Part shown: piece after piece, positions 1 through 64,000 of the stretch
Numbering within the stretch: position 1 is the stretch's first letter
Layout: each line of letters starts with the position of its first letter
From: Candidatus Nitrospira allomarina
GTDB taxonomy: Bacteria; Nitrospirota; Nitrospiria; Nitrospirales; UBA8639
Direction of reading: 5' to 3'
NCBI RefSeq assembly: GCF_032050975.1
Contig: NZ_CP116967.1
Location: forward strand, 2,291,001-2,355,000
Length of the DNA stretch: 64,000 nucleotides
Position numbers and translations under genes: made by a program
The notes under the pieces: model-generated
The model's database searches: none
The model's input: the letters and a program-made list of their open reading frames with translations, nothing else
Told to the model about the DNA's origin: nothing

Positions 1-419
1 GAATAATCGATGCAGGCCTCATGATTGTGTGGTTGAGTGTGCCTGGAAAAACATTGTGACCAACTGAGAATCCTCAAAATTAACTTTTTGACATAGGAGC
101 TATTCGTGGCCTTGTATCCTGCTCTGGATCCGAAACCGGTGGTTCCCTTACGGGCCTTCTGGCTTTGGCTGTCGGAAGCAGGATTGCGGGTAATCTGATG
201 ATGCTTGCTGTGGCCAGGAATGTGATGATTGCCAGCGGGCGAAGGAAGAAGGTTATATCTTAGAGTTTCAGGAATTTTGCTCGGATCGGAGCGCCATTGA
301 CGATTATCCAAACGCTGGTCTATGCCATGTAGCTTGAATGGAGTGTGAGGTAGGAGAGTGTTGCAGAAACTTCATGACCCGCTTTATGCGTTACAGCGCT
401 TTTGTGCGGCAAAAAACGT
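1..419. other. No supported gene at the left edge
   Basis: Only short open frames are present here, none with a convincing ribosome site or a recognisable product. The first supported gene ends on the minus strand at 420. A sequence decaying from a neighbouring gene outside the window cannot be excluded. Confidence 0.5.
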
Positions 420-770
420 TTACGGTGAGAGTGCACGGATGTAATGCACAAGGTCCAGAACCTGTTCATCGGTGAAGGTGTCCGTCCAGCCATGCATTTC
501 GCCTCCCCCTTTTTTGATCATGGAAAAGAGTTCCTGGTCGGATTTGGCCTGTGTCATTTGCGAGGTCAAATTGGCAGGATCCTGTTCAAGGAAAGGACGT
601 AGAACGCCTCTCCCGTCCCTCTGAGGACCATGGCAATCTTGACAATATTGTTGAAAGAGCGCTTTGCCGGGTTGGGCCTGCTCTTCCATGGCTAGGGCCG
701 GGAGAAAAAATATCAGGCTCATGATCGTCGAGATGAGGATCGCTCCCTTAGATGAATGCAAAGGTTTCAT
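420..770 (-). CDS. Small exported c-type cytochrome (mono-heme)
   Basis: This is a small class I cytochrome c, probably a periplasmic electron carrier. The protein has an N-terminal hydrophobic segment (ILISTIMSLIFFLPALA) that fits a signal peptide, then one heme-binding CQDCH motif. A methionine in EMHG towards the C-terminus is the likely distal heme ligand, followed by the usual C-terminal helix (LVHYIRAL). I start it at the ATG at 770, which gives a clean signal peptide. An upstream GTG at 842 has a much better ribosome site (AAGGAGG, 8 nt away) and would add a 24-residue cytoplasmic lead, so the start is uncertain. It faces the same way as the IPT/TIG protein and the second cytochrome at 1503-1868. 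The heme family is clear; the partner enzyme is unknown. Confidence 0.75.
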   Translation of the reverse strand: MKPLHSSKGAILISTIMSLIFFLPALAMEEQAQPGKALFQQYCQDCHGPQRDGRGVLRPFLEQDPANLTSQMTQAKSDQELFSMIKKGGGEMHGWTDTFTDEQVLDLVHYIRALSP

Positions 771-929
771 GTGGATAAACATCAAGATAAAGGGTTCAGA
801 GCCCCACATCTTTAAAAACCTTTGGGGCCTATCCATCGTCACACCAGTGGCCTCCTTGCCAGTTGGCACTTCCTGTTCCACTGGGAACCTTTTTGCTCTT
901 GGTCAATACTGATTCGCCGCGTTTAGGGT

Positions 930-1370
930 CTATTCCTTTTTCTGGATGAGCACTGCGGACCGTACCGAACCGCCACCGGTCTCCACATTCACAAAAATTA
1001 TTCCTGTGGAAAGGTTGTCGGGCGCCGTTGCTTCTATTCTCTCATTTCCCTTGAGGGTGAAATCCTTCGCATTTTCGTACCCGAAGGTGACCGAGTGCAG
1101 GCATTCTTTTTTTTGCCCAAAATCTTCTCCAATGATGACCACTTTAGCACCTGCCTGAAATTCATCGGGTTCAATTTTTGTAATTTTTGGCCGGCGGCTT
1201 GGATCACAAACCGGATCCGCCTTGATTGTTTCCTCACTAGAGACCGAAGGTGAATCGGTGGTGGCCATTTGGGAGGGAAGGCCTGTTTGGGCATTTGCTT
1301 CGGTCATCCATAGGATGTTGAATCCGGTAAGGGGTCCCATCATGATAAGCAGTAGAATTGTAAGTCTCAT
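930..1370 (-). CDS. Exported IPT/TIG-domain protein
   Basis: The product is about 146 residues. It starts with a signal peptide (MRLTILLLIMMGPLTGFN to about residue 27, ending ANAQ) and then has a single immunoglobulin-like IPT/TIG domain. The domain signature is visible: PKITKIEPDEFQAGAKVVI, GEDFG, then TAPDNLSTGIIFVNV. IPT/TIG domains are beta-sandwich modules found in surface and periplasmic proteins; they carry no catalytic residues. The start at 1370 is supported by a GAGAGGA ribosome site just upstream. It lies between two small cytochromes c on the same strand, about 130-160 bp from each, so the three may act together at the envelope. That functional link is inference from position only. 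Confidence 0.75.
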   Translation of the reverse strand: MRLTILLLIMMGPLTGFNILWMTEANAQTGLPSQMATTDSPSVSSEETIKADPVCDPSRRPKITKIEPDEFQAGAKVVIIGEDFGQKKECLHSVTFGYENAKDFTLKGNERIEATAPDNLSTGIIFVNVETGGGSVRSAVLIQKKE

Positions 1371-1502
1371 AAGAATTCCTCTCTGGTATAAAAATGAGAA
1401 ACAAGCCGTACCTACTTCAAGGATGTTGTATTTAACCCTGAGTGAATCCCCTAAAGCTAGCCCTCTCTTAAAATTTGATGGCGGTCCTTTTTCCATCAAA
1501 TT

Positions 1503-1868
1503 TTAAGGCACTGAAGGTTCATAAGGCGCGAGTCGTCTGATGTAGGCGGTGACTGCCCGGATTTCTTCGACAGTGAGCTTGTCCCACCACCCGTGCATAG
1601 GACTGAAGGCCAGTCCCCAGATGATTGCTGAACGAAGGTCCGTCTCCGATTTGGCCCGGGATTCCATGCGTTGAAAATTGGCGGGCGGGACGACAAGCGC
1701 GGCAGCGTCCGGTCCATCGCCTTTTCCCTGGATACCGTGGCACCTCAGGCAGTGGGCCTGATACACAATCTCGCCTTGCAAGGGATCGACTTGCGGTTCC
1801 TGGGCTTCGGTGGGTATGGCCCACCCGATCAGCAGTATCACACTCCAAACCATGATGCGAGCTTTCAT
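1503..1868 (-). CDS. Small exported c-type cytochrome (mono-heme)
   Basis: This is a 121-residue periplasmic cytochrome c. It has a signal peptide (MKARIMVWSVILLIGWAIP, ending TEAQ), a CLRCH heme motif around residue 46, and a later MHGWW segment carrying the probable axial methionine. The C-terminal helix AVTAYIRRLAPYEP is typical of the family. The start at 1868 has an AAGGAGAG ribosome site at good spacing. The layout resembles the cytochrome at 420-770, and the two are probably paralogues: both share the CxxCHG core and the MHGW methionine region. It is likely a soluble or membrane-anchored electron shuttle; its redox partner cannot be told from this window. Confidence 0.85.
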   Translation of the reverse strand: MKARIMVWSVILLIGWAIPTEAQEPQVDPLQGEIVYQAHCLRCHGIQGKGDGPDAAALVVPPANFQRMESRAKSETDLRSAIIWGLAFSPMHGWWDKLTVEEIRAVTAYIRRLAPYEPSVP

Positions 1869-2526
1869 GAGATGTCTCTCCTTGTGAGTGTCCAAAAGGC
1901 ATTATTCTGGTGAGGCTCGGGGTACGAACGCGTTCCGTCTTATTTTTTAGTTTGCGATGGTTTGGATTTTTGGCCGGGACGTACCGAGCGGTTGGGGCCT
2001 TGCCATTCCCTCTCGCCAATTTGTCTTTATGTGACCAGTGGTATGTTGATATTGCCACCATCAGTGCCTCGGTTTTTCTAGAGAATTCATTCCCGGTGTG
2101 ACGCCAAACCTTATGAAGGTAGTGAGTCCAAGATTCATGCCGCCGTTTGTGATCGAATCTTTCTGTACAAGAAAGAATGAAAATGTTACCCACAAGAAAA
2201 AAATGGTGTCGTTGACTATTTTTTGAATGAGAATGCAGATTTAAAAAGTCCCATCCTGCCACATAGCCAGAGAGGTCATCCGTCCCACTTTGCCCCAATC
2301 CACATGGTGGAGGTGAGGATTTTTCAACTCATGTTTGTTGAATTCGGAAAGGGAAATGTCCCGTCAGGCAGCTTCGCAGTTGCGGGGGATGGGCCACTGT
2401 CGGTTTAGATCGCAGACTTTAGAATGTCACGGGTGGGTTCAAGATGAGGGGTGAGAGCCTTTGTCCGGGCTTCATGGGAACGGCGTTGATATATGAGCTG
2501 TCTTGCTTGGAGAGAAAGGCACATTA
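1869..2526. other. Intergenic stretch, no supported gene
   Basis: About 660 bases separate the second cytochrome from the small membrane peptide at 2527. Several open frames cross it on both strands, but their translations look random and have no ribosome site. It probably contains the promoter of the minus-strand cytochrome gene near 1870-2000, though no convincing sigma-70 boxes stand out. Confidence 0.5.
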
Positions 2527-2655
2527 TTAGCGGATCAATGTCTCATTCACGGTTGAAAAAAGTCGATTAATCAGTTCGCCCGATAGGGAGCCGACGGCAG
2601 TGGCCACCAGCGCTGACAACAGAATGCCGATGAAAATGATGAAGAGAAACCTCAT
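2527..2655 (-). CDS. Small single-pass membrane protein (42 aa)
   Basis: I do not recognise a family. The peptide begins MRFLFIIFIGILLSALVATA, one strong hydrophobic helix, and ends in a polar amphipathic tail (LINRLFSTVNETLIR). The start at 2655 is supported by an AAGGAGC ribosome site 8 nt upstream, and the frame is open only over this segment plus a meaningless upstream extension. Together with the tiny genes at 6419, 13194 and 15109 it suggests a set of small envelope proteins. The call is based on hydrophobicity and the ribosome site only. Confidence 0.5.
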   Translation of the reverse strand: MRFLFIIFIGILLSALVATAVGSLSGELINRLFSTVNETLIR

Positions 2656-3158
2656 GAAGGGCTCCTTATTATGATGATGGCCGTACCGTACGGGTTGATT
2701 GTTGGATGGTCTCATTGAGCTTTTCCATTATTTACTTGAGTGCCAGAGGTAAAATTCAAATGATTTCCGATTATATGAAGCGCTGTATTGGCTACAATTT
2801 ATAGCGTGGGGGGAACTGACATGAACATGCCTCAAAAGATGGGGAATTAAGGCCTCGCGTGTGCTGGGCAGGAGTCCGGGGAAGTTTCGTGATTGGAGGG
2901 GGAGGCAAACCGGATAGAGGTTTGGGGCATTCCGGAGAGAAACTGACAAAGAGAAAAGTGAAGAGCGGGATTCGCTTCTCGGCTTGGTTTCCTAGATGAT
3001 TGGCCACACCCGTTGGCGCGGCAATCGCTCTGTGTTCTTATTCGATTTCGACAAGGGGCGGGGAGGAAGACCGGATCGTTCTCAGGTCGGCGGTTATGAA
3101 GGGAGGGCCTGTTGAGTCGGTCTCGAAAATTGTTCTTGAGAACAGGGACCGCTTGAGC
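2656..3158. other. Intergenic stretch, no supported gene
   Basis: About 500 bases lie between the end of cbpM (3159) and the small membrane gene. Open frames here are short, mutually overlapping and lack ribosome sites. I see no clear hairpin with a T-run for cbpM termination. Confidence 0.45.
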
Positions 3159-3485
3159 TTACTGGCTGGAAAGATTGTGGATCTGTTGTTCCAATTCCTC
3201 GATGCGGTCCAACAATTCCAAAGCCACGCTGACTCCCGGCCAGTTGATCCCTAAGTCTCGATGTAACCGGAGTCCGCGGCTTAACCGGTCAATGGCGTCC
3301 TCGGGAAACAACACCATTCCCTCCGGGTCCGGTTCCGGTGGTTGAATAATTTCCCATTGCAAACAGACCTCCAACATGTCTTCGCCGATCCCTAATCGTG
3401 TACAGACTTCTTCACGGCGAATTCTTCCGAAGGTGATGATTTCCGCGGTAACCTGTTCTAAGGATGGTTCTGAGTCGTCAGTCAT
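3159..3485 (-). CDS. cbpM: CbpM-type chaperone modulator
   Basis: The product is about 108 residues and matches the CbpM family, which binds the J-domain of CbpA and regulates its co-chaperone and DNA-binding activity. It has a MerR-like helix-turn-helix start (RIRREEVCTRLGIGEDMLEV), the WEIIQPPEPDPEG segment, then a helical region (RGLRLHRDLGINWPGVSVAL) and a C-terminal coiled coil (LLDRIEELEQQI). The chosen ATG at 3485 overlaps the cbpA stop by 8 bp, as expected for a translationally coupled pair; an ATG 12 bp further upstream is possible. Its position directly behind cbpA is the classic arrangement. No key region appears missing. Confidence 0.9.
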   Translation of the reverse strand: MTDDSEPSLEQVTAEIITFGRIRREEVCTRLGIGEDMLEVCLQWEIIQPPEPDPEGMVLFPEDAIDRLSRGLRLHRDLGINWPGVSVALELLDRIEELEQQIHNLSSQ

Positions 3486-4437
3486 TGGCGGCCTCACGAA
3501 GAAGAGTTGAACGGGGATCTGGGTGATCGAACTTAGCTAATTGCTCATAGAGTTGTTGTTCCTCGGAAGAAGGAGTCTCGGGGGTGACGATGTCCAGAAC
3601 TACAAATTGATCTCCATGCCCTCCTGTTCGTTTGGGCAGACCCTTTCCCTTTAATCGCATTCGTTGTTGGGATTGGCTCCCGGCGGGAACTTTCAAACGG
3701 ACCGTTCCTGATAACGTGGGCACCGGAATGTCGGTGCCCAATACGGCCTCCCACGGCCAAAGCGGGAGCGTGACCACAATATCTGAATCTTTGCGTTGAA
3801 ACACGGGATGAGGGGCAATTTGTACATGAAAAAATAAATCCCCTGGTGGTCCTCCTCCGCGACCAGGCGCACCTTTTCCTTTCACCCGTAAACGTTCGCC
3901 ATCTCGAACTCCGGCCGGAATGCGAACTTCGATTGAGCGGGGCGTTCCCCCGGCATCAGAAAGATTTAAGGCGCGGCGCGTGCCGGTGAAGGCTTCCCGG
4001 AGTGAGATCGGCAGATTGGCTTCCAGGTCGGCCCCCGCCATCGCGAAGCCGCGAAAGCCGGCCCCTTCCCGTTGAGCTCCCTGCCGGAACATGCTCTCAA
4101 AAATATCACTGAAATCAGCGCCCCCTTGGGTAAATCCACCAGGACCTCCCCCCGGATACGCTCCGCCGCCCTGTTGGCGGGCCCGTTCGTAGGCCTCGGC
4201 TTCCTTCCAGTTCATGCCGTATTGATCGTACTTTTTTCTGTTTTCCTCATCCCCAAGGACTTCATAGGCTTCATTCAGCTCTTTGAATTTCTTTTCCATT
4301 TCCGTCTTTTTTTCGCCGGGATGTAAATCCGGATGATATTGGCGTGCCAGCCGACGATAGGCTTTTTTAAGCTCTTTGGCGTCAACGGTTTTTTTGACCC
4401 CCAGTATGTCGTAAAGATCGCGTTGTGCGGATGCCAT
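3478..4437 (-). CDS. cbpA: DnaJ-class co-chaperone CbpA
   Basis: This 319-residue protein is a DnaJ-family Hsp40 of the CbpA type, a DnaK co-chaperone that also binds curved DNA. The J-domain covers residues 6-73, with the HPD tripeptide in QYHPDLHPGEKK. A glycine/phenylalanine-rich linker (GGGAYPGGGPGGFTQGG) follows, then two DnaJ C-terminal beta domains; VKGKGAPGRGGGPPGDL and LKGKGLPKRTGGHGDQ mark the substrate-binding halves. The cysteine-rich zinc domain of true DnaJ is absent, which separates CbpA from DnaJ. It is immediately followed by cbpM with overlapping ends. Expression is probably stress or stationary-phase linked, as in enterobacteria, but no promoter is identified here. Confidence 0.95.
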   Translation of the reverse strand: MASAQRDLYDILGVKKTVDAKELKKAYRRLARQYHPDLHPGEKKTEMEKKFKELNEAYEVLGDEENRKKYDQYGMNWKEAEAYERARQQGGGAYPGGGPGGFTQGGADFSDIFESMFRQGAQREGAGFRGFAMAGADLEANLPISLREAFTGTRRALNLSDAGGTPRSIEVRIPAGVRDGERLRVKGKGAPGRGGGPPGDLFFHVQIAPHPVFQRKDSDIVVTLPLWPWEAVLGTDIPVPTLSGTVRLKVPAGSQSQQRMRLKGKGLPKRTGGHGDQFVVLDIVTPETPSSEEQQLYEQLAKFDHPDPRSTLLREAAND

Positions 4438-4692
4438 AAATAAAAATCCTTGACTAATTTAAGAAAGGGCTAGGCTTATGGAGAACAACAAGGTGTAAAA
4501 CTAGCGTGTTTCCCTAAAAGAATACAAGAGCCCAGGATGAGGCTGTAAACGCCTCTTTGAGAAAATTTCGTAGCGGGGTAACTATGGGCCGGGGGACTCA
4601 GATGATAATTCGTATCGTACGACGCAGGATACGCACGCTTAATAAATTTCATGACTAAATTTGTATTTGTGGTGGCTCAGTTTTTCGGTTTA

Positions 4693-4715
4693 GGGGGCAC
4701 TAATGGAGTGCCCCC
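4693..4715. terminator. Strong GC hairpin downstream of degP
   Basis: A perfect 9-bp inverted repeat (GGGGGCACT / AGTGCCCCC, loop AATGG) lies 37 bp past the degP stop codon and upstream of cbpA. A short T-run follows on the plus strand only. It may stop degP transcription or mark a processing site; without a clear U-tract on the minus strand this is not a textbook terminator. Confidence 0.5.
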
Positions 4716-4751
4716 ATTTTCCAGGATGATGTAGAAACCTGCCTCATCAAA

Positions 4752-6290
<1,539 letters not shown>

Positions 6291-6418
6291 TGGACCTCAC
6301 AAAGAAAATTCGACTATGTGGAAAGAACTTTCATACAAGCAGTCTTGTTTCACATCAAAAATCCCCAAGCCTTAAAGCTCTGAAATAAATAAAAGTTTAT
6401 GTCTGTTTTCTGGATAGT

Positions 6419-6508
6419 TCATTCAATAAATCCAATGAACCATTTCAGAATCAGCGCATCGATAAATATGATCGCGACAATACAACCAATGGTAAGCAAT
6501 TCAAACAT
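6419..6508 (-). CDS. Small hydrophobic peptide (29 aa)
   Basis: I do not recognise a family. This frame encodes a 29-residue peptide (MFELLTIGCIVAIIFIDALI then LKWFIGFIE) that is essentially one membrane helix with an acidic residue at each end. The start at 6508 has a strong GGGAGGTG ribosome site 5 nt upstream. The hydrophobic content and the precise ribosome site argue for a real small membrane protein. It lies 128 bp upstream of degP on the same strand. Function unknown. Confidence 0.45.
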   Translation of the reverse strand: MFELLTIGCIVAIIFIDALILKWFIGFIE

Positions 6509-7191
6509 CGGACACCTCCCTTTATTTGATACATAGGGGAGCCGGTTGCGTCCCGAATGCCGCTCTTTAGAACTGGAGGAACGCTCCTGCATGTTTTTCA
6601 AATAAGACCAAAGATTCCTATGGTCAAGAGGTGGGCGTCCTGATAATTCCGTTCCACGGACACGTTCGAAATTCTATATCCGGCCTATATTGATGTAGGT
6701 GCCCATTCGGAAGCTTATGAATTTAGACTCTTCTAATGCCTGAACAGATGGCTTGGGCCATATTGACTTTGAACTTAATCAAAATTATTTCTAATTATTA
6801 TTGATGATCCATTGAGAGGGTTCTTCGTAAGTCGGGCTTTTGGATTAATCGCAATCGCAAATTGAATCTCGAACTCTGGGCGTCCACAAGTCGGAGGTAG
6901 GTGCCTCAGTGAAACAAATAGTTATGACCTAACCGCCACTGTTTACGGCAACGATTCAAGGAAATGTGTTGGTTCGGCTCAAGCATTGACGTACTCACCC
7001 AGCGGTAGCGCACCGGTTGCGGCGCGGGGATCTCATGCTCCATGGGTGGGTCTATTCCATTGCTGAGGTGTGGGTGTATGCCTCTCAAAACGGAACGTTA
7101 ATTTTTCCGAAAGGGTTGGTTTTGGAAAGAAAAGTTGGAAGGTGCTTTTGCAGGAATTTTACAGCTAAACCAGGATTGTGGAAATTTTTTC
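6509..7191. other. Intergenic stretch upstream of the SulP gene
   Basis: Nearly 700 bases without a supported gene. The stretch is AT-rich around 6760-6850. Promoters for the divergent small membrane gene (minus) and the SulP transporter (plus) should lie here, but no clear boxes stand out. Confidence 0.45.
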
Positions 7192-8718
7192 ATGATGGGA
7201 TGGGACGATTTCCGACATGATTTCTTAGCGTCAATTGTGGTTTTTCTCGTGGCGCTGCCGTTATGCATGGGAATTGCCATTGCTTCAGGTGCCCCTCCTG
7301 CAGCTGGACTTCTCACGGGCATAATTGGGGGTCTTGTTGTTGGATTCCTTACAGGGTGCCCTCTTCAGGTCAGCGGGCCGGCGGCCGGACTATCCGTGAT
7401 TGTTTTTGATGTTATTCAGCGATTCGGCATGGCCAAACTCGGCGTCATTATTCTATTGGCAGGAGGAATACAAATTGTGGCGGGCCTACTTCAGCTCGGA
7501 CAATGGTTCCGAGCCGTTTCCCCGGCTGTTATTCAGAGTATGATGGCTGGTATCGGGGTTCTCATTTTTGCCAGTCAATTCCATATTATGGTCGGGGATA
7601 CCCCTAGACCGAGTGGGATTGAGAATATCTGGGCGATCCCAGAAGCCATATGGAAAGGCTTATTTCCTCAACCAGGAGAAACCAACACTCACTGGGTGGC
7701 AGCACGAATCGGACTGCTCACGATTGTTTCAATGATTCTCTGGCAACTTCTCGTGCCCAAAAGATTTCAATTTTTTCCTGCCCCCTTGGCGGGCGTGCTC
7801 ATAGCGAGTGGAGAAGCGTACATCCAACATCTTCCCATTGAGTATATCCATATTCGGGATAACATCTTTAGCGCGATTAATTTTCCCTCAGTGGATGGCC
7901 TGACTCATCTTCTGGATACTTCCATATTGGCAACTGCAGTAGCGGTGGCCTTTATAGCCAGTGCGGAAACTCTGTTGTGCGCCACCGCCGTGGATCAAAT
8001 ACATTCAGGGCCCCGAACGCGGTATAACCGTGAAATGATGGCTCAGGGGGTCGGGAACCTACTTTGCGGGATTCTAGGAGCCTTACCCATGACCGGGGTG
8101 ATTGTTCGAAGTACAGCGAATATACAAAGTGGAGCCCGCACGAGGGCGTCAGCTATTTTTCATGGTGTATGGCTACTCCTCTTTGTGGCATTTATGCCTC
8201 AGGTTCTGAGATTGATTCCAATCGCCAGTTTGGCAGCCGTCTTGGTCTATACCGGCTATACCCTGATTAATGTGCAGGCAATTCGATCCCTTTCCAAATA
8301 CGGTTATGGAGAAATTCTCGTGTATGGAGTAACCCTGGTAACCATTGTTGCGACAAACTTACTCACCGGGGTGCTTATGGGCTTGGGGGTAGCACTTGCG
8401 AGATTAATTTATACAACCCACGCGTTGGAAATTTCGCTTGATAAGGGGTTAAACAACGGTCCTGCTTGCATACATCTTTCAGGAACGGCAACTTTTATCA
8501 GCCTTCCCAAATTGGCTAATGCCTTGGATCAAATACCGATGGGGAAAGAGGTCCACATAGGTTTTGAAAATCTTTTGTATATCGACCACGCCTGCCTTAC
8601 TCTTTTGAGATCGTGGAAGGAATTTCATGAACGCCAAAACGGAAAAGTATCCGTCGATTGGGAAAAATTGGAATCCAAGTTTCTTGACCACCAGGACAAT
8701 CCTTGCAAGCTTCCGTAA
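7192..8718 (+). CDS. SulP family anion permease with STAS domain
   Basis: The product is a SulP/SLC26-type inner-membrane anion transporter of about 508 residues. Members carry sulfate, bicarbonate or other anions, usually coupled to sodium or protons. The membrane core begins right after the start (FLASIVVFLVALPLCMGIAI), includes the conserved GLLTGIIGGLVVGFL and LQVSGPAAGLSV stretches, and gives 10-12 or more predicted helices. The C-terminal 90 residues form a compact STAS-like domain (LSGTATFISLPKLANALDQI then IGFENLLYIDHACLTLL). The start is ambiguous: I use the ATG at 7192, but a TTG at 7135 has a GGAAAG site upstream and would add 19 residues. The substrate cannot be decided; bicarbonate/sodium symport would suit an autotroph, but that is inference. 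Confidence 0.9.
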   Translation: MMGWDDFRHDFLASIVVFLVALPLCMGIAIASGAPPAAGLLTGIIGGLVVGFLTGCPLQVSGPAAGLSVIVFDVIQRFGMAKLGVIILLAGGIQIVAGLLQLGQWFRAVSPAVIQSMMAGIGVLIFASQFHIMVGDTPRPSGIENIWAIPEAIWKGLFPQPGETNTHWVAARIGLLTIVSMILWQLLVPKRFQFFPAPLAGVLIASGEAYIQHLPIEYIHIRDNIFSAINFPSVDGLTHLLDTSILATAVAVAFIASAETLLCATAVDQIHSGPRTRYNREMMAQGVGNLLCGILGALPMTGVIVRSTANIQSGARTRASAIFHGVWLLLFVAFMPQVLRLIPIASLAAVLVYTGYTLINVQAIRSLSKYGYGEILVYGVTLVTIVATNLLTGVLMGLGVALARLIYTTHALEISLDKGLNNGPACIHLSGTATFISLPKLANALDQIPMGKEVHIGFENLLYIDHACLTLLRSWKEFHERQNGKVSVDWEKLESKFLDHQDNPCKLP

Positions 8719-8812
8719 AACGACCTACATTTTTTATAGTTCGTACAGGTGAAAATGAATACAGTATCAAATTGAAATGGGTATGGTGAATTTCCTCTCG
8801 AAAACCTGCACA

Positions 8813-9190
8813 TCAATTTGTCTTTACTTTCATTGCCAAACTATTCTTTCCACGGATAAATGGATTGCTCCGACCCCCATGAGGTCGGATGGCAGCTTCA
8901 TTGTTCTCATCTTCCCAGCCGAAAAATATCCGCACAATCTGCCCATCCCTCAATCGCCTCTTTAATGGCAGTTCCTCAGGTTGAGGAGAAAATAATTCGT
9001 GTTGGTTAAAGGCATGCCGGATTAAGTCCTTGGGGAACTCAAGCGATTCCACGGGACCCTCATAAAAACATCTTTGACAACAGAAGGCGAAGTGAGGCTT
9101 CGTGAAGGGTAAAAGAACACAATGGCAATCGAAGAAAGTAGGCACCCTGTAGAATTCGAAAAAAAACGAAGGGTTCCACATGCGCGCCAT
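8813..9190 (-). CDS. Hypothetical protein with N-terminal Cys cluster
   Basis: I do not recognise this 125-residue product. The first third is rich in aromatic residues and cysteines (FFDCHCVLL, then FAFCCQRCFY), which could bind a metal. The remainder is charged and protein-like (LPLKRRLRDGQIVRIFFGWE, DENNEAAIRPHGGRSNPF). The N-terminus is uncertain: no good ribosome site precedes the ATG at 9190, although a GAGGTG lies about 15 nt upstream. It stands alone and faces the SulP gene. Confidence is moderate to low because only composition and length support it. Confidence 0.45.
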   Translation of the reverse strand: MARMWNPSFFFEFYRVPTFFDCHCVLLPFTKPHFAFCCQRCFYEGPVESLEFPKDLIRHAFNQHELFSPQPEELPLKRRLRDGQIVRIFFGWEDENNEAAIRPHGGRSNPFIRGKNSLAMKVKTN

Positions 9191-9454
9191 TTTGGCAGGC
9201 GCTGCACCTCACTCAATGAGCCCGCCAATCATAAAATACAGAGATCCTTGACTTTTTGCCTTCAGGGATTATTCAAAAAAGCAAGGTAAAGAAATCATTC
9301 TTTTCCAAAAAAAAGAGAGATTTCGTTAAAAAATAAGACTAGCTCTAAGCTTGTTGGACTGAATTTTCTTCCTGAGTTAGAGAAGGAAGGATACTGTATT
9401 TGCTTAAAGTTCATGAGAGGGCCAAGAAAAGAGGAGACATTGGAGGAAAGCAAG

Positions 9455-9664
9455 ATGAGTTATAGCATGGATCATCTGTATAGCCCCTATGCACATCTTT
9501 ATCAGCAGGTGTTTGAACGCGGTCATGAGATGAAGGGATATAATTTTGGAAATGCCCCAACGGAAAAAAAACTCGCCGCCGCCGGTCCAATTTGCTCGCC
9601 CGCTCAAATGGTGGTCAATGGATCGCCCGGAGCGACTCAGGGTGGTCCGGCATATTCGAGATAA
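9455..9664 (+). CDS. Small hypothetical protein (69 aa)
   Basis: No family is recognised. The peptide MSYSMDHLYSPYAHLYQQVF continues through a polar middle (GHEMKGYNFGNAPTEKK) to a Gly/Pro-rich end. The start at 9455 is chosen because GGAGGAAAG lies at ideal spacing; a further in-frame ATG at 9413 lacks one. The tyrosine-rich N-terminus and lack of a signal peptide suggest a small cytosolic protein. A second open frame overlaps its 3' part and runs to 9845, but that frame has no ribosome site. Confidence 0.5.
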   Translation: MSYSMDHLYSPYAHLYQQVFERGHEMKGYNFGNAPTEKKLAAAGPICSPAQMVVNGSPGATQGGPAYSR

Positions 9665-10199
9665 TTATTTGCACGAAATTCTGAAGATTGGAGATTGGAA
9701 CAAAACGTTTAACACGGCGGATAGTTCAAAAGATCAAAGTAGGGAGAAAGGAATTGGTTGTATTTTCCATACGCAAGGCCAACCTTCCGGTTTGAAGGGG
9801 AAGAAGGTTCCCTCCATTCACACTACAGGTGAATGGGCGGCGTAACATGATCTCGCTATGCTTCTCTATTGGAGATAAGGTTATATGAAGAATATAAAAA
9901 AATTTCTATGCTGAAATATTTTTTCTTAAAAACACCACGGAACATTGCCGGTCCGAAGCATTTTCTTGACTTGATCTAAAAAATGATTATCGAATTTTTA
10001 ATTGAAGACGATACTGTGGATTCTTCGAAGCCGTTTTACTTTACCTCTAATCAGAGAGGAAAAAGCTTATATTGAGCAAAGGAGAGTTGTAATGGTTTCC
10101 TGAATTCAAAGACCCTTCGAGGATCAAGCACAGAATCGTAGAAACATACGGATTTCAACTAAATTTATGTCAGAGATGAAGGGAAAGAAAGGAGGCGAC
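9665..10199. other. Leader region upstream of the YfdX-like gene
   Basis: About 530 bases. The first 180 lie in an unsupported open frame that starts inside the preceding gene. The rest is AT-rich and probably holds the promoter of the exported YfdX-like gene; a TTGACT box near 9967 is the only candidate element and has no convincing -10 partner. Confidence 0.4.
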
Positions 10200-11204
10200 A
10201 TGAGTCTTCATCAAGCTATCAAAAGTCTAATAATGGGAACTCTCGTGCTGGGAGTAAGCCTGGGGCAACACTTATGGGCGAATGAAACGACGAAAAAACA
10301 GATTGCCAACGGATCGACAAAACATGAAGAGGTAGCTTCCGCTGTTCAATCAGAGGTGGAATCTACAGGAAAAGAAGAAGTCAAAAAAAAACGGAAAGCT
10401 TTGGTAAAAGAAGCCCTCAATGCTCTTGCAGAGACCAAGAAAGCGTTGAAGGCTTTGGAAGATGGCAACACCAAAGATGCTCTGGCCGCATTGGCCGAAG
10501 TGACCGGACAATTGGAAATCGTTATTTCGCGGGATCCCCATCTGGCGTTTGTTCCCGTCGATGTCGAAGTGACTACGATTGACATCTATGCCGATCTTGA
10601 CAGTATTAAAAAAGCGAAAGATCAAGCGGAAGATTTTCTCCAGAACGGGGAAGTGCAGCAAGCCAGGGTCCTCCTCTCAGGTCTTGCCAGTGAGCTGGTC
10701 ATGACTACGGTCAGTCTTCCGCTTGCTACCTACCCTGGTGCCATCAAAGCTGTAGCGCCATTGATTGATCAAGGGAAAATTGAGGAAGCGAAGGCGGCTC
10801 TTCAAGCGGTATTAGAAACCTTAGTCGTGACCAATGAGCGCGTCGTTCCACTGCCCATTCTTCGGGCTGAAGCGTTCATCAAAAAGGCTGACGATTTAGC
10901 TAAACAAATAGAGACTCCAGCGTTGATCAAGGCGAACAGTGGTGATGAGAGGGATGAGGCAAAAAATTCGGAAAATGGAAAATCCCAAAAAGAACAAGTT
11001 CTGGAACAGCTTCAGAACGCTCGACGTCAGTTAAAAATGGCTGAGGCCTTAGGATACGGGTTAGAAGAGGATCGGTACAAGGAATTTCACGAGTCCATTG
11101 AGGAGATTGAGGTAAAGGTGCATGGTGAGGAAAGCCCGCAAGGGATATTTGCCTCTTTGAAGCGGTCAGTATCTCAGTTTAAGCGATTTCTTTTTGAAGA
11201 ATAA
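10200..11204 (+). CDS. Exported YfdX-family protein
   Basis: This 334-residue secreted protein matches the YfdX family, a helical periplasmic family in enterobacteria tied to acid or other stress responses, with no known enzyme activity. It has a signal peptide (MSLHQAIKSLIMGTLVLGVS, cleaved near LWA-NE). The YfdX core is visible in ALNALAETKKALKALEDGNT and LAALAEVTGQLEIVISRDP, then VSLPLATYPGAIKAV and GKIEEAKAALQAVLETLVV. The C-terminal 100 residues are a charged helical extension (QLQNARRQLKMAEALGYG) beyond the usual family length. The start is fixed by AAAGGAGGCGAC immediately before ATG at 10200. It appears to be a single-gene unit. Confidence 0.85.
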   Translation: MSLHQAIKSLIMGTLVLGVSLGQHLWANETTKKQIANGSTKHEEVASAVQSEVESTGKEEVKKKRKALVKEALNALAETKKALKALEDGNTKDALAALAEVTGQLEIVISRDPHLAFVPVDVEVTTIDIYADLDSIKKAKDQAEDFLQNGEVQQARVLLSGLASELVMTTVSLPLATYPGAIKAVAPLIDQGKIEEAKAALQAVLETLVVTNERVVPLPILRAEAFIKKADDLAKQIETPALIKANSGDERDEAKNSENGKSQKEQVLEQLQNARRQLKMAEALGYGLEEDRYKEFHESIEEIEVKVHGEESPQGIFASLKRSVSQFKRFLFEE

Positions 11205-11427
11205 TTTTATCCTCGCGTCACAGATTTATGACAATAGCTGATTGGAAAGAGGAAATGAGAAATGGGGCACGTACGTGAATGATGCACATGGATGTGTTTC
11301 ATTACCCTGGGACTCCTGAGGATAAACAATTTGAATCCAAGCGGTGGAGTGTGCAAGTTGTAGAAATTTGAATAGGTTCTCTTGGGCAGTGCCAGGCCAA
11401 CCGAAGCTGCCGAGGGGGTATCATGAA

Positions 11428-11874
11428 ATGAACAAGGTTGTGATACAGATCCAATGCCAAAGGAAACGTAGAGATTGGGAATGGCCAAAATCCCTCCCTC
11501 ATGCGACAACTATTCTGGCCACACCATTGATCTATGCGATGATCATCCCTCTATTGATTTTTGATTTCTGTGTGGAATTGTACCACCGGGTGGTTTTCCC
11601 TTTACTCGGACTCCCGCTCCTATCGCGTCGAGAGTATATCCGGCTTGACCGGCATCGACTTCCCTATCTGAATCCGTTTCAGAAAGCCGGTTGTCTGTAT
11701 TGTGGATATGCCAATGGATTGCTCCACTATGCCTCTCGAATTGCAGCCGAAACAGAAAAAGTATTCTGTCCCATTCAACACCAGAGCGGCGGGAAATTTC
11801 ATCCCCCGGCTCATCACATCGATTTTGCTCCTTATGGAGATGCCAAAGAATTCCAAAGAAAAATGGGTATCTAA
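11428..11874 (+). CDS. Conserved hypothetical protein with CxxCGYANG motif
   Basis: The 148-residue product has two hydrophobic stretches (LATPLIYAMIIPLLIFDFCV and the following VVFPLLGLPLL), so it is probably membrane-attached. A conserved-looking second half follows, with GCLYCGYANGLLHY and a cysteine in VFCPIQHQ, a possible metal or redox site of three cysteines. The motif pattern is one I associate with an uncharacterised bacterial family; I cannot name a function. The start at 11428 is supported by a GAGGGGG site 9 nt upstream. It lies between the YfdX-like gene and the LysR regulator, all on the plus strand, with gaps of more than 200 bp. Confidence 0.65.
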   Translation: MNKVVIQIQCQRKRRDWEWPKSLPHATTILATPLIYAMIIPLLIFDFCVELYHRVVFPLLGLPLLSRREYIRLDRHRLPYLNPFQKAGCLYCGYANGLLHYASRIAAETEKVFCPIQHQSGGKFHPPAHHIDFAPYGDAKEFQRKMGI

Positions 11875-12155
11875 TCTACATTCAATGCATGAATTCCAAC
11901 TCGATGTGAGTGACTGAGTCAGATTGGGCAAACATCTTCGTCACATTACCTTTTGCTTTTGCTCCGGCTTCTTTGTACTGTCTATCCTCTCTTGTGATGA
12001 TTTTGAGGAAATAGTTGGACCAACCCGACCTGGTTGGGGGAATTGGAGGGGCCTATTCCGTTAGCCAGATGTGGCTACAAGAAAGCATACGCCTTAATTT
12101 TGAATAAGAGCCGGGAAATTGCCCGAACTATTCTTAAGTGAGTAATCCCTACCCG

Positions 12156-13067
12156 ATGGATTGGCTTAATTATCACCACCTTCTTTATTTTTGGGAGGTG
12201 GCTCGAAAAGGGAGCATTAAAGAAGCCTGCGAAGAACTGCACGTCACGCAACCCACGATCAGTAGTCAACTGCAAGCCTTAGAAGAGTCCTTGGGGCAAC
12301 AACTCTTTATTCGACGGCCGCGTCGCCTTCTTCTCACGGAAGCCGGTCGTCTGGTTTTTCGCTATGCCGATGAAATTTTCTCGCTGGGTCGCGAGATGAC
12401 CCGGGCGCTGAGCGGGCAACCGCCTGATCGTCCGATCCGGCTCATGGTGGGAGTGATAGATTCCCTGCCCAAAATGGTCGTCTATGAAATTCTGGCGGCG
12501 GCTCTCAAGTCAGAAAGTCCCACTCAAATTGTTTGTGAAGAAGGAAAGCTTGAACGCCTGTTGGCGGATTTAGTCATTCATGAACTTGATGTGGTGCTGG
12601 CCGATACCCCGATTCCTCCGACTCTTCGGGTTCAAGCCTATAATCATCTTCTTGGCGAATCCGGCGTATGTTTTTTTGCGACTTCCGAGTTGGCCAAGGT
12701 TTATCGAAAGGGGTATCCCAAGTCCTTAAATTCAGCCCCTTTCTTATTACCCAAAGCCAATACAGTCCTTCGCCAAGATTTAGAAAATTGGTTTGCTCGT
12801 CATGATATTCATCCGCAACTGGTGGGAGAGTTTGAAGATAGTGCCATGCAAAAGGCCTTTGGGCAGGCAGGAAAGGGGGTTTTCCCCGGTTCCTCAATCA
12901 TGAAGGCTGAAATTTGTCGCCAATACCAGGTGGAGGTGGTGGGAGATGCGGGTCACGTTAAGCAACGATTTTATGCGCACACAGTTGAACGCCGGATTAA
13001 ACACCCGTCAGTGCTGGCGATTTCAGAGTTGGCCAAACAGAGAACATTTGGATTGGTTGGAAAATAA
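12156..13067 (+). CDS. nhaR: NhaR-type LysR-family transcriptional regulator
   Basis: This 303-residue protein is a LysR-type regulator of the NhaR branch, which in E. coli activates the sodium/proton antiporter gene and biofilm genes. The winged helix-turn-helix is at the N-terminus (WLNYHHLLYFWEVARKGSIK, then LHVTQPTISSQLQALEESLG). The YHHLLYFW opening and the FRYADEIFSLGREM linker helix are typical of NhaR. The effector domain follows (VGVIDSLPKMVVYEIL). The ATG at 12156 gives the usual short lead before the helix-turn-helix; a GTG at 12138 is also possible. No antiporter gene is adjacent, so its target here is unknown. Confidence 0.8.
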   Translation: MDWLNYHHLLYFWEVARKGSIKEACEELHVTQPTISSQLQALEESLGQQLFIRRPRRLLLTEAGRLVFRYADEIFSLGREMTRALSGQPPDRPIRLMVGVIDSLPKMVVYEILAAALKSESPTQIVCEEGKLERLLADLVIHELDVVLADTPIPPTLRVQAYNHLLGESGVCFFATSELAKVYRKGYPKSLNSAPFLLPKANTVLRQDLENWFARHDIHPQLVGEFEDSAMQKAFGQAGKGVFPGSSIMKAEICRQYQVEVVGDAGHVKQRFYAHTVERRIKHPSVLAISELAKQRTFGLVGK

Positions 13068-13082
13068 AGGAATCATAAGAAA

Positions 13083-13179
13083 GAGCCGGACCGGTCATGT
13101 GATAATTTACTTTTGTGAAGATGACGTTATCCTCCTTGTCCCAAGAGAAATGCTCCGTTCATAACATGAGGTCCGGCTC
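13083..13179. repeat. Long inverted repeat between convergent genes
   Basis: Left arm GAGCCGGACCGGTCATGT (13083-13100) pairs with ACATGAGGTCCGGCTC (13164-13179), a 16-bp stem with a 2-nt bulge, enclosing about 63 nt. It lies between the end of the NhaR gene (plus) and a small membrane gene (minus), so it may act as a bidirectional terminator or be a short mobile repeat. No T-run follows either arm. Confidence 0.6.
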
Positions 13180-13193
13180 CCTCCCTTATCCGA

Positions 13194-13331
13194 CTATGCC
13201 ACTTTTTTCCTTGTATGGAGGGACCCGGGTTTTTGTTCGGTTTCCTCCTTAAAGGAAGCCCAGATTGCGGCACTCCAGATCAGAAACATGAGCGTCAGCA
13301 TGGCGATGATGGCTTCTCCTAACAAGCTCAT
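13194..13331 (-). CDS. Small single-pass membrane protein (45 aa)
   Basis: The peptide MSLLGEAIIAMLTLMFLIWS continues AAIWASFKEE and a basic tail ending RKKVA. It has one clear hydrophobic helix with a positively charged cytoplasmic side, so a single-pass inner-membrane protein. The start at 13331 is preceded by a near-perfect AAAGGAGG site. No family recognised. It may be co-transcribed with the exported coiled-coil protein starting at 13884, whose end lies 94 bp upstream. Confidence 0.6.
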   Translation of the reverse strand: MSLLGEAIIAMLTLMFLIWSAAIWASFKEETEQKPGSLHTRKKVA

Positions 13332-13425
13332 CCTCCTTTCTTTCTAATCGATTTCCAATACTCATTGCCACCAAAGCTTTTTTTCCTCACAACCTAACCA
13401 GACAATCTAATTCATCATGGTTTAT

Positions 13426-13884
13426 TCATGATGGGCTTTCACTGTGCGAGCGTGAGCGAGAAGTATCACGCAACGTAGTGGTCGTGTCTTCCGACTCAGA
13501 GGCACTGTCTTGAGGCCCTTGTTCAAGAGCCGCTAACCGTGAGGCTTCATCACGATGCCAGGCTACTTGGTCCCGAAGGGCGCTTACCTTTTGTAAAGTT
13601 GTCCCAATAATCCTCTTTAGGCCATCCCGGTGAAATCCCTTGGTATCCAGGTAGGGCTTCTTTTCGTACTTGGCGACTTTTTGATTCAACTCTCTCACTT
13701 TGGCCGTCAAGTCTGTGGCCTCTTGTTCAAGTTTAAGGGCCTGGGTCAGATGAAACTCAGCCGTATTGATTGACCATTCTTTGGGGTCAACCTGAAACGA
13801 AGGCTTCGTCGTGTCACCGGACGCATAGCCCACCGTTCCAACCATGAAGACCAATGCAGCGAATAACATTAAAATATTCTTCAT
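13426..13884 (-). CDS. Exported coiled-coil protein of unknown function
   Basis: The 152-residue product has a signal peptide (MKNILMLFAALVFMVGTVGY, then ASGD), followed by a long helical, probably coiled-coil region (HLTQALKLEQEATDLTAKVR, ELNQKVAKYEKKP) and a second helix near LQKVSALRDQVAWHRDEASR. The C-terminus is low complexity, rich in Ser, Asp, Thr and Arg (SRSRSHSESPS). The start is fixed by AAGGAGGT at 7-8 nt upstream of 13884. It sits next to Hsp20 and a small membrane gene on the same strand, which suggests an envelope-stress role; this is inference. No family is named with confidence. Confidence 0.7.
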   Translation of the reverse strand: MKNILMLFAALVFMVGTVGYASGDTTKPSFQVDPKEWSINTAEFHLTQALKLEQEATDLTAKVRELNQKVAKYEKKPYLDTKGFHRDGLKRIIGTTLQKVSALRDQVAWHRDEASRLAALEQGPQDSASESEDTTTTLRDTSRSRSHSESPS

Positions 13885-14170
13885 TGAATGACCTCCTTCC
13901 TTTGAGTTGAGGACTTGATGTTCAAATTCATTTCCCCACTGCGTGCTGTCTTGCATCATCGTTTCGACTGGGCATTTATCATGCCTTCTGTAAAGTAAGA
14001 TAAGCCTTAAAATAAAAGAGGCAAATTGAAAAAACTTATAATCAGAATAGAAAATTTCAATCCATGTTTCCCAATCATGGCCGTTTACGTCCTACGGCAC
14101 TAAGGAAAAACCCCCTGCTGAAATTGCGGAAAAAAGGAATGGATTGCCCGGGTGAAAGCAGTTGCGATTT

Positions 14171-14202
14171 CCGGCAGTTGGCGTTGTTCTGCCAACTGCC
14201 GG
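14171..14202. terminator. Perfect 12-bp hairpin downstream of hsp20
   Basis: CCGGCAGTTGGC and GCCAACTGCCGG form a perfect 12-bp stem with an 8-nt loop, 30 bp past the hsp20 stop codon. It likely ends hsp20 transcription or protects its mRNA 3' end. There is no strong T-run on the minus strand. Confidence 0.6.
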
Positions 14203-14231
14203 GAAATAAAGTGAACGAAGGCAGAAGTATC

Positions 14232-14768
14232 TTACGTTATGGCAATTTTTCGCACAGCCGGTTTTGCGCCTGGATCTTTCGCGATAGTGACGGTCAAGAC
14301 GCCATTCTTAAACTTTGCTTCGACGCTATTTTCATCCGCATCCGTTGGAAGAGACAGCATACGTTGAAACGACCCGTACGAGCGTTCGACCCGGTGGTAG
14401 TGTTTATTCTTGTCTTCTTGCTCGGAACGCTTTTCGCCCTGAATCATTAAGGTGCCGTCCGCGAGCGTCATTTGAATATCTTTCTCAGCAACGCCCGGCA
14501 CCTCCACGGTAATGGTGTACTGCTTCTTGTCTTCACTGATATCAACATGGGGCAGAATGAAGCCTCCCCACGAACTTCCGTTTTCCCTTTGTCCCGGCGA
14601 TAGAGGGAATCCTTGGAAGACGTTGTCAAACAGTTGGTCGAGGTCACGATGGAACCGAGCCAGAGGATGGTCGGTCGACCTGGATACGTTCTGACTTCGT
14701 GCTGATTGAGATTGTTCTTCCTCTTTTTTGAACCAATTCCAGGGGGTAAGAAGATTTTTGAGTTCCAT
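14232..14768 (-). CDS. Small heat-shock protein (Hsp20/alpha-crystallin)
   Basis: This 178-residue ATP-independent holdase keeps unfolding proteins soluble for the DnaK system. The N-terminal arm carries the LARFHRDLDQLFDNVFQGF segment. The alpha-crystallin domain runs from about residue 75 (HVDISEDKKQYTITVEVPG) to 165, with VEVPGVAEKDIQMTLADGTL and the VEAKFKNGVLTVTIAK signature containing the conserved GVL. The C-terminal tail has a short I-x-I-like end (IAIT). The ATG has AAAGGAGGA just upstream. The regional neighbours (exported coiled-coil protein, small membrane proteins) support a stress block. A perfect hairpin lies just downstream. Confidence 0.95.
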   Translation of the reverse strand: MELKNLLTPWNWFKKEEEQSQSARSQNVSRSTDHPLARFHRDLDQLFDNVFQGFPLSPGQRENGSSWGGFILPHVDISEDKKQYTITVEVPGVAEKDIQMTLADGTLMIQGEKRSEQEDKNKHYHRVERSYGSFQRMLSLPTDADENSVEAKFKNGVLTVTIAKDPGAKPAVRKIAIT

Positions 14769-15108
14769 GATGGATGTCCTCCTTTCGTCGAATAATTTGA
14801 ATAAGAAGATTGTTCATGCCTGGCACACCGGAGATGGCAACCTTGTGCTAATTAACCCGGCATGACCTATTTTCTCCGCCGCACCAAATCCGCTGACGAA
14901 ATATTTTTTATTTAAAACAGAGCTAATTCATGTTTCGACAAAGTCAAGCCATCTGAATGGAGGTGAGGGAAGGGCGGCAGGAACACCAGGCCGGTTGGGG
15001 AGGAAGACGAGGCGGTCTTCATACCTCTTGACTTTTTTGGACCTGAAATTATTTTAAGGATTAAAATTAGAAATGCTTGAAAAGCTAGGATGAGAGGAGG
15101 TGAATGTT
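14769..15108. promoter_or_regulatory. Divergent intergenic region between hsp20 and a small gene
   Basis: About 340 bases separate the minus-strand hsp20 start from a plus-strand small gene at 15109. AT-rich blocks near 14900 and 15040-15080 are likely promoter areas. One candidate sigma-70-like promoter for the plus gene is TTGACT (15028-15033), 16 nt, TATTTT (15050-15055). No heat-shock inverted repeat (CIRCE) is visible. Confidence 0.4.
15028..15055 (+). promoter_or_regulatory. Candidate sigma-70-like promoter
   Basis: TTGACT and TATTTT are separated by 16 nt, 54 bp upstream of the start of the 55-residue gene at 15109. The -10 match is only fair, so this is a weak prediction. Confidence 0.35.
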
Positions 15109-15276
15109 ATGGGTGGTATTATTGAAGGCGTGCTTGCCAGTGTGGGACTATTGGCGGGAGTGATCGTAGCCCTCACGGCTTTGTTAGTTGGCGATGGTCC
15201 AAGCTCATCAGAGCTGAAAGGGTCTTACCGGAAATCCCGTACCATTCTCCCCAGTGATGAGCGGGTTGCTGCCTAA
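15109..15276 (+). CDS. Small membrane protein (55 aa)
   Basis: The peptide starts MGGIIEGVLASVGLLAGVIV and continues ALTALLVGDG, one hydrophobic helix with glycines, followed by a polar tail (SELKGSYRKSRTILPSDERV). The ATG at 15109 is preceded by GAGAGGAGGTGA at 8 nt spacing, among the best ribosome sites in the window. A clear Rho-independent terminator follows 13 bp after the stop, so this is a complete transcription unit of its own. No family is recognised. The glycine-rich helix resembles many small stress-induced membrane peptides. Confidence 0.7.
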   Translation: MGGIIEGVLASVGLLAGVIVALTALLVGDGPSSSELKGSYRKSRTILPSDERVAA

Positions 15277-15289
15277 CGCAGAGATCTTC

Positions 15290-15325
15290 AGGCCCGCTTA
15301 GTGGCGGGCCTTAATTGATTTTTTC
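15290..15325 (+). terminator. Rho-independent terminator
   Basis: AGGCCCGC (15290-15297) pairs with GCGGGCCT (15304-15311), loop TTAGTG, followed by a T-rich stretch ending TTTTTT. It closes the transcription unit of the 55-residue gene. Confidence 0.85.
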
Positions 15326-15373
15326 CTTGCTTCTGTTCCTGCTTCGGTCAAGAGAGAAAGGAGAATGTCAATT

Positions 15374-15691
15374 ATGAAAAAATTTAGCGTTGTTGCAACA
15401 GTAGTGTTAAATCTGGTGTTGATTGGGTCACTGGCATTTGGAAATCCCGGTCTACTCCCGAAGCATCCGGGCTATCCCATGGGTAATTTCAAAGACCCCG
15501 TTTTAGGCATGCCGACGGCAAATGACCCGGGGCAGAGTCCCCCATCGCTTGAAGAGTCATTGAAACAAGCCGCTGCGTTTCATGATGCCCATGCCATCAA
15601 CCCCATGGAGGAGACTCGACCGAATATCGTGTATGACACGCAGAAGACCGTTCCCACGGGATCCGGTAATAATGAAAAGAGCAAAAAGTGA
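15374..15691 (+). CDS. Small exported protein, unknown family
   Basis: A 105-residue product with a signal peptide (MKKFSVVATVVLNLVLIGSL, cleaved near AFG-NP). The mature part is Pro/Gly-rich (LLPKHPGYPMGNFKDPVLG) and ends in a short helical region (LEESLKQAAAFHDAHA) and a Lys-rich tail. The start at 15374 is best placed relative to AAAGGAG (10 nt); the ATG at 15365 would leave only 1 nt. A strong terminator follows at 15751. No heme or metal motif is seen. Function unknown. Confidence 0.65.
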   Translation: MKKFSVVATVVLNLVLIGSLAFGNPGLLPKHPGYPMGNFKDPVLGMPTANDPGQSPPSLEESLKQAAAFHDAHAINPMEETRPNIVYDTQKTVPTGSGNNEKSKK

Positions 15692-15750
15692 ATGGCGGTA
15701 TGACGGGTCCCTATGTCACCATCAATCTGGAGTCAGGAACAGGGGCATTG

Positions 15751-15780
15751 AAAGAGGGGATCATTTGATCCCCTCTTTTT
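15751..15780 (+). terminator. Rho-independent terminator
   Basis: A perfect 13-bp stem (AAAGAGGGGATCA / TGATCCCCTCTTT) with a 2-nt loop and a trailing T-run. It ends the small exported-protein gene on the plus strand and may also serve the nucleotidyltransferase gene on the minus strand. Confidence 0.85.
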
Positions 15781-15851
15781 ATGAGGGATGGTCGAAAGGC
15801 CTGAGAAGCTGAAAGATTATCGTTGGCAAGGGCATGCGTTACATCCGACGG

Positions 15852-16538
15852 CTAAGGGGTCAGAAAGGCCCGGCGAAGGGCCACCAGAAATTCATTAATG
15901 CGTGGCAGATCACTTTCATCCTGTCGGACAACCTTTAAGTCCTGTGCCTTCTGTGTGAGCTCTTCCCCCCAATCCATCACGTCTCCTAATCGGTATTGTC
16001 CATTTTTGATGCGAGCCAGCCGTTCTCCTGCCGATGTGTCCGTAATGCGGATGTGAAAGCTTCCTGACTTGAGCAATTCACACAGGTTGTAAAGAACCCG
16101 GATATAGGCAGCTGCATACTTTGCCGGACGTCCATCTTTCTTATCCAGCAATTTGGTGCGTTGATTGTTGGCATAGTTGGTAAAGGCCTCAAAGGCTTTT
16201 TGGGGGGACCAAAGTGCCGGCAGCAGCATGCGCAGTTGTTCTCCCCATGCATCAGCTGTGATGACGGGGGCCAACAGCGTTTCAAGAATCAGGGGATGGC
16301 CTTGTGTCCCCAGCAGAAGAAATTGGCCGATCTCCCAAGCCGTTTCATCCCCATCACCTTTGGTCCACAGCGCGCCGGGCAATTTAAATCCCAACTGAAA
16401 CATCTCCTCCGTTGGAATGACATAGACCCGCCGGTAATCACGGTCGCTCTTGTCGGATGCCAAGCCATGGGCATGGGAGCCCACGAGAACTTTGAGCAGA
16501 GTATGTTTACGATCGTCGTTGTGAGGATTCATGATCAT
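15852..16538 (-). CDS. Orphan nucleotidyltransferase-fold protein
   Basis: The 228-residue protein has a DNA polymerase beta-like nucleotidyltransferase core near the N-terminus: VLVGSHAHGLASDKSDRDYR gives a GSxxxG motif and a D-x-D pair (SDRDYR). The rest is helical (GEQLRMLLPALWSPQKAFEA and YAAAYIRVLYNLCELLKSG). It matches predicted nucleotidyltransferases of the COG3541 type, seen in phages and bacteria, some linked to RNA repair. No kinase, ligase or toxin-antitoxin partner is adjacent. Start: the ATG at 16538 is used, with an in-frame ATG 6 bp later; neither has a strong ribosome site. The substrate (AMP or UMP transfer to RNA or protein) is unknown. Confidence 0.75.
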   Translation of the reverse strand: MIMNPHNDDRKHTLLKVLVGSHAHGLASDKSDRDYRRVYVIPTEEMFQLGFKLPGALWTKGDGDETAWEIGQFLLLGTQGHPLILETLLAPVITADAWGEQLRMLLPALWSPQKAFEAFTNYANNQRTKLLDKKDGRPAKYAAAYIRVLYNLCELLKSGSFHIRITDTSAGERLARIKNGQYRLGDVMDWGEELTQKAQDLKVVRQDESDLPRINEFLVALRRAFLTP

Positions 16539-16613
16539 TCGTTTCGAAACTATATCGTTAAGGGTGTGTGAACCTAAAGACGGTCACGGTGGCTCCTTCC
16601 GACCCCATTCATT

Positions 16614-16859
16614 TTAGTATGCTACAGCCAGGAGCACGCAAAGAATCAGGAGAGTGGTAATAATAGGGCATACGCCAAGGGTTTGGGAGATGTACCCCGA
16701 CAGGGCTCCGGCAGGGGCTACGGGAAAGGTCCGTACGCCGCCGATGCCGGTTTTGCGCTCTACGCTCAGGTCCTGCTGACGTTCCAAGCCAATCAATGCC
16801 CCTGCGGCAAGGGCTACGAGAAAGCCGAGAAAAGATTCCTCAATAGTCATCACGGGCAT
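16614..16859 (-). pseudogene. N-terminal fragment of an MgtC/SapB-type membrane protein
   Basis: The 81-residue frame begins like the MgtC/SapB (or DUF4010) family: FLGFLVALAAGALIGLERQQ, then KTGIGGVRTFPVAPAGALSG and a second hydrophobic helix (TLLILCVLLAVAY) directly before the stop. Family members are 140-400 residues, so most of the protein is missing. No continuation is seen in the other minus-strand frames before the neighbouring nucleotidyltransferase. No ribosome site precedes the start. This is most likely a truncated remnant, though a functional short form cannot be excluded. Confidence 0.65.
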
Positions 16860-17182
16860 ATCTTATTAAAACAGGAAGTTCAAAGAAACAGAATGAGGAA
16901 TCTTCATCTCTTTGTTGTTCATCCAATACTCACTTAATATGATGCGAGAAGCAAGAAACGGGCTAAAAAGAAAATGCTTCGGCGGCCATGAAATGGTATC
17001 CGGTCGGGTGAAAGGCCCGGTTTTGTTTTCAGAACTTTTCAAGGTATTCTGAGATCCGGTTCCTCCACCGACCTAACGGTTCAAAGAAAGATGGGTCCAC
17101 CCACTACTTCACATGGTTTTTTGTGGGGTCTGTGAAAGGTATCAAAAGGCTTTCCGGCATGATGAAGTCCAAGGTTTCCCAC
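16860..17182. other. Intergenic region upstream of ggt
   Basis: About 320 bases with no gene. It should contain the promoter for gamma-glutamyltransferase. No clear boxes or repeats were found. Confidence 0.4.
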
Positions 17183-18940
17183 ATGAACACTACACCTCAT
17201 TGGACACTGGCCAGCAGAACATCCCTGGCATGGATAGTGTGTTCTTGTGTGTTGGTGGGAACTGTCTTGGATGAGGGGTTGGCACAAGACACGCCCATCT
17301 TTTCCCACCGGGAAATCTTTCATCCCGTCTATGCCGAACATGGAATGGTCGTCAGTCAAGAGACCATGGCAACTCGTGTGGGTGTAGACATATTAAAAGC
17401 CGGAGGGAATGCGATTGACGCCGCGGTCGCAGTGGGATTTGCGCTGGCTGTCACGCTTCCTCAGGCCGGGAATCTCGGCGGCGGCGGGTTTATGCTGATT
17501 TACGCAGCTGAGAAGCCTGTCGCGATGGCCCTCGACTACCGCGAAGTCGCTCCTGCTGCTTCATCCCCACAGATGTTTCTTGATGAGGAAGGCATGGTAG
17601 ACCGGTCACGCCTTCGCTACAGCCATCAATCTGTGGGCGTTCCCGGCACGGTCGCAGGTTTGGTGGAAGCGCTTGAAACCTATGGCACCCTTTCTCTACA
17701 GGCCGTGCTGGCTCCGGCAATTCAACTTGCCAGGGAAGGAATCATCGTCTCCGCTGATTTGGCCGCAGCGATGCAAGAGCATGCGACACAGCTTTCCCGG
17801 TGGCCCTCCACTCGCCGCATTTTTTCTCGGCCGGATGGGAGGACGTATCGGTCCGGGGATCGGTTGATCCAAAACGATCTGGCGTGGTCGCTTCAACAAA
17901 TTTCCGAGCAGGGGGCCGGTGCTTTTTATGACGGTCCAATCGCGGACCGTGTGAGCGCCGAGATTCGTGCCCACGGAGGATTGATGACTAAAGAAGATTT
18001 GGGTCGCTATCGTGCGGTCTGGCGTCAGCCGCTGAGGGGAACGTATTGCGGGTATGACATTGTGTCGATGCCTCCGCCCAGTTCCGGGGGCGTTCATTTG
18101 ATTCAAATGCTGAACATCCTGGAACACGAGCCACTAAAGATTTTCGGCCACAATAGCGCCAGGACGGTTCACTGGCTGGTTGAGAGTATGAAGCTTGCTT
18201 ATGCAGACCGGAGCCGTTGGCTGGGCGATCCTGAATTTGTCGAGGTGCCCGTGCAAGGTCTGATCTCCAAGGCATATGCGAAACATTTACATGCCTCCAT
18301 TGATCCCCAGAAAGCTCGTCCTTCATCAAGTATTCGGCCCTCCAACCCTTTGCCTTACGAGGGGCGGGATACCACACACTTTTCGGTCATGGATAAAGAC
18401 GGCAATGTCGTGTCGAACACCTTTACCATCAATTTCAGCTTTGGCAGCGGCATTGTGGCTGAGGGAACCGGTATTCTGTTGAACAATGAAATGGATGATT
18501 TTGTGGCGAAGCCTGGAACGCCCAATGCCTATGGCCTGATGGGATCGGCGGCCAATGCGATTGAACCCGGAAAACGCCCTCTCTCCTCAATGACTCCGAC
18601 CTTGGTTTTACGCAATGAAAAACCCTTCCTGGCCACGGGAAGCCCCGGAGGAAGTCATATCATCACCACAACGCTTCAACTTATTTTAAATGTCATTGAT
18701 CATGACATGAACCTGGCCTCCGCCACCGCAGCGCCCCGTGTCCATCATCAATGGATGCCCGACCAAGTGCGAGTGGAACGCGGATTGAGTCCGGACACCT
18801 TGACCCTTCTTGAACAATGGGGTCACACCATCATGGTCGGGGAAACCATGGGTGGGGCTCAAAGCATCCTTAAGGGACCGCAGGGGTTCTATGGGGCATC
18901 TGATCCTCGCAAACCCGACTCCCTGGCCGCCGGGTATTAA
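17183..18940 (+). CDS. ggt: Gamma-glutamyltransferase (glutathione hydrolase)
   Basis: This 585-residue periplasmic enzyme removes the gamma-glutamyl group from glutathione and related peptides. It is made as a precursor that cleaves itself before a threonine. The signal peptide starts at 17183 (LASRTSLAWIVCSCVLVG, ending GLAQ). The large subunit has VGVDILKAGGNAIDAAVAVG and GNLGGGGFML. The nucleophile is the first Thr of RDTTHFSV, residue 397 of this start. The small subunit has NEMDDFVAKPGTPN, KRPLSSMTPT and the oxyanion-type TGSPGGSHIITT. Length and motifs are complete. Other starts at 17159 and 17123 are possible. The enzyme would supply amino acids from peptides or recycle glutathione. 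It is a single-gene unit on present evidence. Confidence 0.95.
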   Translation: MNTTPHWTLASRTSLAWIVCSCVLVGTVLDEGLAQDTPIFSHREIFHPVYAEHGMVVSQETMATRVGVDILKAGGNAIDAAVAVGFALAVTLPQAGNLGGGGFMLIYAAEKPVAMALDYREVAPAASSPQMFLDEEGMVDRSRLRYSHQSVGVPGTVAGLVEALETYGTLSLQAVLAPAIQLAREGIIVSADLAAAMQEHATQLSRWPSTRRIFSRPDGRTYRSGDRLIQNDLAWSLQQISEQGAGAFYDGPIADRVSAEIRAHGGLMTKEDLGRYRAVWRQPLRGTYCGYDIVSMPPPSSGGVHLIQMLNILEHEPLKIFGHNSARTVHWLVESMKLAYADRSRWLGDPEFVEVPVQGLISKAYAKHLHASIDPQKARPSSSIRPSNPLPYEGRDTTHFSVMDKDGNVVSNTFTINFSFGSGIVAEGTGILLNNEMDDFVAKPGTPNAYGLMGSAANAIEPGKRPLSSMTPTLVLRNEKPFLATGSPGGSHIITTTLQLILNVIDHDMNLASATAAPRVHHQWMPDQVRVERGLSPDTLTLLEQWGHTIMVGETMGGAQSILKGPQGFYGASDPRKPDSLAAGY

Positions 18941-19007
18941 GCTGACAATGCCAATTTGAGGGGAGTACAGTAATTCATCTCAATCACCCTCAACGCAGGA
19001 GGTGGGT

Positions 19008-19454
19008 ATGCTTGTACGTGAAGTGATGTCCACAGGAGTGTTGACGGCGTTTCCCACGGACTCGGTTCGAACGGTGGTGATCAAAATGTTGAGCCGCCAT
19101 TGCGGGGCGATCCCGGTCATTGATCAAAAAGAAAATCTGATCGGGTTGGTGGCTCTTCGAGACGTTATCTTACCGCTTTTCCCGAATTTTGGTGACTATA
19201 TCCATGACAATGTTCACAGCCGTGATTTCGCCGAGATGGAGGAAGGATATCCGGAAGCTCTGAAAAAAAAGGTTGAAGATGTGATGAGCCGGAATCCAAT
19301 GACCGTCTCGCCCTCCACGCCGATATTAGAGGCCGCTTCCTATATGGGTGTGAAGAATTTCAGGAGAATCCCCGTCGCGGAAAACGGCAAACTGATGGGA
19401 ATGGTCAGCATCGGCGATATCAATCGCGGCCTGTTTTTCGAGCGAGGGTGTTAG
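19008..19454 (+). CDS. CBS-domain pair protein
   Basis: The 148-residue protein consists of two CBS motifs, a ligand-sensing module that binds adenosine nucleotides. The first covers VREVMSTGVLTAFPTDSVRT with GAIPVIDQKENLIGLVALRD. The second covers VEDVMSRNPMTVSPSTPILE with FRRIPVAENGKLMGMVSIGD. No catalytic domain is fused, so it is probably a stand-alone energy sensor or regulatory partner. The ATG at 19008 is preceded by AGGAGGTG. Its TAG stop codon lies inside the left terminal repeat of the element at 19452-19619, so the C-terminus may have been set by that insertion. Confidence 0.9.
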   Translation: MLVREVMSTGVLTAFPTDSVRTVVIKMLSRHCGAIPVIDQKENLIGLVALRDVILPLFPNFGDYIHDNVHSRDFAEMEEGYPEALKKKVEDVMSRNPMTVSPSTPILEAASYMGVKNFRRIPVAENGKLMGMVSIGDINRGLFFERGC

Positions 19455-19619
19455 GAGCCTGTCGGACTTAGGAAGAATCGGCTGCAACAGTGTCTCAGCG
19501 GTCCATATTTCACCGCTTTCTTGGCCCATAGTCCCCACTATGGGCCTGCGAAATCGTCAAAATCTGGCCTCCCTCAGCCGCTGTTTCGCTTTCGATCCCC
19601 TAAGTCCGACAGACTCCTA
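19452..19619. repeat. MITE-like element with terminal inverted repeats
   Basis: The element is about 168 bp, bounded by 21-bp inverted repeats (TAGGAGCCTGTCGGACTTAGG and its complement at 19599-19619) with 20 of 21 matches. Inside are nested hairpins, including a perfect 9-bp stem GGCCCATAG/CTATGGGCC at 19523-19546. It has no open reading frame of note and sits exactly between two convergent genes, supplying the stop of the CBS gene. It looks like a miniature inverted-repeat element or a bidirectional terminator of repeat origin. Confidence 0.75.
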
Positions 19620-19624
19620 GGCCT

Positions 19625-20629
19625 TTACAGCACATGTAAGACTCCCGCGCCCTGGATGGTTCCGGCCTTTAATTGTTGGAGTGCCAGATTGGCTTCCTCT
19701 AATTGAAAGGGGACCGTGTGGGTGTGAATGGGAATGGCAGCCGCGGCCTCCATCAGGTCCAATCCATCCTGGCGGGTGTTGGCGGTGACGCTTTGGAGTG
19801 TCCGCTCCTGAAACAGATCGAGTGTATAGTCCAAGGATGGAATAGGTGTCATGTAGATGCCGGCCAGGGCGAGTGTGCCCCCTTTTTCCAATGCCCGAAG
19901 TGCCGGAGGCACCAGTTCACCCGCCGGGGCAAACATGATCGCTGAGTGAAGAGAATTTGGTGGCATCTCTGAGGCCGACCCTACCCACACCGCTCCCAGT
20001 TGACGGGCCAAAGTGCGATGTTCTTCCCGTAAGGAACACACGTAGACTTCACAACCCCAATGCCGGGCAATTTGAATGGTAATATGGGCGGAGCCACCGA
20101 ATCCGTACAAGCCCAGGCGCTGTCCGGGTTTCACCTGACTGCGGCGTAAGGCACGAAAGCCGATGATGCCGGCACACAAGAGCGGGGCGGCCGCTTCGTC
20201 CGTAAACACGGATGGAATAGGGTAGGCGAATTGTTCAGAGACCAGTGCGTATTCGGCATACCCACCGTTGACGTGATAACCGGTGAAGGTGGCCTGTGCG
20301 CACAGATTCTCCCGCCCTGCCTTGCAGAATTCACAGGCTCCGCAGGTTCCCTGGAGCCAGGCGATTCCTACTCGATCACCTTCTTTGATCTGTTTGACTC
20401 CTTGCCCCACTCGATCCACGATGCCGACGGTTTCATGTCCAGGGACAATGGGACGCGTAGACGGGGGCAGTTCGCCTTCGACGACGTGCAGATCAGTGCG
20501 GCACACTCCGCAGACATGAACCCTGATGCGAACTTGGCCGGGACCCGGTTCAGGTTTGGGAATATCGCGAGCCCGTAAAGGACCCGTCGCGACATCGGCG
20601 TCCTGTTCGAGGATCATGGCATTCATCAT
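19625..20629 (-). CDS. Zinc-dependent alcohol dehydrogenase family protein
   Basis: The 334-residue protein is a medium-chain dehydrogenase with both zinc sites. Catalytic zinc ligands are the Cys in VCGVCRTDLHVVEGE and the His-Glu of VPGHETVGIV, plus the later Cys in PLLCAGIIGFRAL. The structural zinc lobe is GTCGACEFCKAGRENLCAQA. The cofactor domain has YGFGGSAHITIQIARHWG, a Rossmann-like glycine motif in which GFGGSAH replaces the usual GxGxxG spacing. This pattern fits the AdhP/zinc-binding dehydrogenase group acting on alcohols or aldehydes with NAD(P). The first two codons are both ATG; AGGAG favours the second (20626). It ends 5 bp from the MITE-like element. Confidence 0.9.
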   Translation of the reverse strand: MMNAMILEQDADVATGPLRARDIPKPEPGPGQVRIRVHVCGVCRTDLHVVEGELPPSTRPIVPGHETVGIVDRVGQGVKQIKEGDRVGIAWLQGTCGACEFCKAGRENLCAQATFTGYHVNGGYAEYALVSEQFAYPIPSVFTDEAAAPLLCAGIIGFRALRRSQVKPGQRLGLYGFGGSAHITIQIARHWGCEVYVCSLREEHRTLARQLGAVWVGSASEMPPNSLHSAIMFAPAGELVPPALRALEKGGTLALAGIYMTPIPSLDYTLDLFQERTLQSVTANTRQDGLDLMEAAAAIPIHTHTVPFQLEEANLALQQLKAGTIQGAGVLHVL

Positions 20630-21052
20630 TCACTCCTATGCGGTGAAAATGTAGATTGTCCCATTCAGGTATCAAGCAATCAGGTGAGGCCGATCCATCC
20701 AGCATTGTCATCTATCATAGTTGTCCCGGACATTCGTGATCGGGAATTCATCTTGATCCTATTTAGGATAGATCCCGGCCAACGACCAGGTGCTGACGGC
20801 AAAGGTATCATTCTGAGCCAGTGGCGAAGAATCTGTGCCCAGGTGGAGTCGCGATATCATAAAACGCAATCCGGTGTGAGTGTAACCTTACTCGTGTTTG
20901 TTTTAGAGGGGATCGCATTGTATCGAAAAATCATTGGACAACGGTTCCGCTAAATTGATACTTACTTCGGGTATCACCGTGTCGGCCCTGTCCACCAGGG
21001 CCTCATCATAGCCTATCCGTCGGGACAGGTGAAGGGCAGTCAAGATACCAGC
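20630..21052. other. Intergenic region between two divergent genes
   Basis: About 420 bases without a supported gene. One plus-strand frame (20684-20953) encodes a weakly protein-like peptide but has no ribosome site. Promoters for the dehydrogenase (minus) and the transglycosylase (plus) must lie here. Confidence 0.4.
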
Positions 21053-21835
21053 ATGAAGCGATCAAGACCGAAAGCCACCAAAACCCGTCCCCCCAAACCT
21101 CTCTGGAATATCGGTTCGCATAGAAAGCCTCGTGTTCGGCGATTCAGGTGGATTCGCATCATTCCATTCAAAACAATTTTTATTCTCCTCGGCCTTTATG
21201 TGCTATTTGAGATTCTCACGTTTCCGTTTCTCTCGATCGCCCGGTTGCCCACGGAGAATCCCACAGAATCCGCGCTTATGCGGCAACGCATCGACGAAGC
21301 ACACGCTCAAGGCACCACGCTGAAAATCGACTACCGATGGACGCCGCTCTCAAGCATTCCGCGTCACGTTCGCCTGGCCATTCTGGTATCCGAGGATGGA
21401 ACATTTTATTCTCATACCGGCGTGGATTGGCATGAGGTCCTGGAATCTATTGAAACCAATTTGGAGAAAGGACGGATTGTTCGGGGGGGCTCGACCATTA
21501 CCCAGCAATTGGCGAAGAACTTATACCTCTCGACCTCCCGGGATCCGATTCGCAAAGGCAAAGAACTTCTCATTACCTGGATGTTGGAATCGACCTTGAA
21601 TAAAAAGCGTATTCTGGAACTCTATCTCAATATCATTGAATGGGGGCCGGGCGTGTTCGGCATTGAGGCCGCCGCCCAACGCTATTTCCACAAGCCGGCC
21701 TCCCGGCTTTCTATGGATGAGGGCGCCCGCCTGGCAGCGGTCATTCCCAGCCCGCTTCGGCATCAGCCCACGGAGACCACAGCATACGTGGAAAAGAAAA
21801 AAGAACTCATCCTCCGTCGCATGTCCACACGGTAA
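21053..21835 (+). CDS. mtgA: Monofunctional biosynthetic peptidoglycan transglycosylase
   Basis: The 260-residue protein is a GT51 glycosyltransferase that polymerises lipid II into glycan strands on the outer face of the inner membrane. A basic N-terminal tail is followed by one membrane anchor (IIPFKTIFILLGLYVLFEIL). The catalytic motifs are present: the first glutamate in ILVSEDGTFYSHTGVDW, then GGSTITQQLAKNLYLS, KGKELLITWMLE and KKRILELYLNIIEWGPGVFG. There is no transpeptidase domain, hence monofunctional. Start: ATG at 21053 is used; a GTG at 21029 would add 8 residues. The stop codon lies 1 bp before repeat copy A. No cell-wall genes adjoin it. Confidence 0.95.
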   Translation: MKRSRPKATKTRPPKPLWNIGSHRKPRVRRFRWIRIIPFKTIFILLGLYVLFEILTFPFLSIARLPTENPTESALMRQRIDEAHAQGTTLKIDYRWTPLSSIPRHVRLAILVSEDGTFYSHTGVDWHEVLESIETNLEKGRIVRGGSTITQQLAKNLYLSTSRDPIRKGKELLITWMLESTLNKKRILELYLNIIEWGPGVFGIEAAAQRYFHKPASRLSMDEGARLAAVIPSPLRHQPTETTAYVEKKKELILRRMSTR

Positions 21836-21836
21836 A

Positions 21837-22075
21837 GCCGGGGTTCGTCCGGTAGCCGAGGTCCTTTTGTTTCGGCAAAAGGACCAAACAGCGGTTGCAC
21901 TCTACGAGATGCAACAAACAAATTGACGCCCCGCCCGGCCTCATCGGATGGGACGGACGCACATTACGGAGGGCGGACCAACTCGCGGAGCCTGTCCTGA
22001 GTCTGGCGAAGGGCTCAAACAAGGCCCGCCATGTGATAAGAGCGTCCGCCCATGGGGCCGGGCGGCAGGCGTCGA
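21837..22075 (-). repeat. Interspersed repeat, copy A (inverted)
   Basis: A copy of about 239 bp of a family also present at 25296, 26050 and 27904, but in opposite orientation. Shared blocks include GGTCCTTTTGTTTCGGCAAA and AGGGCTCAAACAAGGCCCGC. This copy keeps a 28-nt segment (CGGAGCCTGTCCTGAGTCTG then GCGAAGGG) found only in copy D. It abuts the mtgA stop codon. A hairpin-rich end resembles a terminator. Confidence 0.8.
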
Positions 22076-22170
22076 GAAAAATTAGGTATATGAGCAATTC
22101 TACTTCGTTTGGTTATGTATGGGAGATACAGCTAACCGGCGTGGTGTTTCTGTTGTTGGCTGAGCTGGCC

Positions 22171-22425
22171 TCAGTAATGAAACCGTAGCTGAGCAATGAG
22201 AAGGGCATCCCCCTCTATGCGATAGACCATGCGATGCTCATCAGTAATGCGGCGTGACCAGAATCCTGAAAGTGCATGCTTCAATGGTTCGGGTTTACCT
22301 ATTCCTGTGAAGGGTTCGCGTTGGGTCTCCCGTATCAATTTGTTGATTCGTTCGAGCATGCGTTTGTCCTGCTTCTGCCAATAGAGATAGTCTTCCCATC
22401 CTTCGTCTGCAAAAATCAGCTTCAC
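22171..22425 (-). CDS. yoeB: YoeB/Txe-type toxin (mRNA interferase)
   Basis: The 84-residue protein is a RelE-superfamily endoribonuclease of the YoeB branch, which cleaves mRNA at the ribosomal A site. It opens MKLIFADEGWEDYLYWQKQD, has ERINKLIRETQREPFTGIGK, then the family signature KPEPLKHALSGFWSRRITDE followed by HRMVYRIEG. C-terminal catalytic residues are present: RFHY gives the conserved His-Tyr end. Its ATG overlaps the antitoxin stop by 4 bp (ATGA), so the pair is translationally coupled. Toxin motifs look intact, so it is probably active. Confidence 0.95.
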   Translation of the reverse strand: MKLIFADEGWEDYLYWQKQDKRMLERINKLIRETQREPFTGIGKPEPLKHALSGFWSRRITDEHRMVYRIEGDALLIAQLRFHY

Positions 22426-22673
22426 TTGGCCAATTTCCGCTCAACACCTTTGCCGGCGGTCAATTGGGCCGCGGCCGAAAGGAGGCGTTTGGCGTTGGCA
22501 GGCGTTCGCAAGAGGTAGGCGGTTTCCTCTAACGCCTTATAATCTTCCAGCGAGAGCATCACGACAGACTGCTCTCCGTTGCGGGTTATGATCAGGGGTT
22601 CGTGATCGTTGCACACGCGGTCCATGGCGCTGGCTAGATTTGCGCGAACGGTCGTATATGTCACCGCATCCAT
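22422..22673 (-). CDS. yefM: YefM-type antitoxin (Phd/YefM family)
   Basis: The 83-residue antitoxin neutralises YoeB and represses its own operon. The N-terminal DNA-binding half is typical (MDAVTYTTVRANLASAMDRV, then CNDHEPLIITRNGEQSVVML and SLEDYKALEETAYLLRTPAN). The C-terminal half (AKRLLSAAAQLTAGKGVERK) is the toxin-binding segment. The ATG has AGGAGGAGC upstream. Directly upstream is a pair of TGTACA hexamers spaced 12 bp centre to centre, the geometry known for YefM-YoeB operators. The cassette is flanked by repeat copy A on one side. Confidence 0.95.
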   Translation of the reverse strand: MDAVTYTTVRANLASAMDRVCNDHEPLIITRNGEQSVVMLSLEDYKALEETAYLLRTPANAKRLLSAAAQLTAGKGVERKLAK

Positions 22674-22690
22674 AGTTAGCTCCTCCTATA

Positions 22691-22708
22691 TGTACAGATT
22701 ACTGTACA
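22691..22708. promoter_or_regulatory. YefM-YoeB operator: paired TGTACA boxes
   Basis: TGTACA at 22691-22696 and 22703-22708, separated by GATTAC, gives a 12-bp centre-to-centre distance. This matches the published E. coli yefM-yoeB operator core. It lies 18-35 bp upstream of the antitoxin start codon and overlaps the predicted -10 box, which fits autorepression. Confidence 0.85.
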
Positions 22709-22729
22709 GTCATAAAGAAAGTTTGTCTA
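22701..22729 (-). promoter_or_regulatory. Predicted yefM-yoeB promoter
   Basis: On the minus strand TAGACA (22724-22729) and TACAGT (22701-22706) are 17 nt apart, a fair sigma-70 promoter. The -10 box is inside the distal TGTACA operator half. Confidence 0.5.
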
Positions 22730-23090
22730 GAGTGGTTTTTCGGGTGGTCTATCGGGAAGACTCCAGGCTCTGACTAGAATCCAGGCGTGCTCATACAGAT
22801 ATCGTTTTCTCTTCCCGTTACCGGCTCAACTTTCCATGGAGAAGGGCATCCGTTTACCGACGGTCTTTTCCAGCACTCTTCGGCACCACCTACCGAAACA
22901 ACTTCATGTGTAGAAAAGAAAAAAGGAGCGGATCGAATGCAGTAACCGCATTATGTCTAGCGGGTTAAAATCCCGTCCAAAGAGTAGATCGGGTGCTGTC
23001 CCTTACCTGACTGGACAGATTGCGAAAGAATTATTCAGACCTTCCCCGACTTTCCTCTTGCTCTCCGTTCGATCGTCAACGATATGACCT
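22730..23090. other. Intergenic region with no supported gene
   Basis: About 360 bases between the toxin-antitoxin promoter and the end of the hemopexin-repeat gene. A segment at 22960-22979 (GCGGGTTAAAATCCCGTCC) looks like a tRNA T-arm or a group II intron fragment, but no complete RNA could be folded around it. Confidence 0.4.
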
Positions 23091-24821
23091 CTACGGGGTA
23101 GTAAACTGCGTAATTTTACAGCTTGGTGAATCGGGTAGAAAGGGCATTCCTGGACGGAACTGCTCGGCGCATTGCTTGATTGCCAGTGCAGCATCAGCAG
23201 CCCCTTGGTCAAAGGTGACCTGCCCGGGCGTCATCCAAATCGGCGATGTGGCTGAGTGGGGGTGCTTACTCTCTTGTGAATGGTCTGTGGCCTTGATACC
23301 TAAATCGAGCGCCGTGCCATTGTTCCCCACGATGCCGGTGTTACTCACGTTGTTGACTCCCATGCGATGACAGTTGTTGCATAGATTGTCGTTGACTTCG
23401 ACCTTGTAGGCTTTCCATGAGGCGAAATCAGCGCCGACAAAGGAATAGGGCTCGGGGTCGCTGTTGAAGGTGATATCACCCGCACCGGGTAACTGGTTGG
23501 GGCCTGATATTTGGGCAAGATACGGGGATCGGATGATTGGCCCATTGTCATGGCAACTCACACAGGGGAATTTGCTGTTGACAATTTGTGACGGTGTCAT
23601 CCAGAAAGCTGGATTGCCCACTCCCTTGGAAGGCGCCTTGACCTTACCGTCATGACTCAAGTGAAAGTCTTCCAGTGCTCCCTGATAGAAACACGTTTTG
23701 CCATTGACTTTATTGTGCTGGATGATGGCCACGTCGCCATACTGCCCTTGGGGTAGGCCCATCTTTCGGGCATGCGCCACCACATAGGCGTCCGGCGTAT
23801 TGACTAGCACCCGGAAGCGGCTCCCACGATCACATTTTCCGTTGAGCACGTTCGGACGATCACAGGTGCCGTCTGGATAGGTCGCAGTAGCCGGAGTGAG
23901 ATGATCGGTTGGAACCGTTGTCCCCAAAGGACTATCGACATCGAAATCGGGAACAGACACGCCGATGGCCTGATCGCATTCCTGGGCAAAGGCTGCAAGG
24001 GCATCCGTTCCTCCCGGTGTGGTTAGGAGGCCTGGCCAATTCCCGGCAACAGGGGCAGGATAGCCGAGCCCTCCACCGGTTTGATCGTCGGCACGATCAG
24101 CAACAACGTCATACCGCATATACTGATTGCCTTTAAAGAAATAGACAACCGACTTCCCCTCGATTGTCGTTGGCCAGGCCACCGCACCGTCGATTCCATT
24201 GGGAAACTTGAAATTTGGCCAATTGCCCGCAATGGGCTTCGGGTAGCCCGGGTCAGCCCGATGCCTCTTCACATCAAAGCGGATGTATTGATCATCCCGG
24301 AAAAAGTACGCGACAGTCCTGCCGCTTCTCGGCACAGGCCATACCACAACGGCATCCACCCGATCTGTCCAGATCCCAGGCCACTTCAACGAGATCGGCT
24401 GGGGGTAGGCCCGGCCGGCGCCATCCGCCGCATCAGCCCGATCAGCATCCACGTCATACCTCATGAACTGATTGCCTTTGAAGAAGTAAGCAACCGTCTT
24501 GTGTTCTGCACCTCCCGGAGGCGGCGCTGGCCAGAAGACTGCGGCATCTATGTTCTCTTGAAAAAGTCCAGGCCAGATATTCTGGATAGGGCGAGGGTAC
24601 GGATTGCCACTGCCATCGTCACTGTCCGCCCTATCCTGGGCGATGTCGTATCGGGCATACTCATTTCCCTGGAAGAAATAGACCTTGCCGTTGTTCCATA
24701 CTACCGGCACCAGTTTTTCTGAACCCGTCAACTGAGCCCAAACGTCTACTGTCGCACAGAAACTCACCGCGATGAACATTCCGCAGAGTGTTGACATGAA
24801 AATTAAACGAGACATTCTCAT
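23091..24821 (-). CDS. Exported hemopexin-repeat protein with two CxxCH heme motifs
   Basis: The 576-residue protein has a signal peptide (RLIFMSTLCGMFIAVSFC, ending VWAQ). Four hemopexin-type repeats follow at about residues 45-250, each with a YFFKGNQYMRYDV-like strand and a YPxPIxxxWPG end: together one four-bladed propeller. After a Cys-rich linker, the C-terminal half carries CVSCH (420-424) and CNNCH (481-485), heme-attachment motifs of a di-heme cytochrome c. A MTPSQIV/MTPGQV segment occurs in each half of this region and suggests an internal duplication. The fusion is unusual; a periplasmic or cell-surface redox or binding role is plausible. No neighbour clarifies it. The start has an AAGGGATC site. 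Confidence 0.85.
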   Translation of the reverse strand: MRMSRLIFMSTLCGMFIAVSFCATVDVWAQLTGSEKLVPVVWNNGKVYFFQGNEYARYDIAQDRADSDDGSGNPYPRPIQNIWPGLFQENIDAAVFWPAPPPGGAEHKTVAYFFKGNQFMRYDVDADRADAADGAGRAYPQPISLKWPGIWTDRVDAVVVWPVPRSGRTVAYFFRDDQYIRFDVKRHRADPGYPKPIAGNWPNFKFPNGIDGAVAWPTTIEGKSVVYFFKGNQYMRYDVVADRADDQTGGGLGYPAPVAGNWPGLLTTPGGTDALAAFAQECDQAIGVSVPDFDVDSPLGTTVPTDHLTPATATYPDGTCDRPNVLNGKCDRGSRFRVLVNTPDAYVVAHARKMGLPQGQYGDVAIIQHNKVNGKTCFYQGALEDFHLSHDGKVKAPSKGVGNPAFWMTPSQIVNSKFPCVSCHDNGPIIRSPYLAQISGPNQLPGAGDITFNSDPEPYSFVGADFASWKAYKVEVNDNLCNNCHRMGVNNVSNTGIVGNNGTALDLGIKATDHSQESKHPHSATSPIWMTPGQVTFDQGAADAALAIKQCAEQFRPGMPFLPDSPSCKITQFTTP

Positions 24822-25295
24822 AGCGTGATCCCTTTCTTACCTTACCTACCCATTGCGAACATTCCGTTCATTTCCTCATTCCCAAATATTCTCTATTTTG
24901 CTCGGATAAGCAAAACCCATTCCCCTCAATACTGGTGTGCGAGAGAGACCCGTCCGGTATCGGATTGATAGCTCCTACCGGCACGAGACTTCACAGCCTT
25001 GCTGATGCTGTTGCTTTCAAATCCGCATGCCTTGGCGTATCAATGACGATACACGTCGTATCGAATCAGATACCTACTTTTCTGATGGGCGACTGTCACA
25101 GAACTTCAAAATCACTACCCACAAGTTCTGGGGGGTAAGTCTGTTGTTGAAAGTTTCGTACCGAGGAATAAAGGGGAGGAAAATTTAACCAGATTTAATT
25201 TAGTCGATTTCTGGTTCGGGAATGGCTTAATACGGTAACGGTGGCGGGAGTTATTCTTGGCTAAATGAGATTTCTTCGTTCCCTTTCCTATGACC
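24822..25295. other. Intergenic region upstream of the hemopexin-repeat gene
   Basis: About 470 bases with no supported gene. It should contain the promoter of the minus-strand hemopexin-cytochrome gene, but no clear boxes are visible. Confidence 0.4.
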
Positions 25296-25488
25296 CGACG
25301 CCTGCTGTTCGGCCTTTTTGGCGGACGCTCTTCAAGCATTGGCGGGCCTTGTTTGAGCCCGGCGAGTTGGCCCGCCCTCCTGTTTCCTGCGTCCGCTTAA
25401 TCTAAAGAGGCCGAACTGGGCGTCAATGGTTTTGGATCCTTTTCCCGAAAGAAAAGGATCTCGGCCGCCGGGCCAATACCCGGCAAGG
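25296..25488 (+). repeat. Interspersed repeat, copy B
   Basis: About 193 bp, direct orientation. Begins CGACGCCTGCTGTTCGGCCT and ends with two hairpins: GGATCCTTTTCCCGAAAGAA/AAGGATC and GCCGGGCC/AATACCCGGC. It lacks the 28-nt segment of copies A and D. It lies 109 bp upstream of the orphan gene at 25598. Confidence 0.85.
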
Positions 25489-25597
25489 TTTAAGCAATTG
25501 ATTGCAGAATAAGTTATTTGTCTGTAGTGAAAATCGGCTTGGAAACCCCGTGGCAGAAGCCGTTTTTTTCCGGATATGAAGCCGTCAAACCAAGATT

Positions 25598-25963
25598 ATG
25601 CGCTATTTGGTATGGGCTTTCGCAATTTTCTTCCTGCTGCTTGCACCAAATCTCCTCTGGCTTGGCACATCTACGCTGAGGATTCAGAACCTTTCCAATT
25701 TGCCCATTGATTCAATTGCCTACCTGGCATGCGAGACCGTTCACCCCGTTGGGACACTAGCGCCTCATCGGTCCATTTTTCGTTTTTTGCCTGCCTGCGG
25801 GGATGATACCCTCGAGATAGTGATCGGCAAAGCTAAATTTTGCCAGACGTACGTCGAAGGCGAGCTGTATCACGTTGATGCGATGATCAATGGGGTTGAT
25901 CTTGTTAAATGTTCATATGATGATTTGTTGTCGAGCCTCTTCGCTTCAAAAGTTCTATGGTAA
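25598..25963 (+). CDS. Orphan exported or membrane-anchored protein
   Basis: No family is recognised for this 121-residue product. It begins with a strong hydrophobic segment (YLVWAFAIFFLLLAPNLLWL), a signal peptide or anchor. The remainder has four cysteines (LACET, PACGDD, KFCQTY, VKCSYD) that could form two disulfides in the periplasm. It reads as a compact beta-rich domain (STLRIQNLSNLPIDSIAYLA). It has no good ribosome site. It is bracketed by repeat copies B and C, both in the same direction, so it may have been carried in with them. Confidence 0.55.
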   Translation: MRYLVWAFAIFFLLLAPNLLWLGTSTLRIQNLSNLPIDSIAYLACETVHPVGTLAPHRSIFRFLPACGDDTLEIVIGKAKFCQTYVEGELYHVDAMINGVDLVKCSYDDLLSSLFASKVLW

Positions 25964-26049
25964 TTCTCTGATGTTGAGTTAAGCCGCAAGAGAATTGTGC
26001 GAATGCAAGACCAGCCCCCAGAGACCTCTTTGTCCCCTCTTATTCGAAC

Positions 26050-26240
26050 CGACGCCTGCTGTTCGGCCTTATTGGCGGACGCTCTTTAAGCATTGGCGGG
26101 CCTTGTTTGAGCCTGGCGAGTTGGCCCGACCTCCTGTTTCCTGCGTCCGCTTAATCTAAAGAGGCCGAACTGGGCGTCAATGGTTTTGGGTCCTTTTGCC
26201 GAAACAAAAGGACCTCGGCTGCCGGGCCGAAACCCGGCGA
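26050..26240 (+). repeat. Interspersed repeat, copy C
   Basis: About 191 bp, direct orientation, over 90% like copy B by eye. Terminal hairpins are GGTCCTTTTGCCGAAACAAA/AGGACC and GCCGGGCC/GAAACCCGGC. It lacks the 28-nt segment of copies A and D. Confidence 0.85.
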
Positions 26241-26380
26241 TAGAAACAATGGGTGCGAGCAGCCAACGTGGTGGTGAAGGGGCTGGTTGAGGGTTGGTAC
26301 CTGATTTCATGGCCACCTGAGCGGGAAACGAGTCCTCAGTTCGCCAAAATTTCGATTGATTCGTATTCTTTCACGAGCCA

Positions 26381-27646
26381 TTAATTCTTTTTTTTCTTCT
26401 TTTGCGGTTTAATTTTTTTCCTTTTTTTCCTTTTCTCCTCCTCTTCCTCCTCTATTTCTTTAAGCAACTCTTCCAAGGTAGGTTCCCCGCTGGGATGTGT
26501 CACCGTAAAGGCATAATCCTTTTTCGAGATTTTGACGACATCAATCTCTTGATCTAAAAACACTTGAATCTCCTCGAGTCGTCCCTTTTCTTCGCTGCTG
26601 CAGAACGAAATCGCAATTCCCTTTTTGATACCCCGCCCAGTTCTTCCCACACGATGCACATAGTTTTCTGCCTTATCCGGGAGGTCATAGTTCAACACAT
26701 AATGCACATCGGGAATGTCGATGCCGCGTGCGCTGACATCTGTGGCGATTAAAACCTGACAGGCACCTGTTTTAAAAGCGTTCATTACCCCAGCCCGGTC
26801 ACGCTGATCCTTTTCCCCATGAATTGTCAGCGTGGCTATTCCGACACGACCCATCGCCTTGGCAACCCGTTCAGCGCGAACTCGCGTCCGGACAAACACG
26901 ATCACACGGCTCTCAGGATTATCGGTCAGGAATCGCTCCAGGAAAAACCGTTTATCGTCCATTTCAACGAACATCACGTAGTGAGAGACATTTTTGGAGA
27001 CACGATTGTCCGGCGAGATTTGAATCCGGATAGCCGAATGCCTCACCTGAGAATAGGCCAGTTTTTTGATCTCGGCATTGATGGTTGCCGAGAAAAAGAG
27101 CGTTTGATGTTTCTGTGGCAGCTTTTTTTTGATCGCATGAATATCTCCAATGAATCCGAGATCGAGCATGTGATCAGCTTCATCTAACACAAGGGTTTGG
27201 ACGTGGTTGAGCAGAACATACCCCTGACTGATCAAATCAAACAGCCGGCCTGGTGTCGTTATGAGCACATCGATACCATTCTGAAGTGTTTGTATCTGCG
27301 GGTCCTGCTCAACGCCGCCATACATGGCAAACGCTTTGACCTTGGTCTGTTTGGAAAGTTGGGCAAAGACCTCTCCAATCTGCATCGCCAGTTCGTGCGT
27401 CGGCACCATGACAATGCATTGGATACCATTTGAGCGTTGACTCCTTTTCCACTGGTCAAGGTGATTGATGATCGGGATGGCAAATGCTGCCGTTTTCCCC
27501 GTCCCGGTTTGGGCGATGGCCAGAACATCTTCCCCCGCCATGATCGAGGGCATGGCTTTAAATTGGATGTCCGTGGTTTTTACAAACCCGAGTCGGGACA
27601 GGTTGTTTTTCAAAGCATCTGAAATGGGATATTTTGCAAACTTCAT
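26381..27646 (-). CDS. DEAD-box RNA helicase (RhlE/CshA-like)
   Basis: The 421-residue ATP-dependent RNA helicase unwinds structured RNA. All core motifs are present: Q motif (FVKTTDIQFKAMPSI), motif I AQTGTGKTAAFA, motif Ia PTHELA, motif Ib TPGRLFD, motif II DEAD (LVLDEADHMLDLGF), motif III SAT, motif IV (VIVFVRTR), motif V (VLIATDVSARGIDIPDVHYV) and motif VI HRVGRTGR. The tail is very rich in Lys, Glu and Arg (EEEEEKRKKRKKIKPQKKKK), a common RNA-binding extension. It stands alone between repeat copies C and D. A probable role is ribosome assembly or cold-stress RNA turnover; the subgroup name is tentative. Confidence 0.95.
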   Translation of the reverse strand: MKFAKYPISDALKNNLSRLGFVKTTDIQFKAMPSIMAGEDVLAIAQTGTGKTAAFAIPIINHLDQWKRSQRSNGIQCIVMVPTHELAMQIGEVFAQLSKQTKVKAFAMYGGVEQDPQIQTLQNGIDVLITTPGRLFDLISQGYVLLNHVQTLVLDEADHMLDLGFIGDIHAIKKKLPQKHQTLFFSATINAEIKKLAYSQVRHSAIRIQISPDNRVSKNVSHYVMFVEMDDKRFFLERFLTDNPESRVIVFVRTRVRAERVAKAMGRVGIATLTIHGEKDQRDRAGVMNAFKTGACQVLIATDVSARGIDIPDVHYVLNYDLPDKAENYVHRVGRTGRGIKKGIAISFCSSEEKGRLEEIQVFLDQEIDVVKISKKDYAFTVTHPSGEPTLEELLKEIEEEEEEKRKKRKKIKPQKKKKKN

Positions 27647-27903
27647 GGTGTTTCAATACCTCTTCTTCTCATCAAATCACGCACAACAGCATTCTGATAT
27701 TAGACTGTGCTTCAGTCTACTCGGAAATGATCAGACAGGCAAAGAACATCAGGGAGAAGAAAGGTGGTTTGGGGTTATGCTTGGGATCAGCTTGCCATGG
27801 GACATTGAATTGCCCCGCGTTGGGATAGTTAAGGGGAGCCCAAAGGAGATTTCGTGATATCCAGACAAGACCTCACAGATTTTTTCCACACTTTTCTTTG
27901 AAT
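27647..27903. other. Intergenic stretch upstream of the helicase gene
   Basis: About 260 bases without a supported gene. It should hold the promoter of the minus-strand helicase; an AGAGGT ribosome site lies near 27655. No other signal was found. Confidence 0.4.
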
Positions 27904-28114
27904 CGACGCCTGCTGTTCGGTCCTGTGGGCGGACGCTCTTCAAGCATTGGCGGGCCTTGTTTGAGCCCTTCGCCAGACTCAGGACAGGCTCCGCGAGTTG
28001 GCGCGCCCTCCATTCCTCGCGTCCGCCCAATCTGATATGGCCGAACTGGGCGGCAATGGTTTTGGATCCTTTCCCCGAAAGAAAAGGATCTCGGCTGCCG
28101 GGCCGAAACCCGGC
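27904..28114 (+). repeat. Interspersed repeat, copy D
   Basis: About 211 bp, direct orientation. It includes the 28-nt segment CCCTTCGCCAGACTCAGGAC then AGGCTCCG that is identical (as complement) to copy A but absent from copies B and C. Ends with the same two hairpins. It lies downstream of the RND efflux operon. Confidence 0.85.
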
Positions 28115-28329
28115 ATCTAAATCTGAGGTTAAAACTGGGGCAGGTTTGTGGCTAATTCAGCGGATTGTCTCGCAGGAAAGGCGATGAGTGAAGCAGAATG
28201 AAGATGGCGTGATGGCATGGGCGGACCTCAGAGAAATCGTGATTGAGTCACGAAAACAGTTCCACATTTACCGTTTCAGAAATCTGCTGATAAAGGGAGT
28301 GCGCTTTGGCTACTAAAATAGACCCTCCC

Positions 28330-31300
28330 TCACTCCGCGACGATGCCTTCCGGTTCATTTGGAACTTGGACCGGGGAAGGTGAGTTGACCGTAGCGGTGA
28401 ACATGCCCAACACATCCTCCACGACCAGATAGAGACAGGGAATAAGCACGAGCATGATGGCGGTGGCAAAGAGAATTCCAAATCCCAGTGAAATGGCCAT
28501 GGGAATCATGAACCGGGCCTGACGGGATGTTTCGAAAATCATGGGACCCAATCCGCCGAAGGTGGTGAGGGTGGTTAACAGAATGGGCCGGAACCGGCGG
28601 ATGCCCGCCTGGCAGATGGCCTCAAAGGCATTATTTCCTTCCCGCCGCTTGGTATTGGCATAGTCGATCATGATTAACGAATCGTTGACCACCACTCCGC
28701 CAAGCGCAATGATCCCCATCATACTGATGATGCTGATGTTGTAGCCCATAATCATATGCCCGATCACCGCACCAACCAACCCGAACGGAATGGATGTCAT
28801 CACAATGGCCGGTTGAAGGTAACTACGAAACGGGACGGCCAGCAGGACATAAATCAGGATCAATGCCAGTGTCGAACTATAGAGAAAACTCTGAAGGGCA
28901 TCTCGCATATCGGCCTGGCGTCCTTCGAAGCTGTAACTGAGGCCGGGATAATCACGAAGCAGGGCCGGAAGCACGTCGCTTTTCAGTTTATTCAGGACAA
29001 GGTTGGTTTCCTTTGCGGGTTGGACATTCGCGGTGACGGTCACGGTGCGGTGTCCGTCTCGACGGGTGATTTCCCGAAACGCCCGGCCTTTTTCGACCGT
29101 CGCAACCTGATACAGCGGCACGTGTGGACCGGCAGGCGTTCGAATCACCAGATTTTCCACGTGGTATTCGCTCGAGCGCTCCGACTCCGGGAATCGCACC
29201 AGTACTTTGATCTCGTTCCGCCCTCGTTGCTGGCGAAGGGCTTCCGATCCATAAAACGCGTTGCGGGCTTGTCTGGCGATATCCCCGGCGGTGAGACCGA
29301 GGCTGCGGGCCTCCTCTTTGATGCGGAAGTCCAGTTGGGGTTTCCCTGGAGAATACCCGTCGTCCACGTCTTTGACGCTGCCGAATTCAGCCAGACGGTC
29401 GGCCAAATCGGTGCTCGCCTTATCGAGCATGTCAATATTCCGATGGCTGAGTTCAACACTGATCCCGGCCCCGCGCCCCGGTCCCCCGCTATCCGCCTCA
29501 AATCGCAGATATTCCACTCCCGGGAAATCCGGCGTGTGTTCCCTCCAGAGGGTGGTCAATTCGCTGGTGCTAAGGGGACGATGGTTCGCATCCGGCAAAT
29601 AGGCGCGAACGTCGATGGTGTTTTCCAGCACCAGCGCAAAGGTGCCGTTGGTAATATGTTGTCCCGGATACTGGTCGATCACCTCTTGCACAGAACGGAT
29701 TAACCCGTCCCGGACCCGGATCATTTCCTCGGGAGGACTTCCAAAAGGAAGCGCGGCTGAGGCCTTGGCAAAATCAGCCTCAACAGTGGGCATGAGAATA
29801 AAGCCCATGCGTCCGCTGAATGGATAGGCCAGCACAATGGCAAAAATCCCGAACCCGATGGCAATCGTCAAGTAGCGGTGAGTAATGGCCCGGCGGAGAA
29901 AAGGACCATAGGTCCGTTCGACGAATCGGGAAAACCATGCACTGAACCGTTGTTGGGTGTGATGCAGGGTTCTGCCGATGGTGCCGGTCGGTTTGGCGCC
30001 CGAATGTGCCAGGTGAGCGGGAAGGACGAATAAGGCTTCGACCCAGGAAATAATGAAGGCGGTCGAGACCACCACGGGAATCACGGCCCAGATTTTTCCG
30101 AAGGATCCGGGCATGAACATCAGCGGCAGGAAGGCCACGATATTCGTCAAAATACTGAAGCTGATGGGAATGGCAATATCCCGTGCCCCCAGGATGGCTG
30201 CCTCGCTGAAGGATTTGCCGCGTTGCCGGTATTCATAAATGTTTTCCCCCGCAATAATGGCATCATCCACGACAATCCCAAGCGCAATTATGAATGCAAA
30301 GAGGGACACCATATTGATAGACACGTCCATGGCCGGCAGAAAGAGCATGGCCCCCAGAAATGACGTCGGGATCCCCACCGTCACCCAGAACGCCAGTTTG
30401 TATTCCAGAAACAGGGTGAGAATAGCCAGGACCAGCAACAATCCGAGAAATCCATTCTTCAGCAGAAGCGTAAGCCGTTGATAATAGATTTCCGACCGGT
30501 CTTTGAGAATGGTGTAATGGATGGAGGCCGGCAGATCAGGAATAATACGGTCCATCGCGGCGCGTGCGCTTTCCGACACACCGATCGGGGTTTGATCTCC
30601 CACTCGAAAGATTTCGATGCCAATGGCACGTACCCCGTTAAATGTGGCATACGTTTCGCTTTCCTGGAATCCTTCCGACACGTGGGCGATATCTCCGAGA
30701 CGCAAGAGCGTTCCCGTTTGGTTGGCAATGATGGGGATGTCGGCAAAGTCCGAGGCCCAATCCCGTCGTTCCTGCACGCGCAACAAAATTTCTCCGCTGG
30801 AGGTTTCCACGCTTCCACCCGATCGATCGAGCGCGGTCGCGGCTATGGTTTGTGCGATGTCCTCCAATGTCAGTCCATAGGCCCGGAGGTCCTCTTGAGA
30901 CACCTCCACATGAATTTCATACGCTCGCGCGCCTTCAAGGTCGATTTGGGTAATGCCGGGTTCTTGTAAGAGACGATCCCGAACCTGTTCGGCGACCTCA
31001 CGAAGGGTCCATTCCGAAACGTCACCATACAACTGAAGCGTCAGGACGTCGCGACGGCGGGTATCCAATGTGACACTCGGCTTTTCCGTATCCTCGGGAA
31101 ACGTCACGATGCGGCTGATCGCCTGCTGAATGTCCTGATAAACTTTTTGATTGTTGGAGTTGGCGAGGAGTTCGACGATGACCGTTCCCTGGTTTTCACC
31201 GGCGGTGGCCCGGATCTCGTTCACCCCTTCAAGTCCGCGAACCCCTTCTTCAATCGCCAGAATCACCCCTTGTTCGACTTCTTCGGGACTTGCGCCGGGA

Positions 31301-31491
31301 AAGGGGACCGTAATGGTAACGGTGTCTTCTTCAAACTCGGGAAAGACCTCCTGCTTAATGTGGGAGGCCATAAACAGTCCACCCAGCAGTAACGTCAACA
31401 TGAGCAGGTTGGGCGTAATCCGGTTGTGCACCATCCAGGCCAGAGGGCCGGATTCCCGGTGAGGGGGAGTCGTGGAAGGGTTAGGTTCCAT
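28330..31491 (-). CDS. RND efflux transporter permease (HAE1/AcrB type)
   Basis: The 1053-residue inner-membrane pump exports drugs, dyes or other amphiphiles in exchange for protons. Twelve helices with two large periplasmic loops are expected: TM1 begins NRITPNLLMLTLLLGGLFMA, and the proton-relay Asp pair is in IALGIVVDDAIIAGENIYEY. The second half has the matching GIIALGGVVVNDSLIMIDYA. The front end is an EVFPEFEEDTVTITVPFPGA segment typical of the family. It overlaps the adaptor gene by 11 bp and ends the operon adaptor-pump, with the outer-membrane factor upstream. The divergent two-component system at 34472 probably regulates it. The substrate is unknown; heavy-metal CusA-type residues were not identified. 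Confidence 0.95.
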   Translation of the reverse strand: MEPNPSTTPPHRESGPLAWMVHNRITPNLLMLTLLLGGLFMASHIKQEVFPEFEEDTVTITVPFPGASPEEVEQGVILAIEEGVRGLEGVNEIRATAGENQGTVIVELLANSNNQKVYQDIQQAISRIVTFPEDTEKPSVTLDTRRRDVLTLQLYGDVSEWTLREVAEQVRDRLLQEPGITQIDLEGARAYEIHVEVSQEDLRAYGLTLEDIAQTIAATALDRSGGSVETSSGEILLRVQERRDWASDFADIPIIANQTGTLLRLGDIAHVSEGFQESETYATFNGVRAIGIEIFRVGDQTPIGVSESARAAMDRIIPDLPASIHYTILKDRSEIYYQRLTLLLKNGFLGLLLVLAILTLFLEYKLAFWVTVGIPTSFLGAMLFLPAMDVSINMVSLFAFIIALGIVVDDAIIAGENIYEYRQRGKSFSEAAILGARDIAIPISFSILTNIVAFLPLMFMPGSFGKIWAVIPVVVSTAFIISWVEALFVLPAHLAHSGAKPTGTIGRTLHHTQQRFSAWFSRFVERTYGPFLRRAITHRYLTIAIGFGIFAIVLAYPFSGRMGFILMPTVEADFAKASAALPFGSPPEEMIRVRDGLIRSVQEVIDQYPGQHITNGTFALVLENTIDVRAYLPDANHRPLSTSELTTLWREHTPDFPGVEYLRFEADSGGPGRGAGISVELSHRNIDMLDKASTDLADRLAEFGSVKDVDDGYSPGKPQLDFRIKEEARSLGLTAGDIARQARNAFYGSEALRQQRGRNEIKVLVRFPESERSSEYHVENLVIRTPAGPHVPLYQVATVEKGRAFREITRRDGHRTVTVTANVQPAKETNLVLNKLKSDVLPALLRDYPGLSYSFEGRQADMRDALQSFLYSSTLALILIYVLLAVPFRSYLQPAIVMTSIPFGLVGAVIGHMIMGYNISIISMMGIIALGGVVVNDSLIMIDYANTKRREGNNAFEAICQAGIRRFRPILLTTLTTFGGLGPMIFETSRQARFMIPMAISLGFGILFATAIMLVLIPCLYLVVEDVLGMFTATVNSPSPVQVPNEPEGIVAE

Positions 31492-32704
31492 GGGGAGTCA
31501 CTGGTGTGTCGGAACGACTGTTATTCAAGCGAATGGGCATCCCATCCGTGGGAGCGGAAATGTCGGTGACTACTAAGCGGTCTCCCGTTTCCAGGCCTTC
31601 TGAAATAAAGACCTCATGTTGGCCACGATAGGCGATCGTTACCTGACGAATGGCCAGCGTATTGTCTGTATTCATCAGCCACACGGTGTCCTGGTCATGG
31701 ATCCAGCGACGATCGACTTTGGCCAGCCTGGTGAGTTCCTGCCCTTGAATTTCCGCGCGAAGATACGAGCCGAGCAGCACGCGAGGCAACTGCGCATGCC
31801 GTTCTTCAAGATTCAGCGGATCTTGTATGGCAACCAGAAGCCTGGCCATTCGCCCGTTGGGTTCAAGATCGGTCAGCAACCGGACCACCCGGCCCGTCCG
31901 GAATTTGTCTTTTCCCCACACATTTTCTTGGAAGAGTTTAACTGTGGACCCTGGTTCATCAGGTGTGCGAGGAATCGTGATCCAACGTAACTGAGCCATG
32001 GGGACCGCTAACTCGACCCAATATTCTTTCGTTCCTGCAATCGTCACGAGATCTGAGGTGGTCGTCACATAGGTACCCAAATCAATGTGACGGCTAACGA
32101 CGGTTGACTCGAACGGGGCTTTGATGACGGTGCGGGACAGCGAGAGCTTCGCGGATTGAAGGGCAGCCGCGGCGGCATCCACGTCGGCTTTCATCGCGGC
32201 TAGCTGCGGCAAACGAAGGACCAGGGATTTTTCCTGGTCGTTGATCGTGGCACCCAATAAATCGAACTCTTGTTTGGCGACGACCTGGTTGCCCTCCTCG
32301 AGGCGAAGTGCCACGCGGGCTTTCGCCAGATCGGATTGGCGCTGGCGGACAGCCAGCACATAATCTGCTGGTTCCAAACGAAGAATGGTTTCCTGTGCGG
32401 CGAAACGACCGCCAGGAACGAGTTCCGGGTTGACAGCGATGATTTTTCCGTTCACCTGTGATCGGAGCGTGATTTGATGCACAGGTTGGACTTGTCCCCA
32501 AGCCTCTATAGTCAGAGTCTGTTTGGTCACATCGATTGCAATCGTTTCTACCAGCCGGGGTTGTCTGGGCTTGGGATGACGTTCAGGCTGTGGGGCGCTC
32601 TTGACGATCGAAAAGGCGATGCCTCCGGCCAGCACCAGGATCAGAATCGGCAGTACAGCCTTCAAGACCATCAGACATTTTTTGGAAAAGGATGGGGATG
32701 ACAT
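31481..32704 (-). CDS. RND efflux periplasmic adaptor (MFP/HlyD type)
   Basis: The 407-residue membrane-fusion protein links the RND pump to the outer-membrane channel. It has an N-terminal anchor (KAVLPILILVLAGGIAFSIV), then the lipoyl/barrel-sandwich region (QVNGKIIAVNPELVPGGRFA), a coiled-coil hairpin (VRQRQSDLAKARVALRLEEG, then LAAMKADVDAAAAALQSAKL), a second barrel half (IKAPFESTVVSRHIDLGTYV) and a beta-barrel/C-terminal domain. No ribosome site is evident at the start. It overlaps the pump gene by 11 bp and follows the outer-membrane factor with a gap of 27 bp, so all three genes probably form one transcript. Confidence 0.95.
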   Translation of the reverse strand: MSSPSFSKKCLMVLKAVLPILILVLAGGIAFSIVKSAPQPERHPKPRQPRLVETIAIDVTKQTLTIEAWGQVQPVHQITLRSQVNGKIIAVNPELVPGGRFAAQETILRLEPADYVLAVRQRQSDLAKARVALRLEEGNQVVAKQEFDLLGATINDQEKSLVLRLPQLAAMKADVDAAAAALQSAKLSLSRTVIKAPFESTVVSRHIDLGTYVTTTSDLVTIAGTKEYWVELAVPMAQLRWITIPRTPDEPGSTVKLFQENVWGKDKFRTGRVVRLLTDLEPNGRMARLLVAIQDPLNLEERHAQLPRVLLGSYLRAEIQGQELTRLAKVDRRWIHDQDTVWLMNTDNTLAIRQVTIAYRGQHEVFISEGLETGDRLVVTDISAPTDGMPIRLNNSRSDTPVTPHGT

Positions 32705-32731
32705 GGTTTGGTAGCGTTTCGAGAAAAAAGC

Positions 32732-34162
32732 CTATCCGTTGGAAATGGTTAATCCCCGGATTTCAGGTTTGGTCATGGGCCAGCCACCGGCCAGAGCCTT
32801 GGCCAGATCAACGCGGAAATCGATGAGCGTCCGTCGGGCGGTCAGGATCTCGCGTTCAAGCTCCTGTTGACTGTTCAGAGCATTGAGTACGTCCAGGTAG
32901 GCGGTTGCACCATTAAGATAACGGGCTCGCAAGCGTTCGATGACCTGGGTGGCGATGTGGAACTGATCTTCCAGACTGTTTGTTTTTTCCCGTTGTTGTG
33001 TTTCACCAACCAAGGCATTTTCGACCTCCTGGAAGGCTTGAAGTACCGTGAATTCGTAGTTGTGAAGGACTTCGGACCGAGCGGCTTTGGAGAGATCGAC
33101 CTGCGCTGCCCGCGCCCCCGCATTAAAGATCGGTGCGACGATTTGTGCTGATACGGTGGCTAACCAATTGGCAAACAGTCCTCCCGGAGCAACGGCAAAG
33201 GCTCCGCTGGTCAGGGTTGGGGTGAGATTTGTGGTTATCGACCCGGCAAGATCAATGCGCGGGAAACGTTCGGCAATGGCGGCCGCGACACGCGCATCGG
33301 CCGCCTGTACCTGATAAAACGTGGCCTGCACATCAGGACGCCGTTGAATGAGCTCTCCCGGTAGGCCGGTACTCGGCAATGGGGGAAGGTCTATCAGCAC
33401 AGGATCGTCAGGGATAACCAGAGATTTGGGAGGTTTCCCAAGAAGAATGGCGAGTTGATGGGTCAGCGTGCCGATTTGCGCGTGGACGTCTTTGGTTTTT
33501 CCACGTGTTTGCTCCACTAATTGTTTCTGTCGCAGAACGTCCGCCGCCGCGGCCACGCCCTGTCGGAACCGCAAGGTGACCAATTGAAGAACTTTCTCAT
33601 TGGTCGAGATCTGTTTCTCCAGCAAAGCCAGTTGGCCTCGTTGTTCAAGCAGGTTATACCAGGTTTTCGCCATCTGACTTGATAAGGTGATCGCGGCAAC
33701 CGTGAGGTCGGCCTGACTGGCTTGCGCGTCGAAGTTCGCCGCGCTTCCAAATGCTCGTACCCGTCCCCACAGGTCCAGCTCATAGGCCACCGATACTCCT
33801 ACAGCGAAACGATCGGTCTGCGTGCCTAAATCACTGCGACTCCGGCTGGCAGTACTGTTTCCGTTTAAGAATGGAAACCGGGGAGCTCCATCACGCACGG
33901 CGATGGCTTCCGCCTGCCGCAGGCGGTCCCAGGTGGCCAACAGCGTCGGATTGTCTTCCAGCGCGCGTTCAATCAGCCGGTCAAGGGCCTCGTCTTCAAA
34001 GGCTTCCCACCATTTGTCCGGTAACGCATGCTGGCCGGAATGGGAAAACGAATCGGGCGGCTGAATCTTCAATTCAATGGGTTGTGGGTCGAACAGACAC
34101 CCGGTTAACAGCATCAGGAAAATTCCTGTGAGGATAGCGCGACAATACTGGAGGGTATTCAT
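32732..34162 (-). CDS. TolC/NodT-type outer-membrane efflux lipoprotein
   Basis: The 476-residue outer-membrane channel completes the tripartite pump. The signal peptide ends in a lipobox (LMLLTGC), so the mature protein is lipid-anchored. Two TolC-like repeats are visible, each starting with a DNPTLLATWDRLRQAEAIAV or RRPDVQATFYQVQAADARVA helix (residue 97 and 300 regions). NodT/OprM-type features include VAYELDLWGRVRAFGSAANF. The chosen start at 34162 gives a normal signal peptide; a longer frame upstream adds a non-signal lead. It is the first gene of the operon, downstream of the 309-bp divergent region. Confidence 0.9.
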   Translation of the reverse strand: MNTLQYCRAILTGIFLMLLTGCLFDPQPIELKIQPPDSFSHSGQHALPDKWWEAFEDEALDRLIERALEDNPTLLATWDRLRQAEAIAVRDGAPRFPFLNGNSTASRSRSDLGTQTDRFAVGVSVAYELDLWGRVRAFGSAANFDAQASQADLTVAAITLSSQMAKTWYNLLEQRGQLALLEKQISTNEKVLQLVTLRFRQGVAAAADVLRQKQLVEQTRGKTKDVHAQIGTLTHQLAILLGKPPKSLVIPDDPVLIDLPPLPSTGLPGELIQRRPDVQATFYQVQAADARVAAAIAERFPRIDLAGSITTNLTPTLTSGAFAVAPGGLFANWLATVSAQIVAPIFNAGARAAQVDLSKAARSEVLHNYEFTVLQAFQEVENALVGETQQREKTNSLEDQFHIATQVIERLRARYLNGATAYLDVLNALNSQQELEREILTARRTLIDFRVDLAKALAGGWPMTKPEIRGLTISNG

Positions 34163-34471
34163 ACGAAGTTGCGAATGACGAGGGAAAATAATTTCTGATT
34201 CCTTTATGGATGATACTTGTCTGAACGTTATGGGACCGAAGATGAAGAACGTCCTTTTATTGGGTCCTGGGGACGAACACGATCCATCCAACCGTTTCAC
34301 CCCCATACTTCTCTGTTCGGTTAGTATACCCGGGATATTTCCCTGAATTTTTTCCCCATCCTTCTTTTTTGTAAGAAAACCTGACAGAATTCTGTTTTGA
34401 CAAACTTTGATACAATTTTTTTCCCCTCACTCCCCGTTCCGGCGTCATAATAATGAAGAAGGGTGATCTTG
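34163..34471. promoter_or_regulatory. Divergent control region of efflux operon and two-component system
   Basis: A 309-bp region between the efflux operon (minus) and the response regulator (plus). It includes a perfect 12-bp palindrome ACAGAATTCTGT at 34384-34395, a good candidate binding site for the adjacent OmpR-type regulator, and an AT-rich T-run near 34410-34440. No certain -35/-10 pair was found. Confidence 0.55.
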
Positions 34472-35200
34472 ATGAGCCATATGGATTCGTTACCGCATCT
34501 CCTGGTTGTTGACGATCAACCGGATATCCGCAATCCGCTTTCAAACTATCTCACGCAAAAGGGCTTTCGGCTGAGTACGGCTGGAAGCGCGGCGGAGGCC
34601 CGGAAAATTCTCGAGACCAGCGCCATCGACCTCGTTGTGCTGGATATCATGATGCCGGGAGAAGACGGTCTCTCTCTTTGCCGTCATTTACGTGAAACAA
34701 AGGACATTCCCATTATTTTACTCACGGCCATGGCGGAAGAAACGGACCGCGTGATCGGGTTGGAAATGGGTGCGGATGATTATGTCGTCAAACCGTTTAA
34801 TCCCAGGGAATTGTTGGCACGAATCAAGTCCGTGCTCCGGCGGGCGAATAGTCTTCCATGGAAAGAACGGCGCATTGCGGAAAAAACCATTCAATTCGAC
34901 CGATGGGTCTTACAGGTTTCGCAACGAGAACTCGTCGGAGAGGATGGCGTGGCCATTCCGCTCAGCACCGGGGAATTCGTGCTGTTGACGGTGTTCCTGA
35001 ATCATCCACGCATGGTGTTGACTCGTGATCAATTACTCGACCTCACCCGCCATCGCGCGGGCGATGTGTTTGATCGCAGTATCGACAATCAGGTCAGCCG
35101 GTTGCGAAAAAAGATTGAAATCGATCCCAAGCTTCCTTCCCTGATTAAAACCGTGTGGGGAGGGGGATACACATTTACCGCAGAGGTCACATTACAATGA
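34472..35200 (+). CDS. OmpR/PhoB-family response regulator
   Basis: The 242-residue regulator has an N-terminal receiver domain with the acidic pair in LVVDDQPD, the phosphoacceptor Asp58 (VVLDIMMPGEDG), a Thr switch in IILLTAMAEE and the conserved Lys in DYVVKPFNPRE. The C-terminal winged helix runs to the end (LSTGEFVLLTVFLNHPRMVL, then RSIDNQVSRLRKKIEIDPKL and VWGGGYTF). The ATG at 34472 follows an AAGGGTG site; a GTG 9 bp upstream is possible. It overlaps the kinase gene by 4 bp (ATGA) and is divergent from the RND operon, which it probably controls. Confidence 0.95.
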   Translation: MSHMDSLPHLLVVDDQPDIRNPLSNYLTQKGFRLSTAGSAAEARKILETSAIDLVVLDIMMPGEDGLSLCRHLRETKDIPIILLTAMAEETDRVIGLEMGADDYVVKPFNPRELLARIKSVLRRANSLPWKERRIAEKTIQFDRWVLQVSQRELVGEDGVAIPLSTGEFVLLTVFLNHPRMVLTRDQLLDLTRHRAGDVFDRSIDNQVSRLRKKIEIDPKLPSLIKTVWGGGYTFTAEVTLQ

Positions 35201-36660
35201 AATCGGGTCTGCACATTTTCAGACGGGTGTTGCCGAAACGGCTGACCAGCCAGATGATAGCCCTTCTGCTCGCGGCCCTCGTCATTGCGCAAGTGGCCAA
35301 CTTCCTTATTTTTACCGATGAACGTCGTGCGGCGATTCGATCTGTCGAGCGGACTCAAATTCTCGAACGAACCGCTTCTCTCATCGATCTCATTGAACAC
35401 AGTCCATCCGGTTTGCACGATCGCATGGTCCAAGCCGCCAGTTCACGGAAATTGTACTACTGGTTGTCGGATACCAGTCAGATTCCTCAAGCCATGCAAC
35501 AAGGCGACCATGAGTGGATCAGTCGTCTCACGGATTTGCTCAGCAAGAATGATGTGTCTGAACTGCGGTTCATGCTTCCCCCACAGGACGGGTCTTGGAA
35601 AAAGACCATAGGGGAGGCGCCGAAAGGTGTTCAACCTTCCATTTTACGCAGTAAGGCATCCGGCCCGTCCTTTCCTCTACCGCTCTCTGAATATGATGCC
35701 CCAGGGCTGCTGATTTCCGCGCGTCTCCAGGATGGCCGATGGCTGAATGCCGGCATGGGGATCACCCCATCCCTTGGCCGCTGGGCGCTGCCGACTCTCA
35801 TTTCGATGGGGCTTGCCGGTGGCAGTATCTGCCTGATTGTGGTGTTCATGGTGCAACGTCTCACGCGTCCGCTTCAACAACTCACGGAAGTTGCGGAGCG
35901 GGTTGGTCGCGGGGAATCCATCACCCCCATCCCGGAAGAAGGTCCCGTCGATATTCAGCAGACCATCCGGGCATTTAACCGCATGTACGAACGACTGCAA
36001 CGGTTTGTCCAGGATCGCACGAGAATGCTGGCGGCCATCAGTCACGATTTACGCTCTCCCATTACCTCTCTTCGACTGCAAGTGGAATTGATGAAGGATC
36101 AGGAAGCAAAAGGCAAGATGTTGGAGACATTGGATGACATGCAACGGATGACCGAAGCCACGCTGGCCTTCGCCCGGGACGAGGCCTCGACGGAGGTATC
36201 GCGTTCGGTGGATCTCAGTGCCCTAATTGATAGTCTTTGTCAGGACCTGGCTGATATGGGCATGGATGTGAATTTCGAGAGCGCGCAGAAAACGCCATGC
36301 ACCTGTCGCCCTATCAGCCTAAAACGGGCCCTCAGAAATCTCATTGAAAATGCCGTGAGCTATGGAGGACGGGTTGGGGTCAAGCTTCGACAGCATGACA
36401 CGGAATTTCAGATTGTGATTCAAGATAGTGGTCCGGGAATTCCGGAGCAGGATTTTGAACGGGTCTTTCAGCCGTTTGTGCGATTGGAGGAATCCCGCAA
36501 TAAACAAACAGGAGGCATCGGCCTCGGCATGGCCATCGCCCGATCCATCGTTCGCAATCATGGCGGGGACATCAGTTTGGCCAACCTCCCGGGCGGGGGC
36601 TTAACGGTGACGATCCATCTGCCGGCATCTCCGCTTCCGCAAGCTGCCGACCAGACCTAG
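35197..36660 (+). CDS. Sensor histidine kinase
   Basis: The 487-residue membrane kinase pairs with the adjacent response regulator. Two membrane helices flank a periplasmic sensor of about 150 residues: first LTSQMIALLLAALVIAQVAN, second ALPTLISMGLAGGSICLIVV. A HAMP linker follows (RLTRPLQQLTEVAERVGRG). The kinase core has the H-box with His283 (AAISHDLRSPITSLRLQVEL), the N-box (RALRNLIENAVSYGG), G1 (DSGPGIPEQ) and G2 (GGIGLGMAIARSIVRNHGG). The architecture is EnvZ-like. Its signal is unknown. The stop codon is directly followed by a MITE-like repeat. Confidence 0.95.
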   Translation: MKSGLHIFRRVLPKRLTSQMIALLLAALVIAQVANFLIFTDERRAAIRSVERTQILERTASLIDLIEHSPSGLHDRMVQAASSRKLYYWLSDTSQIPQAMQQGDHEWISRLTDLLSKNDVSELRFMLPPQDGSWKKTIGEAPKGVQPSILRSKASGPSFPLPLSEYDAPGLLISARLQDGRWLNAGMGITPSLGRWALPTLISMGLAGGSICLIVVFMVQRLTRPLQQLTEVAERVGRGESITPIPEEGPVDIQQTIRAFNRMYERLQRFVQDRTRMLAAISHDLRSPITSLRLQVELMKDQEAKGKMLETLDDMQRMTEATLAFARDEASTEVSRSVDLSALIDSLCQDLADMGMDVNFESAQKTPCTCRPISLKRALRNLIENAVSYGGRVGVKLRQHDTEFQIVIQDSGPGIPEQDFERVFQPFVRLEESRNKQTGGIGLGMAIARSIVRNHGGDISLANLPGGGLTVTIHLPASPLPQAADQT

Positions 36661-36860
36661 AAGGGTGTTGAAAAAATCCGCAAGCCGCGTTTCTGCCTTT
36701 GCCGGGCTCATGACGTCCAAGCCGCTACGGCCTTTCCTTCGAGCAGACTCAGTACAGGACTGCCTTTTTGAACATCCTGCTTCGCTCATCAGAAAAGTAA
36801 AATTTTGAATCCCGATAAGCTCTCAGAAGAATTTTGCGTGTTTCAACAGCCTGCCAGGCC
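36661..36860. repeat. MITE-like repeat after the kinase gene
   Basis: The element starts AAGGGTGTTGAAAAAATCCG directly after the kinase stop codon. Complementary segments occur at 36765-36783 (GCCTTTTTGAACATCCTGC) and again at 36838-36851 (GTGTTTCAACAGCC), so it can fold into a long imperfect hairpin. It has no coding capacity. The pattern resembles short dispersed repeats I associate with Nitrospira genomes, from memory. It includes TTCGAGCAGACTCAGTACAG, similar to the 28-nt segment in repeat copies A and D. Confidence 0.65.
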
Positions 36861-37051
36861 TAACCGTGCAATTAAGAATATTCACTTATTGGCTCTTGAA
36901 ACCATCCAGAATCCAAGTCCCTAATAACTCCCGCTTCCTTGTTTTTAGCGCCGGATCTTGACTTATTTTGTCGGTTGACGAAGAATTCCCAGCTGATTTT
37001 TTCTACTGCAATTTTTAACCATTTAATTGATCCACTGGAGGTCATAACGCC

Positions 37052-37507
37052 ATGAAGCCCCAACCCTTTATTGTCTCACCGGATAACTACGCCCCCGCTT
37101 TAAATGTGATTGGCACGAAGGTGACCGTGCTTGCGTCAAACGACGCAACACAAGGCTATGAGATCACTCTGCAGCAAGGCGATGAAGGAATGGGTCCGCC
37201 TCTGCATAGTCACGCCTGGGACGAGTCCTTCTATGTCCTTAAAGGACAGATCGAATTCAGTTATGACGACAAAACGGTCATGTGCCTGCCGGGCACGCTG
37301 GTGCATGTACCTGCCGGTACCGTGCACGGCTTTCGCTACGGCCCAGGCGGCGGAGAGATGTTCGAACTCACCGGCCAGGGCAGCATGGCCACCCGAATGT
37401 TCACCGCATTCAACAATGAAATACCCCCGGGCCCTCCAGACATTCCAAAGGTGCTGGAGGTTCTCAAGGAAAACGGCGTCACCGTCGCAAACCAAGTGGA
37501 GGTATAG
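37052..37507 (+). CDS. Cupin-domain protein
   Basis: The 151-residue protein is a single cupin beta-barrel. The two cupin motifs are visible: GPPLHSHAWDESFYVLKGQI (motif 1, with His, His and Glu metal ligands) and PGTLVHVPAGTVHGFRYGP (motif 2, with the distal His). Cupins of this size bind a metal and act as dioxygenases, isomerases or small-molecule binders; substrate unknown. The ATG has CTGGAGGTC upstream. It is preceded by a repeat element and followed by a 330-bp gap. The C-terminal 35 residues (EIPPGPPDIPKVLEVLKENG) add a helix beyond the barrel. Confidence 0.85.
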   Translation: MKPQPFIVSPDNYAPALNVIGTKVTVLASNDATQGYEITLQQGDEGMGPPLHSHAWDESFYVLKGQIEFSYDDKTVMCLPGTLVHVPAGTVHGFRYGPGGGEMFELTGQGSMATRMFTAFNNEIPPGPPDIPKVLEVLKENGVTVANQVEV

Positions 37508-37841
37508 CAGAACTAAGTTAATACGTGGATGGGTGCTATTGGGATTTCAAGTTATTCAAATCACTCAGGCAAAAATGCCCACCCGGGATAACCAGAATTC
37601 AGGCTTCGATATGAAACCGATAGATCGAGGACGCTATCTCACTCGGGCGGCCGGGTGCAACGTACTATCACACACACGAATATATTTTTTCCTTTGGAAG
37701 ATCACCTATGCCAAAAACCTACGGTTTTTTGTCAATCAAAGCCCAGCTGAAAATGTAAGTGTAAGGAAAGGGTCACCGGATGGAAGATAGTCAATCTATC
37801 CACCCACAGAGCGGGAAGCGTATATTATTGTCGGGAAAACG
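37508..37841. other. Intergenic region, no supported gene
   Basis: About 330 bases between the cupin and methyltransferase genes. One plus-strand frame continues from inside the cupin gene, but it is out of frame and not protein-like. No signal found. Confidence 0.4.
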
Positions 37842-38597
37842 ATGAAATCAGAGGTCTACACTCCGGGTCATACACGAAACGCTATCAACTTTATGGCAAC
37901 ACGAAGCCTGGAATCGCACGGCCGGTTTTTTGCCCCCTTTCTGAGTGCGAACCACGATGTGTTGGATCTAGGGTGTGGTCCCGGAACAATCAGTGTTGAT
38001 ATTGCCAGACTGGTTGCTCCGGGGAAGGGCACGGGAATTGATTACAGCGAATCTCAGGTGGTGCAGGCGCGCAAGCATGCGGAAGAGGCCGGTGTGTCGA
38101 ACGTGGATTTTCAGATAGGGTCATGCTACGAACTGCCATTCACAGAACAATCATTTGATCGGATATTTTGTCATGCGCTGATGGAACATCTTGCCGATCC
38201 AGTGGCTGCCTTAAGGGAGGCTTTTCATAAATTAAAAATGGATGGAATGCTTGGTGTTTGCAGTCCAGATTCCGATGGGTGGTTACTTTCTCCTCCCTCG
38301 GCTGAGCTGGAGGGTGCCGTAACAGCCTATGCTGATCTTCAGCAGGCGAATGGCGGTAATCTACGGATTGGTAAGAATTTGGGTGTTCTTCTTCAGGATG
38401 CGGGGTTTACAGAAATACATCTTGCGGCACGATACGAATGTTACCCATCCTTAGAATTCATCGGAGAGTATCTTGCCCTTCAACTTGAAAAAAAGGGGTT
38501 TAGTCGTCACGCGACAACTCTTCGGAGGTGGGCCAAAGACCCATCCGGCATGTTTGCTCAAGCCTGGGTATCTGCCGTCGCTAAAAAGTCCCAATAA
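37842..38597 (+). CDS. Class I SAM-dependent methyltransferase
   Basis: The 251-residue protein has the Rossmann-type methyltransferase fold. SAM-binding motif I is VLDLGCGPGTISVDIARLVA, followed by the acidic residue of motif II (GKGTGIDYSESQV) and the motif IV-like region FDRIFCHALMEHLADPVAAL. The methyltransferase core ends near residue 150. The C-terminal part (LQQANGGNLRIGKNLGVLLQ, then YPSLEFIGEYLALQLEKKGF) may bind the substrate. The substrate (small metabolite or lipid-like molecule) cannot be told. No ribosome site of note. Confidence 0.9.
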   Translation: MKSEVYTPGHTRNAINFMATRSLESHGRFFAPFLSANHDVLDLGCGPGTISVDIARLVAPGKGTGIDYSESQVVQARKHAEEAGVSNVDFQIGSCYELPFTEQSFDRIFCHALMEHLADPVAALREAFHKLKMDGMLGVCSPDSDGWLLSPPSAELEGAVTAYADLQQANGGNLRIGKNLGVLLQDAGFTEIHLAARYECYPSLEFIGEYLALQLEKKGFSRHATTLRRWAKDPSGMFAQAWVSAVAKKSQ

Positions 38598-38784
38598 GGG
38601 AGTGCAGTCTCCTGAAAGCATTGGACGAAATAGGAATCCAGATTAAACGATTTGTGGATATCGAGAGAGTTGGATTAGCGGTGGGTCGTACCCACGGAGG
38701 AAGAACTCGAGAGTGGCTCCGATGAAGGCAACCAGTAGCCGTGAGTCATATCAAATGAAACTAATCACAACCACAGGTGAAAGT

Positions 38785-39774
38785 ATGATGCGTCAACTTG
38801 TTTGTCTGCTCATGTTTATGGTTTTGACCGGATGTTCCAGTTACGACAAAAGAACCTACACCGGATTAAAAACTACGGCGGCTGATTCCAGATTTGGAAC
38901 CGTCATATTTGCCATCCCTGACGCCGCTTTACCAAACGTCGAAAAATCCAGAGGTTGCCTGACCGAATTTAGCGACGGGGAACTTGAGGCAATTTTTGGG
39001 CAGAAGGATGGCAATAAGAATCTGGCCGCTGCAGTCTTGGCCGCACCGCTGATCGTTGCGGGAGTTTCATTTGCTGCAACCTATTTTATAGAAAGCATCA
39101 ATGCGGCAATAGATGAATATAAAAAAGGGCTATCAGGAAGTTTTGGTGCTGCCGGAACGGCGAATATCACACCAGAAAAAATCAGGTGTATTGGAATCGT
39201 ACGTGGTCTCCTAGGCGAACCTGAAAACATCCCTACCCCCACGGATGATAAACTCGTTTTTCTTTACCCAAAACTAGGTTTCCAAGATTACCCAGCCTTC
39301 TATCTGGAACTGAAAGTAGAATCAAAAATCAAAAATGATGGAGGAAAGAAATCTGGATCTCTTACCCTAACCCCAGTGTATCTCAGCTATGCCGATTCAG
39401 TGGCGAAAAATCATGGATCGGGAGAAAAACATTTAGGACTCGCGCTCGCCTTAAGTACTACGGCCCAGAAGAAGGCCGGGGAGATTGAGGAAGACAAGGC
39501 GTTTGCCGTCTTTCATCATGATATGGGGCGGTTGGAAATTGGGAAGCATTATGACCAAGATCTGCTCAAGGGAACCGGCGCAAGTGCGAGTCTTGATGAC
39601 AATGCGTTAAAGAATGAGGCCTTTAATATTACGGCTGTTGTTTCTGACAGCGAGGACCCTGGTATTGCCTTTGAAGTACTTTCCACGACATTCGTTGATC
39701 GAAAGTCAGATTTGAAAAAAGCTCTGGAAGAAGCCATCACGAACGCTATAAATAAGACAAAGACTAACCCATAA
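38785..39774 (+). CDS. Putative outer-membrane or periplasmic lipoprotein
   Basis: The product is a 329-residue lipoprotein with a typical signal and lipobox (LVCLLMFMVLTGC, Cys around residue 16). No family is recognised in the mature part. It has a hydrophobic segment (LAAAVLAAPLIVAGVSFAAT) at about residues 85-104, unusual for a soluble lipoprotein. Repeated Lys/Asp-rich stretches (ESKIKNDGGKKSGSLTLTPV) and two possible beta-rich regions fill the remainder. The start at 38785 follows AGGTG; a GTG at 38713 with a GGAGGA site would add a lead that is not a signal peptide. Possibly related to surface lipoproteins of unknown function. Confidence 0.65.
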   Translation: MMRQLVCLLMFMVLTGCSSYDKRTYTGLKTTAADSRFGTVIFAIPDAALPNVEKSRGCLTEFSDGELEAIFGQKDGNKNLAAAVLAAPLIVAGVSFAATYFIESINAAIDEYKKGLSGSFGAAGTANITPEKIRCIGIVRGLLGEPENIPTPTDDKLVFLYPKLGFQDYPAFYLELKVESKIKNDGGKKSGSLTLTPVYLSYADSVAKNHGSGEKHLGLALALSTTAQKKAGEIEEDKAFAVFHHDMGRLEIGKHYDQDLLKGTGASASLDDNALKNEAFNITAVVSDSEDPGIAFEVLSTTFVDRKSDLKKALEEAITNAINKTKTNP

Positions 39775-39867
39775 CTGCCGGCTGCCAATGATTTTAAATT
39801 ATGATAGGAAAAATGAGTTAGCAAAACACGATAGTTAAGAAAGTGTGTGACAGGAGGAGGTGAGCAT

Positions 39868-40866
39868 ATGCGTGCGTGGTTGATGGATGGCTATGAAGGT
39901 GTTGAAAAAATGCGGCTCGGTGAAGTGCCGGATCCACAGCCGGGTCCGGCACAAGTGCTGCTGAGAGTGAAATTTGCAGCACTGAACCCGGCTGATGCCT
40001 TCCTTGCGCGCAGGATGTACCCGGCCAATCCATCGCTGCCTCACATTCTTGGGCGTGATGGGGTGGGTGATGTGATCGCGGTAGGGACCGGCGTCGAAAG
40101 CGTGTGGGTAGGCGAGACCGTTGGGATTTTGCGTTGCGAGGTGGGTGTAGAGCAGTGGGGAACGCTTGCTGAGAAGGTGGTTGTTCCGGCCAAAAGTGTG
40201 GCGCGTATCCCTACTGGCTGGTCGGATGAAGAGATGGCCGGGGCGCCGTTGGTCTTTTTGACCGCTTGGCAAGCGTTGACTCAATGGGCCGATCCTCCGG
40301 CACCGCCATCTTCAAAAACTATCTTGCTTGTGACGGGCGCCTCCGGTGGTGTCGGTGTGGCTTCCGTGCTGCTAGGAAAATCGATGAATCTCACGGTAGT
40401 GGCCCTGTCGCGTAGCGCGGAAAAGAGGGCCAAATTAAAGCAGCTAGGCGCTGATTTCGTGTTTGATCCCATGGACAACAACCTCATTGAAATGGTGACG
40501 GCGGCACTGAGCCCGCGTAAAGTCGATCTCGCGGTGGATAACGTGGGAGGCGTACTGCTTCCTCAGGTGGTGGCTCTGCTTGGACACGGCGGGCGGATCA
40601 GCGTCGTCGGCCGGAGCGGAGGAATGGTGCCGAAGTTCAACACGGCGACCCTGTTTTTCCGCCGGAATCGAATAGGCGGGGTCTCGGTTGGAGACTTTAC
40701 CGCTCAGGAAGCGTTCGCGGCGTGGGAACACATTGTCGGTCGATTGGATGCCATGGGGCAGCGGCCACAGGTGGACACCATTGTCCCTTTCGAGGAGGTG
40801 AAGACGGGGTTTGACCGATTGGCCCAGGGGCCAATGGGAAAAGTGCTGGTGCAGGTAGCTGATTAA
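39868..40866 (+). CDS. Quinone oxidoreductase/zinc-less medium-chain reductase
   Basis: The 332-residue protein is a medium-chain reductase of the NADPH:quinone oxidoreductase (QOR) group. It lacks the structural-zinc cysteines. The N-terminal groES-like domain has LRVKFAALNPADAFLARRMY and HILGRDGVGDVIAVGTGVES. The cofactor domain contains the glycine motif LLVTGASGGVGVASVLLGKS, then NADPH-binding VALSRSAEKRAKLKQLGADF. Likely reduces quinones or enones with NADPH. The ATG at 39868 has GGAGGAGG upstream. No partner gene is evident. Confidence 0.9.
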   Translation: MRAWLMDGYEGVEKMRLGEVPDPQPGPAQVLLRVKFAALNPADAFLARRMYPANPSLPHILGRDGVGDVIAVGTGVESVWVGETVGILRCEVGVEQWGTLAEKVVVPAKSVARIPTGWSDEEMAGAPLVFLTAWQALTQWADPPAPPSSKTILLVTGASGGVGVASVLLGKSMNLTVVALSRSAEKRAKLKQLGADFVFDPMDNNLIEMVTAALSPRKVDLAVDNVGGVLLPQVVALLGHGGRISVVGRSGGMVPKFNTATLFFRRNRIGGVSVGDFTAQEAFAAWEHIVGRLDAMGQRPQVDTIVPFEEVKTGFDRLAQGPMGKVLVQVAD

Positions 40867-41221
40867 GAACAGGCCGACTCACACCCTGTCGTCAGTTGTG
40901 AGAAGACGATATCTGATGACAATTCCGTTTTTGTAATTATAGAACGACAACTTGCTTTATTTCGTTGATTGATCAAGAATTTGTCTTGTTTATTTCAACC
41001 CGGTGAATGAGCGTTGAGGCTAGCGAAGAGGGCGGTTATGCTGATCCGCATAAGACACTGAAATTAAGGAGCACACGCACAGCCATTGCCTGAGGTGGCT
41101 CTGAAGATCGCGTATTCAGGAAAAACGATGGTGAGGTATACAGACCGGAAGTCGCAGGTTCGCAGCTTATGCGGGTCCGTCTAATGCTAGTTAGGAACTG
41201 CAAGAACGGAAGCTCACGGAA
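40867..41221. other. Gap with an inverted repeat before the PIN-like gene
   Basis: About 355 bases. GATCCGCATAAG (41043-41054) pairs with CTTATGCGGGTC (41166-41177), one mismatch in 12, spaced about 110 nt. It marks the left edge of a more AT-rich islet. No gene is supported. Confidence 0.45.
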
Positions 41222-41773
41222 ATGAATCAGAGATTTATCGGATTGAGATTTCACATAGACACAAATCGGATTAATGCGAATCAAAATTTGGAGCATATGA
41301 ATCGGCTGGAACAGTGGGCAGCCAATGATGTGATAATGCTGGAGATGGCTGAGGTTGCGCAAACCGAAGCTATGGCAGGCGGAAACGAACGGCGGGCGGC
41401 GAAAGCGCTCAATTCTATTTACTCCGAAACGTTAGCCTCTACATCACAAGAGCGAAAAATGTTAGCGACAATCGAGAGGATTCTATTCCCCGAAGGGGCA
41501 GATGATCAGAACAAGCGCAATGACGTCGAAATCGTATTTAATGCGGCGAAGTATTGCAGTATTCTTGTAACTGCAGATGGCGATTCGAAGACCCAACCTA
41601 GGGGGATCTTGGGCAACGCAGAAGCTTTGAAAAAGGCTGTCGACGTCGAAATTATGCGGGACGCAGAGGCAGTAGAACGCGTCGAAAAAGGAATTCGCGT
41701 TAGAGATGCGCGTTGTCGGAGACGTTTTGAGCGGGAAGGTACCCTCATTCCTTATTGGGTAGGGCAGGATTGA
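41222..41773 (+). CDS. PIN-like nuclease-fold protein (orphan)
   Basis: The 183-residue protein has the spacing of PIN-domain acidic residues. An early Asp-Thr-Asn (FHIDTNRINANQN) opens a beta strand, a middle acidic segment has VIMLEMAEVAQTEAM, and a late LVTADGDSKTQ strand ends in Asp. PIN domains are RNA-cutting nucleases, often toxins of VapBC type. No antitoxin is next to it: the upstream side is a gap, the downstream neighbours are unrelated orphans. The C-terminus is a charged helical region (RVEKGIRVRDARCRRRF). The ATG has no clear ribosome site. The fold call is a careful inference. Confidence 0.45.
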   Translation: MNQRFIGLRFHIDTNRINANQNLEHMNRLEQWAANDVIMLEMAEVAQTEAMAGGNERRAAKALNSIYSETLASTSQERKMLATIERILFPEGADDQNKRNDVEIVFNAAKYCSILVTADGDSKTQPRGILGNAEALKKAVDVEIMRDAEAVERVEKGIRVRDARCRRRFEREGTLIPYWVGQD

Positions 41774-42091
41774 AAAAATGTTTTCTAACAGTGTGTTCAG
41801 GACGCTTGTCCGCTCCCTTCCAGCGCTGCTGTTCCGGTTGGTCGTGGTCAAGCGCTGTTAACATCACAACGTTTAGTGGACCGCAGGCCGCGGACCATAG
41901 GCAAAAAGGAATGAGGGTGGCCGTTCCTGCTTGAAGTGGGATGGAGGGAAAATTGGTGAGCGGTCAGCTGAAATCAGCCCGCGGCAGGGGCAGATCTCCA
42001 GTAGTCTGCTGAAGCCGAACGTGCGGTTCGAACAGATGAGCTTTTGACCCGCTACTCAAATGCGATTTTAAAAAAAGAGAAGGAAAAAGGT
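41774..42091. other. Gap with short hairpins, no gene
   Basis: About 320 bases between two orphan genes. It contains short dyads such as CGAAC(GTGCG)GTTCG near 42017-42031. I considered a mobile-intron fragment but could not fold its core. No open frame with a ribosome site lies here. Confidence 0.4.
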
Positions 42092-42562
42092 ATGAGTTAT
42101 CCTTATAAAAATGAGATCCACAATTTGGTTAAGGATGACTGCTGGAGCGGTTTCTTCCGCGATCCGGAAAAGAGCCCACGAGAGTTCCCACTTAGGCTCT
42201 CGGATTGTATTGGTCGAGCCGACTTTTGTTACGAATTTGAAGAATCTGGAAAACTATTTATAGAAGATGACGATGCGCCCCGAGCGATCAACAATCTAAT
42301 CAAGTACTGGAGGTGGTGCTTAGAACATCACGAAGAAAGACCAATTGTTTTGATACATATTATAGGAGACATGGGCGGGATTCAGATTGACCATTGTCAG
42401 TTTTTGAAAACCCGCATGGAGAAAGATCTGACAAAAAGCAAATTTCGTTATCACATAATCCAGATCGAGGGAAAAGCTAATGCCTGGGCCACTCCTGAGA
42501 GCTGGCTTGCCGAAGTGCGAAAGATTCTATCTGAAATTGCTTCGAACCGATCAGGGCAATGA
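42092..42562 (+). CDS. Orphan hypothetical protein
   Basis: No family is recognised for this 156-residue product. It is soluble and well balanced: a charged N-terminus (SYPYKNEIHNLVKDDC), a DFCYEFEESGKLFIEDDDAP acidic strand-like region, then NNLIKYWRWCLEHHEE and a hydrophobic strand IVLIHIIGDMGGIQ. The E-x-D-rich middle resembles nuclease-like folds but the evidence is weak. The start at 42092 follows AAGGAAAAAGGT. It forms part of an islet of unrelated genes with AT-rich composition, probably acquired. Confidence 0.6.
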   Translation: MSYPYKNEIHNLVKDDCWSGFFRDPEKSPREFPLRLSDCIGRADFCYEFEESGKLFIEDDDAPRAINNLIKYWRWCLEHHEERPIVLIHIIGDMGGIQIDHCQFLKTRMEKDLTKSKFRYHIIQIEGKANAWATPESWLAEVRKILSEIASNRSGQ

Positions 42563-42798
42563 AATGGTATGTTCCTAAAGGCGGGAAGCAATTTTGCGCA
42601 GAAGTTTCATTAACGCACTTCCAAATATATAATAATGACTATTTTATATTTACCGATTCTTTCGGAGGCTCAGCGCCTAACAAAGTCTTTACCTAACCCG
42701 CGCAAAAAGCCACACTGTCCAATTAATTAAGACCTTTGCCTCTTTTTCCAGCACCAGCGCCGTCAGTTGGGAACACATCTTCAAAAGTAAAGGATCAG

Positions 42799-43155
42799 AT
42801 GAAAATGGCGGAAGTATTATATAAAATCCCTCTTACACGTTGGGTGCGAGGAACCATGGAAAGAAATAATGCCGTGGGAAACGACGACATGGAGACATGG
42901 AGTAAATTTTGGTTAAAGACATACAAAGATTTAGGAGGCAATAGTGACAATTCAGGTTCGAAAGAATGTCCCAAGTATGCCGCATATGGTTTATGGCGAT
43001 TAGGCCGTATTTCCAACAGTGGGAAGGGTTTTCAAAACTGGACACTCGAAAGAATTAATGAAAAACTAGGGAAGAACGCGACTTATGCAGTCTTCGCGCT
43101 GGATCTGCTGGAACGAAAGCGTGGTGAACATGGTGGGGGGGGGAGTGTGGTCTAA
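42799..43155 (+). CDS. Orphan protein with a G9 tract near its 3' end
   Basis: No family is recognised. The product of this frame is 118 residues and ends in EHGGGGSVV, created by a run of nine Gs at 43135-43143. If one G were absent, the frame would run on to 43294, giving about 164 residues (continuing GGGVWSKAKLWGKVQNRYLK). The downstream extension is Lys-rich and protein-like, so either the short form is natural, the tract is a phase-variable switch, or the count is a sequencing or replication slip. The start at 42799 has AAAGGATCAG upstream; an upstream TTG is possible. Soluble, Trp- and Lys-rich. Confidence 0.55.
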   Translation: MKMAEVLYKIPLTRWVRGTMERNNAVGNDDMETWSKFWLKTYKDLGGNSDNSGSKECPKYAAYGLWRLGRISNSGKGFQNWTLERINEKLGKNATYAVFALDLLERKRGEHGGGGSVV

Positions 43156-43448
43156 AGCAAAGCTCTGGGGTAAAGTTCAAAACCGCTATCTGAAGAAATT
43201 TAAAGAGACGCCAGCACAAAGTGAACAAGGGGCAGTGAAAATAGCATTGGTCTTATTCACCGAAGGCCAGACTCAATCAAGGTCACAAGGATAATAGCTA
43301 CGGCCTGCAGCGCAAAATTCAGTCTTCACAGTCAAAAAACTGGGCAGAATCAGATCCCAGAAATTAGTGTTTTATACTCTGAGCGGGGCCGAACACTGTC
43401 CGTGTCTGGAACTGTTTCTCAGAATCAAGGCATAGGTGGTTGTAACGT
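43156..43448. other. Possible frameshifted 3' extension and gap
   Basis: Up to 43294 the sequence can be read as the continuation of the G9-tract gene in the next frame. The remaining 150 bases to the ATP-grasp gene hold no gene. A possible AGGTGG ribosome site lies near 43434. Confidence 0.45.
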
Positions 43449-44477
43449 ATGGCGAAATCCTTCCACCGCATTGGCGTGATTACCGGAGATCCTAGACTGA
43501 CAGATCCGACCAAACGCAATGCGCAATATAATGAAGAGGATACGGCGACGCACAATGCGATGAAGGCCGCCTTTCAGGAGCTTTCAGATTATACGTTTCT
43601 GTTTTATGACGACCATGCCCGTTTGTTTGAGCAGCTTCAGCAGGATCGTCCGGATCTAGTCGTCAATTTTTGTGATACGGGCTTTCGCAATGTGCCCGCT
43701 CAGGAACTCAACATTCCGGCTTATCTGGAGATGCTGGGGATTCCGTATACCGGAGCGCCGCCGTCGGCCATGGTTATCTGTTTTGATAAAGCCATTGTCC
43801 GACTCGTGGCGCAATCGCATGGCATCCCGGTTCCGCGTGAGTATTTTATCGAGGGTGGAGCGTCGCTTGAGGCCCTTCCCGAATTTTATCCTGCGTTGAT
43901 TAAACCCAATGCGGCTGATGGGAGTGTGGGTATTACGAAGGATGCCGTGGTCCGGTCGCCGGAGGAAGCGCGAACTTATCTGGACTGGTTACGCTCGACA
44001 CTTCCAGGTCGTGATGCGCTGATGCAGGAATATCTCCCCGGCCCGGAATATGGCATCGGAGTGATCGGCAATCTTGAAACGGGTTTCTGTATCCTGCCCA
44101 CCCTTGAGGTCGATTTCTCACGGCTTCCCTCAGGCCTCGATCCGATCTTGTCCTTTGAATCGAAGGCCTATCCGGACTCGCCCTACTGGACAGACATCAA
44201 ATTCAAACAGGCTGTTCTCGATCCGGGTCTTGAGGATCGAATGAAAGACTGGGTTCGGATCTTGTTCCGGAGGTTTCAGTTGCGTGACTATGCACGGTTT
44301 GATTTTCGTGTCGGATCGGACAATATGCCGAAACTGATGGAGGTGAATCCGAATCCCGCGTGGGCTTACGACGGGAAGCTGGCCTTTATGGCGGGATTTG
44401 CGGGAATCAAATATGGAGAGATGTTACACAAGATTCTCCAGGCGGCCATTACCCGGCAATCAGTCGCAACCAATTAG
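43449..44477 (+). CDS. D-Ala-D-Ala ligase-like ATP-grasp protein
   Basis: The 342-residue protein is an ATP-grasp ligase of the D-alanine-D-alanine ligase type. It has the N-terminal pre-ATP-grasp region (DLVVNFCDTGFRNVPAQELN, then LGIPYTGAPPSAMVICFDKA), the ATP-binding part (YPALIKPNAADGSVGITKDA and LMQEYLPGPEYGIGVIGNLE), and the Mg site (DYARFDFRVGSDNMPKLMEV, ending NPNPAW). The family joins a carboxylate to an amine by an acyl-phosphate. It lacks any visible Ddl neighbour such as a murein cluster. Its stop codon overlaps the stop of a convergent hydrolase gene by 3 bp, and the next gene beyond is a second ATP-grasp-like protein. The three may handle an unusual peptide; this is inference. 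Confidence 0.85.
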   Translation: MAKSFHRIGVITGDPRLTDPTKRNAQYNEEDTATHNAMKAAFQELSDYTFLFYDDHARLFEQLQQDRPDLVVNFCDTGFRNVPAQELNIPAYLEMLGIPYTGAPPSAMVICFDKAIVRLVAQSHGIPVPREYFIEGGASLEALPEFYPALIKPNAADGSVGITKDAVVRSPEEARTYLDWLRSTLPGRDALMQEYLPGPEYGIGVIGNLETGFCILPTLEVDFSRLPSGLDPILSFESKAYPDSPYWTDIKFKQAVLDPGLEDRMKDWVRILFRRFQLRDYARFDFRVGSDNMPKLMEVNPNPAWAYDGKLAFMAGFAGIKYGEMLHKILQAAITRQSVATN

Positions 44478-46507
44478 AGAAGCGACCGTGGAATCGCCAG
44501 TGCCCAGTCATGTCGTTTGATCAGTTGATCGCCGTGATAGGCTTCCAATTCTCCCGCAAACTGAAAGGTTTCGGTCGTGGCGGTGAGCCGTGTCCGACAT
44601 TCCAGCCAAATCGACCAGTCCCGTCGTTTCAAGTGGGCGGTCTGTGTGAGTTCCGTTTGAGCCGACAGCGCATCCTTTTCAAGAATCCGATATCGTTTAA
44701 AGAGGGTGTATCCCACATCGAGATCAATCTCTTCAATCCTGGCGTGTGAGGCGCCGTCAAATTCTCCCCCGTCACTTCGTAACGTGTAGACCATTTCGTT
44801 GCTTGCCAGATCGATTTCAATGGTTCGCCGCATGCTGAGCTGCCGGAGTTTTTTATGCGGGGTGCCGGGCGCGGCTTCGGGTGGCCCGAACGGCCGTAGC
44901 GCTTCGTCTTCCTGGCGGGGAGGGCGCACGGGAAGGGTTACATGGCTCATGCCAGTGCGGACGGTCAACGTCACGGGAACAGGTGGCGGCCAGGCAATCG
45001 GCCAATAACTGGTGGACAGTGAGAGCCTGATCCGGGAGCCCGGAGGGAACGCATGGGCAAAGTCGTTGAGTTGCACCCGTACCTGATACCATTTACCCGG
45101 TTCGAGCGGTTGAGGTGTTTCATGACTCTCCCGATGCGTGAGATTCAATAGTCCATATGTGACACGCAGAACCGATCCGTCGGGAGCGACTTCTCCCAGA
45201 CGGACAGCGATCATTGCCACCGGTTGATTAACGCACAAATCCAGTTCCACGACCGGTGCGCCCAAGACTTCAAGTCGTTCGGTGAGTGGATCGCTATCGA
45301 AGACGAGCGAACCGCCATCGTCGGGTCGTTGATCGCGCGGCATTTCCCCATCCGCGCCGAAACCGCACCATTCTCCGGACCGGACCCCGGTAGTCTGGGG
45401 AGAGCAAAACGACAATTCCGTGGGTTTCTCAGGAAGAGGGGAGAGATGTCCCGGTTCCAAAAACCACCGTTGCTCGTTGATGCGAGGACTCGGCCAGGTC
45501 TCTTCCGCTACCCATCTGCCGGGCCAGACGGCGTATTGGGGTTGTGGGGTCTGACTCTCTTGCATCCATACTCGAAATGCGGGTTCATCCATGATTCCTG
45601 TTTCCTCGCCCTTCAACCAGTGGTTCCACCACCGGACCGCTTCCTGCAGAAAGCCGATGGCCGGGCCGGGGACGCCGTCCTGTGGAAAGACATGGGCCCA
45701 GGGACCGATGAGCGATTTTTTCGGACAGGAAAGATGGGTCATCAATCGGGGAATGGCATTGGTATAGCCATCGGCCCAGCCACCAATGGCATAGACGGGA
45801 CAGCGAATGGCGTCGTAATTTTCGCACACCGAGCCATGTTTCCAATAATTGTCCCGCGATTGGTGCCGCATCCAGACCACAGGAAACGGTTCGAGATTGT
45901 TTAACCGTTGTTGCCACATGTCCCACCATTGGTCACCGACAATTTCCGGATCGGGTGGCAGCGCCGAGTAGAGGGTCAGCATGGAACCCCATTGCATATT
46001 TTCGTTCAAGAGGCAGCCGCCCATATAATGCGCGTCATCGGCGTACCGGTCATCCGTTGAACACAAGGTCATGATGGCTTTCAAATTCGACGGATTCCTG
46101 GCAGCGATCTGGAGGGCATTAAATCCGCCCCACGAAATCCCCATCATCCCGATCGCGCCCGAACACCAGGGTTGTTTCGCGATCCAGGTGATCACTTCCA
46201 AGGCGTCGTCATGCTCCTGATGGGAGTATTCATCATGCAGGATCCCTTCTGAATCCCCTGATCCTCGAATATCCACGCGAATACTGGCATACCCATGCGC
46301 CGCAAAATACCGGTGGATGGGCTCGTCCCGTGATCGCATAAAGTCCCGTTTACGATAGGGGATGTATTCCAAAATGGCCGGAACCGGCTCCGTATCGGCG
46401 GTCTTCGGTAACCAGATGCGTGCGGCGATTCGGCATCCGTCCGACATCGTAATCCAGGTGTTTTCGATTTCGGTAATGCGGTCGAGGATGGTGTAATCGA
46501 TAAGCAT
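44474..46507 (-). CDS. CocE/NonD family hydrolase (X-Pro dipeptidyl-peptidase S15 type)
   Basis: The 677-residue enzyme is an alpha/beta hydrolase of the CocE/NonD or PepX group that cleaves esters or prolyl peptides. The nucleophile is Ser125 in GISWGGFNA. The N-terminal strand has RIAARIWLPKTADTEPVPA and the catalytic region YASIRVDIRGSGDSEGI. The general-base His is probably in IGPWAHVFPQDG. A C-terminal jelly-roll domain (VVELDLCVNQPVAMIAVRLG) completes the family layout. The ATG at 46507 follows an AGAG site; an upstream in-frame TTG adds one residue. It lies 14 bp downstream of an ATP-grasp-like gene in the same direction, so the two are probably one operon. Confidence 0.9.
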   Translation of the reverse strand: MLIDYTILDRITEIENTWITMSDGCRIAARIWLPKTADTEPVPAILEYIPYRKRDFMRSRDEPIHRYFAAHGYASIRVDIRGSGDSEGILHDEYSHQEHDDALEVITWIAKQPWCSGAIGMMGISWGGFNALQIAARNPSNLKAIMTLCSTDDRYADDAHYMGGCLLNENMQWGSMLTLYSALPPDPEIVGDQWWDMWQQRLNNLEPFPVVWMRHQSRDNYWKHGSVCENYDAIRCPVYAIGGWADGYTNAIPRLMTHLSCPKKSLIGPWAHVFPQDGVPGPAIGFLQEAVRWWNHWLKGEETGIMDEPAFRVWMQESQTPQPQYAVWPGRWVAEETWPSPRINEQRWFLEPGHLSPLPEKPTELSFCSPQTTGVRSGEWCGFGADGEMPRDQRPDDGGSLVFDSDPLTERLEVLGAPVVELDLCVNQPVAMIAVRLGEVAPDGSVLRVTYGLLNLTHRESHETPQPLEPGKWYQVRVQLNDFAHAFPPGSRIRLSLSTSYWPIAWPPPVPVTLTVRTGMSHVTLPVRPPRQEDEALRPFGPPEAAPGTPHKKLRQLSMRRTIEIDLASNEMVYTLRSDGGEFDGASHARIEEIDLDVGYTLFKRYRILEKDALSAQTELTQTAHLKRRDWSIWLECRTRLTATTETFQFAGELEAYHGDQLIKRHDWALAIPRSLL

Positions 46508-46521
46508 CAAAACTCTCTGAG

Positions 46522-47508
46522 TTATTCGACAGTCTGTTCATGGCGTTCCGCAGCGGAGTCGCGGAGAGTTTTTGGAGCGGGGGGGCGATTGGGTTGAAAC
46601 TGATGAGTGGACCAAAAACTCAATGCCAGCTTTTTTCTGACTTCAAATCCCGTTTCAAGATCCCAGCAGTTGACGATAGCCAGACGAAATCCGCCTGGCG
46701 GCATGGAGTGGTCCTTCGGTGGTTTCTCTTCATGGAACGTGATCTGAATGCTGGAGACGTGTGGTGTTTGGCGCAACTGGGCAATCACCTCTTTGGGTGG
46801 ATGCTGATAATGGACGCCATGGGCGCCAAACAAGACGACACTGTACCCTTCCTGTCGATGGGAATCATCAAATTGCCATTGTTCTTCCGCATACAGCCGA
46901 ACGAGGGACCCAACCCAACCGGCGCCGTACAAATCCGGCCATTGGTCTGCAAATCGTAAATGTACCTCGATGATTTTGCCACCGATCGTCTCGAAGTTAA
47001 TCATGCCGGTGTATCCGGCAAGATGCCGGCGCAGCCAGTCGTCACAGTAGGCTTCGATGGTTGGAATTGGCGTTGCCAACACCGTCCAATAATCGAACAT
47101 TCCTCCTTCCAACGGTTTGCCCGTGGCATGTCGCCACCAGTGGGGTTCGCCCTTAACCACCGCGACGTCGCTGGACACATGATCGCCTTGGAGTAACGGC
47201 ATCCACATGTGTCCCGGCCGTTCCAAATGTTTGTATTCTTTTAATGAACGCAACACGCGGCTCCCGGCACCCATGCCGCGCATGTTGTAAATCGGTTTGG
47301 AAAACACGGGAAAGAAGGATGGATCCAGCCCATGCGGAGCACACGGCAGGTTCTGGCTCTCGGCAATCATCAGTTTGTTATAGATCCACTTATACTGTGG
47401 GTACCATGCCCAGGCATCGCCGTCTTCGGTAGGGATGTTGACTTCCGGCGGGCATGGAATGCCCTCGAAAAATTGCATTCTCCAGGGATCAGCTTCACAA
47501 ATCGGCAT
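46522..47508 (-). CDS. ATP-grasp-like protein of unknown function
   Basis: The 328-residue protein shares loose ATP-grasp features: a KPIYNMRGMGAGSRVL loop, a central HMWMPLLQGDHVSSDVAVV region, and a metal-site-like strand (MINFETIGGKIIEVHLRFAD). The usual KPxxGSxG loop is modified, so activity needs testing. The remaining part is rich in Trp and aromatic residues (DAWAWYPQYKWIYNKLMIAE). The start at 47508 has an AAGGATGAGG site. It heads the operon with the CocE/NonD hydrolase. Possibly a peptide-forming or amide-forming ligase whose product the hydrolase can process; that is a guess based on order only. Confidence 0.6.
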   Translation of the reverse strand: MPICEADPWRMQFFEGIPCPPEVNIPTEDGDAWAWYPQYKWIYNKLMIAESQNLPCAPHGLDPSFFPVFSKPIYNMRGMGAGSRVLRSLKEYKHLERPGHMWMPLLQGDHVSSDVAVVKGEPHWWRHATGKPLEGGMFDYWTVLATPIPTIEAYCDDWLRRHLAGYTGMINFETIGGKIIEVHLRFADQWPDLYGAGWVGSLVRLYAEEQWQFDDSHRQEGYSVVLFGAHGVHYQHPPKEVIAQLRQTPHVSSIQITFHEEKPPKDHSMPPGGFRLAIVNCWDLETGFEVRKKLALSFWSTHQFQPNRPPAPKTLRDSAAERHEQTVE

Positions 47509-47986
47509 GCTGGCCTCATCCTTTCATCATTCATCTGACATGGAACCCCTACCATACTTATTGAGATGAAGTCATGCAATACGATTGTTTGCTTCCGTCG
47601 GAGGCAGGTTCATCAAATTGTCTTGTTCCCGGGCGATTCTCTTTTCTAAGTTTTTAACCATACCCCTCACATAATCTTTTGAACGATCGCGTACAGGTCG
47701 GCGGGGACTTCTCCTGCCAGGTCAGACACAAATGGACAAAATCCAACCACTTATTTTGTTCATAAGGGATTCCCCGGAGTTTTCTGAGACCAGACGAAAC
47801 CCCGGTCGAAAAGAGAAAAGTATCCATTACATTCAGAATGATTATGTTTCATGATGACAGAAGTTTTGTTCAAGGTCTTATAAACGCTCAGGTGCTTCGA
47901 TGAATTAATTGATAAATCTGAGTAGGCCGGAATACAGCCATTCTTTTGCCAATCATTACTATCACCTTTAATCGAGAGGATCTCCC
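47509..47986. other. Intergenic region, no supported gene
   Basis: About 480 bases between divergent genes. It should contain promoters for the ATP-grasp/hydrolase operon and the DUF3597 gene. No clear boxes or repeats were found. Confidence 0.4.
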
Positions 47987-48391
47987 ATGAGTTTTTTTAG
48001 CAAAATCCTTGATAAGCTCGGTTTCAGTGGTTCCGAAGCACAGGCTGCTCCGGCGCCGCAATCACCTGCCCCAAAAACCCCGGCTCCGCAGGCCGCCCCG
48101 GCATCTCCTGCTCCTTCACCTGGAGCCACGGTGGTGGATGTCAAAGGGAAACTTGAAGGCCTTGCAGCCTCGAACCCCCAAAAGCTTAATTGGAAAACGT
48201 CGATTGTGGATCTGCTGAAGCTCCTGGATCTCGATAGCAGTTTCACAGCTCGTAAGGAACTCGCAACTGAGCTCGGATGCCCCGCTGACAAAATGGGGGA
48301 TTCCGCCCAGATGAATATGTGGTTGCATAAAACCGTGTTGCAAAAACTTGCCGATAACGGCGGCAATATTCCGAAGGAACTTTTAGACTAG
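47987..48391 (+). CDS. DUF3597 family protein
   Basis: The 134-residue protein matches DUF3597, small proteins of unknown function common in Proteobacteria and Nitrospira-like bacteria. The N-terminus (SFFSKILDKLGFSGSEAQAA) is followed by an Ala/Pro-rich linker and then the conserved C-terminal helical domain (VVDVKGKLEGLAASNPQKLN, then WKTSIVDLLKLLDLDSSFTA and RKELATELGCP). The family has a LysM-like neighbour in some genomes, but no fusion is seen here. The start has a GAGAGGATC site. Function unknown, possibly envelope stress. Confidence 0.85.
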   Translation: MSFFSKILDKLGFSGSEAQAAPAPQSPAPKTPAPQAAPASPAPSPGATVVDVKGKLEGLAASNPQKLNWKTSIVDLLKLLDLDSSFTARKELATELGCPADKMGDSAQMNMWLHKTVLQKLADNGGNIPKELLD

Positions 48392-48897
48392 TGGCGTAAG
48401 CAACCAGAGTAACCAGACCTGCCCACGTAGGCATTTGCTGGAAGAGAAAGACGGTAAACAGTCAGTGCAAAGGATTTTGACCTGAAAGGGGACAATAAGG
48501 ATTTTGGTCTGATGGCCGGATAAGTCCTATAGAATGCCGTGGACCCCACACTTCATCTATGAATGTTGCTGAATCGAAAACACTTTCTGACGTTTTTGAT
48601 TGTTTTTCATACCTGAGATGTCATGGTTTTCGTCGATTGACTAAAAGCTGCACCGCCTAAGATGGATGCTACTCACCGGCCTCCTCCGATTTATGCTTCT
48701 GCCGGCCAAGGAAAGTGAGGACAGTGCCAACCCGCCATGCCCCCATTCATGAGGGACGGTGGGGATAATCGCTGGTGGATGGTTCGAAAACCACCGCTTT
48801 GAGAGAGAAAGGTATCAGTCTTGCTCGCCGTATCTGGAGACGCATAAACGGTCGGTTACTGAACGGCGACAGTCCACTTTTTCTCCGGGAGGAACCT
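48392..48897. other. Intergenic region, no supported gene
   Basis: About 500 bases. A plus-strand frame runs into the following channel gene but starts without a ribosome site; the channel is taken to begin at 48898. No repeats or hairpins of note. Confidence 0.4.
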
Positions 48898-49914
48898 ATG
48901 GCTGAGAATACTGATATGACGAAATCCGTGGGAGATGCCCCACAAACAATCGATCTGGACCCCGGGGTACTGGTGGAACGCATTGATGGCTGGGTCGATG
49001 GCGCGTTCCGCATGTTGCCCAATATCGCTGTCGGGCTGGTCGTGCTCCTCCTATTTTACGGGCTGGGAACATTTGCCGGATACCTCGTTCGAAAACAAAT
49101 GGCTCGTCATTCACGTGACAATCTTGGCGAGGTCCTCGGCAGTTTTGTGCAGTGGGCGCTCGTCATTCTGGGTTTCCTCATGGCAGCGACCATCGTCCTT
49201 CCGACCTTGAAGCCCGGCGATCTCATTGCTGGGTTAGGCGTAAGTTCTGTGGCGATCGGTTTTGCTTTTAAGGATATTCTGCAAAACTGGCTAGCGGGGA
49301 TGCTCATTCTGTTACGTCAACCGTTCGAAATTAACGATCAGATCGAAGTAAAGGGGCGCGAGGGAACCGTGGAACGAATTGAAACCAGGGCAACGATCAT
49401 CAAAACCTATGACGGACAGCGGATTGTCATACCGAACAGCGATATTTATACCAATGCCGTCCTGGTCAAGACGGCGCATGAGAAGCGGCGCAGTCAATAT
49501 GATGTCGGTATTGGATATGGGGATAGTATTGAGGATGCTCTCGACGTGATACGGGAAGCCGTGGCAGGCGTCGCGAACGTCCAGCGTGATCCTCCCCCGG
49601 AAGCATTTGTATGGGCTCTGGACACCAGCTGGGTCACCATCCGGGCGCGATGGTGGACTGAGAGTCGTCGAGCCGACGTGATACAAGTTCAGGCCGAGGT
49701 CCTGACGGCCATCAAAAATGCGTTAGACAAGGCCGGCATCGATATGCCGTACGAAACGCAGGTCCAGCTATTTCATGATCAAACGGAAAGTCGGGACGGT
49801 GATCGCGCCGCGCAGCGGGAAGGATGGCCTGCACCCAAGGACGGAACCACCCAGCCACGTTGGAAAGCAGAGGCCACGCGGCGAGAGGCACTTACCATGA
49901 AATCATCACAGTAA
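48898..49914 (+). CDS. MscS-type small mechanosensitive channel
   Basis: The 338-residue channel opens under membrane tension to relieve osmotic downshock. After a short N-terminus come three membrane helices: IAVGLVVLLLFYGLGTFAGY, FVQWALVILGFLMAATIVL, then the pore helix AGLGVSSVAIGFAFKDILQN with the Gly/Ala packing surface. The soluble vestibule follows (RQPFEINDQIEVKGREGTVE, then RIVIPNSDIYTNAV). The C-terminus is short and basic. The ATG at 48898 has a GGGAGGAACC ribosome site. It differs clearly from the BON-containing homologue at 55134, so two separate MscS systems are present. Confidence 0.95.
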   Translation: MAENTDMTKSVGDAPQTIDLDPGVLVERIDGWVDGAFRMLPNIAVGLVVLLLFYGLGTFAGYLVRKQMARHSRDNLGEVLGSFVQWALVILGFLMAATIVLPTLKPGDLIAGLGVSSVAIGFAFKDILQNWLAGMLILLRQPFEINDQIEVKGREGTVERIETRATIIKTYDGQRIVIPNSDIYTNAVLVKTAHEKRRSQYDVGIGYGDSIEDALDVIREAVAGVANVQRDPPPEAFVWALDTSWVTIRARWWTESRRADVIQVQAEVLTAIKNALDKAGIDMPYETQVQLFHDQTESRDGDRAAQREGWPAPKDGTTQPRWKAEATRREALTMKSSQ

Positions 49915-50198
49915 GGCGCAATCATATCTACCCAGGTCACGAGATAGTCGCCACCCATGGCTATGATAGGTCGAGTGAATTCGGTCATGGTTTTCAAGGA
50001 GGAAATGCAACCAAGCAAGCCCTTTAAGGGTAGAGATCAAAAATCATGTTAGTCCCCCGGAACGAGGAAATGGGAGACGAATATAGATGACTCTTCATGA
50101 AGTTGTGGGGTATTGAGAGGAAATTAAAGAATTCTGAAATTATTTCAAGAATATGCCATGAACCCGGCAAGTTCATTGGCTCCAGCGAAAAGGTAATT
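49915..50198. other. Intergenic region, no supported gene
   Basis: About 280 bases between the MscS and YjbQ genes. A 15-codon frame at 50007 follows an AGGAGG but its spacing is too short for good initiation. Nothing else found. Confidence 0.35.
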
Positions 50199-50597
50199 AT
50201 GGATACGTTACAGGTGAAAACAAAGAACCTTAAAGATATTGTGAATCTCACCCCGAAATTGAATAGGATCATACAAAATGCGGATTTTCAAAATGGCTTG
50301 TGCCACGTCTTTTTGCCGCATACCACGGCTGCGCTCACAACCGGTGAAATAGGAGAGGGCACGGAGGAAGATCTTCTCGAAGTGGCCGAAAAAATCATTC
50401 CACAAATCAACTTTCGTCATGCCCATGATCCCTCCCATGCCTGGTCTCATATGGCGGGATCTTTAATCGGAGCGTCGTTGACCTTGCCAGTGATGGACGG
50501 TGAACTGCGTTTGGGTACCTGGCAATCAGTCTTATTAGTTGAACTAGATGGCCCACGGGAACGCCAGCTTGTGGTGAGTTTAGCTCCTACATCGTGA
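50199..50597 (+). CDS. yjbQ: YjbQ/UPF0047 family protein
   Basis: The 132-residue protein matches the YjbQ (UPF0047) family, some members of which have secondary thiamine-phosphate synthase activity. The fold signature is present: CHVFLPHTTAALTTGE with the conserved His and Thr, EGTEEDLLEVAEKIIP, then FRHAHDPSHAWSHMAGSLIG and a final LGTWQSVLLVELDGPR. The His-rich cluster probably binds a metal. The start at 50199 is favoured by an AAAAGG site; the frame is open further upstream. No thiamine gene is adjacent, so the role here is likely metabolic side-reaction or unknown. Confidence 0.9.
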   Translation: MDTLQVKTKNLKDIVNLTPKLNRIIQNADFQNGLCHVFLPHTTAALTTGEIGEGTEEDLLEVAEKIIPQINFRHAHDPSHAWSHMAGSLIGASLTLPVMDGELRLGTWQSVLLVELDGPRERQLVVSLAPTS

Positions 50598-51032
50598 AGC
50601 CAATGACATTGAGGATTCCAGGTTGAGAGGAAAGTGAAAATGGCTTCATGCGCGAGCATGGTGGCCAGCGCACCATCGTTCGTTAACGGATTCCGAACAT
50701 CCAGGATCTATCTTGGAAGTTCTCTAAATTTTCCACGGTCTGAATTCCAATTCGCCATGCATTATAAAGGAGACCATGCAGTTTCGTAGCCGTTTCAGTG
50801 CAGTAATCTCTCCTTGCATTGCACGAGCGATAATTTGAGAGTTTCTTGAGGCCGGCATATTGGCTGATGAATGGTACCGGAACAGACGAATTTTCTGATG
50901 AAAATAGAAAAGTATCCATTTCAATCTCATGAGAACGTCACCTTATAATGTGAAAGTTGGGCAACGTGTTCTAAACGTTTAGCTCGTCCATTACCACTTA
51001 AAGATTAATTGAGCAGAGAAGGTTAAAATCGT
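50598..51032. other. Intergenic region, no supported gene
   Basis: About 435 bases between YjbQ and topoisomerase genes. Two overlapping minus-strand frames of 68 and 78 codons occur, but neither has a ribosome site or family pattern. Confidence 0.4.
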
Positions 51033-52148
51033 GTGACCGTGAAGGCATCACCTGCGCCTTTAGACAATCCGAATATTTCGGCGAAAGCTGCCGGACTACG
51101 CTATGTCACGGATGAATGCCCGGGCCTAGTACGGAAGCGAGCAGGAAAAGGATTTCGTTATGTTGGACATAACGGCCGACAAGTCCGTAATCCTCACGTA
51201 CTAGGGCGCATTAAAGCTTTGGCCATTCCGCCTGCGTGGCAGGATGTGTGGATTTGTTCGAACCCGGACGGACACCTACAGGCTACGGGACGGGATTCGA
51301 AAGGCCGTAAGCAATATCGGTATCATCCGCAGTGGAGGAGAATTCGGGATGAGGCTAAATATGAACATCTGACGGCTTTTGCCCAAGCATTGCCTCGTAT
51401 TCGGAGGATCGTTAAAAGGGATCTTTCTCAAAAAGGGTTACCGCGAACCAAAATTCTGGCGACGATCGTCCGGCTTCTTGAAACTTCTTTGATTCGAGTC
51501 GGAAACGTAGCCTATGCGCGTGACAATGAGTCCTTCGGGTTAACAACCATGAGGGACCGGCATGTCAAGGTGAAGGGCTCCACCCTCACATTTCAATTTA
51601 AAGGGAAAAGTGGCATCGATCACGCCGTCGATCTTACCGATCCACGGTTAGCGAAAATCGTCAGGCAATCGCAAGAGCTACCCGGCTATGAACTCTTTCA
51701 ATATCTCGATGAGAATGGTGCCAAGCAATCCATCGAATCCACGGATGTGAACGCGTATCTCAGGGAAATTACCGGACAGGATTTTACCGCCAAGGATTTT
51801 CGCACGTGGGCCGGGACAGTCCTGGCGGCCAGAGCCCTTCAGGAGTTTCAATCGTTTGACTCTCAAGCTCAGGCAAAACGAAATGTGGTACGGGCCATCG
51901 AGTCTGTGGCCAAACGACTGGGTAATACGAAAGCGGTCTGTCAGAAATGTTATGTCCACCCTCATGTGCTGAACGCGTATATGGAAGGCACTCTCCTCCA
52001 AACACTTCGCAAACGGGTGAATCGGGAACTTTCTCAATCGCTTCGTGGGTTACCTGCGGAGGAAGCGGCTGTGTTGACGTTGCTTCAACAGCAATTAAAG
52101 TCTGAAAAACGGCCAAACAAGAATACATCCAGGAACGGAAAGATGTAA
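51033..52148 (+). CDS. DNA topoisomerase IB (poxvirus-like type)
   Basis: The 371-residue enzyme relaxes supercoils through a 3'-phosphotyrosine intermediate. Residues of the type IB core are visible: Arg155 in LETSLIRVGN, a lysine after KVKGSTLTFQFKGKSG, Arg257 in KDFRTWAGTVLAARAL, and the nucleophile Tyr307 in CQKCYVHPHVLNAY. The N-terminal DNA-binding domain has GRIKALAIPPAWQDVWICSN and SKGRKQYRYHPQWR. Its start is a GTG with a GAAGG site. Bacterial IB enzymes are non-essential and scattered by transfer. Stand-alone here. Confidence 0.95.
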   Translation: MTVKASPAPLDNPNISAKAAGLRYVTDECPGLVRKRAGKGFRYVGHNGRQVRNPHVLGRIKALAIPPAWQDVWICSNPDGHLQATGRDSKGRKQYRYHPQWRRIRDEAKYEHLTAFAQALPRIRRIVKRDLSQKGLPRTKILATIVRLLETSLIRVGNVAYARDNESFGLTTMRDRHVKVKGSTLTFQFKGKSGIDHAVDLTDPRLAKIVRQSQELPGYELFQYLDENGAKQSIESTDVNAYLREITGQDFTAKDFRTWAGTVLAARALQEFQSFDSQAQAKRNVVRAIESVAKRLGNTKAVCQKCYVHPHVLNAYMEGTLLQTLRKRVNRELSQSLRGLPAEEAAVLTLLQQQLKSEKRPNKNTSRNGKM

Positions 52149-52245
52149 CGCAACCCCCACTGGTTGTCCGTATGTGTACATTCCCGAACGGGAAACCCCA
52201 GGGCCCGATAGATCAAAATTATTAAAGGATGAGGAGATTGACTAA

Positions 52246-52902
52246 ATGATACAAGCGGTAATTTTTGATGTTGATGGCACGCCTATGGATACGAATTATT
52301 TACATGTGGAGGCCTGGGCCCGTGCCTTTTCGGTCGTCAAGCATCCAGTACCACGTGCCGCAATCCATCGGCAGATTGGTAAGGGATCGGACCTGATGCT
52401 GGGTGCGCTTCTTACGGATGAGGCTTTACACGAACGGGCCAATGAATTACACAGTCAATTTTTTGACGAGTTGAAAGATCATACCTATCCTTTGCCTGGA
52501 GCCAAAGAAATCCTTGCAACTCTCTCATCGCAAGATATCGCCATCTGGCTGGCGACGAGTGCAAAGTCAGAAGAATTGGAACATCATGTTCAAGCACTGG
52601 GGGCAAAGGATAAGCTGGCCGGGCTGGTGTCCTCGGCGGATGTAGAGAGTGCGAAGCCCGCACCGGATATTTTTCAACTCACTCTGGAGCGGGCGGGATG
52701 TTCCCCGAAGGAGAGCATTGTGATCGGTGACACGATTTGGGATATTCAATCCGCTCAAGGCTGCGGACTTCAGACGATTGCGGTTAGAACCGGAGGAGCC
52801 TTTAGTCGAGAGGAACTCCATGCGGCTGGGGCGGTGGCTGTATACCAGGATTGTGCAGAGCTTCTGGCATCCGGGTTTCCCACTAATTTTGAAGCGAGAT
52901 AG
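52246..52902 (+). CDS. HAD-superfamily phosphatase (phosphoglycolate phosphatase-like)
   Basis: The 218-residue protein is a haloacid dehalogenase-type phosphatase with a helical cap. Motif I is VIFDVDGTPMD (Asp nucleophile and Asp acid/base; a Pro replaces the usual Leu after DGT). Motif II is LATSAKS, motif III is the Lys in SAKPAPDIF, and motif IV is VIGDTIWDIQSA. The cap segment lies between residues 17 and 85. Substrates in this group are phosphoglycolate, sugar phosphates or nucleotides. A GAGGAG ribosome site lies 9 nt upstream of the ATG. Downstream of topoisomerase IB by 97 bp. Confidence 0.9.
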   Translation: MIQAVIFDVDGTPMDTNYLHVEAWARAFSVVKHPVPRAAIHRQIGKGSDLMLGALLTDEALHERANELHSQFFDELKDHTYPLPGAKEILATLSSQDIAIWLATSAKSEELEHHVQALGAKDKLAGLVSSADVESAKPAPDIFQLTLERAGCSPKESIVIGDTIWDIQSAQGCGLQTIAVRTGGAFSREELHAAGAVAVYQDCAELLASGFPTNFEAR

Positions 52903-53053
52903 GAAGGAAGGCCTTTCTGGGATAGGTGTTTAACTGCAACCGGATTCCGGACGAAATCCCATCTTTGGTCATTCTGCTCACGTGGTAGCTGAAAACATGA
53001 CGAGTCAGCGAGGGAAAAACCTGTTCCCAACGATCCGGGGATAATTGCTGACG

Positions 53054-53308
53054 TCATGTGTCCCCGCGTCGGGTAATCACCCGATAGAGCCAGAGAAACA
53101 GGATGGCCCCGATAACGGCCATCACAAACCCGACGGGGTCGTCCTGTCCATACATGCCGATCATTCGCCCGAGCATTCCACCGAAGAGCGCCCCAATGAT
53201 TCCGATAGCGACAGTGGCGAAAAACCCTCCAGGATCTTTTCCGGGCATTAAGAGTTTTCCAACCACTCCCACAATTAACCCAAAGACGATCCAACCGATG
53301 ACACTCAT
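53054..53308 (-). CDS. GlsB/YeaQ/YmgE stress-response membrane protein
   Basis: The 84-residue protein belongs to the GlsB/YeaQ/YmgE family (transglycosylase-associated family), small membrane proteins induced by stress. It has three membrane helices: IGWIVFGLIVGVVGKLLMPG, TVAIGIIGALFGGMLGRMIG, and GFVMAVIGAILFLWLYRVI, with the typical GKDPGGFF loop between the first two. The start has TAGGAGGG upstream. It follows the permease gene at 53321 by 12 bp on the same strand, so they are probably one operon. Function at molecular level is unknown. Confidence 0.9.
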   Translation of the reverse strand: MSVIGWIVFGLIVGVVGKLLMPGKDPGGFFATVAIGIIGALFGGMLGRMIGMYGQDDPVGFVMAVIGAILFLWLYRVITRRGDT

Positions 53309-53320
53309 ACTTCAACCCTC

Positions 53321-54439
53321 CTATTTAATGATTGGGTTCACCGGTTCTTTTGGGTGTCCCGTCTCTGCTTTAACCAAAAGACCGACCTGTTCCTGATAGT
53401 TTTCTCGGTAAATTTGGAAGACCGCGAGCGCGATCCCAAGCAGAATGGGACCCAGAAACAATCCGATGAAGCCGAAATACGCGAGGCCCCCTAATGAGGC
53501 GAAGAAGAGAAACAGAACGGGTAGGTCCGCTTTGGATCCGACGAGGAAAGGTTTTAGTAAATTATCCATGAGACCGACTAATCCAACCCCGATTGCGATC
53601 ATGACAATGCCTTTCCAAATAGGACCGGTCCATAACAGATACGCGGCGACCGGGGCCCAGACTAATGCCGTGCCGCCAAAAGGTACCAGAGAAAGAATCG
53701 CGCTCAGGGCTCCCAAAAATATGGAAAACGGGACGCCCAAGGCCCAATAGGCAAGCCCTGCCGTGAAACCCTGTGCCAGAGCCGTGAGAAGGGTTCCTTG
53801 AACGACGGCGACCATCACATTGTCAAGGCGCTCCATGATGACGGCTTTATAGCTTTCTTCGATCGGGAGCGCTTCGTAAAATGCACGATAGAGATGATGC
53901 CCATCGCGAAACAGGAAGAACAGAGTAAACAGGATCACAAAGAAATCCATCACGAGATCAATGGCGTTTGTGGCCAACCCACCGACACTGGACAGCAAGA
54001 CCCCGCTGACGGCTTTCCCTCCTTCAACCAGGTGCCCCTGAACGTCCCCATAGGCCAGAATAAGTCGGCCCAACAATTCTTGAGACACATTTCCGATCAG
54101 AGGCAGTCTGGCGACAAGTTCGGGCAGTCTTTCCAGTCCACCCTCCTGCACCCATGTCATGGCAAGCTGATAGGCGTTAATGGTCTCTGTCACCACGAGG
54201 AAGACCAGATACGCCACGGGCAAGACTGCAAGTAACATGACACTGAGTGTGCTGAGAGCCGCCGAAGCTGTCCTGTCTCCCAGCTTACGGGTTAGCCACT
54301 GATAGAGAGGATAGAAGAGACGAACCAATATCATGGCCCACAAAATAGGTGTCATGAAGGGGGCAAAAATTAGGGCCAACACGTACAGCAGGAGGGAACA
54401 CAACAGAAGGAAGGCCGCTGAAAGAACTTGTGGAGACAT
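53321..54439 (-). CDS. AI-2E family transporter (PerM/TqsA-like)
   Basis: The 372-residue inner-membrane protein is of the AI-2E/PerM (UPF0118) family, with 7-8 helices. It begins with FLLLCSLLLYVLALIFAPFM and has the family-typical region PLYQWLTRKLGDRTASAALS. Helices FFVILFTLFFLFRDGHHLYR and GTLLTALAQGFTAGLAYWAL follow, with the signature VPFGGTALVWAPVAAYLLWT. Members export autoinducer-2 or act as sodium/proton antiporters; the substrate is not known here. It is upstream of the GlsB gene in a likely two-gene operon. No ribosome site is evident at its start. Confidence 0.9.
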   Translation of the reverse strand: MSPQVLSAAFLLLCSLLLYVLALIFAPFMTPILWAMILVRLFYPLYQWLTRKLGDRTASAALSTLSVMLLAVLPVAYLVFLVVTETINAYQLAMTWVQEGGLERLPELVARLPLIGNVSQELLGRLILAYGDVQGHLVEGGKAVSGVLLSSVGGLATNAIDLVMDFFVILFTLFFLFRDGHHLYRAFYEALPIEESYKAVIMERLDNVMVAVVQGTLLTALAQGFTAGLAYWALGVPFSIFLGALSAILSLVPFGGTALVWAPVAAYLLWTGPIWKGIVMIAIGVGLVGLMDNLLKPFLVGSKADLPVLFLFFASLGGLAYFGFIGLFLGPILLGIALAVFQIYRENYQEQVGLLVKAETGHPKEPVNPIIK

Positions 54440-54631
54440 TTATGTTGACGCCGCAAAGGGTGAGGGTAGCGACATATCTGAAGCCGTCCGCTTGGTCGAT
54501 GAGTAGGAAACAATGATCATCATTAGGAGTACCTGAATGTTTTACTTCTGCAGTGTAACACTTCCCGTTCGCCTAGTATTTGCATTTTAGAAAACTTCTT
54601 AGGTTGAAATGTAGTCAGGCAAATTTTACTC

Positions 54632-54892
54632 TTATTTATGATAGGAACCGGCCCGTTCATTTATTATAGACAAATCATTAAGCGGAACCTCTAAAGTATC
54701 CACTTCCCTACACCTGGAATCCCATCGCATTAAGAGATCGGTTTTGACGGATGTTTTCAGATAGTACGGCCTGAATTTGTCTGTTGAAACATTCATAGCA
54801 CTTAGTGAACTATGAAAAAGAATCTCCACAAGCCTTGATTTACTTATCCTTTTGCCATTTGCCGATTCTTTTAAGATTATTTTGAACTTCAT
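54632..54892 (-). CDS. Small hypothetical protein (86 aa)
   Basis: No family is recognised. The frame encodes a soluble, basic peptide (MKFKIILKESANGKRISKSR, then LVEILFHSSLSAMNVSTDKF and a final DLLMRWDSRCREVDTLEVPL). It has no signal peptide or metal motif. The start at 54892 follows AGAAAGGACA. Support is limited to the ribosome site and composition; a longer upstream extension exists in frame but is unlikely. Confidence 0.45.
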   Translation of the reverse strand: MKFKIILKESANGKRISKSRLVEILFHSSLSAMNVSTDKFRPYYLKTSVKTDLLMRWDSRCREVDTLEVPLNDLSIINERAGSYHK

Positions 54893-55133
54893 GGATGTCC
54901 TTTCTCCAGTCGCGTCATGTATCTCCTGATGAGATTTTGCTTGTGTCCTCAACTGCCGCAGTGTCAAATTTCTATTCCAAGGGGAGCACCGCGAGGAGCA
55001 CCGCTTTTTCTCGTCGCTGGATTAAATCGGGTATTGCCTGAGACGGTGATCCTATTTTCCGGAGAGATCCGGCAATCTGTTGGTCGGTCCTTCGAAGCAG
55101 ACAATGATGGTAATAAAAACAGGATGTAATGCT
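54893..55133. promoter_or_regulatory. Divergent region before the BON-MscS gene
   Basis: About 240 bases between divergent genes. It should contain promoters for both. No clear box pair or repeat was found. Confidence 0.35.
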
Positions 55134-56510
55134 ATGTACTATAGACTCTATTCAGTAATCCTCGTAATCCTCATCATTGTCGTTTGGAGTGCGCGGGGTG
55201 CACCAGTGTGGTCCCAGGAACCCGTGGATAATTCAGAGGCCCCGACGGATTCACGACCCACCGATAAACCCCAGGAAATTGCGGTTGGAGTGGACAAAGT
55301 TGAAGACAGGCTTATCACACAACGACTTAGGGAAGTTTTCCAGAATTTGCCGGAGCTTGCCGATGTCGACATCGCGGTGAAGGCGGGGGTGGTACGTCTG
55401 TCGGGGCATACTTCCACCAAAGAAGCCCACGAACAGGCTCTTGAGCTTGCCGGACGCGTGGATGGTGTGGTCAGCGTGACAGATGAAATCACACAGAAAC
55501 GGGAAGTCCGTGAACGGTTGACCGTCGTGCAGGAAAAAATGGTTGACCAACTCAATAATTTTATCTCCTATCTTCCCCTCCTCATCATCGGCTTCACCGT
55601 ATTTCTTCTCTTCTGGTTCCTCGCATCCTTTATGACCAAATGGGATAACCTGTATGAAAAAATTACTCCACATGCGTTTTTACAATCATTAGCCAAACAA
55701 ATCGTCCAAGGGGCCGTCATATTTATTGGCTTTGTCGTCATGCTCGAAATCCTGGACGCCACGGCTCTTTTGGGAACTATTGTTGGTGTAGCCGGAGTCA
55801 TGGGCCTGGCCATAGGTTTTGCCCTCCGAGACACGGTGGAAAACTACATTGCCAGCATTCTGCTGAGTATCAGGCAACCCTTTCGGCCACTGGACCAAAT
55901 TGTTCTGGAAAATTATGAAGGCCTGGTCATGAAACTAACCTCGCGGGAGACCATTCTCATGACGCTAGATGGAAATCATGTACGCATACCCAATGCGACG
56001 GTGTACAAAGGCATTATTCTCAACTATTCCCGGAACCCCAAACGGCGTTTCTCCTTTGAGGTCGGTATCGACACCGCTGTCAATATCGAGTCGGCGTTGC
56101 AATTGGCTATCAAAACTTTAGAGGAAACCCGCGGGGTGATTGCTGATCCTCCGGTCCGATGCGCGGTCGAGAAATTAGGCGATTCGAATGTGATCCTGAA
56201 AATGTTTGCATGGACGACCCAGGATCAATACGACTTCGGAAAGGTAAAAAGTGAAGCGATTCGTGCGGTGAAAGAGGCCTTTGATCTGGCCAATTATGAA
56301 ATGCCAGAACCCATCTATCGTCTGAAGATGCAGGGGTATTCCCCCCTTGATGCCCAGGCCGTTTTTGACCGGACCGACCATACACAGGATGCTCCATCAC
56401 CCGCTGCGCAATCAGATTCCCAAGCCGATGTCACCAAAGACAATCATATAGTTGAGCAAATTTCGAAAGATCGAGCGGATAATAAGGAAAGGGATTTATT
56501 GAAATCATAG
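55134..56510 (+). CDS. MscS-type channel with periplasmic BON domain
   Basis: The 458-residue protein combines a signal peptide (YSVILVILIIVVWSARGAPV) with a BON domain (LREVFQNLPELADVDIAVKA, then VVRLSGHTSTKEAHEQAL and GVVSVTDEI), a lipid-binding fold, and then an MscS channel. Channel helices are LPLLIIGFTVFLLFWFLASF, AKQIVQGAVIFIGFVVMLEI and the pore helix TIVGVAGVMGLAIGFALRDT. The vestibule has RQPFRPLDQIVLENYEGLVM and HVRIPNATVYKG. The C-terminus is a charged tail. The BON fusion suggests the channel senses or docks to membranes in the periplasm. Start choice (55134) gives a clean signal peptide. Different subfamily from the MscS gene at 48898. Confidence 0.9.
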   Translation: MYYRLYSVILVILIIVVWSARGAPVWSQEPVDNSEAPTDSRPTDKPQEIAVGVDKVEDRLITQRLREVFQNLPELADVDIAVKAGVVRLSGHTSTKEAHEQALELAGRVDGVVSVTDEITQKREVRERLTVVQEKMVDQLNNFISYLPLLIIGFTVFLLFWFLASFMTKWDNLYEKITPHAFLQSLAKQIVQGAVIFIGFVVMLEILDATALLGTIVGVAGVMGLAIGFALRDTVENYIASILLSIRQPFRPLDQIVLENYEGLVMKLTSRETILMTLDGNHVRIPNATVYKGIILNYSRNPKRRFSFEVGIDTAVNIESALQLAIKTLEETRGVIADPPVRCAVEKLGDSNVILKMFAWTTQDQYDFGKVKSEAIRAVKEAFDLANYEMPEPIYRLKMQGYSPLDAQAVFDRTDHTQDAPSPAAQSDSQADVTKDNHIVEQISKDRADNKERDLLKS

Positions 56511-56613
56511 ATTTGAGTTTCGAAGGGCATTCTATTCGTCACCCTGGCTGGAGAAATTCCTACACCGCCCCCGTTCTCCATTCCATAACGCGTGAAACAC
56601 AAGAGGAAAAGAT

Positions 56614-57639
56614 ATGAAAAAAAATCGGCAATCAGAGGTGGTAGTCATCACAGGGGCTTCTGCAGGTATCGGTCGAGCCACCGTTCGGGCTTATGCTCGC
56701 CGGGGGGCATCTATTGGTTTGCTGGCCCGTGGGCAGGAGGGATTGGAAGGAGCTCGTCGGGAGGTGGAAAAGCTAGGAGCGCAAGCTATCGTGGTTCCCA
56801 CTGACGTGGCCGATCCCGAGCAGGTGGAATCAGCCGCAGTCACGGTAGAGAAGGCGTTTGGCCCGATCGACATTTGGATAAATAATGCCATGGTTTCCGT
56901 GCTCTCGCCGGTGAAAGACATGACGGCTGCAGAATTCCAGCGTGTGACCAACGTCACCTATCTCGGATATGTCTATGGAACCCTTTCAGCGCTTCGTCGG
57001 ATGCTTCCACGGGATCGGGGTGTCATTATTCAAGTCGGCAGCGCGTTGACCTATCGTGCGATTCCACTTCAATCGGCTTACTGTGGTGCTAAACATGCTA
57101 TCAAAGGATTCACGGAGTCGCTCCGATCGGAGCTGATTCACGATGGAAGTCAGGTCCGACTTTCCATGGTGCATTTGCCGGGAGTCAATACGACTCAATT
57201 TGGTTGGATTAAAAGCCGCCTTCCCTATGAGCCTCAGCCGGTCCCTCCCATTTATCAGCCGGAGGTGATGGCGCGGGCGATCGTCTGGGCGGCTGATCAC
57301 GATCGTCGTGAGTTGTGGGTCGGAATGCCGACAGTTAAAACCATCGTCGGAGAAAAATTCATTCCGGGTTTATTGGACCATTATCTGGCCGAAGTCGCCT
57401 ATACGGGCCAACAGACGAATATTCCCATCAAGCCTGATCGCGCCGATAATTTATTTGCGCCTGTTCCGCAGGATAGAGGGGCGCATGGCGATTTTGATAA
57501 TCAGGCCCAATCAACCAGTTTTCAATTGTGGGCTTCCATGAACCGGGCGTGGTTGGCGGTGGCGGGCGTCGGATGTCTTCTTTCACTAGGATTGGCCATA
57601 AAGCAGTCACAGGGGAATCGATCGAGAATAAATAATTGA
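56614..57639 (+). CDS. SDR-family oxidoreductase with C-terminal membrane helix
   Basis: The 341-residue protein is a short-chain dehydrogenase/reductase. The cofactor motif is VVITGASAGIGRATVRAYAR, followed by the acidic/Asn region (IDIWINNAMVSVLSPVKDMT), the catalytic Ser in IQVGSALTYRAIP and the Tyr-Lys pair in AYCGAKHAIKGF. A C-terminal hydrophobic helix (NRAWLAVAGVGCLLSLGLAI) follows a linker, so the enzyme is probably anchored to the membrane. Length exceeds the usual 250 residues for that reason. The ATG has AAGAGGAAAAG upstream. A hairpin terminator follows. Substrate unknown. Confidence 0.9.
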   Translation: MKKNRQSEVVVITGASAGIGRATVRAYARRGASIGLLARGQEGLEGARREVEKLGAQAIVVPTDVADPEQVESAAVTVEKAFGPIDIWINNAMVSVLSPVKDMTAAEFQRVTNVTYLGYVYGTLSALRRMLPRDRGVIIQVGSALTYRAIPLQSAYCGAKHAIKGFTESLRSELIHDGSQVRLSMVHLPGVNTTQFGWIKSRLPYEPQPVPPIYQPEVMARAIVWAADHDRRELWVGMPTVKTIVGEKFIPGLLDHYLAEVAYTGQQTNIPIKPDRADNLFAPVPQDRGAHGDFDNQAQSTSFQLWASMNRAWLAVAGVGCLLSLGLAIKQSQGNRSRINN

Positions 57640-57661
57640 ACCTCAATCAAGTTCATTCTCC

Positions 57662-57705
57662 GATCGGGAGGCTGATCTGCCTGATGCAAGAACAGCCTCC
57701 CGATC
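57662..57705. terminator. Bidirectional hairpin between convergent genes
   Basis: GATCGGGAGGCTG (57662-57674) pairs perfectly with CAGCCTCCCGATC (57693-57705), a 13-bp stem with an 18-nt loop, between the SDR (plus) and hemerythrin (minus) genes. It lacks a long T-run but is the obvious candidate terminator for both. Confidence 0.65.
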
Positions 57706-57740
57706 TAAAGGTCCCCTTGGGCATTTGATCTTGGCAAAGG

Positions 57741-58184
57741 TTAGCCTGCCGTAGCCTGCTTTTTTGCTTCCTGAAACTCTTTTCCCATCTTCTGTATTTC
57801 ATCCTTATCCAGGATCTCTTTGGCCTTTTTAAAGATTTCGCCTTCTTCCTCCTTCACATGATGCAGAACATTTTTTTTCAGCTCGGCAAGTTTTGAGCCC
57901 CATTCCTCGGATTCTGCCCCCAACGCCTCAAGGTCTTCCAGAAGGTTTGCGACTTCGGCATGCTCTTCCGTGGCTTCATTAATCAGGTCTACCATCTCTG
58001 CATTTTCTCTGAGGGCAGGATAGAAGACGGCCTCCTCCCCATGGGAGTGAGCTTCAAGGTCATCTTTTAACTGAGAAAATAATTTTTCACGGCTTTTCAT
58101 CGCACGTGGACCGGTGGTTTCCAATTTTTTAAATAGGTCCTTTGCTTTTTGGTGATCCTTTTTTAAAATTTGAAAAATGTCCAT
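57741..58184 (-). CDS. Hemerythrin-domain protein
   Basis: The 147-residue protein is a hemerythrin-like HHE four-helix bundle that binds a di-iron centre and may sense or carry oxygen or nitric oxide. Metal ligands are seen in ILKKDHQKAKDLF (His), EAHSHGEEAVFYP (His, Glu), EATEEHAEVANLLEDL (Glu, His), and NVLHHVKEEEGEIF (His, His/Glu). Length matches single-domain HHE proteins. The start has an AAGGAAA site. In this organism it could serve oxygen handling or iron storage-related stress; that role is inference. Confidence 0.9.
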   Translation of the reverse strand: MDIFQILKKDHQKAKDLFKKLETTGPRAMKSREKLFSQLKDDLEAHSHGEEAVFYPALRENAEMVDLINEATEEHAEVANLLEDLEALGAESEEWGSKLAELKKNVLHHVKEEEGEIFKKAKEILDKDEIQKMGKEFQEAKKQATAG

Positions 58185-58455
58185 CCGCTGTTTCCTTTCC
58201 GGTCAATGACCGATGATTATTCACCGAAAATAATGAAACCTCAATTTCTTGATCGAAGAATAATCTTGTTCCTTCACACACGTGAACTGGTAAGAACCCT
58301 GGAACCGGCAGGGAAAGAATTGGAAAGCAAGAAACGGAGTGCACTCTGTCCCCGACTGTTGTATAAAAAGATTGGCATCCGGAAAAGAGGAGTCAGGAGG
58401 GGACTTTTCTTGGTAATTATGCGTGCAGTTTTAGCAGTCTGTCACAGCTAGTGTC

Positions 58456-59535
58456 ATGAGAAATATAGCTACCCAGGAAAAATGTTCCGTTGCAACGCGC
58501 CATGATCCACGGTGGACAATTGTGGTTTCCCGTGACCCAACAGCCGACGGTACATTTTATTATTCCGTCAACACCACCGGAGTGTACTGCCGCCCGTCCT
58601 GCCCATCTCGGTTGCCGCGGCCTGAAAACGTCCGGTTCCATGCTTCACGGGAAGTTGCCGAGAAGGCTGGATTTCGTCCCTGCAAGCGTTGCACGCCTAA
58701 CCAGCCCGGATTAGAGGAACGATATGCGGAAAAAGTCGCAGCAGCTTGCCGGCTCATCGAGAATTCGGATCATGTGCCCGGCCTCAAGGAGTTATCAAAT
58801 CATGCAGGACTAAGCCGGTATCACTTTCATCGGGTGTTCAAGGCGGTAACGGGATTGACACCGAAAGGATACACGGCGGCGCATCTGGCAAAACGGGTGA
58901 GGTCGCACCTCAATCATACAGGCACCGTGATGGAGGCAATTTACGAAGCCGGGTTCAATTCCAACGGAAGGTTTTATGAAACATCCGATGCTGTTCTGGG
59001 TATGACACCTTCCTCATATCGTGCCGGTGGTTCCGGGATAGACATCCGATTCGCCGTGGGGGAATGTTCTCTCGGGTCAATCCTCGTTGCCAGAAGTGAG
59101 CGCGGAGTGTGTGCGATTCTTCTGGGGGACGACCCTGAGCAATTGACGCGCGATTTGCAGAAGCAGTTCTCTCAGGCTCATCTCATCGGGGGTGATGGTG
59201 ACTTCGAACACCTGGTTGCGACTGTGATCGGTTTTGTCGAAACGCCGGAGCGGGGGTTGGACCTGCCGTTGGACGTGCAAGGTACGGCGTTTCAACATCG
59301 GGTCTGGAAAGCATTGCAAAACATTCCCGCCGGCTCGACGGTAAGCTATGCTGACATCGCCTCCTGCATCGGTGCGCCGAAAGCGATTCGAGCGGTCGCC
59401 AGGGCCTGCGGCACCAATGCCATAGCTGTGGCGATTCCTTGTCATCGTGTGGTGCGTACGAATGGCGACCTGTCGGGCTATCGTTGGGGCATCGAACGGA
59501 AACGAGCGTTGCTTGAACGTGAGGCCCACACATGA
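58456..59535 (+). CDS. ada: Ada: bifunctional DNA repair methyltransferase and activator
   Basis: The 359-residue Ada protein repairs methylated DNA and activates the adaptive response. The N-terminal zinc domain uses Cys45, Cys49, Cys76 and Cys79 (VYCRPSCPS, RPCKRCTP); Cys45 is the methyl-phosphotriester acceptor. A helix-turn-helix AraC-type domain follows (LKELSNHAGLSRYHFHRVFK, then VMEAIYEAGFNSNGRFYETS). The C-terminal O6-methylguanine methyltransferase has Cys329 in AIPCHRVVRTNGDLSGY. All domains look intact. It overlaps the 2OG oxygenase gene by 4 bp (ATGA), so the two form an operon for alkylation repair. Confidence 0.95.
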   Translation: MRNIATQEKCSVATRHDPRWTIVVSRDPTADGTFYYSVNTTGVYCRPSCPSRLPRPENVRFHASREVAEKAGFRPCKRCTPNQPGLEERYAEKVAAACRLIENSDHVPGLKELSNHAGLSRYHFHRVFKAVTGLTPKGYTAAHLAKRVRSHLNHTGTVMEAIYEAGFNSNGRFYETSDAVLGMTPSSYRAGGSGIDIRFAVGECSLGSILVARSERGVCAILLGDDPEQLTRDLQKQFSQAHLIGGDGDFEHLVATVIGFVETPERGLDLPLDVQGTAFQHRVWKALQNIPAGSTVSYADIASCIGAPKAIRAVARACGTNAIAVAIPCHRVVRTNGDLSGYRWGIERKRALLEREAHT

Positions 59536-60281
59536 ACATGGTCGGGCCATCAACATCTCCCATTCCATCGCACAACAATATAACCACGCGAGTGAGAGCG
59601 ATTGATTGGGAGCAGGTATCAAGTGATGTCGAAGCTCAAGGACACGCCGTGACCGAACGCCTGCTCTCTCCGAAAGAATGTCAGTCCTTGGCTTCGTTGT
59701 ACTCTTGCGATGAAATGTTCCGTAGCCGCATCGTGATGAGTCGCCATAACTTTGGCCGTGGAGAATATCAGTACTTCCGATATCCGCTTCCTGATCTCAT
59801 CGAACAACTTCGGAATGCGATATATCCCCATCTTGTGCCGGTTGCGAACCGGTGGAATGCGGCCATGGGCATTGAGGTTCGCTTTCCAAAGAGGCATGAA
59901 GATTTTCTGGCCCGCTGTCATCAAGCCGGGCAGGATAAGCCCACCCCATTGATGCTCAAATATGAAGCTGACGATTACAACTGCCTGCATCAGGACCTCT
60001 ACGGCGAACACGTGTTTCCGCTCCAGCTTGCCATTCTTTTATCTGACCCTCAGAAAGACTTCGCGGGTGGTGAATTTGTCATGACCGAGCAGCGGCCACG
60101 TATGCAATCCCGGCCCATTGTGGTACCGATCCGACAAGGCGATGGCGTCATTTTCGCGGTTCATCATCGTCCTGTGCGAGGGGGAAGGGGCTGGTATCGT
60201 GTGAACCTCCGGCATGGGGTCAGCCGCGTTCGCTCAGGGCAGCGCTATACGGTCGGGATCATATTCCACGACGCCAAGTAA
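59532..60281 (+). CDS. 2OG-Fe(II) oxygenase in the ada operon
   Basis: The 249-residue enzyme is a 2-oxoglutarate/Fe(II) oxygenase. The iron ligands are His153 and Asp155 (NCLHQDLYGEHVFPL) and the distal His228 (LRHGVSRVRSGQRY), with the 2-oxoglutarate-binding Arg at about 238. It has the family-typical end GQRYTVGIIFHD. It is not the compact AlkB sequence; it resembles the oxygenase often found next to Ada and may oxidatively demethylate alkylated DNA or another target. Its ATG overlaps the ada stop codon, so it is translated with Ada. Confidence 0.9.
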   Translation: MNMVGPSTSPIPSHNNITTRVRAIDWEQVSSDVEAQGHAVTERLLSPKECQSLASLYSCDEMFRSRIVMSRHNFGRGEYQYFRYPLPDLIEQLRNAIYPHLVPVANRWNAAMGIEVRFPKRHEDFLARCHQAGQDKPTPLMLKYEADDYNCLHQDLYGEHVFPLQLAILLSDPQKDFAGGEFVMTEQRPRMQSRPIVVPIRQGDGVIFAVHHRPVRGGRGWYRVNLRHGVSRVRSGQRYTVGIIFHDAK

Positions 60282-60346
60282 ACCGGATGAAGAATCTCCT
60301 TCGAAACGGAATTCTGTGGCCGGGACAAGGAATACCCTTGCGATTC

Positions 60347-60649
60347 TTAGCCGCCGGCCATGGCTCCGACAATTAGAAACGGTTCTTCACCGGTTGTGAT
60401 CGCGTCGGGTAACGGGGCGTCCGGTGGTTCATGGGACAGATCCTGCCCGCAGGCAAAGAACCTGATAAACGGTCGGCGCTGTTGTGTCGCCTGGTCACGA
60501 ATTGTCCCCCGCAACATCGGGTAACGGGATTCGAGCGCGTTGAGGATTGCGTGTGGGGTGACAGGACCCTCCATCTCCAGGTTCACCTCGCCGTCGATAC
60601 GTGCAAGTGTCCGCAAATGGGCTGGAAGGATAACTCGAATCGTGCTCAC
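60347..60649 (-). CDS. MoaD/ThiS-like ubiquitin-fold protein
   Basis: The 100-residue protein has the beta-grasp MoaD/ThiS fold and ends in the characteristic Gly-Gly ([10 protein letters not shown]), the activated C-terminus in sulfur carriers. It begins with a strand ([18 protein letters not shown]), includes [18 protein letters not shown] and ends [10 protein letters not shown]. It starts with a GTG that overlaps the stop codon of the BNR-repeat gene by 4 bp, so it is translationally coupled. No molybdopterin or thiamine gene lies nearby, so it is probably a specialised partner of the BNR protein. Confidence 0.85.
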
Positions 60650-61833
60650 GGTAACGCCTGGACTTCGACTGATAAGACGGGTGGAAGATCGCGAACGATG
60701 CCCATCCAGCTATCTCCCGAATCGGCCGAGGCATACACCTGTCCGCCGGTGGTGCCGACATAGATCCCGCAGGGTTCGAGCGAGTCGACAGCCATGGCGT
60801 CACGCAAGACATTGACGTAGCAGTCCTGTTGCGGCAATCCATTTGTCAGTGCTTCCCATTCGTTTCCGCCTGTCTGGCTGCGGTAGACGCGCAATTTCCC
60901 CTCCGGCGGATAATGTTCAGAGTCGCTCTTGATCGGTACCACATAGATGGTTTCGGGCTCATGGGCATGCACGGCAATGGGGAATCCGAAATCGGAGGGC
61001 AAGTCTCCACTGATTTCATGCCACGACTCGCCTGCGTCATCGCTCCGCATCACATCCCAGTGCTTCTGCATGAAGAGCACATCCGGGCGCGACGGGTGTT
61101 TGGCGATGCAGTGCACACAGTGGCCGACTTCTGCAGTGGGGTCGGGAAGTTCATATGGCGATTTCAGTCCGCGGTTGACCGGCTGCCATGTCTTGCCTCC
61201 GTCCTCGGTTCGAAACGTGCCGGCTGCCGAAATGGCGACGAATATCCTTTCCGGATTGCCGGGATCCAGAAGGATGGTATGCAGGCACATTCCCCCGGCG
61301 CCCGGTTGCCAAAGGTGCCCTTTAGCGCTGCGCAGGCCGGGAAGCTCCTGCCATGTCTGTCCGCCATCGGTGGAACGGAAAATGGCTGCATCCTCAACCC
61401 CCGCGTAAATCGTGTCCGGGTCGGTCAGCGATGGCTCCAGATGCCAGACACGCTTGAACTCCCAAGGGTGCTGCGTGCCATCGTACCACTGATGGGTGGT
61501 GAGAGGTTGTCCCGTTTCCGTTGAGCTGTCATACACGAACTTGTTGCTCTCCCCCTTGGGCGTATCGTCCGGTGCCGTGGTCGGCTCGCCGGGTGGTGTT
61601 CCCGGTTGAAACCAGGTTTTGCCGCCATCATCGGATCGTTGGATGATTTGCCCAAACCAGCTGCTTGACTGCGAGGCATACAACCGATTCGGGTCGGCTG
61701 GAGATCCCTTCACGTGAAACAACTCCCATCCACCAAAAAATGGACCGTTAACGTCCCACTTCTTGCGTTTGCCGTCCGATGTCAGCACGAACGCACCTTT
61801 GCGCGTTCCAACAAGCACTCGTACTCCACTCAT
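60646..61833 (-). CDS. BNR/sialidase-like beta-propeller protein
   Basis: The 395-residue protein is a BNR-repeat (WD40/YVTN-like) beta-propeller without signal peptide. Asp-box repeats are clear: [11 protein letters not shown] (about 65-75), [12 protein letters not shown] (about 148), [12 protein letters not shown] (about 206), [12 protein letters not shown] (about 265) and [12 protein letters not shown] (about 377). It resembles the VPS10/sortilin-like exo-alpha-sialidase-fold proteins, but no sialidase catalytic set was identified. The start follows AAAGGAGTGAGG. It is the first gene of a pair with the MoaD-like protein. Function unknown; protein binding is likely. Confidence 0.85.
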
Positions 61834-61951
61834 ACCTCACTCCTTTCTGAAAATTAGGCCGATCATCGTATAAAGTTTTCACAACTAGTGAGAGCCTATT
61901 CCGTCCATCTATCAATCGTGTTGGCCGTTGTGATCGAGGCGTCGTGACCTA

Positions 61952-62437
61952 CTATTGTTCGTAAGCCTCTTGTAGGCGTTTGATGTCAAGTTTCTTCATT
62001 TGAAGGAGGGTACTCATGACTCTATTGGTTTTTTTATGATCGTGGCTTTGCATCATTTCGCTTAGCACAGTTGGAACAATTTGCCATGACAACCCATACT
62101 TGTCTTTCAGCCAACCGCATTGACCTTTTTCACCACCATCTGAGAGTTTTTCCCATAGCTCGTCTACCTCTTCCTGGGATGCGCAATGTATGATAAACGA
62201 TACGGCTTCCGTAAATCGGAAATGCGGTCCTCCATTTAAGGCCATAAATTCTTGTCCGTCGAGCTGGAATGTGACGGTCATCACTGATCCCTTGGGTCTA
62301 CCGGAAACCTTTGCGCCTTCCTCTCCATAATGGGTGATATTCCCTATCTTGGTATTCTTGAAAATCGACACATAAAAATTCACTGCCTCTTCAGCCTGAT
62401 TATCGAACCACAAACACGGGCTGATTTTCTGCATCAT
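61952..62437 (-). CDS. VOC family protein (PhnB-like)
   Basis: The 161-residue protein belongs to the PhnB-type vicinal oxygen chelate family (glyoxalase/bleomycin resistance superfamily; often annotated as 3-demethylubiquinone-9 3-methyltransferase family). Sequence features are SPCLWFDNQAEEAVNFYVSI, the TVTFQLDGQEFMALNGGPHF region, and WLKDKYGLSWQIVPTVLSEM. The start at 62437 follows GAAGGCGC; an alternative ATG lies 3 bp later. Neighbouring genes are DGPF/YCII and DUF1579 proteins, a common grouping. Activity unknown. Confidence 0.9.
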   Translation of the reverse strand: MMQKISPCLWFDNQAEEAVNFYVSIFKNTKIGNITHYGEEGAKVSGRPKGSVMTVTFQLDGQEFMALNGGPHFRFTEAVSFIIHCASQEEVDELWEKLSDGGEKGQCGWLKDKYGLSWQIVPTVLSEMMQSHDHKKTNRVMSTLLQMKKLDIKRLQEAYEQ

Positions 62438-62523
62438 GTTGTGCGCCTTCGCTGAGTGTAAATATGATCTGTTTGTCAACTTCGCGACCTTCCGGATGCC
62501 ATTGTACTCATAGCGGAATGTCC

Positions 62524-62880
62524 CTATTCCGTTGGCAAGCCCCCGATCTCTAAAACCGGTCGAATTTCGACCGTGCCCACCCGGGCCGCCGGGATTTGTG
62601 CGGCGATGTCCATTGCCTCATCCAGGTCCTTGGCTTCAATAAGAAAGTAGCCGCCCAGTTGTTCTCGTGTTTCAGCAAACGGACCATCGGTGATGAGCCG
62701 TTTGCCGTCTCGTATACGGATGCTGGTCGCCATAGTGACAGGATGCAAAGGAGCGGCCGCCAGATAATTCCCTTCAGCTTTAAGCCGGTGTGCAAGCTCC
62801 GTGGATTCTTTGTAACACTTTTCACGTCCGGCCTCGTCCCATGCCTGATCAGTTCCGTAAATCAACAGCATGTATTTCAT
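62524..62880 (-). CDS. YCII/DGPF-domain protein
   Basis: The 118-residue protein is of the YCII-related DGPF family (PF03795), named for the TDGPFAET motif, here in KRLITDGPFAETREQLGGYF. It begins MKYMLLIYGTDQAWDE, a ferredoxin-like strand start. The active-site pair His/Asp of YCII is uncertain. The ATG has GGAGGAATTC at good spacing. The family often sits next to ECF sigma factors and PhnB-like proteins; the PhnB-like gene is downstream here but no sigma factor is seen. Confidence 0.9.
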   Translation of the reverse strand: MKYMLLIYGTDQAWDEAGREKCYKESTELAHRLKAEGNYLAAAPLHPVTMATSIRIRDGKRLITDGPFAETREQLGGYFLIEAKDLDEAMDIAAQIPAARVGTVEIRPVLEIGGLPTE

Positions 62881-63001
62881 ATGAATTCCTCCACTAGAAC
62901 GAACGAACGCCAATGCCCCAATGAGCCCTAAACATTGCTGGACAAAAGGGCGACCGATGCGACAGATTGCAACGGAAGGTTTTTTTCCGCTATGGGTTCC
63001 G

Positions 63002-63601
63002 CTACTGTTTTCTGGTATAGGTGATCTCCATGATCCTCATTTCCTTGCCGCCGTGATGAGTCCCATACATATCAAACGTCTGGGTATTGTTGTCGACGAT
63101 CTTCCAGACCGCTCGATGCGTCATCTGCCCTCCGCCCGGCTCAGGATGCGATCCATTCAGCGTAATGGTCTTGCCATCGTCGCTCGCCGTTCCTTCCATG
63201 ATGAAAATCCCCGTCCCCATCGTATCCATCCAGGCCGTGACATATTTCTTGGTAATGTTGTCGTAGGCGTCGATTCCAATCCCGGAGAAGGGTTGTCCCA
63301 TCATTTGGCCAGTGTAGGCTTGGTAGAGGTAGCGTCCGTCCAGCAACATTTTCATTTCTGCGGTGCCGGTCGATTCTGTGGGAGGTTTGCCTGGTTCCAT
63401 CCATTCTTTGGATGTGGTCGTCCAGCTCCCGGCTAGGCTGGCAAACAACTTGTGCGGTTCGCCGGGAGCGGCCAGCTTCTTGTACATCTCCATCATGGCT
63501 TGTGGGTCCATCTGCTTTTCTTTGTCTGTGCCTGTGGCGATCACTGGATTGGCGGTCAGGGCAATACAGAGACAGGTGAATGTGATGATAGGAAAACGCA
63601 T
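63002..63601 (-). CDS. Exported DUF1579 family protein
   Basis: The 199-residue protein has a signal peptide (MRFPIITFTCLCIALTANPV) and a DUF1579 domain: MMEMYKKLAAPGEPHKLFAS, LAGSWTTTSKEWMEPGKPPT, then LDGRYLYQAYTGQMMGQPFS and a repeated beta pattern to the end (MYGTHHGGKEMRIMEITYTR). The family is of unknown function and common next to DGPF proteins. The start follows AAGGAGGC. It lies between two DGPF/YCII genes on the same strand. Confidence 0.9.
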   Translation of the reverse strand: MRFPIITFTCLCIALTANPVIATGTDKEKQMDPQAMMEMYKKLAAPGEPHKLFASLAGSWTTTSKEWMEPGKPPTESTGTAEMKMLLDGRYLYQAYTGQMMGQPFSGIGIDAYDNITKKYVTAWMDTMGTGIFIMEGTASDDGKTITLNGSHPEPGGGQMTHRAVWKIVDNNTQTFDMYGTHHGGKEMRIMEITYTRKQ

Positions 63602-63680
63602 AGATGCCTCCTTGTGATGAGATAATGAACACGGTTGAGATCAGTATGTCATGCTGTGAGTGACTGTTCAGAGGGTACTT

Positions 63681-64000
63681 TCATGAAGACAATTTTTTGC
63701 GTAGGTGCTCCTCTTGCTCCCTCAGCTCAGGCGTGAACTCTGGCCCGAAGTCCTCCGCCTCGAAGAGTTGGCGAATCTCAATCTCGCCTTCTTTGTCATC
63801 ACCTGCAGGATTCGGACAACGCTTGACCCAGTCGATCGCCTCTTCTTTCGAATTCACCTGCCAAACCCAATACCCGGCGATCAGTTCCTTGGTCTCGGCA
63901 AAGGGTCCGTCGGTAACCGTTCGCTTGTTTCCTGAAAACTGCACCCGCGCACCTTTTGAACTCGGGTGGAGCCCATCTCCTGCCAGCATGACGCCGGCTT
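63681..64000 (-). CDS. YCII/DGPF-domain protein, cut by the window end
   Basis: Only the C-terminal part is in the window. The frame reads through the edge: before the internal Met come codons for Ala-Gly-Val, matching the usual AGVMLAGDGLHPSSKGARVQ segment of the DGPF family, so the true start lies beyond 64000. The visible part has KRTVTDGPFAETKELIAGYW, WVKRCPNP and an ARG/acid-rich C-terminus. It is a paralogue of the gene at 62524 but of the longer subgroup. Confidence 0.85.
   Translation of the reverse strand, partial: AGVMLAGDGLHPSSKGARVQFSGNKRTVTDGPFAETKELIAGYWVWQVNSKEEAIDWVKRCPNPAGDDKEGEIEIRQLFEAEDFGPEFTPELREQEEHLRKKLSS

Follow-up and report, generated by a model that had tools for sequence, protein, structure and literature searches.

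What do two ATP-grasp ligase genes and a gene for a CocE/NonD hydrolase accomplish side by side in the genome of Candidatus Nitrospira allomarina? ATP-grasp ligases are known to produce many unexpected peptides, amides and tags, and an earlier note on this DNA had proposed the synthesis and turnover of an unusual peptide or amide. The window, which is the whole stretch of 64,000 nucleotides that was analysed, comes from a genome of one contig (4.55 Mb). The three open reading frames listed in that note were all found at the positions and on the strands given there, and are referred to here as genes A, B and C (Table 1). The convergent overlap of A and B was likewise found in its place, but it measures 4 bp instead of the 3 bp given earlier, with 2 bp common to both stop codons.

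Table 1. Positions of the three genes and of the A/B overlap in the window
Feature	Position	Strand	Details
Gene A, Ddl-like ATP-grasp ligase	43449..44477	+	ATG 43449; stop TAG 44475-44477; 342 aa; converges on B
Gene B, CocE/NonD (S15, PepX_C) alpha/beta hydrolase	44474..46510	-	678 aa; stop TAA (minus strand) 44474-44476
Gene C, ATP-grasp family without a name	46522..47508	-	ATG 47508; stop 46522-46524; 328 aa; first gene of the likely C-B operon
Tail-to-tail overlap of A and B	44474..44477	.	4 bp, from sequence

The more likely start of B is the ATG at 46507, one codon after the TTG at 46510. The gap between C and B is 11-14 bp, and the two genes, C followed by B on the minus strand, likely form a two-gene operon. 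Compared with the sibling genome (locus L075), A, B and C show dN/dS values of 0.05-0.08, indicative of strong purifying selection; thus, they are real genes maintained by selection within the genus. As a separate observation, dS against this sibling drops within 4 kb from 0.51 in A through 0.31 in B to 0.10 in C, a gradient that would fit recombinational exchange of part of the locus. Upstream of A, several short open reading frames occupy positions 41222-43155, and the two tested (41222-41773 and 42044-42562) matched no Pfam family.

Gene A had been called D-Ala-D-Ala ligase-like, which holds for its fold and family. Its product scores about 44-44.9 bits against PF07478 (Dala_Dala_lig_C), passing the gathering cut-off of 24, and its AlphaFold2 model (mean pLDDT 88) was predicted by Foldseek to resemble D-Ala-D-Ala ligases best (E 4e-20, TM about 0.7). 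The ATP- and Mg-binding residues K114, K152, D285, E298 and N300 are invariant in the alignment of A relatives (A2). Like the Ddl/VanA-type D-alanine ligases, with which it shares the fold and these residues, A keeps the acyl-phosphate-site arginine (R255 of Ddl) and the serine of the Gly-loop (S150). However, A is no Ddl: it falls below every cut-off of the curated Ddl/Van models, the best score being 83.2 against a required 243 bits. In a profile alignment with E. coli DdlB (1iov) and VanA, the acceptor-site Tyr216 becomes Ala/Asp-like (KY to K-A), and the PGMTSHS loop (PGMT-x-HS), which in Ddl holds the second D-Ala, reads PNPAW-x-x-DGK. Judging from its sequence, A appears to retain Ddl-like chemistry, yet is not to be classed as a Ddl. 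Another gene of the same genome scores 180.7 bits against PF07478, versus 44.9 for A, so the housekeeping Ddl role is probably filled elsewhere in the genome. The same genome contains a second Ddl-like ATP-grasp gene of 340 aa (L076:6317-8391, that is, G000:C1:2744317-2746391), which shares 4 bp with the end of a gene of weak similarity to the zinc metallopeptidase family PF15887 (26 bits, cut-off 27), making another ligase/hydrolase pair.

The assignment of B to the CocE/NonD (S15-type) hydrolases was borne out, with 254 bits against TIGR00976 (cut-off 66), 222 bits against PF02129 and 153 bits against PF08530. S126, D247 and H273 do not vary among 12 relatives, their equivalence to the catalytic triad being assigned by motif, and the closest solved structures are cocaine esterase and alpha-amino-acid ester hydrolase. 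B thus has both domains and the triad of cocaine esterase, alpha-amino-acid ester hydrolase and the S15 family, and differs from them in about 150 extra C-terminal residues beyond PepX_C and in its linkage to two ATP-grasp ligase genes. No signal sequence is evident by eye at the N-terminus, and B therefore probably acts in the cytosol. Substrates of the CocE/S15 family are esters and short peptides; CocE-family hydrolases are promiscuous, and annotation alone does not give the substrate.

Gene C is the least familiar member of the trio. Neither C nor 12 of its relatives matched a Pfam or NCBIfam family at a meaningful level, and a profile search of the PDB with C returned nothing; complement factor D, the sole phmmer match in the PDB (E about 0.1), was dismissed as chance. 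The ATP-grasp fold suspected for this protein was nevertheless found by structure prediction. An AlphaFold2 model built from 12 aligned relatives (mean pLDDT 80) gave 385 Foldseek matches in the PDB with E <= 0.001, and all 50 that were listed are ATP-grasp enzymes. The top matches are the L-amino-acid ligase BL00235 (3vot, E 2e-11), PylC and RizA, and PurK and biotin carboxylase were also found; with TM about 0.5-0.57 and high rmsd, the likeness is one of fold. By its predicted structure, C is an ATP-grasp protein. The motif order Y-N-K ... K-P-x-x-N ... S-(S/T)-D ... N-x-E ... E-x-H-L-R is kept in 41 aligned rows, with K45 conserved in 40, K71 in 38, E173 in 41, E181 in 39 and R185 in 41 of them, and with D114 and H183 likewise invariant or nearly so. 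These motifs appear to correspond to the two ATP lysines, the Gly-rich loop and the acidic Mg ligands of ATP-grasp enzymes, an equivalence drawn from motif order and position, not from superposition.

An N-terminal preATP-grasp domain is usual in the ATP-grasp superfamily. In C, only about 45 mostly helical residues precede the first ATP-grasp lysine (K45), and a full preATP-grasp domain is therefore absent. This absence lowers the resemblance of C to L-amino-acid ligases and leaves its membership of the superfamily unaffected. Although BL00235, RizA and PylC are its best structural matches (E 2e-11 to 5e-11) and share its motif order, they are 11-18% identical to C and differ from it in this N-terminal region. 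Many relatives have E-x-N-x-R where C has an invariant E-x-H-x-R. A divergent C subfamily, about 31-34% identical to C and starting MPFHGV/MPFYGV-x-P-x-R, was observed in Gammaproteobacteria (L134-L138), with neither A nor B nearby.

Is the arrangement of the three genes conserved? One scan of 84,980 species genomes together with sampled class searches yielded over 30 C loci. Ten of them, spanning Nitrospirota, Alphaproteobacteria and Gammaproteobacteria, have C followed by B with A converging: the window, L075 (genome G191), L014, L016, L017, L018, L019, L054, L055 and L132. The conserved neighbourhood on which the earlier proposal depended is thus present. The ends of A and B are spaced by -4 bp in the window, L075, L014 and L054, by 3 bp in L019, 4 bp in L016 and L018, 8 bp in L017, 13 bp in L132 and 82 bp in L055, which puts nine of the ten in the range -4 to +13 bp. 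In five further loci (L013, L015, L020, L130 and L131) C and B are present and the contig ends before a possible A. Other loci are partial: C-B with A not nearby (L060, L065); A adjoining C with no B (L057, L058), in L058 directly downstream of a gene for an S9 prolyl oligopeptidase, a serine peptidase of alpha/beta-hydrolase fold; A at 4.5 kb (L056); and, in SAR324 (L021/L074), an A homologue fused to a methyltransferase at 5.4 kb. Many Alphaproteobacteria (L059, L061-L064, L066-L073) have C with neither A nor B nearby, and C therefore has a role independent of the trio.

Because the same layout recurs across phyla, it is more than chance. The view that A, B and C have separate functions, being neighbours by accident or merely co-inherited, draws on the finding of A and of C each alone in other genomes. 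However, gene order and near-zero A/B spacing are kept across phyla at 57-75% protein identity (the range between the window and most alphaproteobacterial counterparts) while the flanks differ. In addition, among 385 sampled Alphaproteobacteria, C was found in 21 and a strongly A-like enzyme (E below 1e-139) in 16, and six of these 16 also have C, versus about one expected (hypergeometric 7e-5, phylogeny ignored); in these six genomes A and C are no more than about 7 kb apart, and every one of the closest A genes in the sample is found within about 5 kb of C. Separate functions are thus improbable. A count of six of six A orthologs lying beside C no longer serves as main evidence, as those genes had partly gone into the A profile; six of 16 is the less circular figure. 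For the remaining ten of the 16 A-like genes the open reading frames are about 450 to 745 aa long, and the ones examined among the A-like genes without C (L102-L111) have the same N-terminal region as the SAR324 fusion. In that fusion (L074:8734-10677), the A-like ATP-grasp domain follows an N-terminal SAM methyltransferase, verified by Pfam in SAR324 only.

How did the trio come to be in Nitrospirota? The co-occurrence that the earlier note proposed to search for in this phylum does exist, but it is rare, and most trio loci belong to Alpha- and Gammaproteobacteria. A single-sequence search recovered full-length C in two of 296 sampled Nitrospirota genomes, both of one genus, and C is absent from a third genome of this genus; the 84,980-genome scan added two Nitrospirales MAG contigs, and two further short matches (E about 1e-3) were judged chance. 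Among the 41 C proteins placed in a tree, those from Nitrospirota (four rows) group as one clade (100/100), next to Kiloniellales (98/83) and within a mostly alphaproteobacterial group. The tree is midpoint-rooted, and the direction of transfer rests on distribution. The simplest reading is that the Nitrospirota trio was probably acquired horizontally from Alphaproteobacteria. When an empty site was sought in the trio-less genome G231 of the same genus, no flank homologous to the trio locus was found, and none of the plasmid records encodes C.

Several genes recur around the trio. A RimK gene adjoins C in the gammaproteobacterial locus L132 and lies within about 5 kb of C in SAR324 (L074), and in L106 a RimK of 57% identity is found at 6.5 kb from the fused A. 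Between C and B in L017 are an RloB-type inactive transglutaminase with seven TM helices and a TIGR02291 glutamate-ligase-like protein, and the SAR324 cluster also contains a MATCAP carboxypeptidase and two AspA-like hydrolases. RimK, Rlo, MATCAP and AspA-like neighbours are settings where ATP-grasp amidoligases and peptidases occur. One ortholog group of SLC13/ArsB-like permeases (48-60% identity) adjoins C or A in L056, L057 and L058 and the fused A in L102, and an MFS transporter group is found upstream of C in L015, L016 and L131. The PADLOC defence-system library gave no match for A, B or C. In four related Alphaproteobacteria (L059, L061, L062 and L067), egtB-egtD, for ergothioneine synthesis, are divergent from C; these loci form one clade of the C tree and have no nearby A or B, and ergothioneine was rejected as the function of the trio in favour of a lineage trait.

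Such neighbours raise the idea of a protein tag, which would be written by A and/or C through the addition of amino acids to a protein, in the manner of RimK on ribosomal protein S6, and erased by B, in the manner of RimB. The RimK or RimK-like ligases near the trio in SAR324, the gammaproteobacterium and L017, the MATCAP and AspA-like enzymes of SAR324 and the experimentally proven RimK-RimB pair of ATP-grasp ligase and peptidase (PMC11957791) all speak for it. The nearest relatives of A in fold and sequence (Ddl, VanA) and the top structural matches of C (BL00235, RizA, PylC), however, ligate free small molecules, and B belongs to CocE/S15, which acts on esters and short peptides, and is not a RimB-like endoprotease; we consider a protein tag unlikely. 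The recurring transporters suit a secondary-metabolite pathway of antimetabolite type, in which a bioactive amino acid would be built by the ligases into an inert peptide, to be freed again by B, and small ATP-grasp ligases do make dipeptides such as the phosphonoalamides (PMC11867202). Dedicated precursor biosynthesis genes do not recur beside the trio, the flanks of which vary by lineage, and such a pathway seems somewhat less likely still.

The best reading makes the trio a single amidoligase module that is mobile by horizontal transfer. Sequence, structure prediction and synteny establish the enzyme classes of A, B and C, their intact catalytic residues and their linkage. Somewhat in favour on balance is a single pathway in which A and C make a small peptide or amide that B turns over. 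Each ligase would use ATP to turn a carboxylate into an acyl phosphate, to which an amine is then coupled. A and C may in this way together form two bonds within a single small peptide or amide, or attach two units to an acceptor. B would then cleave the product, or an activated or ester form of it, in the cytosol, resulting in turnover or release, and the SLC13/ArsB-like or MFS transporter, where one adjoins, probably moves the product or a precursor. Counted for the one-pathway reading were the ten-locus layout, the folds of C and A, the RimK and permease neighbours, the A-C pairs without B and the purifying selection. Counted against it were the frequent occurrence of C alone, the A-like genes without C, which are usually longer with an N-terminal methyltransferase, and the promiscuity of CocE enzymes. 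Of the two outcomes that the earlier note named as refuting its proposal, neither was observed: C has the ATP-grasp fold in its predicted structure, and the gene neighbourhood is conserved. The proposal is partly supported, with the trio rare in Nitrospirota and A no Ddl, and peptide or amide synthesis and turnover is still the best inference. A bolder version, put forward tentatively, is that C represents a new ATP-grasp family without a preATP-grasp domain of its own and joins A and B in making and recycling a novel peptide metabolite or protein tag shared horizontally among Nitrospirota, Proteobacteria and SAR324.

Three genes kept together across phyla, with a hydrolase among them and an ATP-grasp family that Pfam and NCBIfam lack, form a compact unit small enough to be tested in the search for a new metabolite or modification. 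Two cultured strains, Afifella sp. IM 167 and Oceanibacterium hippocampi, contain members, and tests can therefore proceed independently of the slow-growing nitrite oxidisers.

How does the trio compare with known systems? Amidoligase systems that combine a ligase with a peptidase are a known kind. What appears to be new here, within that kind, is the pairing of an ATP-grasp family without a name with a CocE-type hydrolase, in a convergent arrangement that is conserved; a literature search for CocE with ATP-grasp found no description of such a trio, the amidoligase survey of Iyer et al. (2009) being outside the comparison. The trio shares the logic of ATP-grasp ligase plus peptidase with RimK-RimB and with the Rlo system (RloA-RloB-RloC; PMC12239564), and RimK, RloB and RloC-like genes are found near it in some genomes. 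Unlike these systems, it has no retropepsin, its hydrolase being a serine enzyme (S15), and neither of its ligases, the Ddl-like A and the member of a family without a name, C, matches the RimK models.
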